From Caulobacteraceae bacterium (lineage in GTDB: Bacteria; Pseudomonadota; Alphaproteobacteria; Caulobacterales; Caulobacteraceae), in the NCBI GenBank assembly GCA_947475845.1, contig CANJMO010000017.1, positions 1-43,613 of the forward strand: a DNA stretch of 43,613 bases. The letters run 5' to 3'. Positions 1 to 43,613 of this stretch are shown piece after piece. The position numbers and the translations under genes are program-made. A model generated the notes under the pieces. The model was not told where the DNA came from, made no database searches, and saw nothing but the letters and a program-made list of their open reading frames with translations. How positions within the stretch are numbered: position 1 is the first letter of the stretch; every line of letters begins with the position of its first letter.

Positions 1-684
1 AAGGGCGGGCGCTGCGAGGCGTGCCAGGGCGACGGCCTGATCAAGATCGAGATGCACTTCCTGCCCGACGTCTACGTCACCTGCGACGTGTGCAAGGGCG
101 ATCGCTACAACCGCGAGACCCTGGAAATCCTGTTCAAGGGCAAGTCGATCGCCGACATCCTGGGGATGACGGTCGAGGAGGCGCACGACTTCTTCAAGGC
201 GGTGCCGTCGATCCGCGAGAAGATGGCGACCCTGTCCCGCGTCGGGCTCGACTATGTGAAGCTGGGCCAGAGCGCGACGACCCTGTCCGGCGGCGAAGCG
301 CAGCGGGTCAAGCTGTCCAAGGAGCTGTCGCGCCGGGCCACCGGGCGCACGCTCTACATCCTCGATGAGCCGACCACGGGGCTGCACTTCGAGGACACCA
401 AGAAGCTGCTGGAAGTGCTGCATGAGCTGGTCGACCAGGGCAACACCGTGGTCGTGATCGAGCACAACCTCGACGTGGTGAAGACCGCCGACTGGATACT
501 GGACTTCGGGCCGGAGGGCGGCGACGGCGGCGGACAGATCGTGGCCGAGGGCACGCCGGAGACGGTGGCCAAGGCGGGCCCGGAAAGCTGGACCGGGCGC
601 TACCTCAAGGACGTGCTGGACCGCCACGAGGAACGGCGCAAGACGCGGGTGTCGGAGCTGAAGAAGACGGCCAAGCGCGCCTAG
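1..684 (+). CDS. uvrA: UvrA, excinuclease ABC subunit A (C-terminal part)
   Basis: Damage-recognition ATPase of nucleotide excision repair; UvrA works as a dimer with UvrB in the cytoplasm. The window begins inside the gene, so only about 227 codons of an expected 950 or so are visible. Seen directly: two CxxC pairs of the C-terminal zinc module (window codons 5/8 and 28/31), the ABC signature LSGGEAQR near codon 95, Walker [13 protein letters not shown] near codon 118, and the switch histidine in VIEHN near codon 154. The tail is short and lysine-rich. The stop overlaps the stop of the convergent membrane-protein gene by three bases. Identification is secure; nothing can be said about its promoter or SOS control. 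Confidence 0.97.
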
Positions 685-1553
685 GGGCGATCGGCGCTGA
701 ACGCCTTATAGGCCTCGACGGCAACGCTGGCCGGAAGCACCGCGAGGACTGCGGACAGCAAGGCGTGAACCACGGCCGGACCCAGTCTGAAGATCATCTG
801 CGGCGCCGTCAGGGACGTGATCGTCTTGTCGGGCTGAAACAGGGCCGACCATCCGCCGGAGCCAAGCGTCGTCAGCAATGGCAGGGCGAAGATCAGCTCC
901 ACGGCAAGATAGGCCAGGATCAGCATCACGGTCAGCAGGAGAAAGGCGCCGAAGAGCGGCCAAAACCGCCCCTTGGTCAGGGCCCAGGAACGCTTCAGCG
1001 GCTGAGAGCCGTCCGCCATCAATACCACTGGGGCCAGGCTGAGCCGCGCAACGACCAGAACCATGGCGCAGAACGTGGCGATACCGACAACGACGCCTGC
1101 CGTGACAAAAAGCGGCTGCTTGAAATGGACCAAGATCACCGTGGCCGCGCCGCCGACAATCTCGACGCCGAATAAAGACAGTCCCATCAGCACATAGACG
1201 CCGAGCAGGCGCAGCTCGCGCTTGCCAAGACTCAGCCCTTCCCAGCGACCACCCGCTGGGCCAACCAGAAGGGCGCGAAGGACGGCCGATTGCATAGCGA
1301 GCATCGCAGGCAAGGCAAACACGACCACAATCAGCGCCATCGCCGAGAAGGTTTTCGCCACCGCCTGCGGTGAAACCTGCTGTCGGGAACGGGCGGCGAG
1401 ATCGAGGTAGGTCGGGCCCACAAGCAGCAGGCCAATGACCGTGACCAGCAATGACACCGCGACGCTGAACACGGTCCATCTGATCACCGGGCGCGGGTGA
1501 CGACGAATGAAGTCGAACCCAGAAACCGCCGCATCGCCAGCCGAGAACTGCAT
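681..1553 (-). CDS. Multipass membrane protein, tandem paralogue 1 of 3
   Basis: Integral membrane protein of about 290 residues with roughly six hydrophobic segments; function not known. ATG at 1553 is preferred over an in-frame GTG six bases upstream because GGAG lies about eight bases before it. The centre carries RLSLAPVVL, then [17 protein letters not shown], an arrangement shared with the next two genes; the C-terminus carries VAVEAYKAF, also matched in the neighbours. The motif recalls the membrane domain seen in some glycerophosphodiester phosphodiesterases, but no phosphodiesterase domain is present. Third and last gene of a same-strand array and convergent with uvrA. Expressed product likely; role unassigned. 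Confidence 0.85.
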
Positions 1554-1626
1554 CGTCACCTCTCCGGAGGCGTAGTGTTCGGGCGATGGTGCTGTTTGTA
1601 AAGCCGAGCTTGCGGCCGTCGATCCC

Positions 1627-2532
1627 CTAGACGCGGATGTCGACGTCGGGCTTTGCCGTCGCGAAGGTGCGGTAGGCCTCGACCTCGACCCCCAGGCCGA
1701 CCACCAGGAACACGACGCTCAGCCACACCTGGGCAAGGTTGAGCAGCACGTCGAGCCCGATCAGGACCGGATGCAGGCCCTCGTAGTCGCGGCGCATGGC
1801 GACGCCGACGTCGGCGATATTGCCGCCGGTGGCTACGGCCGCGGCGGCCATCAGGCAGCCGAACAGCACCAGCACCACGATCAGGATCACCGCGCAGATC
1901 GCGATCACCAGCACATAGGCGCCCACCAGCCGCCAGAACGATCCGCCGGTCAGGGTCCATGAGCGGCGCAGGCAGGCTCCGACGCGCTTCTCCTTGAACG
2001 CCACCACCGACGCCAGCGACAGGCGAACGGCGAGGCCCGCTATCAGCAGCAGACCGATCAGCATGACCAGCGCCCCAGCCTCCTTGGACGCCGAGGCCAC
2101 GGCCTGGGTCGCGGTGCTCAGCCCCATCATCGCCAGGAACATAGCCAGGATGAACATGGCGTAGCCGCCCAGCACCCGCAGTTCGTCCCCGCCGAAGCGC
2201 AGGCCGCCCCACACATGCGGGCCCGGCTCAAGGTAGTTGCGGATCACCGCCGAGCGCATGACAGAGCCGAACACCACCAGGATCAGGGTGGCGAAGCCCA
2301 GCGCAGGCATCATTCCGTCCATCAGGGCCAGCATCTGATTGGGATCGGCCGAACCGCTCTGTTGCAGGGCGATCAGACCCTGCAGCTTGCCGCCGGCAAG
2401 GTCGAACAGGGCGACCAGGGCGATGACCAGCACCACCAGATAGTAGGCCGACCAGATCAGGATCGAGGCCGGCCGCCGGCGCGCGAAGGCGAATCCAGCG
2501 AACACAGCTTCGGTCGGTGAGAATTTGGCCAT
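1627..2532 (-). CDS. Multipass membrane protein, tandem paralogue 2 of 3
   Basis: Membrane protein of 301 residues, paralogous to the genes on either side. It opens with a short cytoplasmic FSPTEAVFAGFAFARRRP segment followed by a hydrophobic helix, and has the family signature RLSLASVV, then LRRSWTLTGGSFWRLVG near residues 185-215, and a VEVEAYRTF near the end. ATG at 2532 is preceded by GGAG with five bases between. The gaps to its neighbours are about 60-75 bases, compatible with one transcript. No catalytic residues are recognised. It may act as a membrane scaffold or a lipid-related protein, but that is a guess. Confidence 0.85.
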   Translation of the reverse strand: MAKFSPTEAVFAGFAFARRRPASILIWSAYYLVVLVIALVALFDLAGGKLQGLIALQQSGSADPNQMLALMDGMMPALGFATLILVVFGSVMRSAVIRNYLEPGPHVWGGLRFGGDELRVLGGYAMFILAMFLAMMGLSTATQAVASASKEAGALVMLIGLLLIAGLAVRLSLASVVAFKEKRVGACLRRSWTLTGGSFWRLVGAYVLVIAICAVILIVVLVLFGCLMAAAAVATGGNIADVGVAMRRDYEGLHPVLIGLDVLLNLAQVWLSVVFLVVGLGVEVEAYRTFATAKPDVDIRV

Positions 2533-2595
2533 TTAGGCTCCAGTTGCCCCCCAAGACGAGGCTGACGCGTCAATGCCAGGGTACAGCGGCCCTGA

Positions 2596-3525
2596 CTAGG
2601 CCGGAACCGGCGTAACCGGCGCGTCGGGCGCGTCATAGGCCTGATAGGCGCGCACCAGCGGCCCCAGGACCACCGGCAGCAGCACGCCGTTGGAGATCGA
2701 GGCGATGATCTCGCTGAGGATCAGGGTGGGCAGGCTGGAGCCGTCGGCGTTATCGGGCCGCACCAGCAGGTCGCGGGGCACCACCCCGCCGGTGCCGAGC
2801 GAGATGGCGTGGTTCAACGCCGAGACGATCATCAGGGCGAGGAAGGCGGTGATCAGGAACAGGCCGACGGACAGGATCAGCGAGCCCATCAGCGGCCAGA
2901 AATGCCCGCGCGTCGAATTCCAGCTTTCCTTCAGGCTGATGCGCTTGCGGTCGACCGCGATGATCGGCGTCAGCGACAGGCGCACGATGACGAAGGTGGT
3001 GGCGGCGAACAGGGCCAGGGGCGTGACCCAGGCGAAGAAGCTGCCCAGCCAGGTGGAGAAACCGTCGGAGATGCTGGCGGCGACGCCGAGGCCGAACACC
3101 ACCACCGCCGTCACCGCAAAATAGATCAGCGAGAAGGCGACGATGGTCATGGCCACGCGGCGTTCGTCGTCGCCGATGCGGAAGGTCACATGGTCCTCGC
3201 GCCCGACGAAGATGCGCAGGGCCGAGGAATAGACCAGGCCCATCCCGGCCAGGGTGATGATGGCGATGGCCGCCAGCGCCGGCAGGGCGGGGACCAACAG
3301 GCCGAACAGGGCCGACAGGTCGTCGACCTTGTTGGCCATGGCCTGAAAGCTGCGCAGGGCCTGTCCGCCGAGGATCAGGGCTGCGAAGGCCGACAGCAGG
3401 TTGAACACCAGCGACACCAGGGCCCAGGCGGCGACCGCGCCTAGCCGCTCGCGAGTGAAGCGAAATCCCTCGAACGCCGCATCGGTCAGCGAGAAATTGG
3501 GCTCGTTGAGGTTGAACTCTGACAT
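2596..3525 (-). CDS. Multipass membrane protein, tandem paralogue 3 of 3
   Basis: Membrane protein of 309 residues and the first gene of the three-paralogue array. The open frame extends far upstream, but that part is antisense to trmFO; ATG 3525 is chosen because the family start (FSLTDAAFEGFRFTRERLG) follows directly and a G-rich Shine-Dalgarno precedes it. It contains RLSLTPIIAV, then LKESWNSTRGHFWPLMG, aligned with the other two copies, and ends LVRAYQAYD where they have VEAYKAF and VEAYRTF. The GR-FW-PL core is the most conserved part. Divergent from trmFO across 133 bases. Function unknown. Confidence 0.87.
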   Translation of the reverse strand: MSEFNLNEPNFSLTDAAFEGFRFTRERLGAVAAWALVSLVFNLLSAFAALILGGQALRSFQAMANKVDDLSALFGLLVPALPALAAIAIITLAGMGLVYSSALRIFVGREDHVTFRIGDDERRVAMTIVAFSLIYFAVTAVVVFGLGVAASISDGFSTWLGSFFAWVTPLALFAATTFVIVRLSLTPIIAVDRKRISLKESWNSTRGHFWPLMGSLILSVGLFLITAFLALMIVSALNHAISLGTGGVVPRDLLVRPDNADGSSLPTLILSEIIASISNGVLLPVVLGPLVRAYQAYDAPDAPVTPVPA

Positions 3526-3542
3526 CAAAAACGAATCCCCCA

Positions 3543-3589
3543 CCGGACGCGCGTCCGGCTTGTGTGGATGTTTGATCGCGTGACGCGAT
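3543..3589. repeat. Two adjacent inverted repeats between divergent genes
   Basis: Two perfect dyads lie in the 133-base gap between membrane paralogue 3 and trmFO. The first is CCGGACGCGCGTCCGG at 3543-3558, with no spacer. The second is ATCGCG-TGA-CGCGAT at 3575-3589. There is no T-tract, so neither looks like an intrinsic terminator. They could be operators or simply dyads that GC-rich sequence allows. Confidence 0.5.
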
Positions 3590-3658
3590 TGTAAAGGTCG
3601 CGCAGCGCCCACGGGGCTCTCAGGCGCGAAAATTGTTTCCCTGTGGTAATGGCGCGCC

Positions 3659-5071
3659 ATGAAACCTGTTCCCGACACCGCTATCCATATCATCGGCGGC
3701 GGCCTGGCCGGCAGCGAGGCGGCCTGGCAGGCGGCCGAAGCTGGCGTGCCGGTGATCCTGCACGAGATGCGCCCGGTGCGCGGGACGGCGGCGCACCAGA
3801 CCGACGGCCTGGCGGAACTGGTCTGCTCCAACTCGTTCCGCTCCGACGACTGGCAGTACAACGCCGTCGGCCTGCTGCACGCCGAGATGCGCCGGATGGG
3901 CTCGCTGATCCTGGCCTGCGCCGACGTCAACCAGGTGCCCGCCGGGGGCGCGCTGGCGGTTGACCGCGACGGTTTCTCGCAGGCGGTGACGGCCAAGCTG
4001 GAAGCGCATCCGCTAATCACCATCGAACGGCAGGAGGTCGCCGGCCTGCCGCCCGCCGACTGGTCGAGCGTGATCGTGGCTACTGGGCCCCTCACCTCCC
4101 CCACTCTGTCTGAGGCGATCCTGGAGGCCACCGGCGAAGGCGCCCTGTCGTTCTTCGACGCCATCGCCCCGATCATCCACGCCGAGAGCATCGACATGGA
4201 CATCGCCTGGCGGCAGTCGCGCTACGACAAGGAAGGACCCGGCGGCGACGCGGCGGCATACATCAACTGCCCGATGGACAAGGCGCAGTACGAGGCTTTC
4301 GTCCAGGCGCTGATCGACGGGCCCAAGGCCGAGTTCAAGGATTGGGAGCACGTCCCCTATTTCGACGCTTGTCTGCCGATCGAGGTGATGGCCGAACGGG
4401 GATCGGAGACCCTGCGCTATGGGCCGATGAAGCCCAAGGGCCTGACCAATCCGCGCGACCCGATGGTGAAGTCCTACGCCGTGGTGCAACTGCGCCAGGA
4501 CAACAAGCTGGGCACCCTGTTCAATATGGTGGGGTTCCAGACCAAGCTGAAACATGGGGCGCAGGCGGAGATCTTCCGCACCATTCCGGGGCTGGAGGAC
4601 GCGCAGTTCGCGCGGCTGGGCGGGCTGCACCGCAACACCTTCATCAACTCGCCCCGCCTGCTGGACGGGACCCTGCGCCTGAAAGCCGACCCGCGCCTGC
4701 GCTTCGCGGGGCAGATCACCGGGGTCGAGGGCTATGTGGAGAGCGCCGCCGTCGGTCTGCTGGCCGGTCGCTTCGCCGCCGGCGAGCGGCTGGAACGGCC
4801 GATGACCCCGCCGCCGTTCTCGACTGCGCTGGGCGCCCTGATCGGCCACATCACCGGCGGTCATCTGGAAGGCGATCGTCTGGAAAAGGGGCCGCCGACC
4901 TTCCAGCCGATGAACATCAACTACGGCCTGCTGCCGCCGTTGGAGGCACCGCGCAAGGACGCCGACGGCAAGCCGATTCCGCTCAAGGAGCGCGGCCGCG
5001 CCCGCAAGAAACTGATGTCCGAGCGAGCGATGCGTGATCTGGGGACGTGGTTGGCCGGGCGGGCCGAGTAA
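3659..5071 (+). CDS. trmFO: TrmFO, folate/FAD-dependent tRNA (uracil-54-C5) methyltransferase
   Basis: Makes 5-methyluridine at position 54 of the tRNA T-loop using methylenetetrahydrofolate as carbon donor and FADH2 as reductant; cytoplasmic. The 470-residue length fits the family. N-terminal FAD motif [12 protein letters not shown] (residues 10-21), [15 protein letters not shown] just after it, and the [12 protein letters not shown] block holding a conserved cysteine near residue 56. The later [15 protein letters not shown] and [10 protein letters not shown] blocks are typical of TrmFO. It starts at the ATG heading MKPVPDT; the Shine-Dalgarno is weak. It lies beside the SQS-like/Mth938/SecDF block, as I recall for other alphaproteobacteria, but here three unrelated genes intervene. 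Confidence 0.96.
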
Positions 5072-5261
5072 TTTCTGAGAAAGTCGGCCGACCGATTCTT
5101 TCAGCGAGCCGCGAAGGGTCTTTCGGCATCGTCGCAATTCAGCAGCTATTCATGTAGCGGGATGGTATAGCTTTTGACGGAGCGCTGAGCAGCGCCGCCA
5201 TAGATTGCTGCCGGGTACGGCTTTCGCCTCGCGAGCCTCCGGTCACATAGAACGGCCGCCC

Positions 5262-6365
5262 GTGCCAGCCCGCCACATATTGCACCCGGACGATCCGGGG
5301 CTGAGCCTGGCCATGGTCGCGGCCTCGGCGGCGCCGCTGTTGCTGATCGACGGCGAACTCAAGATCATCGCCGCCAGCGACTCCTTCTGCCGGGCCTTCG
5401 CCATCGACTGCGCGACCACGGCCGGCAGGGAGCTGACCGAACTTGGGTTCGGCGAATGGCGCGTGCCTCAGTTGCGTATCCTGCTGCAGAGCACCGCCGA
5501 GGGCGTCACCGCGATCGACGCCTACGAGATGGATCTGAAGCGTCCCGGCCTCGCCGATCGCTGCCTGGTCATCAACGTCCAGAGGCTGGCCTACGGCGAT
5601 CCCGACAAGGTGCGACTGCTGGTGGCCATCGCCGATGTGACCGACGCCCGGCAGGCGACCAAGAGGGACAAGGACGAGCTGCGCGCCAACGTCGCGCGGA
5701 GCGAAGCCCTGATTGCCGAGAACGAGACCCTGATGCAGGAGATTCGCCACCGGGTCGCCAACAGCCTGCAGATCATCGCCAGCGTGCTGATGCAGAACGC
5801 CCGCGCCGCCCAGTCCGACGAGGCGCGCGATCACCTGCGCGACGCCCACGCCCGGGTGATGTCGATCTCCGACCTGCAGCAGCAACTGGCCGGCGCCACC
5901 ACCGGCACGGTGGAGCTGCGCTCCTATCTGACCAAGCTGTGCGCCACCATCGCCGCCTCCATGATCCCCGATCCTGCCAAGCTGGCTCTGGTGGTGGTGG
6001 CCGAGGACGCCTCAGTCGACGCCGGCGTCTCCGTCAGTCTTGGCCTGGTCATCACCGAACTGGTGATCAACGCCCTGAAGTATGCCTTCCCCGGCGAACG
6101 AAGTGGACAGATCACCGTCGATTATCAGACAGAGGGAGCCATGTGGACGCTGTCGGTGGCGGACAACGGCGTCGGCATGCCGAAAAACCCTCCCAAGGAC
6201 GCCTCGGGCCTCGGCACCAGCATCATCGAGGCCCTGGCCCGCCAGTTGAAGGCGCGGGTCGATGTGGACGACCTGAATCCGGGGACCAAGGTCTCGATCG
6301 TTCATATGCTGGCGCCGCCAGTGACCTCCGAGGTCGATCCGTCGGTCGAGCAAGCGCCGGTCTAG
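5262..6365 (+). CDS. Soluble PAS-like/HisKA_2 sensor histidine kinase
   Basis: Cytoplasmic sensor histidine kinase with no membrane segment. It has an N-terminal PAS-like region (about residues 10-125), a short helical linker, the H-box EIRHRVANSLQII typical of HisKA_2 (His near residue 165), an N-box ELVINALKYAF, and G-boxes ADNGVGMP and GLGTSII. It lacks the WxE motif of true HWE kinases. GTG 5262 is chosen because DDPGLSLAMVAASAAPLLL follows soon after; a TTG at 5205 would add 19 residues, and neither start has a good ribosome site. Kinases of this class often feed the PhyR/EcfG general stress response in alphaproteobacteria, but no partner gene is adjacent, so the target is unknown. Confidence 0.88.
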   Translation: MPARHILHPDDPGLSLAMVAASAAPLLLIDGELKIIAASDSFCRAFAIDCATTAGRELTELGFGEWRVPQLRILLQSTAEGVTAIDAYEMDLKRPGLADRCLVINVQRLAYGDPDKVRLLVAIADVTDARQATKRDKDELRANVARSEALIAENETLMQEIRHRVANSLQIIASVLMQNARAAQSDEARDHLRDAHARVMSISDLQQQLAGATTGTVELRSYLTKLCATIAASMIPDPAKLALVVVAEDASVDAGVSVSLGLVITELVINALKYAFPGERSGQITVDYQTEGAMWTLSVADNGVGMPKNPPKDASGLGTSIIEALARQLKARVDVDDLNPGTKVSIVHMLAPPVTSEVDPSVEQAPV

Positions 6366-6471
6366 GCCGCTCGGAGCTCGCCCCTAGCCAGGAAAGCAGC
6401 CTTCGTCCAAGCTGAGCCTGACAACAAAGCCGGGCCGCGCATGACGGTCCATCGGCAAAGGGGCGAAACGC

Positions 6472-6960
6472 ATGTCACACAAACTGGCGGCTGGCTTCTG
6501 CTGCGCGCTGGCCTTGGCGCCGGCCATCGCCTCGGCCCAGGTGCTGCGCGAAGCCAACGTCTCGCTGGCGATGGCCAACACCATGTCCTTGGCGGCGCTC
6601 GCGTCGTGCAAGGCTGCCGGCAGCGCGGTGACCGTAGCGGTGGTCGACCGTGGCGGGCTGCTCAAGACCCTGATGGTCCATGACAACGCCAACCCGCACA
6701 ACGGCGACCTGGCCCGGCGTAAGGCCTACACCGCGCGCACCTATCGCATGACCAGCCTGCAGTTCCGCGACCGCTCGGCGATGCCGGAGTTCTCCGGCCA
6801 GCGGATGGTGGCGGATGTCGTCGCGCTGGGCGGCGGGGTTCCGATCGTCATCGGCGAAGACGTGATCGGCGCCATCGCCGTCAGCGGCACCCCGAGCCAG
6901 GAGCTGGACGAGAAGTGCGCCAAGGCCGGGATTGAAGCTGTCAGGGCGCAGCTGAAGTAG
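6472..6960 (+). CDS. Secreted GlcG/HbpS-family protein
   Basis: Periplasmic or secreted protein of 162 residues. A signal peptide is clear: LAAGFCCALALAPAIASA followed by QV, with predicted cleavage after residue 22. The mature part has the GlcG/HbpS fold signatures: VAVVDRGGLLKTLM near residues 59-72, then RRKAYTARTYRMTS, a glycine-rich LGGGVPI, and GAIAVSGTPSQELDEKCAKAGI near the C-terminus. Family members have been linked to haem binding or glycolate metabolism; the substrate here is not shown. A strong intrinsic terminator follows at once, so it is probably monocistronic. Confidence 0.88.
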   Translation: MSHKLAAGFCCALALAPAIASAQVLREANVSLAMANTMSLAALASCKAAGSAVTVAVVDRGGLLKTLMVHDNANPHNGDLARRKAYTARTYRMTSLQFRDRSAMPEFSGQRMVADVVALGGGVPIVIGEDVIGAIAVSGTPSQELDEKCAKAGIEAVRAQLK

Positions 6961-7390
6961 GCGGAGTGCTGGCGGCCCGCCTAGCCGCTGCGCGGGCCGC
7001 TTTCTTCTCGTCCATTTTACTGCCTACGCCGCAGCGGAATACGATCCATGCCGCCGCATAGGCGAAGAGGCAGGGGAGCAAAAGTATTCCCACATCCGCC
7101 TTTACCGTGTCGATGACCCAAGCTTTCGGCGTTGTTTTGAAAAAGTTGTCTCCGTCGTCTGTCGAGGACACACGAGGGTCGACGGGATCGTAGACAATTT
7201 TGACTTCCCGGCGCGCCCTGTCGGATTCGGCAGTCCCTCCAAAAAATTCGCGCGTTTCGCCGTTTGAGCCAACGGGCACTGCAAATCTATAATATCCGAC
7301 ATCTGTACAGTTGTGATATTTCCCAGGGGATCAAATAGTCTTGAACTCGTAGAAAACCCCTTCAGATTCAACCCCACGTTGATAGAGCAC
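6941..7390 (-). pseudogene. DUF3592-like membrane protein remnant with in-frame TGA
   Basis: Reading from GTG 7390 gives GVESEGVFYEFKTI and then a TGA at 7331-7333. The same frame continues beyond it as YHNCTDVGYYRFAVPVGSNG, a block ending KIVYDPVDPRVSS, one membrane helix (GILLLPCLFAYAAAWIVF), and a basic Ala/Arg tail. The pattern of a dG-type loop followed by a YDPxxPR strand is what I know from DUF3592 proteins. The usual N-terminal helix is missing, because a TAG at 7403-7405 closes the frame upstream. Alternatively a 112-residue protein starts at GTG 7279. Base composition is much less GC-rich than around it. Best read as a decaying or acquired gene fragment. Confidence 0.55.
6972..7008 (+). 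terminator. Intrinsic terminator of the GlcG/HbpS-like gene
   Basis: Perfect 9-bp stem, GCGGCCCGC at 6972-6980 and GCGGGCCGC at 6992-7000, with an 11-base loop, followed by TTTCTTCT. It begins 11 bases after the stop codon of the upstream plus-strand gene. It overlaps the Ala/Arg-rich tail of the minus-strand remnant that ends at 6941. Confidence 0.8.
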
Positions 7391-7463
7391 ATCGAATTTG
7401 TTCTAGGAATCTATTTGAACTAAAACGAAAAATATCTCTAGGAATACGCCTACAGGGGCGCAT

Positions 7464-7595
7464 ATGGCCAACATCCATGTGACGCCTGTGAAGACGGATG
7501 ACTTCACGAAGGGTGTAGTCACGACGATTTCAAAGTTGAAAGGTCCCCGTCCTAGCGTTCAGCTTAAACCTAGTCAGTGCGGACCCGCCATATGA
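7464..7595 (+). CDS. Possible 43-residue small protein (MANIHVTP start)
   Basis: Small open frame of 43 codons beginning MANIHVTPVKTDDF and ending SQCGPAI. An AGGGG lies eight bases before the ATG. The first eight residues resemble the start of DUF2188 proteins, short proteins that open with an IHVTP-like strand, but the rest does not continue in that pattern, so it could be a truncated or degenerated copy. It lies in an AT-richer gap with no other gene. Low confidence that it is translated. Confidence 0.3.
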   Translation: MANIHVTPVKTDDFTKGVVTTISKLKGPRPSVQLKPSQCGPAI

Positions 7596-7827
7596 TCGGG
7601 AGCCCCGCTTTGACGGCCCGCCAGCCTAATCCACCTTGATTTGCCGGGGCCAAGCGCCTATCTGAGCGGTGTGGACGTCGCCCTTGGGCGCGTCCCCGGC
7701 TTGCTGTCCACGCTTCTGGGCTTCGCCCGCGCCTTGGATACCAGCCTCCGGCCCTCGCCCTTCGGCGTCGGCCCCTTTCCTCCCTCTATGGTCTGTCCGC
7801 GCTCATCGCGGGCTATTTTGGATATAC

Positions 7828-7983
7828 ATGCACTTCAATCTCACGCTCTCCACCCCGCCGTCGCAAGCGCACCGGTATTCTCCGCTTCTAGGCAAAACCA
7901 ACGCCCGTCCTGCCCCCGCGCCCCGGATGGGCGGCTTAACCCGCGATCAGTTGCGGGCCATCGTCATCGAACAGCTGGGCTGA
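7828..7983 (+). CDS. Possible 51-residue small protein
   Basis: Open frame of 51 codons from ATG 7828, which ends 12 bases before the stop of the convergent SQS-like gene. The C-terminal third, GGLTRDQLRAIVIEQLG, would form an amphipathic helix and looks more protein-like than the low-complexity Pro/Ala part before it. No ribosome site is seen, and the frame stays open upstream, so a longer product is possible. The stretch 7596-7827 before it shows nothing else I can support. Tentative. Confidence 0.25.
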   Translation: MHFNLTLSTPPSQAHRYSPLLGKTNARPAPAPRMGGLTRDQLRAIVIEQLG

Positions 7984-7995
7984 TACGGGCCGGGT

Positions 7996-8721
7996 CTAGA
8001 TCGACCCCATCGCCGTCGCCCACAGCAGCCGCAACTGCTTCTCCAGCACGGTCATGTGCGCGCCCCGGGCCGAACGCTGCGCCAGACAGGCGTAGGCGGC
8101 GGCCGGGAAGGCCGGGAGCGGCAGGGCCTTGAGGTCAGCCGCTTTCAGCGCCTCGTCCACCAGCATCCGCAATCGATCCGCCGTCAGCGCGTCGGGCAGC
8201 CGTGTCTGGCCGCCGATGGCTCGGCGATGGGCCATCTGCGACAGGCCGTAGGCGCGTCCCGCCATCCGGGCGGGGGCGAACCCTGCCTGCGCGCCCAGAG
8301 CCTGGGCGGCGGCCTGCATCAGGGCGCCCGAGGTGCGGTCGGCGTAGTCCAGGGTTTCGGCTTGATCGGCGAACGGCTGCGCGTCCAGGTCGCCCATCCG
8401 CGCGGCGATCAGATCGTCCAGAGGGGCGCGGTCCAGTGTGCGCCGGTGCACCGCCTCGGCCAGAGCCAGAGAGACGGGGTGACCGCGCACCGCGCCGCCG
8501 GCGTAAATCTCGTCCAGCGCCTCGCTCCACCAGGTCAGGCGGATTTCCCCCATCAGGGGCTCGGAGGTCATCACCGGGACCCGCGCCAGCACATGGTCGA
8601 AGGCGTAGAGCGCGATCACGTCGGCCCGGGCCTGGGGGTCGGCGATGAAGCGCGAGGCCAGCCAGCGATCCTGGTCGGATTTGCGGACGGTTTCCTCGAG
8701 GTCTTCGAGCGGCTCGGACAT
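7996..8721 (-). CDS. Squalene/phytoene-synthase-like protein, NDUFAF6 type
   Basis: Cytoplasmic all-helical protein of 241 residues with a trans-isoprenyl-diphosphate synthase-like sequence. DRWLASRFI lies at residues 18-26, RADVIALYAF at 32-41, and GEIRLTWWSEALDEI at 58-72, a block shared by squalene/phytoene synthases and the complex I assembly factor NDUFAF6. The paired DxxxD metal motifs of active synthases are not clear and it is shorter than true synthases. A catalytic role in hopanoid or carotenoid synthesis is therefore less likely than the NDUFAF6-like role. The nearby Mth938/NDUFAF3-like gene supports that reading. Start ATG 8721. Confidence 0.85.
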   Translation of the reverse strand: MSEPLEDLEETVRKSDQDRWLASRFIADPQARADVIALYAFDHVLARVPVMTSEPLMGEIRLTWWSEALDEIYAGGAVRGHPVSLALAEAVHRRTLDRAPLDDLIAARMGDLDAQPFADQAETLDYADRTSGALMQAAAQALGAQAGFAPARMAGRAYGLSQMAHRRAIGGQTRLPDALTADRLRMLVDEALKAADLKALPLPAFPAAAYACLAQRSARGAHMTVLEKQLRLLWATAMGSI

Positions 8722-8750
8722 GGGCGCTGCATAGGGCCTGGAGCGGAAAC

Positions 8751-8777
8751 AAAAAAGGCCCGCCGTGATGGCGGGCC
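8751..8777 (-). terminator. Intrinsic terminator after the PuuD-like gene
   Basis: An 8-bp perfect stem (GGCCCGCC at 8757-8764 and GGCGGGCC at 8770-8777, loop GTGAT). On the minus strand it is followed by six T (complement of 8751-8756). It lies 23 bases past the stop of the minus-strand membrane-protein gene and separates it from the SQS-like gene. Confidence 0.85.
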
Positions 8778-8799
8778 CTTTCCGTCGATGTGCGGCGGC

Positions 8800-9417
8800 T
8801 TAGCCGAAGATCGTCTGGCTCATGGTCATGGTCGCCAGCATAGGCAGCGACAGCAGGGTGTTGGTGCGACTGAACAGGGTCGCGGTCTTGGCGGCCTTGG
8901 CCTTGGCGTCCGCATCGGCCTCGACCATGCCGAGCGCGATCTTCTGGTTCGGCCAGATGAAGAACCAGACGTTGAAGGCCATGATCAGCCCGAGCCACAT
9001 GCCGGCGCCCAGCAGGGAGTATTTGGTGTCGGCCGCGGCGTCGAAGCCGCCGGCGAAACCGAGGGTCAGGGCCTCGCCCAGGTACTGAAGCGAACCGGCC
9101 AGGATCAGGCCCATGATCACCGTTGCGAGAGCGGCGTAGCGGAACCAGAACAGGGCTTCGGGCGCGATGTGCTTGGACACCGCCGGCTTCAGCTCGGCCG
9201 GGATGTTGGGCATGACGCGGATCTGCACGAAGTTGAAGTAGTACAGCAGCCCGATCCACAGGATGCCGAAGACCACGTGCATCCAGCGGAACACCGCCTG
9301 GAAGAAGATCATGCCGAAGCCGTCCGGCCCGTGCATGCCGTAGCCGACGATGAAGATCAGCGCCAGGATGAAGCTGACGATGATGGTGTTGCGGAAGTTG
9401 AGCAGCAGCGCCGCCAT
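8800..9417 (-). CDS. PuuD-type membrane protein (urate-oxidase N-terminal domain family)
   Basis: Inner-membrane protein of 205 residues with about four hydrophobic helices. The pattern RWMHVVFGILWIGLLYYFNF at residues 44-63, the HIAPEALFWFRYAAL block near 83-97 and FNVWFFIWPNQKIALGMVE near 147-165 match the membrane domain of PuuD-like urate hydroxylases. The C-terminal cytochrome c domain of full PuuD is absent. Homologues are sometimes labelled 'antitermination protein NusG', which this sequence does not support. Urate oxidation is not shown, since no purine genes are nearby. It has its own terminator and an upstream gap of 89 bases to the next gene, so it is probably transcribed alone. 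Confidence 0.85.
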   Translation of the reverse strand: MAALLLNFRNTIIVSFILALIFIVGYGMHGPDGFGMIFFQAVFRWMHVVFGILWIGLLYYFNFVQIRVMPNIPAELKPAVSKHIAPEALFWFRYAALATVIMGLILAGSLQYLGEALTLGFAGGFDAAADTKYSLLGAGMWLGLIMAFNVWFFIWPNQKIALGMVEADADAKAKAAKTATLFSRTNTLLSLPMLATMTMSQTIFG

Positions 9418-9506
9418 GATTCGCCCCTTTGAGGTCTCTATAACAGCCCGGTTCTATCCCTGAAGTATTACGGGAAGGTGCGCGCGAGCCTGAAGCTCGG
9501 CAAGGG

Positions 9507-9872
9507 CTAAATGGCGATCAGGGCGGCGGCCAGGCGGCGGCCTTCGGAGACCAGCACATTGTAGACCCGCGCGGCGGTGGCGGTGTCCATCACCTCCAGT
9601 CCCATGCCGGCGTCCTGCAGCGCTTTGCGCAGGGCCGGCGGCGGCGGGGCGACCCGGGCGCCGACGCCCAGCAGCAGGAACTCGACCTGCCCGATGCCGG
9701 CGTCGAGCACGGCCTGGATGTCGGCCGGCCCAAGGTCCGCCAAAGAGGCCACCGGCCAGGCCTGGGGAATATCGTTGAGGATCAGCAGCGAGCCTTCGAG
9801 CCTGCGGCCGGACACGCGGAAACCGCCGCCGCCATAGGCGTCGATCGAGGGCGGCTGGCGCAGCTCGGCCAT
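9507..9872 (-). CDS. Mth938/NDUFAF3-like domain protein (DUF498)
   Basis: Small cytoplasmic protein of 121 residues with the Mth938-like fold. Visible features: IDAYGGGGFRVSGRRLEGSL at residues 9-28, LLLGVGARVAPPP near 66-78, and GLEVMDTATAARVYNVLVSE near 91-110, all standard for the family that includes the human complex I assembly factor NDUFAF3. Its ATG lies directly after the secF stop, so it is the last gene of the yajC-secD-secF transcript. Its link to Sec insertion and to an NDUFAF6-like gene 1.2 kb away suggests a role in membrane complex assembly; that is inference. Confidence 0.88.
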   Translation of the reverse strand: MAELRQPPSIDAYGGGGFRVSGRRLEGSLLILNDIPQAWPVASLADLGPADIQAVLDAGIGQVEFLLLGVGARVAPPPPALRKALQDAGMGLEVMDTATAARVYNVLVSEGRRLAAALIAI

Positions 9873-10820
9873 TTAGGGGCGCGGCGGAAGCGGCTTGGCC
9901 GGTTCGTCGTCGCCGCGCTTGGCGCCCCACACCAGGATGATCGGCAGGGCGACGTAGATCGACGAATAGGTGCCGATGATGATCCCGAACACCATGGCGA
10001 ACACCAGGGGGAACAGGGTCGGGCCGCCCATGAACAGCATGCCGGCCAGGGCCAGCAGGGCGGTGGAGCCGGTGATCAGGGTGCGCGACAGACGCTCGTT
10101 CTCGGACAGGTCGATGATGTCGCGCAGAGTGGTGCGCTTATATTTGCGCAGGTTCTCGCGCAGCCGGTCGAAGGTGATGACCTTCTCGTTCATCGAGTAG
10201 CCGATGATGGTCAGCAAGGCGGCGATCGAGGTCATCGAGAACTCGATCTGCAGGGCCGACAGGATGCCCACCGTCAGGATCAGGTCGTGGAAGATGGCGA
10301 TCACCGCGCCCAGGCCGAACTGCAGCTGGAAGCGGAACCAGATGTAGACGAGCATCAGCAGGATGGCCAAGCCCAGCGCCATCAGGCCGGACGAGAACAG
10401 CTCGCCGGAGACCTTGGCCCCGACCACTTCGACCCGCTTGAACTGGATGCCGGGGAATTCCTTGCTGAGGGCGGCCTTCAGCGGGATCACCGCCGCCATC
10501 GGATCGGCGCTCTCGGCCGGGCGGAAGCGCAGCAGGGCGTCGTTGGGGCCGCCGAAGCCCTGGACCTGGGCGTCGTGCAGGCCCGCGGTCGACAGAGCCG
10601 CCCGCAGCTGCGCCAGGGGCGCGGCGCCCGGGGTGTGGATTTCGATCAGGGTGCCGCCCTTGAAGTCGGTGCCGAAGTTCAGGCCGAGGGTGAAGAAGCA
10701 GATCACCGAGGCGATCACCGCCAGGCCGGACACAATGGCGGCGTAGGGCGCCAGAGCCGTGAACCTGAAGTGGGTCTGGGCCGGGACGAACTTGATCAGG
10801 GGCCAGAAGGAGCTGCTCAC
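9873..10820 (-). CDS. secF: SecF, protein translocase accessory subunit
   Basis: Inner-membrane RND-family subunit of 315 residues. With SecD and YajC it uses the proton-motive force to aid late steps of Sec export. Signature GLNFGTDFKGGTLIEI lies at residues 48-63, followed by a periplasmic segment and a five-helix membrane block containing SIAALLTIIGYSMNEKVITF and FDRLRENLRKYK near residues 208-235. Length and topology are normal. It begins 13 bases after the secD stop with AGGAG just upstream, and ends immediately before the Mth938-like gene. Confidence 0.97.
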   Translation of the reverse strand: MSSSFWPLIKFVPAQTHFRFTALAPYAAIVSGLAVIASVICFFTLGLNFGTDFKGGTLIEIHTPGAAPLAQLRAALSTAGLHDAQVQGFGGPNDALLRFRPAESADPMAAVIPLKAALSKEFPGIQFKRVEVVGAKVSGELFSSGLMALGLAILLMLVYIWFRFQLQFGLGAVIAIFHDLILTVGILSALQIEFSMTSIAALLTIIGYSMNEKVITFDRLRENLRKYKRTTLRDIIDLSENERLSRTLITGSTALLALAGMLFMGGPTLFPLVFAMVFGIIIGTYSSIYVALPIILVWGAKRGDDEPAKPLPPRP

Positions 10821-10832
10821 GAGGTCATTCTC

Positions 10833-12431
10833 CTAAAGAATCGGCAGTTTCTTGGGCCGCGCGGCGCGGAACCACAGGCCCAGCAGGACCTGGGTGACCA
10901 CGATGGCGCTGAACACCGAGGTGAACACCCCGATCGACAGCGACCAGGCGAACCCGCGCACCGGACCGGCGCCGAACTGGAACATGATGAAGCCGGCGAT
11001 CAGGGTCGTCACGTTGGCGTCGAAGATCGACACCAGGGCCCGGCGGAAACCGTGGTCGGCGGCCGCCATGGCCGGGTGGCCCGCGCGGCTCTCGTCGCGC
11101 ATCCGCTCGTAGATCAGGACGCTGGCGTCGACCGCCAGGGCCATGGACAGGATCATGCCGGCCACGCCGGGCAGGGTCAGGGTCGCCTGGGTCAGGGACA
11201 TCATTGCGATGATCAGCAGGGCGTTGACCAACAGGGCCGCCACGGCGATGCCGCCGAACAGCAGGCCATAGGCCAGGACGATGAAGCTGAGGATCACGAG
11301 GAAGCCCAGCACCGCCGAGATCTGACCGGCGCGCACCGCGTCGGCGCCGAGCTCGGCCCCCACGCTGCGCTGTTCGATGACGTTGAGCTTGGCCGGCAGG
11401 GCGCCGCCGCGCAGCAGCACCGCCAGGTCGCTGGCGCTCTGCGGCGTGAAGCTGCCCGAGATCTGGCCCTGACCGCCGGCGATGGCGCTGCGGATCACAG
11501 GGGCCGACAGGTTCTTGCCGTCCAGGATGATGGCGAAACGCTTGCCGATGTTCTGGGCGGTGGCCTCGCCGAAGCGCTTGGACCCGATCCCGTTGAAGCG
11601 GAAGTTGACCACCGCTTCGCCGGTCTGGCTGTCGAAGCCCTGGCTGGCGTCGGTCAGCATGTCGCCTGAGACGAGCGCGCGGCGCTTGACCACGATCGGG
11701 CCCTCGGCGGTGTTCTCGCTATGCAGCAGCTCGGCGTCGGGCGGGATGCGGCCGGCGGCGAGGTCCTCGGGAGTGACGGTCTCGTCGACCATCTGGAAGG
11801 TCAGCTTGGCGGTCTTGCCGATGACGTCCTTCAGGCGCTCCGGATCGCTCTCGCCGGGGGCCTCGACCACGATGCGGTTGATCCCCTGGCTGGTGATCGA
11901 CGGCTCCTTGGTGCCGAGCGCGTCGACGCGGCGGCGGATCTTCTCGATCGATTGCTCGACGGCCTTGGCGCTTTCGGCCTGCATCGCCTGGGGCGACAGG
12001 GCCAACTGGAGGCCGCCGCCGGGCTGGGTGGTGACGGCGAGGTCGAGGGTCGCGGAATTGGCGATCGGCTGGGCCAGCTTGCGCAGGGCCGTGGCGGCGG
12101 TGTTGAGCTGGGCCGGATCGGTGATGTGGACATTGATCGCTTCGCCCACCTGGCCAAGGCCGGTGTAGGGCACGCTAGCCTCGCGCAGGGTGGTGCGCAC
12201 ATCCTCGAGCAGGTTGGTCAGTCGCTCGGCCTTGAGCGAGTCGGTGTCGACCTCCAGCAGCAGGTAGGAGCCGCCCTGCAGGTCGAGCCCGAGGTTCAGC
12301 TTCTGGTGCGGGGCCCAGGCCGGGAACTTGTTCAGCACCGTCTGCGGCAGGAGGTTAGGCAGGGTGAAGGCCACGCCAAACAGGATGGCGAGGGCGAAGA
12401 TCATCACCTTCCAGCGGGTCAGGATCAGCAT
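10833..12431 (-). CDS. secD: SecD, protein translocase accessory subunit
   Basis: Inner-membrane partner of SecF, 532 residues. An N-terminal helix (MLILTRWKVMIFALAILF) leads to LNLGLDLQGGSYLLLEV near residues 42-58, a large periplasmic domain, and a C-terminal RND membrane block with AVDASVLIYERMRDE and GSFTPQSASDLAVLLRGGAL. The open frame runs far upstream through yajC antiparallel sequence, but homology starts at ATG 12431. It lies 23 bases after the yajC stop, so yajC-secD-secF form one operon. Confidence 0.97.
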   Translation of the reverse strand: MLILTRWKVMIFALAILFGVAFTLPNLLPQTVLNKFPAWAPHQKLNLGLDLQGGSYLLLEVDTDSLKAERLTNLLEDVRTTLREASVPYTGLGQVGEAINVHITDPAQLNTAATALRKLAQPIANSATLDLAVTTQPGGGLQLALSPQAMQAESAKAVEQSIEKIRRRVDALGTKEPSITSQGINRIVVEAPGESDPERLKDVIGKTAKLTFQMVDETVTPEDLAAGRIPPDAELLHSENTAEGPIVVKRRALVSGDMLTDASQGFDSQTGEAVVNFRFNGIGSKRFGEATAQNIGKRFAIILDGKNLSAPVIRSAIAGGQGQISGSFTPQSASDLAVLLRGGALPAKLNVIEQRSVGAELGADAVRAGQISAVLGFLVILSFIVLAYGLLFGGIAVAALLVNALLIIAMMSLTQATLTLPGVAGMILSMALAVDASVLIYERMRDESRAGHPAMAAADHGFRRALVSIFDANVTTLIAGFIMFQFGAGPVRGFAWSLSIGVFTSVFSAIVVTQVLLGLWFRAARPKKLPIL

Positions 12432-12454
12432 GGCGGTCGGTCGGTCCGGCTCGC

Positions 12455-12814
12455 CTAGGAGGTCTTGGCGTCGTTGGCGGCGGCCGGCTCGGCGCGGGTG
12501 CGCACCTCGGACACCATGGAGCGCACCACCTTGATGGTCACGCCCGTGGCGATCTCGATGCTCAGCTCCTTGTCCTCGACCTTGGCGATCTTGCCGATCA
12601 CGCCGCTGGACAACACGATGGTGTCGCCGCGCTTGATCTGCCTGATCATCTCCTGGTGGTCCTTGGCCCGCTTCTGCTGCGGACGGATCAGCAGGAAGTA
12701 GAACAGGATCATCATCAGCACGACCATCGGCAGCGGACCGCTGAGCAGGTCCTGCATGCCTCCGGCGCCGGCGGCGGGAGCTGCGGTTTGGGCGTAGGCG
12801 GGGGTCCCGAACAT
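12455..12814 (-). CDS. yajC: YajC, Sec translocon accessory protein
   Basis: Single-span inner-membrane protein of 119 residues that associates with SecDF. One membrane helix (PMVVLMMILFYFLLIRP, residues 29-45) is followed by the diagnostic RPQQKRAKDHQEMI and the small domain RGDTIVLSSGVIGKI. The N-terminal Ala/Pro/Gly segment is longer than in E. coli, as often in alphaproteobacteria. First gene of the yajC-secD-secF operon; it diverges from the DUF815 ATPase across 84 bases that must hold both promoters. Confidence 0.96.
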   Translation of the reverse strand: MFGTPAYAQTAAPAAGAGGMQDLLSGPLPMVVLMMILFYFLLIRPQQKRAKDHQEMIRQIKRGDTIVLSSGVIGKIAKVEDKELSIEIATGVTIKVVRSMVSEVRTRAEPAAANDAKTS

Positions 12815-12898
12815 GGGGTCTCCAGAGGGTCTCCACGCCGAAATCGGCGGGGGCGATCAAAAGTCGGCGGAAGCTAGGGCCTGAACAGCCCTTTTGCA

Positions 12899-13795
12899 AT
12901 GAGCGCGGTCTCGGTTAGAGCATCAGCCATGAGCGACTCCTTGCCCCCCGCGATCACGCCGTTACTGGAACGCATAGCCGAGGCCCTCGAACGCCTGGCT
13001 CCAAAGGCGGCGCCGAAGCCCGATTTCTCGGCCGCGCGCCTGTTCCGTTTCGATCACAATCCCGACCGTTTCGTGGCCGCGCCCGACTATGCCCTGCCGA
13101 TGGACCTGCTGATCGGGGTCGAGCGGCAGAAGGAGCAGTTCGCCGAGAACCTGCGCCGCTTCGCCGAGGGCCTGCCGGCCAACAACGCCCTGCTGTGGGG
13201 CGTGCGCGGCACCGGCAAGAGCTCGATGGTCAAGGCGGTGTTCATGGCCGAGAGCGCAGCTCACCCCGCCCTGCGCCTGATCGAGGTCGACCGCGACCAC
13301 CTGCACGCCCTGCCCGGCCTGTTCCACAGCCTGCGCGATCACGCCGAAAAGTTCGTGGTGCTGTGCGACGACCTGTCGTTCGAGGACGGCGCCGCCGCCG
13401 CCAAGTCGCTCAAGTCGGCGCTGGAGGGCGGAGTCGAGGGGCCGCCGGCCAATGTGCTGTTCGTGGCCACGTCGAACCGCCGCCACCTGATGCCGCGCGG
13501 CCATGACGAAACGCGCGGCCTGGTCGCCGCTCAGGAAGACGCCGAGGAGCAGGTGTCGGTGTCCGACCGCTTCGGCCTGTGGCTGGGCTTCCCGCCGATG
13601 GATCAGGCGACCTATCTGGACGCCATCCAGCACTACGTCGACCGCTTCGACCTGAAGACGCCAAACCTTAAGCCAAATGACCTGCAGACCCGGGCCCTGC
13701 AATGGGCTCAGCTGCGCGGCTCGCGCTCGGGCCGGGTCGCCTGGCAGTTCATCCGCGACCTGGCCGGCGAACAGGGCAAGACCCTGCCGCTCTAG
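12899..13795 (+). CDS. DUF815-family AAA-type ATPase
   Basis: Cytoplasmic P-loop ATPase of up to 298 residues; biological role unknown. Walker A GVRGTGKSS lies at residues 100-108, Walker B FVVLCDDLSFE at about 152-162, a sensor-like NVLFVATSNRRHLMPR follows, then DRFGLWLGF and a C-terminal helical lid ending SGRVAWQFIRDLAG. This is the DUF815 pattern. An internal ATG at 12929 (MSDSLPPAI) is an equally plausible start. Family members often sit beside yajC or the LysM/M23 gene in alphaproteobacteria, as here. Its stop codon directly abuts that of the convergent dipM-like gene, with no space for a terminator. Confidence 0.92.
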   Translation: MSAVSVRASAMSDSLPPAITPLLERIAEALERLAPKAAPKPDFSAARLFRFDHNPDRFVAAPDYALPMDLLIGVERQKEQFAENLRRFAEGLPANNALLWGVRGTGKSSMVKAVFMAESAAHPALRLIEVDRDHLHALPGLFHSLRDHAEKFVVLCDDLSFEDGAAAAKSLKSALEGGVEGPPANVLFVATSNRRHLMPRGHDETRGLVAAQEDAEEQVSVSDRFGLWLGFPPMDQATYLDAIQHYVDRFDLKTPNLKPNDLQTRALQWAQLRGSRSGRVAWQFIRDLAGEQGKTLPL

Positions 13796-15763
13796 CTACT
13801 GCGGCGGCAGGACCAGCATCGGGTCGATCGGGCGGGCCTTGTCCTTCAGGCTCGGGGCGTAGCGGACCTCGAAGTGGACCTGGGTCTGGTCGACGCCGCC
13901 GGTCATGCCGACCTCGCCGATCTGCTGACCCTGGGTCACCATCTGGCGCATCTTCACATCGATATTGGCCAGGTGGGCGTAGGCCGTGACCCATCCGCCG
14001 TCGTGGCGGATCAACACGAGGTTGCCGAAGCCGGGCACCGAATTGCCGGCATAGACCACCTCGCCGCCGGCCGCGGCGCGGACCAGCTCGCCGGCGGGAG
14101 CCCCGATGTCGAGGCCGTCGTTGCGCTGGCTGCCGCTGGTGGGGCCGTAGGGCGACACGACGCGGCCGCGGGCGGGCCACTGGAAGAAGCCCTTCCCGGC
14201 CGCCGCCACGCTGGCGTCGTCCGTGCTGGCTTCGGGAGCGGGCGCGGGTTGCGGCGCGGGCGTAGCGCGGAAACCCGGTTGAGCGGGTCCGGGCGCGCTC
14301 TGGCCCGGCGGCGCGAAGGTGGTCGGCGGCGGCGTCAAGGCCGGCGGGTTGGACGAGGGCAGGGACGAGAATGGGATCGGGGCCGAGGGGGTGCGGCCAC
14401 GCGTGGGTTCGGGCCGGTCGAGCGGGCCGCCCGGCAGTTGCAGGCGGCGGCCGGCGTTGAGACGGGCGTTAGGCGACAGGCCGTTGGCTTCGGCCAGGCT
14501 CCGGGCGTCGGTGTCGAAGCGGCGGGCGATGGAGAACAGGGTGTCGCCGCGCTTGACGGTATAGGACGAGGCGGCTGACGCCGCGCGTTCCTCGGAGACC
14601 GGACGGCCCGGCAGCTTGATGGTCTGGCCGCGCTTCACCCGGTAGGGCTTCTTCAGCTTGTTGAGCCGGGCCAGTTCGGTGACCGAGACCCCGGCCCTGT
14701 CGGCGATGCTCTGCAGGGTCTGGCCCTTGCCGACCTTGACCGAGCGCGTGGGGGCGACGGCCGGGGCGCTGGAGCGGGCCAGGGCTTCCACCTGATCGTC
14801 GCCCGAGGGCAGCTTGATGGTCTGGCCGGCGCGCACGCGGTACGGCCTCTTCAGCCCGTTCAGCCGCGCCAGTTCGGTGATCGAGACGCCCGCCTCCTTG
14901 GCGATGGCCTGCAGGGTCTGGCCATTGGCCACCTTGACGGTTTCGACCTTCGACGAAGCCCGGCGGTTTTCGGCGCGGGACTCGGCGCGCGACTCGCCAC
15001 GCGTGGACGCCGACGACGAGGCCGGCTCGGCCTCGGCGCTCAGCACCAGTTTCTGCCCAGCCTTCAGCCTGTACGGCGCCTCGATGCCATTGGCCTTGGC
15101 CAGGGCTTCGATCGACATCCCGTTGGCCCTGGCGATCTTGTCCAGGGTGTCGCCCTTGCCCACGGTGACGGTTTCGGCCGCCTTGGGTTCGGCTTTCGCT
15201 TCAGCCTTTGTTTCGAGCCGGGCCTTGCCGCGCGCGCCTCGGATGGGCGGCTCCGGCTCGGCGCCGGGCATGGTCAGCTTCTGGCCGATCTTGACCTTGT
15301 AGGGCGGCTCGATCTTGTTGGCCTTGGCCAGGTCTTCGATCGAGACCCCTGCCCGCTTGGCGACCTTGGCCAGGTTGTCGCCCTTGGCGACCGTCACCGT
15401 GTCCTGGGTGTCGGAGGCGAACATCAGGACTTCGACAGCGCCCTGGTAGCGCGGCTCCAGAGCCGAGCCCCGGCGCGGCGGGGCGGTCTTGGCGCCCGGC
15501 GGCGGCGGCAGGGATTGGGACTGGACGGGGGTCGAGGGTGCGGCCTTGGGCGCGCCGTCGTCCGGGGGCGGCGGGGCGACAACGGCCGGAGCCGGAGCCG
15601 GAGCCGGAGCCGGCGCGGCGACGGGCGCGGCGGAAGGCTCGATCGGCCTTTGCGGAACCGGATATTGCGGGCGTGGCGTCAGGTCCATGGCGCACCCGCC
15701 CAGACCCGCGCCTATCGCCGCGCACAGGACCGTCAGGGATGCAGCCGTCTTGAACCGTCTCAT
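13796..15763 (-). CDS. dipM: DipM-like LysM/LytM lipoprotein, cell-division wall factor
   Basis: Envelope protein of 655 residues. Start ATG 15763 heads MRRFKTAASLTVLCAAIG, a lipoprotein signal ending in LGGC. Five LysM repeats follow (about residues 115-160, 188-235, 262-308, 324-370 and 388-434), separated by Pro/Ala/Ser linkers, then a C-terminal LytM (M23) domain from about residue 540. Two zinc ligands appear lost: the usual HxGxD reads NDGLD and HxH reads QVH, so the domain is probably non-catalytic. Caulobacter DipM has LysM repeats plus a degenerate LytM domain and activates amidases and transglycosylases during division; this is the likely orthologue. It follows pcm by 94 bases. Confidence 0.88.
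   Translation of the reverse strand: MRRFKTAASLTVLCAAIGAGLGGCAMDLTPRPQYPVPQRPIEPSAAPVAAPAPAPAPAPAVVAPPPPDDGAPKAAPSTPVQSQSLPPPPGAKTAPPRRGSALEPRYQGAVEVLMFASDTQDTVTVAKGDNLAKVAKRAGVSIEDLAKANKIEPPYKVKIGQKLTMPGAEPEPPIRGARGKARLETKAEAKAEPKAAETVTVGKGDTLDKIARANGMSIEALAKANGIEAPYRLKAGQKLVLSAEAEPASSSASTRGESRAESRAENRRASSKVETVKVANGQTLQAIAKEAGVSITELARLNGLKRPYRVRAGQTIKLPSGDDQVEALARSSAPAVAPTRSVKVGKGQTLQSIADRAGVSVTELARLNKLKKPYRVKRGQTIKLPGRPVSEERAASAASSYTVKRGDTLFSIARRFDTDARSLAEANGLSPNARLNAGRRLQLPGGPLDRPEPTRGRTPSAPIPFSSLPSSNPPALTPPPTTFAPPGQSAPGPAQPGFRATPAPQPAPAPEASTDDASVAAAGKGFFQWPARGRVVSPYGPTSGSQRNDGLDIGAPAGELVRAAAGGEVVYAGNSVPGFGNLVLIRHDGGWVTAYAHLANIDVKMRQMVTQGQQIGEVGMTGGVDQTQVHFEVRYAPSLKDKARPIDPMLVLPPQ
15585..15613. 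repeat. Hexanucleotide tandem repeat inside dipM-like gene
   Basis: About 4.8 head-to-tail copies of GCCGGA on the plus strand. On the coding strand they encode an Ala-Pro repeat in the linker after the lipoprotein cysteine. Because the unit is six bases, copy-number change would alter linker length without breaking the frame. Confidence 0.8.
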
Positions 15764-15857
15764 CGCCGCTCCGCTGAGCCGCCCCAAAGCCGGGACGTAA
15801 GAATCGCATACAGGAATCATGCGGGAGTTTCGGGGCCGCAGCCCCCCGCGCCAACCC

Positions 15858-16526
15858 TCAAAGTTCTCGCGCCACGCCGTCGAGCAAGGGCACGAACCGC
15901 ACTTCGCACAGGGTCTCCACCTTGAATCCCCCCTTGCCGTCCGCCGCGTAGCGCTGCAGCTGTTGGACCGGCCCCTTGCCCACCGGCGCGACCAGCACGC
16001 CATTGGGTTTCAGTTGCGAAAGCAACGCCTTGGGCTCACCTGGCGCCGCCGCTGTGACCAAAATGCGGTCGAACGGCGCCTGTTCCGGCCAGCCGTCGCC
16101 GCCGTCGCCGAAGCGCATGAACACATTCGTGAGATCGAGCTGCTTTAGCCGGCTTTCGGCCTCCGCCATCAGGGTGCGGTAGCGCTCCACCGTGTAGACG
16201 AATCGGGCGAGGCGAGAGAGCACGGCGGTCTGGTAGCCGGAGCCGGTGCCGATCTCGAGCACCCGCGAGCGGGCGTCCAGGTTCAGGGCCTGGGTCATCA
16301 GGCCGACGATGAACGGCTGGCTGATGGTCTGGCCGCAGGCGATCGGCAGGGCCGAATCCTCCCACGAGCGCTCCTGGAACAGCTCCGGCACGAACAGATC
16401 GCGCGGCGTCTTCTCGATGGCGGACAGCACCTTGGGGTCGGTCACGCCCTGCGAGCGCAGGCCCAGGACCAGCCGGGCGAGCCGCGTTTCAGCTGTGTCC
16501 TGTTCGTCCGGCATCGGGTCCGTCAA
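15858..16526 (-). CDS. pcm: Protein-L-isoaspartate O-methyltransferase
   Basis: SAM-dependent repair enzyme of 222 residues that methylates isoaspartyl residues in aged proteins. Motifs: [18 protein letters not shown] then [13 protein letters not shown] (residues 45-77), the SAM motif [19 protein letters not shown] near 90-108, and [15 protein letters not shown] near 151-165. Start ATG 16526 overlaps the surE stop by four bases (ATGA), so pcm is translationally coupled to surE, a pairing seen in many proteobacteria. The length is normal. Confidence 0.96.
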
Positions 16527-17305
16527 ACCTTGGGAGGCGCTCCGCCCAGAACGCCCTTGAGGGCATGCAGGGTCGGGCGGTGAGTCAGGTCTATGTGAAG
16601 CGGGGTAACCGAAATGCGGCCGTGGCGCACGGCGTAAAGATCGGTCCCCTCCGGAGAATTGTCCTCAAGCCCCTTCCAGCCCATCCAGTAGTAGTCGCGG
16701 CCGCGCAGGTCGGTGCGCCGCTCGGCGTGGCCGTTGATCACATCGCGAATGCCCTGGGCGCAGACCTCGACCGCCGTCACCTGCTCGGGCTCGAGGTCCG
16801 GGAAGTTGATGTTGATGATCACGTCATTGGGCCAGCCGGCCTTGAGCAGCTGGCGGATGATGCCCGGAGCGTAGGTTTCGGCGGTGTGGTAGAGCGCCTG
16901 CTCGCTGTCGTGGAACACCGCCAGGGCCTGGCTGAGCGCTATGCCCGGAACGCCCAGGGCCATGCCCTGCATGGCGCCGGCGACGGTGCCGGAGACGGTG
17001 ACGTCCTCGCCAAGATTCTGGCCGCGGTTGACGCCTGAGAGGACCAGGTCCGGCGCCGGGCCCTCGATCAGGTCCTGGATCGCCAGCTGCACGCAGTCGG
17101 TCGGGGTGCCGAACACGGCGAACCGCTTGGCCTCCAGCCGGCGCACCCGCAGGGGCGTGCCCAGGGTGATGGCGCGGCTGGCGCCGGACTGCTCGATCTC
17201 CGGCGCCACCACCCAAACGTCGTCCGACAGGGTCGCGGCGATCCGCTCCAGCGCCGCCAGGCCTTCCGCGTGGATGCCGTCGTCGTTGGTGATCAGGATC
17301 CGCAT
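16523..17305 (-). CDS. surE: SurE, 5'/3'-nucleotidase
   Basis: Divalent-metal-dependent nucleoside-monophosphate phosphatase of 260 residues, cytoplasmic. N-terminal [16 protein letters not shown] contains the metal-binding [21 protein letters not shown] (residues 94-112) is the second active-site block, followed by [16 protein letters not shown]. The open frame continues upstream, but that part is antisense-like sequence inside serS; ATG 17305 overlaps the serS stop by one base (TGATG). It sits between serS and pcm, the common alphaproteobacterial order. Confidence 0.96.
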
Positions 17306-18585
17306 CAGGCTGCGGGGCCGATGTGGGTCTGGCCGTTCATGTAAGGCTGCAGGGCCGGCGGGATGGCGATGCGGCCGCCCTCGTCCTGATAGTTCTCCAG
17401 CACCGCCACCAGGGTGCGGCCGACGGCGAGGCCGGAGCCGTTGAGGGTGTGCAGATATTGCGTGCCCTTCTCGCCGGGCTTGCGGAAACGGGCGTCCATG
17501 CGGCGGGCCTGGAAGTCGCCGCAGTTGGAGCAGGAAGATATCTCGCGATAGACGCCCTGGCTCGGCATCCACACCTCGAGGTCGTAGGTCTTGCGCGCGG
17601 TGAAGCCCATGTCGCCGGTGCACAGCAACATGGTGCGGTAGGGCAGCTCCAGGCGCTGGAGCACGGTTTCGGCGCACTGGGTCATGCGCTCATGCTCAGC
17701 GTCGGACTGGTCGGACGTGGTGATCGAGACCAGCTCGACCTTGTAGAACTGATGCTGGCGGATCATCCCCCGCGTGTCGCGGCCCGAGGCGCCGGCCTCG
17801 GAGCGGAAGCTGGGGGTCAGGGCGGTGAGGCGCAGGGGCAGTTCCGGCTCGTCGAGAATCTGGCCGAGGACCATGTTGGTCAGCGAGACCTCGGCGGTGG
17901 GGATCAGCCAGCGGCCGTCGGTGGTCTGGAACAGGTCTTCCGCGAACTTGGGCAACTGGCCGGTGCCGAACGCCGCCTCGTCGCGCACCAGAAGCGGCGG
18001 CGAAACTTCCAGATAGCCGTGCTCGCGGGTCTGGATGTCGAGCATGAAGGCGCCCAGCGCCCGTTCCAGCCGGGCCAGATCGCCCTTCAGGAACACGAAC
18101 CGGGCGCCGGAGGTGCGGGCGGCGGCTTCGAAATCCATCAGGCCGAGGGCTTCGCCGAGCGCGACGTGATCCTTCGGCCCTTCGATGGCGCGGGCCTGAC
18201 CCCAGCGGCGCTGTTCGACATTGCCGTGCTCGTCGGCGCCCTGCGGGACGTCGGCGGCGGGGATGTTGGAGATGGCGGCCAGAACGGCCTTCAACTCGTC
18301 AGTCAGGCGGGCTTCCGCTTCGCCCTGGTCGGTGAGCACGCCCTTGAGGGTTTCGACCTCGGCCATCAGGCGCTGGGCTTCGGCTTCGTCCTTCTTGGCC
18401 TTGGCGGCGCCGATCAGCTTGGAGGCTTCGTTGCGGCGGCCTTGAGCCACCTGCAGCGCGGTCTGCGCCTCGCGCAGCTTGCGGTCGAGGTCGAGGATCG
18501 CCGGGGTCTGCACTGGCAGGCCGCGCTTCGCCCAGCCCTGGTCGTAGGCCTCGGGGTTGTCGCGGATGGCGCGGATGTCGTGCAT
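17305..18585 (-). CDS. serS: Seryl-tRNA synthetase
   Basis: Class II aminoacyl-tRNA synthetase of 426 residues that charges tRNA-Ser. An N-terminal coiled-coil arm (about residues 30-105, rich in Lys/Glu/Ala) binds the tRNA long variable arm. Class II motif 2 is [21 protein letters not shown] near residue 270 and motif 3 is [18 protein letters not shown] near 380. ATG 18585 ([17 protein letters not shown]) is the conserved start; an upstream in-frame ATG would add 21 unrelated residues. It follows tatC by 66 bases and overlaps surE by one base. Confidence 0.97.
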
Positions 18586-18651
18586 GGCGGCGGCAGCTCG
18601 AGCGTAGGAGAAGCCGTGGTGTTTAAGGCGCGTTGGCGGGGGCGCCAAGCG

Positions 18652-19524
18652 CTAGACCGCTTCGGCGGCCTCTTCCTTGGTCTTGCGCAGTTCGATCAGC
18701 TTCACGCACCAGATCGAGGCCTCGTAGAGCAGGCACAGGGGCACCGCGAGGCTGATCATGCTGATCGGGTCGGGCGGGGTGACGATGGCGGCCACGACGC
18801 TGACGCCGAGGATGGCGTAGCGGCGGCCGGCGCGCAGGGTTTCCGACGAAACGATCCCGGCCAGTCCCAGCAGGGCCAGCACCACCGGCAGCTGGAAGCA
18901 GATGCCGAACGCCAGCAGCAGGCCGGTGCTCAGCTTCAGATAGTCGTCCACCCGGGGCAGCAGCTCGACCGAGATGTTGGCGTCGCCGATGATTTGCTGG
19001 TTCAGCGAGAACAGCAGCACGAAGGGCAGCATCACATAATAGACCAGGGCCGCGCCCAGCAGGAACATGACCGGCGAGGCCAGCAGGAAGGGCAGGAAGG
19101 CGTTGCGTTCCTTCTTGTACAGGCCCGGCGCGACGAAGCGGTAGAGCTGGTAGCCGATCACCGGGAAGGCCAGCACCAGGCCGGCGATGCCCGCCACCTT
19201 GACCTTGGTGAAGAAGAACTCGAGCGGCGAGGTGAACACCATCTTGATCGGCGCGATGTGCGGCATGGGCATGACCCCGATCATGGTCAGGATCATGTCG
19301 AAGGGGCCGTGCTTGACGCCGGTCGCCTTCTGCTCGGCCAGCAGGCCGTTGGCCACCTGGAAGGGATGGGTCAGGAAGACGTAGAGCTGCTGGGCGAACA
19401 TGAAGCTGATCAGGAAGCCGACGATCAGGGCGGCGATCGACCAGATCAGCCGCTGACGCAGCTCGACCAGGTGATCCATCAGCGGGGCCCGCGAGGACTC
19501 GATCTCGTTGTCGTCGACGCTCAC
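18652..19524 (-). CDS. tatC: TatC, twin-arginine translocase core subunit
   Basis: Six-helix inner-membrane receptor of the Tat pathway, 290 residues; it binds twin-arginine signal peptides together with TatB. The cytoplasmic N-terminus has the conserved MDHLVELRQRLIW (residues 16-28) with the key Glu; FTSPLEFFFTKVKV lies near 97-110 and AFPVIGYQLYRFVAPGLYKKE near 120-140. Its start overlaps the tatB stop by four bases (ATGA-type), as expected of a tat operon. Confidence 0.97.
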   Translation of the reverse strand: MSVDDNEIESSRAPLMDHLVELRQRLIWSIAALIVGFLISFMFAQQLYVFLTHPFQVANGLLAEQKATGVKHGPFDMILTMIGVMPMPHIAPIKMVFTSPLEFFFTKVKVAGIAGLVLAFPVIGYQLYRFVAPGLYKKERNAFLPFLLASPVMFLLGAALVYYVMLPFVLLFSLNQQIIGDANISVELLPRVDDYLKLSTGLLLAFGICFQLPVVLALLGLAGIVSSETLRAGRRYAILGVSVVAAIVTPPDPISMISLAVPLCLLYEASIWCVKLIELRKTKEEAAEAV

Positions 19525-20105
19525 GAGAGCTTGGCCTTCTTGGCGCGGGGCTTAGCGGCGGCTTCGACGGTTTTGACCGGCTTGGGCGCGGCCTTGGCGG
19601 CTGCCTTCTTGGGCTTGGCGACCGGCTCGGGCGGATTCTTGTTTGCGCTGACGGCCTTGCGGCCTGCTTGAGCGCCCGCCGCCTTCAGCTTGGGCTTGGA
19701 TGCTCGCGCTTTCTTCAGAGGCGCGGGCTCGACGTAGGAGATCGGCTCGGTCACGCCGTATGTCGGGCTGACCATCTCGGCGGCGTCCTGCGCAGCCTGC
19801 CATTGAGCCATGTAGTCGGCGCCGATGTTGCTGGCTTCGTCATTGAGCCCGAGCTCGGCTTCCAGGCGTGGCGCGGCGCTGTTGGCGGCGGCGCGCATGG
19901 CTTCGACTTCCTTGCGCAGTTCGTCCAGTTCGGACTGGCGCGCCATCTCGTCGAAGCTGGCCCGAAACTCGTTGGCCATGCCGCGCATCTTGCCCATGAA
20001 CTGGCCGATCTTCCGCAGAAGCATCGGCAGGTCCTTGGGCCCGACCACGATGAGGGCCACCACCACAACGATAAGGATGTGGGCTGGGCTGAGATCGGGC
20101 AGCAT
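19521..20105 (-). CDS. tatB: TatB, twin-arginine translocase subunit
   Basis: Single-span Tat subunit of 194 residues. One N-terminal helix (AHILIVVVVALIVVGPKDLP, residues 8-27) with the Gly-Pro hinge is followed by an amphipathic helix (MLLRKIGQFMGKMRGMANEF) and a long charged cytoplasmic region. The last 70 residues are rich in Lys, Ala and Pro, resembling low-complexity tails of other alphaproteobacterial TatB proteins. tatA precedes it by 40 bases and tatC overlaps it by four. Confidence 0.95.
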   Translation of the reverse strand: MLPDLSPAHILIVVVVALIVVGPKDLPMLLRKIGQFMGKMRGMANEFRASFDEMARQSELDELRKEVEAMRAAANSAAPRLEAELGLNDEASNIGADYMAQWQAAQDAAEMVSPTYGVTEPISYVEPAPLKKARASKPKLKAAGAQAGRKAVSANKNPPEPVAKPKKAAAKAAPKPVKTVEAAAKPRAKKAKLS

Positions 20106-20145
20106 CAGCCCTTAACTCCGACTAGGCGTTGCAGTCAGGCCAAGC

Positions 20146-20382
20146 CTAGCTGGTGTGCTTGGCTTCTTCGCGGGCGATGGCTTCCTTTTCCGCGTCGGTG
20201 CGCGGGAGGGTTCCGGTCTTGGCGTCCGAGGACTTGTGCTCGTCGTCCTTGAGCCCGTCCTTGAAGGCTTTGATGCCCTTGGCCGTGTCGCCCATGATGC
20301 CGGTGATCTTGCCCTTGCCGCCAAACAGCAGCAGCACGACGACCGCCAGGATCATCCAGTGAATTGGTCCGAAAGCGCCCAT
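20146..20382 (-). CDS. tatA: TatA, twin-arginine translocase pore subunit
   Basis: Small Tat subunit of 78 residues that oligomerises to form the passage for folded proteins. [20 protein letters not shown] is the single membrane helix, followed by the FGGKGKI hinge and an amphipathic helix ([18 protein letters not shown]). Length and order are typical. A 95-base gap upstream to scpB could hold a promoter, so tatABC may be expressed both from scpAB read-through and from its own start. Confidence 0.95.
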
Positions 20383-20477
20383 CTGAGTTCAACTCCTGCT
20401 CGCCGCGCGCGTCTGCGCCCCCAGCGATATCGTCCTGTTCTTCCTAATATAGGCGCATGCGATGGCAAGCGCCAACG

Positions 20478-21110
20478 CTACTCCTCGCCGAGGTAGTCCT
20501 GGTGGAACTCGGGCGCATCGCCCTCCTCCAGCGGGTCTTCGTCCAGGTGCGGTTGCGAGGGGTCGGGGATCGAGAAATCCGCCGGCATGTTGAGGTCGAG
20601 CAGGCCGGCGGCCTTCATCTCGGCCATGCCCGGCAGGTCCGACAGGTTGGCCAGGCCGTAGTGTTCGAGGAAGGCGTCGGTGGTGCCGTAGGTGACCGGG
20701 CGGCCGGGCGAGCGGCGGCGGCCGCGCATCTTGACCAGGCCCAGCTCGAGCAGGACGTCGAGCGAGCCGCGGCTGGTCTGCACGCCGCGGATCTGCTCCA
20801 TCTCGGCGCGGGTGACCGGCTGGTGATAGGCGGTGATGGCCAGGATTTCCTGGGCGGCCTTGGACAGGCGGCGCGGCTCCTCGCGCTCCTCGGTCATCAG
20901 CCAAGACAGGTCCTGGGCGGTCTGCAGGCGCCAGCGGCCGGCGACTTCGGCCAGCTCGACCCCCCTGCCCGCATAACGCGCCTTGAGCGCCTCGATGGCG
21001 GCGGGCACGTCTGCGTCTTCGGGCAGGCGGCGTTGCAAGTCGGTGAGGCCCAGAGGGCCGGCGGCGGCGAACAGCAGGGCCTCGACGGCCCGCTCCGTAT
21101 CCTCGCTCAC
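20478..21110 (-). CDS. scpB: ScpB, chromosome condensation protein
   Basis: Kleisin-associated winged-helix protein of 210 residues; with ScpA it binds SMC to compact and segregate chromosomes. Visible blocks are ALLFAAAGPL (residues 10-19), KAAQEILAITAYHQPVTRAE near 84-103, IRGVQTSRGSLDVLLE, and GRPVTYGTTDAFLEHYGL near 136-153. The start is a GTG at 21110 that overlaps the scpA stop by three bases. The C-terminal 40 residues are acidic. Confidence 0.95.
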   Translation of the reverse strand: MSEDTERAVEALLFAAAGPLGLTDLQRRLPEDADVPAAIEALKARYAGRGVELAEVAGRWRLQTAQDLSWLMTEEREEPRRLSKAAQEILAITAYHQPVTRAEMEQIRGVQTSRGSLDVLLELGLVKMRGRRRSPGRPVTYGTTDAFLEHYGLANLSDLPGMAEMKAAGLLDLNMPADFSIPDPSQPHLDEDPLEEGDAPEFHQDYLGEE

Positions 21111-21925
21111 TCGGCCGCCTCCAGGCGCAGGCGCGAGCGCAGATAGAGGTCGGAGAAGTGCTCCAGCTGGCGCGCTTCCATGGTCCCCTCCTTGACCAGT
21201 TCCAAGCTGGCCGAGAGGGTCGAGGCCAGGTAGGAGGCCCGGCTCGGTCCGGTGAGCTTGCCCGCTTCAGGCGAAGGCGCGACGCCGGTCAGGGGCCGCC
21301 AGGTCTTCATCTCATCCAGCATGCCGCGCAGGCGGGTGCGGGCGTCCTCCAGCGAATAGGCTTGCGGCACGGTGGGCCGATAGTGGCGCTGGGCGTGGCT
21401 CTTACGCTGGTCGGCGTAGGCCCGCATCAGGCCGTAGAGGTCGCCTTCGAAGATGGTGGAGGGGGCGATGCGGATGGCCTGGGGGTCGCCGCGCACGAAC
21501 ACGTCGCGGCCCAGCTGCGGCCGGTCGCGCAGGCCTTCGGCGGCGCGGCGGATCATGTCGAGCTTTGCCAGGCGGTAGGCCAGGGCCGCGGCGATCTCCT
21601 CGGCCGGAGCCTCGTCGGCGCCCTTCTTCTCGGGCTTGGGCAGCAGCAGGCGCGATTTCAGATAGGCCAGCCACGAGGCCATCACCAGATAGTCGGCGGC
21701 CAGGGAAAAGCGCAGGCGGCGGGCCTGCTGCACGAAGGCCAGATACTGCTCGGCCAGCTTAAGGATCGATAGCTGGCGCAGATCCACCTTCTGGGTGCGG
21801 GCGAGGGCCAGCAGGACGTGCAGCGGACCTTCGTAGCCGTCGACGTCGATGATCAGGGCCTCGCCGTCTTCGGCGGCGTTGCCGGCGGCCTCGAACCCGA
21901 AATCGGTCTGGAACGCGTCGGTCAC
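21107..21925 (-). CDS. scpA: ScpA, kleisin subunit of the SMC condensin
   Basis: Kleisin of 272 residues that bridges the SMC heads together with ScpB. Conserved N-terminal block DVDGYEGPLHVLLALARTQK near residues 27-46, then SILKLAEQYLAFV and ADYLVMASWLAYLKSRLLLP near 76-95, and a C-terminal winged helix (EHFSDLYLRSRLRLE). The start is a GTG near 21925 that overlaps the nagZ stop by four bases (GTGA); the upstream extension of the open frame is arginine-rich shadow sequence inside nagZ. Genes upstream and downstream are coupled by overlaps. Confidence 0.95.
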   Translation of the reverse strand: MTDAFQTDFGFEAAGNAAEDGEALIIDVDGYEGPLHVLLALARTQKVDLRQLSILKLAEQYLAFVQQARRLRFSLAADYLVMASWLAYLKSRLLLPKPEKKGADEAPAEEIAAALAYRLAKLDMIRRAAEGLRDRPQLGRDVFVRGDPQAIRIAPSTIFEGDLYGLMRAYADQRKSHAQRHYRPTVPQAYSLEDARTRLRGMLDEMKTWRPLTGVAPSPEAGKLTGPSRASYLASTLSASLELVKEGTMEARQLEHFSDLYLRSRLRLEAAE

Positions 21926-22947
21926 GCTGCCAGCCTCCCGTTCAGGCCGAGCGCTTCCAGGCGGGCCTCGGCGGCGGCGGGATCGAAGGCCTGTTCGCGG
22001 CGGGCCACGGAGCGGGCGTCGGCGGCGCGCTCGGCGGCGCGGCCGTGTAGTTGGGGGGCGGCCTCGGCGATCGCACGCATCTCGGCCATGTCGCCATTGC
22101 AATGCAGGACCACGTCGCAGCCGGCGGCGATCGACAGCCGGGTGCGCTCTTCGAAACTGCCGCCCAGGGCGTGCATGGACAGGTCGTCGCTCATCAGCAA
22201 TCCGTCGAAACCGATGAACCCTCGCACGACCGTCTCGATGGCGCGGTTGGAAAGCGTCACGCAGGCGTCCGGATCGACCGCGGTGAACACGACGTGGGCG
22301 GTCATGGCCATGGGTGCGTCGGCCAGGGCGCGGAACGGCTGGAAATCGGATTGTTCGAGGGTGGAGAGCGCGGTCTCCACCACCGGCAGCTCCAGATGGC
22401 TGTCGGCCATGGCCCGCCCGTGGCCGGGGATGTGCTTGATCACCGGGGCGACGCCGCCGGCCAGGAGCCCGTCCATCGCAGCGCGGCCCAGGGCCGCCAC
22501 TTCGGACGGTTCACGCCCAAACGCCCGGTCGCCGATCACCGCGTGGGTTTCGGGCAGGCGCAGATCGATGCAGGGGGCGCAGTCGGCGTCGAAGCCCAGG
22601 GCGCGCAGCTCGTGGGCGATCAGCTGGTGGTTCAGAGTGACGGCTTCGACAGCGACTTGCGGATCGCGGGCGTAGAGGGCGCCGAACAGTTCGGCGGGAC
22701 GGCGCAGGCGGGCCAGGGGCGGCTTCAGGCGCTGAACGCGCCCGCCCTCCTGGTCGACGAAGACCATGGCGTTGTCGTCTCCCGCCGCGCGGCGCAGGTC
22801 GTCAATCAGGCGGCGGGTCTGGTCGGCGCCTTCGATATTGCGGGCGAACAGGATGAAGGCCCACGGGCGGGTCTCACGGAAAAACGCGCGCTCAGCGTCC
22901 GTAAGCTGGGGCCCCGCGCAACCGTAGATCGCCGCCAGATGGCTCAC
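21922..22947 (-). CDS. nagZ: NagZ, beta-N-acetylhexosaminidase (GH3)
   Basis: Cytoplasmic family-3 glycosidase of 341 residues that removes GlcNAc from anhydro-muropeptides in wall recycling. Motifs: FVDQEGGRVQRL (residues 87-98), the catalytic loop KHIPGHGRAMADSH near 168-181 with the His and Asp of the GH3 acid/base pair, and the nucleophile region GLLMSDDLSMHAL near 254-266. GTG 22947 overlaps the stop of the SPOR gene by four bases and gives the conserved start SHLAAIYGCAGPQL. It is encoded together with a peptidoglycan-binding SPOR protein. Confidence 0.95.
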   Translation of the reverse strand: MSHLAAIYGCAGPQLTDAERAFFRETRPWAFILFARNIEGADQTRRLIDDLRRAAGDDNAMVFVDQEGGRVQRLKPPLARLRRPAELFGALYARDPQVAVEAVTLNHQLIAHELRALGFDADCAPCIDLRLPETHAVIGDRAFGREPSEVAALGRAAMDGLLAGGVAPVIKHIPGHGRAMADSHLELPVVETALSTLEQSDFQPFRALADAPMAMTAHVVFTAVDPDACVTLSNRAIETVVRGFIGFDGLLMSDDLSMHALGGSFEERTRLSIAAGCDVVLHCNGDMAEMRAIAEAAPQLHGRAAERAADARSVARREQAFDPAAAEARLEALGLNGRLAA

Positions 22948-23822
22948 CTGACGATGCAGTCGTGGTGGTCGGCCTTGAGCTTGGTGCAGAAGGCCACGGC
23001 GGTATCGCGCGAGGCGAAGCCGGAGATGGCCCCGCGATAGAGGGTCTTGCCGTCCCGCTCGACCGCTTCCACCAGCTTGCCCTTGCCGGCCATGTCGGCG
23101 CCGTAGGCGGCGGCGATGTCGCTCCAACCCTTGGTGGCCAGGGCCGAAGAGGAATAGGCGCCGATCTGCACCACCGCGGAGCCCCGGGCGGGGTTGGCGG
23201 CGGGAGCCGGAGCAGCGGCGGGCGGAGGTGAGGCCTGCGCCACGGCGACCGGCTTGGGCGGCGTCACAGGCGGGGGTTTGGCGGCCACGACGACGGGCGC
23301 CGGAGCGGGCTTGGCCGTCATCGCCGGAGCGGCGGTCATGTTGGCGACTGGGGCCGCAGCGGGCTGCGGCGGGGCCTTGGTGGTGGCGCCGCTGGCGGCC
23401 ACGGCCGAAGGCTGAGCGGTGACAGGCGCGGCCTGGGCCACCGCGACCGGGGTGGTCGGCGCGGGACGGGGCGCGGGTTGTTCGGGACCGGCGGCGAACA
23501 CCGGAGCGCCGGCGGGCGCGGAAGGCGCGCCTTCGGTCTTGTAGATCTGCAGCCCGGCCGAGGCGTCGGAAGCGGCGGCGGTGGCGGGGGCCGGCGCCTT
23601 GATGTCGCCGACCGGAGCGCCGACCGGAGTCGGGGCCTCGCCGGCGCCGCGCACGCCGGAGCGGTAGAACATGAAGATCGCCACGCCCAGACCGATCAGG
23701 ATCACCAGGCTGATGATCAGTGTGGTCGGGAACGCCCGGCGCCCGCCGCGCTGCTGGCGCGCGTCGAACGACAGCGGTTCGTCGTTTTGCGGCGTATAGG
23801 CGCCGCGGTCATGGTCGCTCAT
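22944..23822 (-). CDS. SPOR-domain membrane protein
   Basis: Envelope protein of 292 residues. A cytoplasmic N-terminus, one membrane helix (TTLIISLVILIGLGVAIFMF, residues 33-52), a long Pro/Ala-rich periplasmic linker, and a C-terminal SPOR domain from about residue 215 (VVQIGAYSSSALATKGWSDI, then DGKTLYRGAISGF). SPOR domains bind denuded glycans at division sites. It heads the nagZ-scpA-scpB run. The gap of 137 bases to dgt contains no argS, which I expected there from memory of related genomes. Confidence 0.9.
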   Translation of the reverse strand: MSDHDRGAYTPQNDEPLSFDARQQRGGRRAFPTTLIISLVILIGLGVAIFMFYRSGVRGAGEAPTPVGAPVGDIKAPAPATAAASDASAGLQIYKTEGAPSAPAGAPVFAAGPEQPAPRPAPTTPVAVAQAAPVTAQPSAVAASGATTKAPPQPAAAPVANMTAAPAMTAKPAPAPVVVAAKPPPVTPPKPVAVAQASPPPAAAPAPAANPARGSAVVQIGAYSSSALATKGWSDIAAAYGADMAGKGKLVEAVERDGKTLYRGAISGFASRDTAVAFCTKLKADHHDCIVR

Positions 23823-23959
23823 TGCACTGGACTCCCGGCAGTCGAAGCACGCGGGCTTGCCGGGTGATTCGGTCCTATTTTAGCCGAATCGGAAGCCGGG
23901 TCGGAAAGCGATTGGGGATATCCCCACTTCTCGTGCTTGGGCGCGCGGAGCGGTCCGGC

Positions 23960-25150
23960 TCAGCCCCACAGGTCGAGATGGAACAACTTCCTGTGTTCCT
24001 CGATGGCGAAGCGGTCGGTCATGCCGGCGATATAGTCGCAGACGATCTGGGCCTTGGCTTCCTTGCCCGATGCGGCCTCGACCTGGGCGTGGCAGGCGGG
24101 GGGCATCACGTCGGGCTCCTTGAGGAACAGTTCGAACATCTCGCGCAGCACCCGGCGCGCCTGGCTGCGGGTGCGGTTGACGCGGAAGTGGCGGTACATC
24201 CGCTCGTAGAGGAAGGCCGATAGCTGGCCGAGGTCCTCGGCCATGTCCGGCGAGAAGGCCACCAGGGCCCGGTTCATCGCCCGCACCTCGTCGGCCGAGC
24301 AGACGCCCTCGGCCTGAGCCCGGCGGCGGGTCTCGGTCATCACGTCCTGGACCATGGTCCCGATCATCTGGCGCACGGCCTCCAGCCGCAGCAGGCGCGG
24401 CTCGAGCCCCGGGTAGGCGTCGGACGCCTTCTTGATCATCGGACCGATCAGCGGCACCTCGGCCAGCTCGTCCATGGTCAACAGACCCGCCTGCACCCCG
24501 TCATCGACGTCGTGGTTGTTGTAGGCGATGTCGTCGGCCAGGGCGGCCACCTGAGCTTCGGCCGAGGCCCAGGTCGACAGGCCCAGATCATAGTCGGCGT
24601 TGTAATCAACGATCGCCCGCCAGGACGGCTTGCCGAGCTTGGAGGTCACCGGGCCGTTGTGCTTGACCACGCCCTCCAGCGTTTCCCAGGTCAGGTTCAG
24701 GCCGTCGAAGTTGGGGTAGCGCTTTTCCAGCGTGGTGATGACGCGAAAGGTCTGCACGTTGTGGTCGAAGCCGCCGAGGTCGCGCATGCACTCCTGCAGC
24801 TCGTCCTCCCCGGCGTGGCCGAACGGCGGGTGGCCGATGTCGTGGGCCAGGGCGATGGTCTCGGCCAGGTCGTCGTCCAGCCCCATGGCTTTGGCGATCG
24901 AGCGGGCGATCTGGGCCACTTCCAGCGAATGGGTCAGGCGGGTGCGGAAGTGGTCGCCCTCGTGCGCCACGAACACCTGGGTCTTTTCCTTCAGGCGGCG
25001 GAAGGCGGAGGCGTGGATGATGCGGTCGCGGTCTCGGGCGAAGGGGGTGCGCGTGGCGCTGTCGCCCTCCGGCCAGCGGCGGCCGCGCGAGCGCGAAGCG
25101 TCCTCGGCGTAGGGCGCCCGGACGGGGGGCTGATAGGCGGTTTCGGACAA
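23960..25150 (-). CDS. dgt: Deoxyguanosinetriphosphate triphosphohydrolase-like HD protein
   Basis: HD-domain dNTP triphosphohydrolase, 396 residues from the chosen start; it removes dGTP or other dNTPs. HD residues are seen in [14 protein letters not shown] and [19 protein letters not shown], with a second Asp in [17 protein letters not shown] 25150 is chosen because AAAGGA lies seven bases upstream and homology begins soon after ([15 protein letters not shown]). ATG 25216 would add 22 residues and leave only 43 bases to the divergent erpA. Either start is possible. It is the first gene of the large minus-strand block. Confidence 0.92.
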
Positions 25151-25259
25151 ACCGGAATCCTTTGACCTGGAAGCTTCGCCAGACCGGGGGTTACGCCCGG
25201 CCCTGATCGGCCTCATATAGGGTATCCATCCTTAACGCCTAAGATCCCACCTTGCACGC

Positions 25260-25625
25260 ATGACCACCCAGACCCTGACCATCGCTAAGAAGGCCGCCCC
25301 GGTTCTGGTGAGCCTGTCGCCCACCGCTGCGATGCGTCTGCACGCCCTCAGCAAGGCCGAGGGTCACGAGGTGATGCTGCGCGTGGCGGTGGAAGGCGGC
25401 GGGTGTTCGGGCTTCCAGTACCTGTTCGACCTGGTCCAGGCGGCCGAGCCCGACGATCTGAAAGTGCAACTCGACGGCGCCACGGCGCTGGTCGATCCGG
25501 TCTCGCTCGACCTGCTCAAGGGCTCTGTGATCGACTTCGTGGACGAGCTGGCCGCGGCGCAGTTCCAGATCCGCAACCCTAACGCCAAGTCCAGCTGCGG
25601 CTGCGGCGTCAGCTTCTCGGTCTAG
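25260..25625 (+). CDS. erpA: ErpA/IscA-type iron-sulfur insertion protein
   Basis: A-type Fe-S carrier of 121 residues that hands clusters to apo-proteins. The three ligand cysteines are present: GGGCSGF near residue 49 and SCGCGV at the C-terminus (about residues 114-116). The fold pattern LSPTAAMRLHALSK, then VMLRVAVEGGG, is standard. It diverges from dgt with a very short shared promoter gap. The downstream neighbours on the opposite strand are pseudogenes, so its 3' surroundings have been rearranged. Confidence 0.93.
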   Translation: MTTQTLTIAKKAAPVLVSLSPTAAMRLHALSKAEGHEVMLRVAVEGGGCSGFQYLFDLVQAAEPDDLKVQLDGATALVDPVSLDLLKGSVIDFVDELAAAQFQIRNPNAKSSCGCGVSFSV

Positions 25626-25930
25626 ACCGCGCTGAACCCCGGCGTGATCGGCGTCGATAACTCGCCGCTCAGGGTTCGGGCGCGGTCGATCAGTTCCTGC
25701 GGGTCGGAGATGTCGGCCGGGGTGATGGTGTTCATCACCTCGGACGCCGCATAGCCCAGCATGCGCTCGGCCCCGACGTTGAAAATCTGGATCACGCCCT
25801 TGGCGTCGGTGGCGATGCTGGAAAAGTTGGCGCTGTTGAAGATCGCGCTCTGCAGGGGGCGCGCGGCGACCGATGACTCGTCGGTGGGGCCGGAACCGGT
25901 GGGGTCTTTGGGGCTGGCGATGACGTCTCG
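25622..25930 (-). pseudogene. PAS-domain fragment of a sensor kinase
   Basis: An open segment of about 100 codons bounded by TAG at 25931-25933 and TAG at 25622-25624, with no ATG or GTG at its head. The middle reads LQSAIFNSANFSSIATDAKG, then VGAERMLGYAASEVMN and ITPADISDPQELIDRAR, a clear PAS domain from a family of hybrid histidine kinases common in Caulobacterales. The PAS domain breaks off after TPITPGFSAV, and no kinase core follows. It overlaps the erpA stop. I read it as the remnant of a deleted kinase gene, formerly downstream of the adjacent response regulator. Confidence 0.75.
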
Positions 25931-25985
25931 CTATTCGAATGGCAGACGATCGGGGGCGTTAGAGACGCGCGATAAAAGCACCGTA

Positions 25986-26347
25986 TCAGTTAAGCAGGGT
26001 GGCCACAGAAGTTTCGAGTTGCGCGGGCGTGTAGGGCTTCTGGATGAACTGGCCGCCGCGCACGAACCGATCCTGCACTTGGCGTCCAGGGTCGAACCGG
26101 AGGTGTACAGAACCCGCAGTTCCGGCCACAGCGCGAGCGCTTGATCGGCCACGTTGTATCCGCCGAACTCGATCTTATCCAAGCGGATGTCGACGAACAG
26201 GACGTCGATCGTCTTCGACGTGTTCAGGTAGTCGAGCGCTTCGGCTTGGTCGCACGCCAGCAGCACCTCGTAGCCAAGATCGCCGATGGTCCACTCGGCC
26301 GCCATGCGGATGAACATCTCGTCTTCTACGATCAAGACGACCGCCAT
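25986..26347 (-). pseudogene. Single-domain response regulator, frameshifted
   Basis: A receiver domain encoded in two frames. Codons 1-90 give MAVVLIVEDEMFIRM with acidic residues at 8-9, the phospho-acceptor Asp53 in VLFVDIRL, and YTSG at 81-84. After Lys90 (26078-26080) one base is missing; restoring it gives QDRFVRGGQFIQKPYTP with the conserved Lys-Pro and a stop at 25986-25988, for a total near 120 residues. Unshifted reading instead runs through serine/arginine-rich nonsense to 25931. Either a real loss-of-function mutation or a base error. An EcfG-type promoter lies 79 bases upstream. Confidence 0.8.
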
Positions 26348-26425
26348 CAGGCCGTCGCCGGTCGGAAACTATGCATGGGGGGATTGCCTCCGCCGCCGCC
26401 CGAATGGACTTCGGCGTGTTACCTG

Positions 26426-26450
26426 AACGCAACCGGGTTGCTTAGGTTCC
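26426..26450 (-). promoter_or_regulatory. EcfG-type general-stress promoter
   Basis: On the minus strand GGAAC (complement of 26446-26450), exactly 16 bases, then CGTT (complement of 26426-26429). This is the -35/-10 arrangement known for EcfG/SigT sigma factors of alphaproteobacteria. Expected transcription would start near 26418 and reach the response-regulator ATG at 26347 after a leader of about 70 bases. Confidence 0.65.
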
Positions 26451-26502
26451 GCGGATCGCGAAATAAATTCGGCGGTTAAAGCTGCGCCCCGCCGCGCCGC
26501 GG

Positions 26503-27378
26503 ATGCACGCTGGGCGCCCCGGCCTCATGGGCGCGGTGGCGGTGAAGGCTTCGGTCTACGCCCTGCCGGCCACCGACGAGGGCCAGGAAGACTTCCAATG
26601 GCTGGTGCGCGACATCGCCGCCGGCGGCGGCGAGGCCATGATCTGCGAGGCTCACCTGATCGACGGACTGACCGACGCCGACGTGCAGACCCTGTTCGAA
26701 ACCGCGCGGCAGACGGACTATGACGCCTTGATCGCCGACCTACGCGCGGTGGCGCAGGACCTGTCGTCCCGCGACTCCGCCCAGACCGCGCGCCTGCGCA
26801 AACGCCTGACCCAGATCGCCGCCATCGACTTCTTCGGCGGCGCGGGACGAGACACGGCGGAGAGTCTGCTGGCCGGGCTGGAGGCTCATCTCAAGGGCGG
26901 CGCGCCAGTCCCATCGGCCGAACGCGCCGCGGACGGCGACTACCGGGGCCGCACCTGGGTCACCCGGCAGGGGGGCAAGGTCGACCGCATCGCCTGCGCC
27001 TGGTTGATCCGGACCTTCATCGATCCCGAAGCGGCTTTCAAATTCGTCCCGCCCAAGGGCTACACACCGTCGCCCGGGGAGCTGCGGTTCGACATGTTCG
27101 AAGCCGAGTTCACCCACGAGGCGGACAAGTGCAGCTTCGAAGTCCTGCTGGATCGCATGGGCCTGGACGATGCGGGCTTGAGAGCCATCGGCGAGATCAT
27201 CCACGACATCGACCTGAAGGACGCCCGGTTTGGCCGGGACGAGACGGCGGGTCTGGCAAGCATGCTGGAAGGCATCTGCCGCCGGTCGGACGACGACATG
27301 GCGCGGATCGCGCGGGGCGGCGCCCTGCTGGACGACCTGCTGGCCTATTTCAAATCCACCCAAGCCGGTGACGGTTAG
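26503..27378 (+). CDS. chrB: ChrB-family chromate resistance protein, N-terminally truncated
   Basis: Cytoplasmic protein of at most 291 residues linked to chromate sensing or resistance. From about residue 9, MGAVAVKASVYALPATDEG, then EDFQWLVRDIAAGGGEAMIC, matches the ChrB family; the C-terminal domain has TRQGGKVDRIACAWLIRTF, FDMFEAEFTHEADKCSFEVL and GEIIHDIDLKDARF. The usual first 25-30 residues (a LILxLP strand and an RVKVWRRLQALG-like helix) are absent and nothing similar is found upstream. The start may be ATG 26503 or 26527. chrA follows after 75 bases. The truncation could impair regulation. Confidence 0.85.
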   Translation: MHAGRPGLMGAVAVKASVYALPATDEGQEDFQWLVRDIAAGGGEAMICEAHLIDGLTDADVQTLFETARQTDYDALIADLRAVAQDLSSRDSAQTARLRKRLTQIAAIDFFGGAGRDTAESLLAGLEAHLKGGAPVPSAERAADGDYRGRTWVTRQGGKVDRIACAWLIRTFIDPEAAFKFVPPKGYTPSPGELRFDMFEAEFTHEADKCSFEVLLDRMGLDDAGLRAIGEIIHDIDLKDARFGRDETAGLASMLEGICRRSDDDMARIARGGALLDDLLAYFKSTQAGDG

Positions 27379-27453
27379 CTCGAGCCGCGGTGGCCGACCT
27401 TATCTGCCAGCGTCCCTATAATTCCTAAAAAGGCCATCGGGTTTGGCGATGCT

Positions 27454-28878
27454 ATGCCGATCTCCTCGGTGGGGACGAAGATGATCAGACCTGTTGCGGC
27501 GCCCGATGGGCCGGGCCATGGCATATCCTTCGGCGAAGCGACCCGGGTGTGGGCGCGGATCGCGGCGCTCAGCTTCGGCGGGCCCGCCGGTCAGATCGCG
27601 GTGATGCATCGCATCCTGGTGGAGGAGAAGCGCTGGATCGGCGAGCGCCGGTTCCTGCACGCCCTCAACTACTGCATGCTCCTGCCGGGTCCCGAGGCGC
27701 AGCAGCTGGCCATCTATATCGGCTGGCTGATGCACCGCACGGCGGGGGGCCTGGTCGCCGGCGCCCTGTTCGTGCTGCCCGGCTTCATCTGCCTGATGGG
27801 CCTCAGCATCGTCTACGCCGTGTTCGACCAGGTCGGGCCGGTGGCGGCGCTGTTCTTCGGCCTGAAAGCCGCGGTGCTGGTGATCGTGTTCGAAGCGGTG
27901 ATGCGGGTCGGCAGGCGCTCGCTGAAGAACCCGGTGATGATCGCCATGGCCGCGGCGTCGTTCCTGGCGCTGTTCCTGTTCAAGGTCCCTTTCCCGCTGG
28001 TGATCGTGGCGGCGGGCGTGATCGGCTTTGTCGGCGGCAAGCTGGGCAACCGCGCCTTCTTGGCCGGGAGCGGACATGGCAAGCCGGCGGCCAATGAGTT
28101 GGCCGACGAAGACAGCGCGCTGGGGGCGCAAAGCCCCGCCCATGCCAAACCCGATCTCGCCTGGGCGCTGCGCATCGGCGGGGTGATCCTGGTCCTTTGG
28201 CTGGGGCCGGTGCTGGCGATCGGCCTGACCTTGGGCTGGGACAATGTGTTTTCCGACATCGCCGGCTTCTTCAGCCGGATAGCAGTGGTCACCTTCGGCG
28301 GGGCCTACGCCGTGCTCGCCTATGTCGCCCAGGAAGCGGTGTCCCACTACGGCTGGTTGCGGCCGGGCGAGATGCTCGACGGTCTGGGCATGGCCGAGAC
28401 GACCCCCGGCCCGCTGATCATCGTCACCCAGTTCGTGGGCTTCATGGCCGCCTTCCGTGCGCCAGGAGGCCTGCCGCCGATCCTGGCCGGGGTGCTGGGC
28501 GGGACCCTGACGACCTGGGTCACCTTCACCCCCTGCTTCCTGTGGATTTTCCTCGGCGCGCCTTTCGTGGAGGCGCTGCGTGGGGCCAAGGCGCTCAACG
28601 CCGCCCTCGCCGCGATCACGGCCGCGGTGGTGGGCGTGATCCTGAACCTGGCGGTGTGGTTCGGCCTGCATGTGCTGTTCCGGCAGGTGACGCCGGTGCG
28701 GACGCTAGGTCTGAACCTGGAGCTGCCGGTCCTGTCGTCGCTGGACGCCGCATCGCTGCTGCTGACCCTAGCGGCCGCCTTAGCCGTGTTCCGCTTCAAG
28801 GTCGGCGTGATCCCCGTGCTGCTGGGCTGCGCGGTGACGGGGCTGGTCTATCACTTCGCTGCGGGCGCGCTGGCCTAG
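27454..28878 (+). CDS. chrA: ChrA chromate transporter, long-chain type
   Basis: Inner-membrane chromate exporter of 474 residues with two homologous halves. The first half has SFGGPAGQIAVMHRILVEEK (residues 41-60) and LLPGPEAQQLAIYIGWL near 75-91; the second has VTFGGAYAVLAYVAQEAV and MAETTPGPLIIVTQFVGF. An ATG at 27481 is an alternative start. TATAAT at 27417-27422 lies 31 bases before the ATG and could mark a separate promoter, although no good -35 is seen. It forms a chrB-chrA pair and appears intact even though chrB is shortened. Confidence 0.95.
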   Translation: MPISSVGTKMIRPVAAPDGPGHGISFGEATRVWARIAALSFGGPAGQIAVMHRILVEEKRWIGERRFLHALNYCMLLPGPEAQQLAIYIGWLMHRTAGGLVAGALFVLPGFICLMGLSIVYAVFDQVGPVAALFFGLKAAVLVIVFEAVMRVGRRSLKNPVMIAMAAASFLALFLFKVPFPLVIVAAGVIGFVGGKLGNRAFLAGSGHGKPAANELADEDSALGAQSPAHAKPDLAWALRIGGVILVLWLGPVLAIGLTLGWDNVFSDIAGFFSRIAVVTFGGAYAVLAYVAQEAVSHYGWLRPGEMLDGLGMAETTPGPLIIVTQFVGFMAAFRAPGGLPPILAGVLGGTLTTWVTFTPCFLWIFLGAPFVEALRGAKALNAALAAITAAVVGVILNLAVWFGLHVLFRQVTPVRTLGLNLELPVLSSLDAASLLLTLAAALAVFRFKVGVIPVLLGCAVTGLVYHFAAGALA

Positions 28879-28925
28879 GCGGTTAGGGCTTCACGCCTGC
28901 CGCGGGGCCCTCTAGCTTCCGGGGC

Positions 28926-29705
28926 ATGAAGCTCGCCACCTGGAACGTCAATTCGATCAACGCCCGCCTGGCCAACGTGCTCGACTGGTTCGGCGAGGCC
29001 CAGCCCGACGTCGCGGTGCTGCAGGAGATCAAGTGCGTCGACGAGAACTTCCCGGCCGAGCCGTTCGAGGCGCTGGGCTACAACGTCGTCGTCCACGGCC
29101 AGAAGACCTACAACGGCGTGGCCATGCTCTCGAAATATCCGCTGGAAGATGTGCGCCGCGGCCTGCCTGACGGCGAAGGCGACGACCACGCGCGCTACAT
29201 GGAGGCCGTGGTCCTGTCCCAGAAGCCGATCCGCGTCGGCGGCATCTACCTGCCCAACGGCAATCCGATCGGGACCGAGAAGTTCGACTACAAGCTGAGG
29301 TGGATGGACCGCCTGCACCGCCACGCCCAGGCGCTGCTCGCCTTCGAGGAGCCCCTGGCCCTGATGGGCGACTACAATGTCATCCCCGAGCCCGAGGACG
29401 CCGACAAGCCGGAGGGCTGGCTGGGCGACGCCCTGTTCCAGCCGCAGAGCCGCGCCGCTTTCCGCGCGCTGAAATACCTCGGCCTGACCGACGCCTACAT
29501 GGAGCTGGATGGCCGACCCGGCGGCTATACCTTCTGGGACTATCAGGCCGGCGCCTGGCAGCGGAACCACGGCATCCGCATCGACCACGTCCTGCTCTCG
29601 CCGCAGGCCGCCGACCTGCTGCGCGGCATCGAGATCCACAAGGACGTTCGCGACCGCGAAAAGCCGTCGGACCACGTCCCCGTGATGGTGGAACTGGCGC
29701 TCTAG
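28926..29705 (+). CDS. xthA: Exodeoxyribonuclease III / AP endonuclease
   Basis: Mg-dependent base-excision repair nuclease of 259 residues. Active-site blocks: ATWNVNSINARL (residues 4-15), VLQEIKC with the metal Glu near residue 36, GGIYLPNGNP near 105, MGDYNVIPEPED near 147 with Asp and Asn, and RIDHVLLS plus SDHVPVMV at the end with the catalytic His. Start ATG heads MKLATWNVNS. In relatives I recall it close to erpA; here chrBA and the decayed signalling genes lie between them. Confidence 0.96.
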   Translation: MKLATWNVNSINARLANVLDWFGEAQPDVAVLQEIKCVDENFPAEPFEALGYNVVVHGQKTYNGVAMLSKYPLEDVRRGLPDGEGDDHARYMEAVVLSQKPIRVGGIYLPNGNPIGTEKFDYKLRWMDRLHRHAQALLAFEEPLALMGDYNVIPEPEDADKPEGWLGDALFQPQSRAAFRALKYLGLTDAYMELDGRPGGYTFWDYQAGAWQRNHGIRIDHVLLSPQAADLLRGIEIHKDVRDREKPSDHVPVMVELAL

Positions 29706-30160
29706 GCGATCGGCGCCCGGGCCAGGGCCCAGGACACCAGCGCCCTGGCCTGATCGGACACGACGTCGACCGGCGCCTCATCCGGGCTGTCGAACGCGCG
29801 GCTCAGCAGCGCCGCCAGCAGGCGCAGAAGCGACCAGTCCGGTTGCAGCGACGGCGGCCGATTGAGGATGTAGCTGCGTATTTCTCCCGCCACCACGCCC
29901 GGCCCCGCCGAGCCGAAGCCGGCTGCGAGACTGTGGATGTCGTGAGCCAGGCTGAGCACGGCGTCTATGGATTGCTCGACTTCCGCCTCGGCGGCAATGA
30001 CGGCGATGGCCTTCTGGATTTCGGCTCGAGCCTGAGGCGCCAGGGCCTGCATCCGCGCATGGGCTCTCTCCAAAGCGGGGGGAGCCAGCAGCCGTCCCGC
30101 CGTGCCGCCGGGCGAGGAGGCGATGCTGTGGAACAACCGGCGGCGGCTTGTGGCGGGCAT
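29702..30160 (-). CDS. Hypothetical protein with Hpt-like segment
   Basis: Protein of 152 residues from ATG 30160 (MPATSRRRLFHSI); an ATG at 30178 is possible but would overlap the upstream gene. It is mostly helical, without signal or membrane helix. The segment DAVLSLAHDIHSLAAGFGS near residues 70-88 resembles the His-containing helix of atypical Hpt phosphotransfer proteins (HDI, then a small-residue stretch and FG). It follows a response-regulator gene on the same strand, separated by two bases, which fits a phosphorelay pair. Function is inferred only. Its stop overlaps the xthA stop. Confidence 0.72.
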   Translation of the reverse strand: MPATSRRRLFHSIASSPGGTAGRLLAPPALERAHARMQALAPQARAEIQKAIAVIAAEAEVEQSIDAVLSLAHDIHSLAAGFGSAGPGVVAGEIRSYILNRPPSLQPDWSLLRLLAALLSRAFDSPDEAPVDVVSDQARALVSWALARAPIA

Positions 30161-30162
30161 GG

Positions 30163-30660
30163 TCAGAGGTCGACCCAAAGGCGGTTGTCGGTCTGGCGCC
30201 GGGACGGCCCGTCGTAGGGCTCGACCGAACGACGGCGATCGGGGCCGACGAACTGCCGGCTGTGGATGAAGGCGCGAGGCCGGTCGATCACGGCGGCGAT
30301 CCGCGAAAGCACCGTCTTGGCCGTGAACGGCTTGACGATGATCTCGTCGGCGCCCGCGTCGCGGAAAGCCTCGACCCGACTGCGTTCGGTCATGCTGGTC
30401 ATGATGATCACCGGTAGGGACGGATCCGGGCTCCTGGCCGCCCGGCGGATGAAATCGAGCAGGGCGATGCCGTCGAACGGCATGTGGAAATCGACCACGG
30501 CGATATCGGGCGGCGACAGCAGGATCTGCTCGATCGCCTCGGCGCCGTCCTCGGCGAAGCGGATGCGCGGGCGGCCGATCGCAGACAGAATCTCACCGAT
30601 GATCGCGCGGGTCAGCCGATGGTCGTCGACGACCAGCAGATCCAGGGGCCTAGGCGACAC
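30163..30660 (-). CDS. Single-domain response regulator with extended tail
   Basis: CheY-like receiver of 165 residues. VVDDHRLTR (acidic pair at residues 11-12), phospho-acceptor Asp in DIAVVDFHMP near residue 57, MTSMTE near 87-92, and IIVKPFTAKT near 108-117 are all intact. A C-terminal tail of about 35 residues (FVGPDRRR, GPSRRQTDNRLWVDL) is basic and lacks a DNA-binding domain. The start is a GTG at 30660. It is paired with the Hpt-like gene downstream. Output is likely protein-protein contact rather than direct transcription control. Confidence 0.9.
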   Translation of the reverse strand: MSPRPLDLLVVDDHRLTRAIIGEILSAIGRPRIRFAEDGAEAIEQILLSPPDIAVVDFHMPFDGIALLDFIRRAARSPDPSLPVIIMTSMTERSRVEAFRDAGADEIIVKPFTAKTVLSRIAAVIDRPRAFIHSRQFVGPDRRRSVEPYDGPSRRQTDNRLWVDL

Positions 30661-30778
30661 GGGCGTTTTCTTTCGCTTGTCGTTGCAACCGAGACCGGAA
30701 CAGTCGTCCAGGTATCATGGGTCCGCGTACATTCAAGCCGTGCTCAATAAGTTAAATTGCGGCGGTACTTACGTTCAC

Positions 30779-30799
30779 GATTCAACGATCAGTCGAATC
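30779..30799. promoter_or_regulatory. Paired GANTC (CcrM-type) sites upstream of a hypothetical gene
   Basis: GATTC at 30779-30783 and GAATC at 30795-30799 lie in inverted orientation, 64-84 bases before ATG 30863, within an AT-richer gap. GANTC is the CcrM methylation site of alphaproteobacteria, and clustered promoter sites can confer cell-cycle control through GcrA. Occurrence alone does not prove regulation. Confidence 0.35.
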
Positions 30800-30862
30800 G
30801 GTCGATCCGCGCTTCAATGGCATAATTTCCCCTTTTGACCGAATAGCCATAGCTTCGCTCTC

Positions 30863-31492
30863 ATGAACGACGCCCTGCGTCTCGTCCTGCTGCTGGCCAT
30901 CGCCGGGGTCATCCTGACCGTCGCCGGAGGCTTGGCCGCGCGCTACTTCGATCAGCACCGCCGCATCATCCGCTTTCTGCGCCAGGCCCTGCAGGCCACG
31001 CCCGAGGGGATGATGATGGACCGCGCCGCCGGCCGCGCCCTGGCCTTCAATATCGAAGCCGCTCGGCTGGCGGTGCTGTGGGACCGGGGGCGTAGGGGGC
31101 TGGTCTACAAGATGGATCAGCTGATGGGGGCCGAGATGATGGTCGACCACGTGGTCCTGGCCCGCTCCTATCGCGGGGAGCCGCGCAAGCTGCTCGATGA
31201 GATTCCGATGAGCGCGCACAAGATTACCCTGCGCCTGATCTTCGACAATCCGCGCGATCCGGACTTCGAGGTCGAGCTGTGGCCTGCGCGCCATGGCCGA
31301 GGCCACGAGTTCCCGTCCCCCGCCGACGCGGTGCAGTCGGGCCGCCGCTGGCTGGCCAGCATCGAGTCGATCCTGCGCCGCCCGGCCGCGCGCACCCTGA
31401 CCAAGCCGGCGCCGCTGGTGGCGGTCCTGCCCGAGGAGGAGGATTCCGCGCCGCCATGGGACGACGACGAGGACGAGGAGAACAACCACTAG
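30863..31492 (+). CDS. Conserved-looking hypothetical with N-terminal membrane helix
   Basis: Protein of 209 residues. One N-terminal helix (RLVLLLAIAGVILTVAGGLAA, residues 6-26) is followed by a basic segment (HRRIIRFLRQAL) and a soluble domain with FNIEAARLAVLWDRGRRGLV and KITLRLIFDNPRDPDFEVEL, a beta-rich region. The last 20 residues are strongly acidic (many Glu/Asp). It is not assigned to a family I can name. The 202-base gap before it is AT-rich and carries the GANTC pair. Confidence 0.82.
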   Translation: MNDALRLVLLLAIAGVILTVAGGLAARYFDQHRRIIRFLRQALQATPEGMMMDRAAGRALAFNIEAARLAVLWDRGRRGLVYKMDQLMGAEMMVDHVVLARSYRGEPRKLLDEIPMSAHKITLRLIFDNPRDPDFEVELWPARHGRGHEFPSPADAVQSGRRWLASIESILRRPAARTLTKPAPLVAVLPEEEDSAPPWDDDEDEENNH

Positions 31493-31527
31493 TTCCGTGC
31501 TTCCCGCCGTGGTGAGCGGACTGGGAG

Positions 31528-32451
31528 CTAGCCGCGCAGGGCCGCCGCTTCGACCCGCGACGCCAGGTCCAGCGCATCGACCCCCTCGTCGCCGGTCGCC
31601 AGCGGCCGCGCGACCTTGCCGCGCACCGCATCCAGGAACGCCTGCACGCTCGCGCCCAGCGGGTCCTTGCCGTCGGCGGTTTCGGCGTAGTCGGGGTTGA
31701 GAGCGATGGCGGCGGTGTTGCTGAAGGTCTTGGCAATGAAGTCGATGCTGACCTCGCCGGAGGGGTAGACGATGCGCATGGTGCGCACCCGCCCCTCGTC
31801 CAGGCGCGAGCAGTCGACGGTCAGCTCCATGCCGTCGACGAAGCCAATTTCGGTGAACACCTCGTCGAACTTGGGTCCGTGCTCGATCCGGCCCTTGGCC
31901 TTGATCGATGACGGCATGGTCGGATTGAGGGCCATGGCCATGTCGAGGTCGTGAATGCCCATGTCGAGCATGCAGGACACGTCGGTGCCCCGGCCCGGAT
32001 AGTAGGACGAGCGTCGCACCGCCTCGATGCGGATCGGCGTCTCGGGGGCGTCCAGCAGACCGATGGCGCGGAAGATCGCACGCTCCTGATGACCGGCGGC
32101 CAGCACCAGACCTTTGTCGGCGGCCAGCTTGGCCAGGGCGCGGCCGTCCTGCACGGTCAGGGCGACGGGCTTTTCGACATAGACGTGGCGGCCCCAGTTG
32201 AGCGCCTGGCGCGCCACCTCGGCGTGAGTCGAGGCGGGCGAAGCGATGGTCGCCACGTCGACCTGAGCCAGGAAGGCGTCGATGTCGGTGAAGGCGGTGA
32301 CACCAAGCTTATCGGCCAGGAAGGCGGCGCGGCCCGCGTCCGCGTCGAATACGCCCACCAGACGCACGCCGTCGAGCTGCGCGTACTTGCCCGCGTGATA
32401 GCCGCCGAACACCCCGGCGCCGACCACGCCCGCCTTCAGATCACCGTCCAT
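31528..32451 (-). CDS. Gfo/Idh/MocA-family NAD(P) oxidoreductase
   Basis: Cytoplasmic dehydrogenase of 307 residues. Rossmann motif VGAGVFGGYHAGKY at residues 10-23, IASPASTHAEVARQAL near 69-84, the family signature VYVEKPVALTV near 91-101 with the catalytic Lys, and GIHDLDMAMALNP near 165-177. These define the family, but the sugar or inositol-type substrate cannot be read. There are no sugar genes beside it. Convergent with the upstream hypothetical and divergent from the next gene. Confidence 0.9.
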   Translation of the reverse strand: MDGDLKAGVVGAGVFGGYHAGKYAQLDGVRLVGVFDADAGRAAFLADKLGVTAFTDIDAFLAQVDVATIASPASTHAEVARQALNWGRHVYVEKPVALTVQDGRALAKLAADKGLVLAAGHQERAIFRAIGLLDAPETPIRIEAVRRSSYYPGRGTDVSCMLDMGIHDLDMAMALNPTMPSSIKAKGRIEHGPKFDEVFTEIGFVDGMELTVDCSRLDEGRVRTMRIVYPSGEVSIDFIAKTFSNTAAIALNPDYAETADGKDPLGASVQAFLDAVRGKVARPLATGDEGVDALDLASRVEAAALRG

Positions 32452-32575
32452 ACCGGTCCAGCTTCCTTACGCAAATCGGGCGGAAATTGTCCGCAGCCTG
32501 TCGCAGACGCAAGCTACAGCCGATCACGTTTGGTGGCGATTTGTTGCGCGGGCTTCCCGCCTTGCCCTCGCATGG

Positions 32576-32583
32576 GCTAAATC
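32576..32583 (+). promoter_or_regulatory. GCTAAATC -10-type element
   Basis: GCTAAATC fits the Caulobacter housekeeping -10 consensus GCTANAWC and lies 25 bases before a GTG start that has AGGAG upstream. A -35 is less clear: TTCCCGC ends 15 bases upstream. This is a likely promoter for the 32609-33499 gene. Confidence 0.4.
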
Positions 32584-32608
32584 GCGATCTTGTTTTTAGG
32601 AGCCGCCA

Positions 32609-33499
32609 GTGGCCCGCCTGTTCAACGCCTATGTCATCGTCGATTGGAGCGCCGCGGCGAAAGCCGGTCAGGGCGCCGATCCCATCGTCATCGGCGTGCT
32701 CAAGCGCGACGTGCGCTTCCGCCTGTCGTTCGAGAGCTTCACCCCGGCCACCCGCGCGGAGGGCGAAAAGCGGCTGACCGCGATCCTCGACGACCGCAAG
32801 AAGCACGGCGACCGGGTGTTCGTCGGGTTCGACTTCCCGCTGGGCTTTCCGCGCGGCATGGCCGAGGGGCTCAAGTTGCCAGGCGAGGCGTGGAGCGGGA
32901 CCTGGGACTTCCTCGACAAGATGGTCAAGGACAAGGCCGACAACACCAACAACCGCTTCGGCGTCGCCTCCGAGATCAACCGCCGCACCACCGGCGGCCC
33001 GTTCCCGTTCTGGGGTTGCCCGCCCCGCGACACCCTGACGACCCTGCAACCCAAGCGGCCGCACGACCACGGCCCCGGCGACTTGCCGGAGTTCCGCTAC
33101 GCCGATGCGGCCGTCAAGGCCGCCTCGATCTGGAAGCTCTATTACTCAGGCTCGATCGGCGGCCAGGCGATCCTCGGCATCCCGATGGTCAAGCGCCTGA
33201 AAAAGGCCAAGGGCGACGCCTTCAAGGCGTGGCCGTTCGAGACCGGCTGGAAAGCGGTGGCTGAAGCGGACCTGGACGGCGTCGATGTGCTGGCGGCGGA
33301 AGTGTCGCTGGGCCTGCAGCCGGCTACGGCCCAGCCGGGTGAGAGCAAGGACGTGGCCCCGGTGCGCGCCTTGGCCGAACGAATCGCCAAGCTCGACGAA
33401 GCGGGCAAGCTCGGCGCCGAGTTCGCCACGCCCAAGGACGCCAAGGCGGCCGTGGTCGAGGCCGTGCAGGGCGAAGAAGGCTGGATTCTCAACGTCTGA
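32609..33499 (+). CDS. Hypothetical protein, possible DUF429-like RNase H fold
   Basis: Cytoplasmic protein of 296 residues starting at GTG 32609 with AGGAG seven bases upstream. The N-terminus NAYVIVDWSAAAKAGQG and the block VFVGFDFPLGFPRG near residues 70-83 recall the two Asp-bearing strands of DUF429-type RNase H-like proteins; NTNNRFGVASEINRR and PFPFWGCPPRD follow. Homologues carry misleading labels such as cobalamin or molybdopterin synthesis protein; no such motif is present here. Function unknown. It diverges from the oxidoreductase gene. Confidence 0.82.
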   Translation: MARLFNAYVIVDWSAAAKAGQGADPIVIGVLKRDVRFRLSFESFTPATRAEGEKRLTAILDDRKKHGDRVFVGFDFPLGFPRGMAEGLKLPGEAWSGTWDFLDKMVKDKADNTNNRFGVASEINRRTTGGPFPFWGCPPRDTLTTLQPKRPHDHGPGDLPEFRYADAAVKAASIWKLYYSGSIGGQAILGIPMVKRLKKAKGDAFKAWPFETGWKAVAEADLDGVDVLAAEVSLGLQPATAQPGESKDVAPVRALAERIAKLDEAGKLGAEFATPKDAKAAVVEAVQGEEGWILNV

Positions 33500-33564
33500 T
33501 GCTGAGGGTTATGTGCCTGCCGACTCGTAGAGTTGGCGTGGGGGGCCTCAGGCCTTTGGAGCTT

Positions 33565-34425
33565 ATGGTGCGAATAAACGTTTCCGCCGGCTGGATCGCC
33601 GCCGCCGCTGTACTGCTTCTGGGCTCCCACGCCATGGCGGCCACGAAAGCCAAGCCCGCTCCCCTGCCCAAGGGCGTGTTCAAGGATTGCCGCGACTGTC
33701 CGCAGATGGTCACCATCCCCGCCGGCGCGTTCATGATGGGCTCTCCGGTCAGCGAGAAGAACCGCGGGGCCGAGGACCTGCACAAGGTGACCTTCGCCAA
33801 GCCGTTCGCCGTCAGCCGCTTCGAGGTCACCTTCGACGAATGGCGCGCCTGCATGAAGGGCGGCGGCTGCGCCCCGATGCTGCCGCCGGACGAGGGCTGG
33901 GGCCGGGGCAAGCGCCCGGTGATCTACATGAACTGGGACGACGCCCACGCCTATGTCGGCTGGCTGGCCAAGAGCACCGGCAAGCCTTACCGGATGCTGT
34001 CCGAATCCGAGTGGGAGTACGCCGCGCGCGCCGGATCGAAGACCGCCTTCTCCTATGGTCCTTTCCTGAGCGCCGCCCAGGCCAATTTCGACGCCAGCTC
34101 CAAGACCGATCTCAACCCCAAGGGCGTCAAGCGCGCCAAGACCACGCCGGTCGGCAGCTTCAAGCCCAACGGCTTTGGTCTCTATGACATGCACGGCAAC
34201 GTCTTCGAGTGGGTGCAGGACTGCTGGCACGACGACTACACCGACGCCCCGGCGGACGGCAGCGCCTGGGAGGGCAAGGAGTGCGAGGGCCGCATGCTGC
34301 GCGGCGGCTCGTGGGAAGACTACGCCGGCGACATCCGCGCGGCGGCGCGCACCGGCGGCGGGGCCGACGAGCGCTCCTATGCCGACGGCATCCGCGTGGC
34401 TCTAGATCTTCCGGTCAAGCCATAG
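33565..34425 (+). CDS. Secreted FGE/SUMF1-like protein without catalytic Cys pair
   Basis: Exported protein of 286 residues. ATG 33565, with GGAG upstream, opens a signal peptide (INVSAGWIAAAAVLLLGSHAMA) with cleavage expected near residue 26. The rest is the formylglycine-generating-enzyme fold: MVTIPAGAFMMGSP, FAVSRFEVTFDEWRACM, RMLSESEWEYAARAGS, GLYDMHGNVFEWVQD, and RMLRGGSWEDYAGDIRAAAR. True FGE has two active-site cysteines just after GGSW; here none is present, so it probably binds rather than oxidises. There is no sulfatase gene nearby. Its end overlaps the MATE gene by 24 bases. Confidence 0.88.
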   Translation: MVRINVSAGWIAAAAVLLLGSHAMAATKAKPAPLPKGVFKDCRDCPQMVTIPAGAFMMGSPVSEKNRGAEDLHKVTFAKPFAVSRFEVTFDEWRACMKGGGCAPMLPPDEGWGRGKRPVIYMNWDDAHAYVGWLAKSTGKPYRMLSESEWEYAARAGSKTAFSYGPFLSAAQANFDASSKTDLNPKGVKRAKTTPVGSFKPNGFGLYDMHGNVFEWVQDCWHDDYTDAPADGSAWEGKECEGRMLRGGSWEDYAGDIRAAARTGGGADERSYADGIRVALDLPVKP

Positions 34426-35745
34426 GAAGCGGCTGACCAGCAGGCCCGCCGACAGGGCGCTGGCGAGGATCACGGCGGCGAGGATGCCGCTGAGGCCGCC
34501 GTGCAGGCGCACCGCCAAGAACCAGCCCAAGGGCAGCATCACCAGGGCGTAGCTGGCGACATGGGTGATCGCTGGGGCCAGAACGTCGGCGCGGGCGCGC
34601 AGGGCCTGGGCCGCCACCACCTGCACCGCGTCGAACATGAAGAACAGTCCCGCCAGGGCCAGTCCCGCCGACGCCACGGCGATCAGCACCGGGTCGGCGG
34701 TGTAGCCGGCCGCGATCGGGCCGCGCAGGACATAGACGATCACCCCGAGCAGCAGCCCGTAGACGGCCGCCACGGCGAAGCCGAGCAGGGCCGCGCGCTT
34801 GACCCCTTGCGGATCGCGCGCGCCATAGGCGTGGCCGACCAGCACCGCCGTCGCCGTCGACAGGCCGAGCGGAGCCATGAACACGACGGCTGAGAGGTTG
34901 AGCACCACGGTCCAGCCGGCCACGGTCAGGGCGCCGATCCAGCCGGCGACCACGTTCATGCCGGAGAAGGCGGCGGCCTCGACAAGCTGGGACGTGCCCG
35001 CGCCATAGCCGACGCGGCGCTGCTCACGCGCGGCGATGGAGCCGTCCTGGGCCGGCTGATACAGGCCCAGCTCGCGGGCCCGCTTCATGCGGAAGATGTA
35101 GACGAGCAGGACGACGGACAGGAACAGCCGTCCGCCGAAGGTCGCCCAGGCGGCGCCCGCCGAGCCCATGGCCGGGAAACCCAGGGCGCCCGGCACCAGC
35201 AGCAGGTCGAGGCTCAGGTTGACGATGTTGGCGATCCACATGGTGCCCATGCTGACCGAGGCCTTGCCGATCGCCTCCAGATAGAGGCCGCAGCAGGCGG
35301 AGATCAGGGCAACGGGCAAGGACAGGGCGAAGATGCGCAGCGACGGCGCCGCGCCCTCCGGCAGACCCGGCGCCATGTGGAAGCTCTTCAGCAGCATCGG
35401 CCCGAAAGCGATCAGCAACGCGCCCATGACCAGGCCCATGCCCAAGGCATAGCCGAGGCCGCGCCGCAGCACGCCGCCGGTCAGGTCGGGACGGCCCTCG
35501 CCGAGATAGCGCGCGGTCATCACCTGCACGCCGGACAGGAACCCCATGGCGCCGACCAGGACCACGGCGGGCAGAGTCCAGCCCAAGGCCTGGAAGCCCA
35601 ACTGCTCGGCGGAATAGCGGCCGACCACAACCGCGTCGGTCAGGCCCATGGCCATCACGCCCAGTCGCGCGGCCGCCACCGGCCCGGTCAGGCGCAGCAG
35701 GGCGGCCAGATCGCGGCGCCAGGGATTGGTGGATGAGGTAGACAT
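34402..35745 (-). CDS. MATE-family multidrug efflux transporter
   Basis: Inner-membrane cation-coupled exporter of 447 residues with about twelve helices. Characteristic blocks: LRLTGPVAAARLGVMAMGLT near residues 18-37, DAVVVGRYSAEQLG, QVMTARYLGEGRPD, EAIGKASVSMGTMWIANIVN near 175 and STATAVLVGHAYGARDP near 298. ATG 35745 (MSTSSTNPWRRD) is chosen; an ATG four codons earlier is possible. A perfect inverted repeat lies 16-37 bases upstream and could be a repressor site. Substrate unknown. It follows the DAHP synthase gene by 45 bases. Confidence 0.93.
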   Translation of the reverse strand: MSTSSTNPWRRDLAALLRLTGPVAAARLGVMAMGLTDAVVVGRYSAEQLGFQALGWTLPAVVLVGAMGFLSGVQVMTARYLGEGRPDLTGGVLRRGLGYALGMGLVMGALLIAFGPMLLKSFHMAPGLPEGAAPSLRIFALSLPVALISACCGLYLEAIGKASVSMGTMWIANIVNLSLDLLLVPGALGFPAMGSAGAAWATFGGRLFLSVVLLVYIFRMKRARELGLYQPAQDGSIAAREQRRVGYGAGTSQLVEAAAFSGMNVVAGWIGALTVAGWTVVLNLSAVVFMAPLGLSTATAVLVGHAYGARDPQGVKRAALLGFAVAAVYGLLLGVIVYVLRGPIAAGYTADPVLIAVASAGLALAGLFFMFDAVQVVAAQALRARADVLAPAITHVASYALVMLPLGWFLAVRLHGGLSGILAAVILASALSAGLLVSRFLWLDRKI

Positions 35746-35760
35746 CGGTCGTTCCAACTT

Positions 35761-35782
35761 TTGGTCAGGCGGACCTGACCAA
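35761..35782. promoter_or_regulatory. 22-bp inverted repeat upstream of the MATE gene
   Basis: TTGGTCAGG at 35761-35769, spacer CGGA, CCTGACCAA at 35774-35782: perfect 9-bp arms. No run of T follows on either strand, so an intrinsic terminator for the DAHP synthase gene is unlikely. Its position just before the exporter start resembles a TetR-type operator or a leader hairpin. Confidence 0.55.
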
Positions 35783-35790
35783 GGAGAAGG

Positions 35791-37176
35791 TCAGACCGCC
35801 GCTTTGAATTCCAGGGCCTTATCGTCGCGCAGGCGCTCGGCGATCAGGAAGGCCAGTTCCAGCGACTGTTCGGCGTTGAGCCGTGGGTCGCAGTGCGTGT
35901 GATAGCGGTCCAGCAGGTCCGTCTCGGTCAGGGCCCGGGCGCCGCCGAGGCACTCGGTGACATTCTGGCCGGTCATCTCGAAATGGACGCCGCCTGGGTG
36001 CACGCCCTCGGCCTTGGCTACGTCGATGAAGGTCTTCACCTCCGACAGGATGCGGTCGAACGGCCGTGTCTTGTAGCCGTTGGACGCGGTCAGGGTGTTG
36101 CCGTGCATCGGATCGGTGGCCCAGACCACGGCGCGGCCTTCGCGCTTGGTGGCGGCCATCAGGCGCGGCAGGCGGTCGGCGACCTTGTCCGAGCCGAAGC
36201 GGCCGTAGAGCGTCAGGCGGCCGGCTTCGTTGGCCGGGTTCAGCGCGTCGATCAGACGGATCAGTTCGTCCGGCTCCAGCGTCGGGCCGACCTTCATGCC
36301 GATCGGGTTCTTGATCCCGCGCATGTATTCGATGTGGGCATGGTCCAGCTGACGGGTGCGCTCGCCGATCCACAGCAGGTGGGCGGAGGTGTCGTACCAG
36401 TCGCCCGAGGTGGAATCGACGCGGGTCATCGCCTCCTCGTAGCCCAGCAGCAGGGCTTCGTGGCTGGTGAAGAACTCCACCTGATGCATGCCCGGATAGG
36501 AATTCGGGTTGATGCCGATGGCGTTCATGAACGCCAGGGTCTCGGAAATCTTGTCCGAGAGGGCCGCGTAGCGGGCGCCCAGCGGGCTGTCGGCGACGAA
36601 GCCGAGGGTCCACTTGTGGATGTTGTTCAGGTCGGCGTAACCGCCGCTGGCGAAGGCGCGCAGCAGGTTCAGCGTCGAGGCCGACTGGTTATAGGCGCGC
36701 AGCAGCCGCTCGGGATCGGGCGCGCGGACGCCCGGCTCGAATTCCATGCCGTTGATATTGTCGCCGCGATAGGACGGCAGGGTGACGTCGCCCTGGGTCT
36801 CGATCGGGCTGGAGCGCGGCTTGCCGAACTGGCCGGCGATGCGGCCGACCTTCACCACCGGCTTGCCGCCGGCGAAGGTCAGCACCACCGCCATCTGCAG
36901 GATCAGGCGGAAGGTGTCGCGGATGTTGTTGGCGGAGAACTCCTTGAAGCTCTCGGCGCAGTCTCCGCCCTGCAGAAGGAACGCCTTGCCCTCGGACACG
37001 TCGCCCAGCAGCGTCTTCAGACGGCGCGCTTCGCCGGCGAACACCAACGGCGGCATCTGGCGCAGGGTGTCTTCGACACGGCCGAGCGCGTCCGCATCCG
37101 GGTAATCGGACGGGATGTGCTTGGCGGGCTTGGCTCTCCAGGACGCGGGCGTCCAACGTTCGGTCATTTTCGGCAC
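35791..37176 (-). CDS. Class II DAHP synthase (plant type)
   Basis: Condenses phosphoenolpyruvate and erythrose 4-phosphate, the first step of the shikimate pathway; 461 residues. Class II blocks are all visible: [14 protein letters not shown] (residues 66-79), [14 protein letters not shown] near 112, [51 protein letters not shown] and [18 protein letters not shown]. Two starts are possible, MPKM at 37176 and MTERW at 37167. The gene is followed by the MATE transporter. No leader-peptide attenuator is visible. Confidence 0.95.
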
Positions 37177-37224
37177 TCGGTTAAGAGGCGCGGCTTGTAA
37201 CTCAAGCCCGCGCTATTGGCAAAA

Positions 37225-38607
37225 TCACGCGATGCTCAAGCCCATCGGCTGGTGCTTCTCGCGCATGGTGACGATCTCCTCGGCCATGGTCGGATGCAGG
37301 GCGCAGGTGTTGTCCCACTGGGCCTTGGTCACGCCCATCTTGATGGCGATGGCGGCCATCTGGATCATCTCCGGCGCTTCGGGGCCGACGATGTGGCAAC
37401 CGAGGATGACGTCGGTCTCGCCGTCCACCACCAGCTTCATCAGCACCCGCTCCTGGGCCCCGTAGAACACCTCTTTCATCGGCCGGAACCGGGCCAGGTA
37501 GATGTCGACCTTCTTATGCTGGTGGCGCGCTTCGCTCTCGGTCAGGCCGACGCAGCCGACCGGCGGCTGGGAGAAGACGGCGGTGGCGACCATCTCGTGG
37601 TCGAAGCTGGTGGGTTTCTTGCCGAACACCGTCTGCACGAAGGCGACCGCCTCGCGGATGGCCACGGGGGTGAGGTTGATGCGGTCGGTGACGTCGCCCA
37701 CGGCGTAGATGTTGGGCACGTTGGTGCGCGAGAATTCGTCGACGGCGACGGCGCCCTTGTCGTTGAGCTTCACCCCCGCCGCCTCCAGGCCCAGGCCCTC
37801 GACATAGGGGATACGGCCGGTGGCGAACATGACCACCTCGGTCCCGCACTTCACGCCATTGTCCATGTGGTTGACCACGCCCTTGGCGGTCTTCTCGATC
37901 CGCTCGTGCTGGGTCTCGACCATCAGGCGGATGCCGCGCTTCTCGATCTCGTCGGAGACATGGCCGCGGACGTCCTCGTCGAAGCCGCGCAGGATGTTGG
38001 GGCCGCGATAGACCAGGGTGGTGTCGACGCCGAGGCCGTTGAAGATGCCGGCGAATTCCACCGCGATGTAGCCGCCGCCGACCACCATGATGCTCTTGGG
38101 CAGTTCCTTCAGATGGAAGGCCTCATTGGAGGTGATGGCGTGCTCGATGCCTTCCAACTCCTTAGGCACCGAGACCCAGCCGCCGGTGGCGATCAGGATG
38201 GTCTGGGCGGTGACGGTCTTGTCCTTGCCGACCAATTCGACGGTGTGGGCGTCCACCAGCCGCGCCTTGGCGTGGACCAGATCGGCGCCGGCTTTAGCCA
38301 GGTTGGAGGCGTAGATGCCCGACAGGCGGCCGATCTCGACATCCTTAGCGTCGAGGAATTTTTTCCAGTCGAACTTGCTGGTGATCGGCGACCAGCCGTA
38401 GCCCTCGGCCTCCTTGAACATGGCCGAGAATTCCGAGGCGTAGACCATGAACTTCTTGGGCACGCAGCCGCGGATCACGCAGGTGCCGCCGACGCGGTCC
38501 TCCTCGGCGATGGCCACCCGGGCGCCCGACAAGGCCGCCAGCCGCGCGGCGCGCACCCCGCCCGAACCGGCGCCGATGACGAAGAGGTCGTAGTCGTACT
38601 CGGCCAT
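37225..38607 (-). CDS. gor: Glutathione-disulfide reductase
   Basis: FAD flavoprotein of 460 residues that reduces oxidised glutathione with NADPH. FAD motif VIGAGSGGVRAARLAA (residues 10-25), the redox disulfide in GGTCVIRGCVPKK near 40-52, the second dinucleotide motif VVGGGYIAVEFAGIF near 172-186, and the C-terminal catalytic LHPTMAEEIVTM near 440-451. These place it in the glutathione reductase branch rather than lipoamide dehydrogenase. It stands alone on its strand, downstream of the SDR gene. Confidence 0.94.
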   Translation of the reverse strand: MAEYDYDLFVIGAGSGGVRAARLAALSGARVAIAEEDRVGGTCVIRGCVPKKFMVYASEFSAMFKEAEGYGWSPITSKFDWKKFLDAKDVEIGRLSGIYASNLAKAGADLVHAKARLVDAHTVELVGKDKTVTAQTILIATGGWVSVPKELEGIEHAITSNEAFHLKELPKSIMVVGGGYIAVEFAGIFNGLGVDTTLVYRGPNILRGFDEDVRGHVSDEIEKRGIRLMVETQHERIEKTAKGVVNHMDNGVKCGTEVVMFATGRIPYVEGLGLEAAGVKLNDKGAVAVDEFSRTNVPNIYAVGDVTDRINLTPVAIREAVAFVQTVFGKKPTSFDHEMVATAVFSQPPVGCVGLTESEARHQHKKVDIYLARFRPMKEVFYGAQERVLMKLVVDGETDVILGCHIVGPEAPEMIQMAAIAIKMGVTKAQWDNTCALHPTMAEEIVTMREKHQPMGLSIA

Positions 38608-38701
38608 GGGGCGGCTCCGGCGGCGGCTGGGCCAAGCGTGGCCGTGTGCCTAGATGGGGTAGCCGCCTTCTATAGCCAAGTGCGGCGCTGTTTCGAACCC
38701 G

Positions 38702-39445
38702 TCAGAGCGAAACCAGGCCGCCATCGACGAACAGCTCGGCGGCGGTGGTGAAGGTGGCGTCCACCGCCATGTACAGGATCGCCTTGGCCACTTCCTCGGG
38801 CTCGCCCATGCGGCCCATGGGAATGCGGGTCTTGGAGCCGGTGACGAAGGCTTCCTTCTGTTCGGGGGTGAAGTCCTTGTCGAGCAGGGGCGTGCCCACC
38901 GGGCCGGGGCTGACGGTGTTTACGCGGATGCCGCGGGCCATCAGCTCCTTGGCGAAGGTGCGGCCGAAGTTGCGCAGCGCCGCCTTGGTGGCGCCGTAGA
39001 CCGTGCCGCCGGGAAGGCCGCCGGCGACCCCGGCCACCGACGAGGTCAGCACGATGGCCGAGCCGTCGGGCATGATCGGGGTGGCGTGCTTCAAGAGGAA
39101 GAACGGCCCCTTCACATTGATGTCGAACTGGCGGTCGAAGAAGGCCTCGTCGATCTCGGCGACCGGCTTGAAGCCGGCGACCCCGGCGTTGATCACCAGC
39201 ACGTCGATGCGGCCGTGCTTTGCCTGAACCTGATCGACCAGAGCCTTGGTGGCGGCCACGTCGCCGGCGTTGGACACCACCACCTCGATTCCCGGCAGGC
39301 CGGGCTTGGCGGCGTCGACCGATTTCTGGCTGGAGCCGGTGACGATCACCGTGGCGCCCTCTTGCTGGAACAGCAGGGCCGTCTCGAAGCCGATGCCGGT
39401 GGTGCCGCCGGTGATGAGCGCGATCTTGCCGTCGAGTTTCGCCAT
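38702..39445 (-). CDS. Short-chain dehydrogenase/reductase
   Basis: NAD(P)-dependent oxidoreductase of 247 residues. Cofactor motif TGGTTGIGFETA (residues 12-23), LVINAGVAGF near 79, catalytic Ser in VLTSSVAG near 131, YGATKAAL (Tyr/Lys) near 147-154, and NTVSPGPVGTPLL near 179. ATG 39445 has GGAGG seven to eleven bases upstream; an earlier in-frame start would add 14 residues. Substrate not deducible. Its upstream region contains the triple TGTGCGCA repeat shared with the divergent secreted-protein gene. Confidence 0.93.
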   Translation of the reverse strand: MAKLDGKIALITGGTTGIGFETALLFQQEGATVIVTGSSQKSVDAAKPGLPGIEVVVSNAGDVAATKALVDQVQAKHGRIDVLVINAGVAGFKPVAEIDEAFFDRQFDINVKGPFFLLKHATPIMPDGSAIVLTSSVAGVAGGLPGGTVYGATKAALRNFGRTFAKELMARGIRVNTVSPGPVGTPLLDKDFTPEQKEAFVTGSKTRIPMGRMGEPEEVAKAILYMAVDATFTTAAELFVDGGLVSL

Positions 39446-39528
39446 GAGGGCCTCCTGCCTGCGCGGCAGCTTTGCCGTGACGACCAAAGGGTTGTCCAGG
39501 ACCGATTATCAGACACCCGTCGACAGCC

Positions 39529-39560
39529 TGTGCGCACAATTGTGCGCAAGGTTGTGCGCA
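39529..39560. repeat. Triple TGTGCGCA direct repeat, 12-bp period
   Basis: Three identical octamers TGTGCGCA start at 39529, 39541 and 39553, each followed by a different four-base spacer (CAAT, AGGT, TATC). The first two also form a perfect palindrome across 39531-39548. The regular 12-bp spacing in a 255-bp divergent promoter gap (SDR to the left, secreted protein to the right) fits an operator for a multimeric regulator. Confidence 0.75.
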
Positions 39561-39700
39561 TATCTTCGCGGCCCGTCTTGCCAGGACTGATTTGCTAGGT
39601 CATCACAGGCGAGCCCCCCGGCGAAGATCGGGCGCCCGAAACAATAAGACGATTGCTCTGCAGTCCGGGTTCGATCCGGCGCAGACAGGAGGAGACCGAA

Positions 39701-40513
39701 ATGCGCCTGATCCTGGCCCTGTTGGCCGCGTCCACTCTGACCGCCGCCGCCGTTCCCGGCATGTCTGCCACGGCGAAGAAGGCGCCCGCCGCCGTGAAGC
39801 TGCACAAGGAGCCGGGCTGGGGCAAACCCGCCGGCCTGGTGCCGCACGACGACTGGAACAGCACCTACCAGCCCATCGAGAACAACATGTTCGACAACAG
39901 CCGCGGCCGGCTGAACCCCAACCTCGAGCGCGAATACCCGCCCTATAAGCCCGACTGGGAAGCCCGCTACGCGGCCATCTACGCCAACACCAAGGCGGGC
40001 ATCAACAACGACCCGACCGCCACCTGCCTGCCCGGCGGCATGCCGCGCATCATGGCCAATCCGCGCGCCCAGGAGATCATCGTCACGCCGCAGCAGGTGA
40101 CGATCATCAAGGAAACCCAGACCATCGTCCGACGCATCTGGATCAATCGCGAAATGCCGCCCGAAGGGGACGACTCGCCCGATCCCACCTTCAACGGCTA
40201 CTCGGTCGGTCACTGGGAAGGCGACACCCTGGTGGTCGACACCAAGTACCTGCGCGGCGACACCAACTTCGACCGCACCGGCGCGCCGCACAGCGACAAG
40301 ATGACGTTGCACGAACGCATGCGCCTGAAGACCCCAAACATCTGGGAAGACGTGATCACCGTCACAGACCCGGTGGCCTTCACCAAGCCCTGGACGGTCA
40401 CCCGCACCTATGAACGCAAGGCCGACTGGGACACGCAGGAGTACGCTTGCGAGGACAATAATCGCAACGCGCTCGCCGACGGCAAGACCGGCGTCACACC
40501 GTCGAAGAAGTAG
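39701..40513 (+). CDS. Secreted protein of unknown function
   Basis: Exported protein of 270 residues. ATG 39701 has an AGGAGGAG site upstream and opens a signal peptide (RLILALLAASTLTAAAVPGM, cleavage near residue 22). The mature protein has recurring blocks ATCLPGGMPRIMANP, then VTPQQVTIIKETQ, NREMPPEGDDSPDPTFNGY and HWEGDTLVVDTKYL. I recall this as a family common in TonB-rich alphaproteobacteria but can give no name. No membrane anchor is seen. It diverges from the SDR gene across the triple-repeat operator-like region. Confidence 0.88.
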   Translation: MRLILALLAASTLTAAAVPGMSATAKKAPAAVKLHKEPGWGKPAGLVPHDDWNSTYQPIENNMFDNSRGRLNPNLEREYPPYKPDWEARYAAIYANTKAGINNDPTATCLPGGMPRIMANPRAQEIIVTPQQVTIIKETQTIVRRIWINREMPPEGDDSPDPTFNGYSVGHWEGDTLVVDTKYLRGDTNFDRTGAPHSDKMTLHERMRLKTPNIWEDVITVTDPVAFTKPWTVTRTYERKADWDTQEYACEDNNRNALADGKTGVTPSKK

Positions 40514-40528
40514 TCTAGGGCGGCGGGC

Positions 40529-41218
40529 CTAGCTGGTCCGCCGCTCCACGCCCGCGTCGGCGCCGATCAGGGCTTCGTCGGCGAGGCCCAGGAACAGGCC
40601 GTGCTCGACCACGCCGGTCAGGCTCTTGAGCGCCTCGGCCAGCAGTTCCGGGTCGGGGATCTTCTTGCAGGCGGCGTCGTAGATGTAGTTGCCGCCGTCG
40701 GTCTTGACCGCCGAGCCGTCCTTGACCCGCAGTTTGGCCTCGGTCTCAATACCGCACCAGGCCAGAGCGTCGTTGATGCGGCCGGCGGTGGTGGTGTGGC
40801 CGAAGGTGACCACCTCGATCGGCAGGGCGAAGCGGCCCAACATCTTCACAGACTTGGCCGCGTCCGCGATCACCACACAGCGCAGGGACGCTTCCCACAC
40901 CAGCTTCTCGCGCAGCAGCGCAGCGCCGCCGCCCTTGATCAGGCCAAGGCCCGGGCCGATCTCGTCGGCGCCGTCGACGGTCAGGTCAATGGTCCCGGCC
41001 TTGTCGAGATCGATGACCTTGAGGCCCAATGAAGTCGCCAATTCAGCGGTCGCCTTGGAGGTGGCCACGCACTTGAGACTGAGCTCCCGCGCCGCCAGAG
41101 CCTTGACGAAGTAGACGGCGGTGGAGCCGGTGCCCAGGCCCACGGTCATGCCGCTTTCCACCAACAGGGCGGCGGCCTCGCCGGCGATCAGCTTCTGCTT
41201 TTCGATATTGTCGCTCAT
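40529..41218 (-). CDS. rpiA: Ribose-5-phosphate isomerase A
   Basis: Interconverts ribose 5-phosphate and ribulose 5-phosphate in the pentose phosphate pathway; 229 residues. Motifs [16 protein letters not shown] (residues 27-42), [20 protein letters not shown] near 78-97 with the catalytic acids, and [11 protein letters not shown] near 100-110 (catalytic Lys in REK). Start ATG 41218 overlaps the glmU stop by four bases, so it is coupled to glmU. Confidence 0.96.
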
Positions 41219-42564
41219 TTTGGCTTCCGGTTTTTCAGTTTCTCGGCGCGGAAGTCGGCGGCCCAGCCTTCCTTGATAATCTGGCGGCCGCGACCCAGGG
41301 CGAGGGCGCCCGCCGGCACATCCTCGGTGATCACCGACCCCGAGCCGGTGAAGGCGCCGTCGCCGACGCGAACCGGCGCGACCAGGGCGGTGTCCGAGCC
41401 GATGAAGGCGTCCGCGCCGACGTGGGTCTCGAATTTGTCGAACCCGTCGTAATTGCAGAAGATGGTACCGGCGCCGAGGTTGGCGCGAGCGCCGATGGTC
41501 CCGTCGCCGACATAGGTCAGGTGGTTGAGCTTGGCCCCCTCCCCGACTTTCACGTTCTTGACCTCGACGAAGTTGCCGACGTGGGCGCGCTCGCCGATGT
41601 CGGCGCCGGGGCGCAGGCGGGCGTAGGGCCCGACGATGGCGCCGGGGCGCACGATCGCCTGCTCCAGATGACTGAAAGCGCGGATGCTGGCGCCGGTCTC
41701 GATCGTCACACCGGGGCCGAACACGACGTACTGCTCGACCAGCGCGCCGCCGGCGATCTGGGTATCCCAGGACAGGTGCACGGTGTGCGGCGCGGGCATG
41801 GTGACACCGTCGGTCAGCAGAGCCTGGCGACGATGGGTCTGGAAGGCCAGTTCGGCGGCGGCCAGCTCGGCTTGCGAGTTGACGCCCATCACCGCCTCTT
41901 CCGGCGCGAAGGTGGCGCTGGCGGCGAGGCCGCGGGCCACAGCCAGGCCGACCACGTCGGTCAGGTAGTATTCGCCCTTGGCGTTGGCGTTGCCGACCTG
42001 GGACAGAAGCTCGAACAGCACCGCAGCGTCTGCGGCGATGACGCCGGAGTTGCAGGCGGTCACCGCGCGCTCGGCGTCGGTGGCGTCCTTGGCCTCGACG
42101 ATCTTCGACAGGGCTCCGTCCTCGCCCAGGATCAGGCGACCGTAGGCCCCCGGATCGGCGGCCTCGAAGCCGAGCACGGCGACTCCGGCCCCCGTATCGT
42201 GCAGGTCAAACAGGGGCTCTATGGTGGCGGCGCTGAGCAGCGGGCAGTCGGCGTAGGTAACCACCACGTCGCCAGTGAAATCCTTAAGCGCGTCCCGGGC
42301 CGCCAGAACCGCATGGCCGGTGCCCAGCGGCGGGTCCTGGATGGCGATGGCGCCCTCGCCCAGCCGCGCCTTCACGTGCTCGCCGACGGAGGGGCTGTGC
42401 ACGCCGACCACGACTACGATGCGCTCGCAGCCGAGTTCCTGGGCGGCGTCGATGGCGCGGTCGAGCATGGCGCGGCCGCCGACCTTGTGCAGCACCTTGG
42501 GCGTGGGCGACTTCATGCGCGTGCCCTGGCCGGCGGCGAGGATCACGGCGGCGCGTCGGGTCAT
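41215..42564 (-). CDS. glmU: GlmU, bifunctional UDP-GlcNAc synthesis enzyme
   Basis: Cytoplasmic enzyme of 449 residues with uridyltransferase and acetyltransferase activities, supplying UDP-GlcNAc for peptidoglycan and LPS. N-terminal nucleotidyltransferase: [11 protein letters not shown] (residues 9-19), [11 protein letters not shown] and [10 protein letters not shown]-terminal left-handed beta-helix with [22 protein letters not shown] (catalytic His), NYDG and [16 protein letters not shown] 42564 has GAGGA five bases upstream; longer starts to 42600 are possible but lack this. First gene of a glmU-rpiA pair. Confidence 0.96.
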
Positions 42565-42639
42565 GCGGGTCCTCATTCGGTTGCGCCAAGCTGACGCCAT
42601 TATCGGCGGCGCGTCGACTCGGGCGTTGCGCTCGATCCG

Positions 42640-42647
42640 GATTTAGC
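42640..42647 (-). promoter_or_regulatory. GCTAAATC -10-type element for glmU
   Basis: The complement of 42640-42647 reads GCTAAATC, again fitting GCTANAWC. It lies 76 bases before the glmU start on the same strand, in the gap shared with gph. No convincing -35 was found, so this is a weak prediction. Confidence 0.3.
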
Positions 42648-42681
42648 CGAAACGGCGGACGCTTTCGACCGGAGTCGCACA

Positions 42682-43395
42682 GTGACCCATTCCTCGTTCA
42701 ATGCACCGTCCGACGGCCGCTTCACCGGCGTCGTCATCGCCTTCGATCTGGACGGAACCCTGGTCGACACGGCGCCCGACCTGATGGGCGCGCTCAACAC
42801 CCTCCTGGGGGAAGAAGGGCTGCCCCCGCTGGCCTATGAGACCGCGCCGCTGCTGGTGGGACGCGGGGCCAAGGTGATGATCGAGCGCGGCTTCGCGGCG
42901 GCCGGCGAGCCGCTGGACGAGGCGCGCGCTTCGCGCCTGTTCGAGCGCTACATATCGCTCTACCTCGGCCGTATCGCAGACGAGAGCCGCCCGTTCGAGG
43001 GCATGATCGACTGTCTCGACGCTCTGCAAGCCGAGGGCGCGATCCTGGCGGTGTGCACCAACAAGCGCACAGACCTCAGCCTGGCGTTGCTCGATAAGCT
43101 GGACCTGACAAAGCGCTTCAAGGTGATCGTCGGCGCCGACCAGGCGCCTCGGCCAAAGCCCGACGCCAGCCACCTGCTGCACACCATCGCCCTGGCCGGC
43201 GGCGATCCCGCCCGCGCCCTGATGGTCGGCGACAGCATCAACGACGTGCTGGCGGCGCGCAACGCGGGCGTGCCGGTGGTGCTGGTCAGCTTCGGCTACA
43301 CCGACATCCCGCCGCGCGACATGGACGCCGACGTCCTGATCGACCGCTTCGACGAGTTCTGGGCCGCTGCGCTCAAGCTGGTTCCGGCGCTCTAA
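42682..43395 (+). CDS. gph: Phosphoglycolate phosphatase (HAD family)
   Basis: HAD-superfamily phosphatase of 237 residues that clears 2-phosphoglycolate from DNA repair and oxidative damage. Motif I AFDLDGTLVDTAPDL (residues 20-34, nucleophile Asp in DLDGT), motif II LAVCTNKR near 117-124, motif III Lys in RPKPDASH near 154-161, motif IV MVGDSINDVLAARNAGV near 178-194. The start is a GTG at 42682 with GGAG eight bases upstream. Other HAD phosphatases share these motifs, so substrate is by family. It diverges from glmU. Confidence 0.92.
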   Translation: MTHSSFNAPSDGRFTGVVIAFDLDGTLVDTAPDLMGALNTLLGEEGLPPLAYETAPLLVGRGAKVMIERGFAAAGEPLDEARASRLFERYISLYLGRIADESRPFEGMIDCLDALQAEGAILAVCTNKRTDLSLALLDKLDLTKRFKVIVGADQAPRPKPDASHLLHTIALAGGDPARALMVGDSINDVLAARNAGVPVVLVSFGYTDIPPRDMDADVLIDRFDEFWAAALKLVPAL

Positions 43396-43404
43396 CCACA
43401 CGCT

Positions 43405-43438
43405 CAAAAGAAAAGGGCGGACGCTTGCGCGTCCGCCC
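43405..43438 (-). terminator. Intrinsic terminator of the TonB receptor gene
   Basis: A perfect 10-bp stem (GGGCGGACGC at 43415-43424 and GCGTCCGCCC at 43429-43438, loop TTGC), followed on the minus strand by TTTTCTTTTG. It lies 27 bases past the minus-strand stop codon and faces the end of gph. Confidence 0.85.
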
Positions 43439-43464
43439 CGATCTGTCGCCGTCTAGTCGCAGGA

Positions 43465-43613
43465 CTAGAAGCGGTAGTTCATCTGCATGCCGATGATGCG
43501 TGGCGTTTCGATGAGGCCTTTCAGCCAGTAGGTGGAGACGTCCTGCTGCTGGTTAAGCCAGTGCTGTTCGTTGGCCAGGTTCTTCACGTAGGCGGCGATT
43601 TCCAGGTCCTTGT
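43465..43613 (-). CDS. TonB-dependent receptor, C-terminal end (partial)
   Basis: Last 48 residues of an outer-membrane protein that enters from the right edge. The reading DLEIAAYVKNLANEQHWLNQ followed by LKGLIETPRIIGMQMNYRF ends in an aromatic residue after alternating hydrophobic positions, the usual final beta-strand of TonB-dependent receptors; the xNLxNE segment before a PRxxGxxxxYxF end is characteristic. Substrate cannot be told. It has its own terminator. Confidence 0.85.
   Translation of the reverse strand, partial: KDLEIAAYVKNLANEQHWLNQQQDVSTYWLKGLIETPRIIGMQMNYRF

Follow-up and report, generated by a model that had tools for sequence, protein, structure and literature searches.

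Three identical copies of the octamer TGTGCGCA stand at exact 12-bp steps between two divergent genes of a Caulobacteraceae bacterium. The array they form is ordinary in kind, lineage-specific and operator-like. We give about an even chance to the reading in which it is a lineage-specific operator for a dimeric helix-turn-helix regulator, lying in the promoter region of an SDR gene and a secreted-protein gene and IclR-like in its working. According to this reading, the three 9-bp half-sites, one inverted and two direct, would be recognised by a helix-turn-helix protein acting as one dimer or a pair of dimers; one dimer would occupy the 18-bp palindrome formed by the first two boxes, the third box would provide a further contact, and the bound regulator would govern the SDR promoter, perhaps together with the divergent one.

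The boxes and their surroundings

The window, by which we mean the whole stretch of 43,613 nucleotides that was analysed, contains the following features.

38702-39445, minus strand: SDR-family oxidoreductase gene, 247 aa (PF13561, 7.6e-57), ATG at 39445
39496-39507, plus strand: CCAGGACCGATT, left copy of the 12-bp direct repeat around the array
39510-39598 (approximate bounds), no strand: 85-bp stretch without counterpart in the same-genus genome G025, array included
39529-39536, plus strand: octamer 1, TGTGCGCA, inside the 10-bp palindrome TGTGCGCACA
39531-39548, no strand: perfect 18-bp palindrome TGCGCACAATTGTGCGCA, the inverted box pair CGCAC-AATT-GTGCG
39541-39548, plus strand: octamer 2, TGTGCGCA
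39552-39560, plus strand: 9-bp box 3, TTGTGCGCA, repeating 39540-39548 in the same direction
39553-39560, plus strand: octamer 3, TGTGCGCA
39581-39592, plus strand: CCAGGACTGATT, right copy of the 12-bp direct repeat around the array
39701-40513, plus strand: secreted-protein gene, 270 aa, ATG at 39701, signal-peptide-like start by eye

The letters confirm what the sequence-only reading had described, namely three octamers starting at 39529, 39541 and 39553 (steps of 12 and 12 bp) with differing spacers, CAAT and then AGGT, and a perfect 18-bp palindrome made by the first two at 39531-39548. Read as 9-bp units, TTGTGCGCA stands inverted at 39531-39539 and direct at 39540-39548 and 39552-39560, three copies in all. 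All 3 x 8 octamer positions are invariant, whereas the spacers are unlike each other, a combination that would argue against a young neutral tandem repeat or duplication. That reading had also named the neighbours, a divergent SDR gene and secreted-protein gene, and the reading frames bear this out: the two starts lie 255 bp apart with the array inside the gap, although mechanical reading frames also cover the array itself. No sigma-70 consensus promoter was found in 39430-39720, no tRNA gene is called in the window, and by eye no regulator gene adjoins the array among the window's reading frames. A T-arm-like stretch at about 39661-39685 was considered as a tRNA remnant and rejected, as it is not called as a tRNA and is not kept in the sister species.

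The secreted protein has no match in Pfam or NCBIfam. Its family is strongly expanded in the genus, with at least 17 matches in each of three genus genomes, and in a plasmid collection eight records match it, all of them Novosphingobium, Croceibacterium or Sphingobium. Elsewhere in the window, at about 38640-38680 and upstream of a minus-strand glutathione-reductase-like gene, stands CTTGG...CCCCATCT, which we take to resemble an alphaproteobacterial RpoH (heat-shock) promoter; the sister also has CCCCATCT upstream of the same gene.

The palindromic letters raise the question of a structure. Positions 39523-39555 can be drawn as a bulged stem-loop, a hairpin or attenuator that would function either at the RNA level or as a cruciform, and the DNA fold of 39520-39570 reaches -13.9 kcal/mol against -8.76 (sd 1.99) for shuffles (z -2.58; 2 of 200 as good). 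There is no Rfam match up to E 1, no terminator-like site was found, and nothing points to transcription of the stretch; we hold this explanation to be highly improbable.

How often such arrays occur

Is the array more than an incidental cluster, picked out among many windows, of an octamer whose core, TGCGCA, is palindromic? On both strands the window has five TGTGCGCA against 2.26 expected from shuffles, and 5 of 100 shuffles reach five; the array accounts for four of them. In a sample of 443,613 bases, made up of the window and 20 stretches of 20 kb from the same genome, the octamer occurs nine times in all, four of these in the other 400 kb. For the estimate of rarity an array was defined as three exact copies of a word of eight letters or more, evenly spaced 9-30 bp apart. 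Six such arrays are found in the real sample, the window's own among them, and the steps of the remaining ones (9, 9, 12, 21 and 24) are all divisible by 3, as expected of coding repeats. Third-order Markov sequence of 6 x 443,613 bases contains none. Among 1000 third-order Markov windows of 43.6 kb, 10 hold some triple octamer, which puts the chance of any such array at about 1% for one window, and the window's very array does not occur in any of the 1000. Perfect palindromes of at least 18 bp number 12 in 463,613 bases of the genome, the window's own counted. Thus the array is unusual, though not extreme, and the 18-bp palindrome taken alone is unremarkable, since such palindromes are common here. 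The earlier judgement that so regular a run is unlikely by chance holds for a single window and weakens across a scan of many windows. The explanation by chance draws on the 10 simulated windows and the 12 palindromes, on the failure of the array to be kept in the ortholog and on the lack of a second array as good in the genome; it is opposed by the intergenic position, by the combination of a triple box with a perfect palindrome, by the absence of this very array from all simulated windows and by a box pair common to regulator promoters of relatives. We consider chance unlikely.

A search of the 2.65-Mb genome gave no second TGTGCGCA-N4-TGTGCGCA at 0 or 1 mismatch. With the limit raised to 3 mismatches it gave 16 forward and 13 reverse places, array included, versus 4 and 4 for the reversed pattern. 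Three TGCGCA hexamers at 12-bp steps recur elsewhere in the genome only with two or more mismatches, and both 2-mismatch places overlap, at 10121-10162 of the window; this stretch reads CGCGCA/TGCGCT/TGCGCA/CGCGCA at 12-bp steps and by eye lies inside a 315-aa secF-like frame. Because the genome contains no second array as good, the suggestion that the array is a site of a regulator with many targets finds no support at the thresholds used. A dispersed hairpin repeat was likewise considered and set aside: a BLAST of 61 bp (39515-39575) with fetched genome stretches gave no second copy among the matches listed. A similar-looking GCGCA-rich repeat of about 50 bp was seen twice within 100 bp in another genome (G412 contig C427, L208 about 1350-1440). 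A text search of papers gave no hit for the array's 20-mer or 18-mer; either of two 10-mers occurs in 19 papers, unrelated to judge by their titles.

Two same-strand octamers within 40 bp were found at none of 80 loci with SDR relatives, 12 of which had their upstream DNA read. A linked SDR regulator was sought by eye among the neighbours of nine loci (L031-L039) and rejected, no regulator being a constant neighbour. At up to 1 mismatch TGTGCGCA-N4-TGTGCGCA is present in 16 of 199 family genomes, the source genome among them. A conserved family regulon was rejected as well: among the 18 loci in the other genomes (L110-L127) only L120 and L121 are intergenic by eye and the rest are mostly coding, and the intergenic call for these two is a judgement, as mechanical reading frames run over them too. 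At L120 (about 1500-1530; G153 contig C11), GCGCACAAC repeats with a 12-bp step stand upstream of a gene for an HTH_3-domain protein. The three-box pattern at up to 3 mismatches is found at 12 places in 10 of 398 order genomes (ten of the places were read, the window's own among them), and at class level in 1 of 385, the source genome. Outside the bacterial genomes, two viral contigs, L257 and L258, have three TGTGCGCA at 12 bp. The former (IMGVR_UViG_3300031951_021131) carries an independent array at 3959-3990 with three TGTGCGCA at 12-bp steps, which includes the window's exact 18-bp palindrome and matches the window's array exactly over its first 20 bp.

Candidate readers of the boxes

The inverted pair TGCGCAC-N4-GTGCGCA is found in 17 of 390 family genomes, at one place each, the source genome among them. 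Fifteen of the 17 spacers contain G or C, and at each of these 15 a mechanical frame of at least 100 codons covers the site, a weak sign of coding in DNA so rich in GC. The spacer consists of A and T only in the window and in one other genome, G190 (L121). There the site lies between a divergent IclR regulator of the PcaR/PcaU/PobR family (TIGR02431, 314.9 bits against a cut-off of 284.75) and a pcaI-like CoA-transferase gene, with the third box preceding the pair, TGTACGCT-A-TGCGCACA-TT-AGTGCGCA. With the G190 protein as query (E <= 1e-60), 3 of 75 genomes of that genus have a match, its own genome counted, the new ones being G977 and G157. Their regulators, 65%-identical and found by protein similarity, not by motif, both have the upstream boxes TTCGCACA-AA-TGTTCGCA-T-TGCGCACA, and that of G977 passes the TIGR02431 cut-off at 333.2 bits. 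Given the boxes at these three promoters, PcaR-type regulators of the bacterial family appear to use TGTNCGCA.

According to PMC8222616, the sites of 32 IclR-family orthologous groups consist of three boxes that alternate in direction, and those of PcaU, PobR and HmgR carry an additional external half-site as a direct repeat. The window's array resembles these operators in its third, external half-site and in its three GTNCG-type half-sites, the consensus core given there being present in all three TGTGCGCA boxes. It resembles the PcaR-family promoters of the three relatives in the 4-bp gap of its inverted pair (CGCAC-AATT-GTGCG): the window's TGCGCACA-AT-TGTGCGCA has 0 mismatches to TGCGNACANNTGTNCGCA, with the spacing seen in the relatives. 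Pairs of this kind at up to 2 mismatches number seven in 463,613 bases of the genome versus one in the reversed control; two of the seven are the array's, and the other five carry 2 mismatches each. Unlike the boxes of the three relatives, which alternate at 9-10 bp, the third box of the window has the same direction as the second and follows at +12 bp, and the array holds no forward-then-reverse box pair at up to 3 mismatches. It also differs from PcaR-type sites in having no adjoining regulator gene, as judged by eye.

Which protein would read the array? The one IclR-family gene found in the genome, C7:48228-48962, is the best candidate, though a guess. Its best NCBIfam match is the PcaR/PcaU/PobR family TIGR02431 at 249.9 bits, below the cut-off, and the recognition helix is near-identical, TGLARATARR in the C7 protein versus TGLARAAARR. 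The gene's neighbours are MFS, alcohol dehydrogenase, SDR and cupin genes and two paralogues of the secreted family, one of them judged by eye. Around it, in the 20 kb of C7:38000-57999, there is no box pair at up to 2 mismatches, the best being three with 3. The upstream stretches of 15 secreted-family paralogues contain no octamer and a single pair at 3 mismatches; adding five stretches from relatives leaves that total at one, the same as in the reversed control. To judge by its letters, the array may work like an IclR-family three-box operator. Because its third box is direct at 12 bp and no pair at up to 2 mismatches lies near the C7 gene, we do not claim membership.

An 18-bp palindrome with an A/T centre and a further repeat suits other dimeric helix-turn-helix families too. 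A regulator of a different class encoded elsewhere in the genome (TetR, MarR, GntR, or a response regulator on direct repeats) would fit such a site, and the IclR match is imperfect at the third box. PhoB/OmpR-type operators are phased direct repeats in promoters with an 11-bp step; the window shares with them phased direct repeats in a promoter region, and differs in its 12-bp step and in boxes with a palindromic core. Against a regulator of another class stand the want of an adjoining regulator gene (by eye), of a second array pointing to a family, and the fact that the related G153 array upstream of the HTH_3 protein is a single case. We regard it as a tenable yet rather less probable account than a reader that works in the IclR manner.

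The same step and unit are also met beside integrase-like genes or tRNA genes. In G340 contig C1 two TTGTGYGCA-like 12-bp-step arrays stand near 618285 and 708340 (L181, L185), about 90 kb apart, and one of them lies directly before an integrase-like gene, near a tRNA-Asp. Similar 12-bp-step repeats adjoin a tyrosine recombinase in L268 (near 326), a recombinase, judged by eye, in L265 (near 491) and a tRNA-Asp in L259 (near 12163). Possibly TTGTGYGCA-like repeats at 12-bp steps are a shared arm-type site of some integrases. Searches for further relatives of the G340 integrase gave, besides the query itself, 18 distant phage integrases, and two of their regions (L270, L271) were read; the stretches read contain no TTGTGYGCA unit, and the upstream flank of L271 carries a different word, CCCGCAACAA, three times at 12-bp steps. 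By eye, the listed frames around the phage arrays L257, L258, L260, L263 and L264 include no integrase.

On these grounds the window's array could be a mobile-element relic, arm-type (accessory) sites of a tyrosine integrase that remained after the element was lost. Its two direct TTGTGCGCA at 12 bp are spaced as in L268, the 9-bp unit and the step are those of the arrays at L265, L268 and G340, which are arm-type sites by inference, the 12-bp-step triple of L271 points the same way, and the array sits in an indel of about 85 bp with a 12-bp direct repeat on either side. Unlike those arrays, however, it has no integrase gene or tRNA beside it and its first box is inverted, and no mobile-element genes were seen nearby by eye. 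Just two tyrosine recombinases turned up in the genome, and XerD- or XerC-type models are their best matches. With no tRNA in the window and both recombinases XerC/XerD-like, the mobile-element explanation is weak here, and the lack of the unit in L270 and L271 and of integrases around the phage arrays also counts against it; we deem it distinctly improbable.

The sister species and the 85-bp difference

Three genomes of the genus were compared, the source genome among them, and only the source genome matches the intergenic DNA. The third genome, 79% complete, has no match to it. G025 keeps the SDR/secreted pair in order, the SDR region being 80% identical over 748 bp and the secreted protein 82% identical. 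Its intergenic region, which reads identical to that of the MAG Kiruna2_bin-3040 (L030), is 170 bp long, 85 bp shorter than the 255 bp of the window, and the array is absent from it. Conservation in orthologous regions, the check that the sequence-only reading had proposed for itself, thus goes against the array in the one syntenic relative found. The proposal of an operator array accordingly stands in part: the intergenic position, the invariant boxes with variable spacers and the IclR-like geometry speak for it, and the absence from the same-genus ortholog speaks against it.

The three 85-bp deletions that best fit the window to G025 are 39510-39594, 39511-39595 and 39514-39598. In a plain gapped alignment, instead, part of octamer 3 falls opposite TTGCGC / AGGTGTTGCGC of the sister, so that one degenerate box may predate the array. 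The bracketing repeat is 11/12 identical at a step of exactly 85 bp, with the array between its members; when the 255 bp are shuffled, 9 of 200 trials contain an 11/12 repeat somewhere, and deletion of one repeat unit (39496-39580) ranks 59th among 171 deletion positions. It is conceivable, though we think it improbable, that an insertion of about 85 bp, flanked by the 12-bp direct repeats, carried an operator array already phased at 12 bp into the SDR/secreted promoter of one species, and so put both genes under a regulator that binds mixed inverted and direct boxes, unlike the alternating three-box sites of the IclR family.

If no protein binds it, the array is an ordinary intergenic operator candidate. 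Should a protein bind it, it would illustrate on a small scale how a promoter is rewired between sister species, and it would offer the first clue to the regulation of an expanded gene family that has no match in Pfam or NCBIfam.
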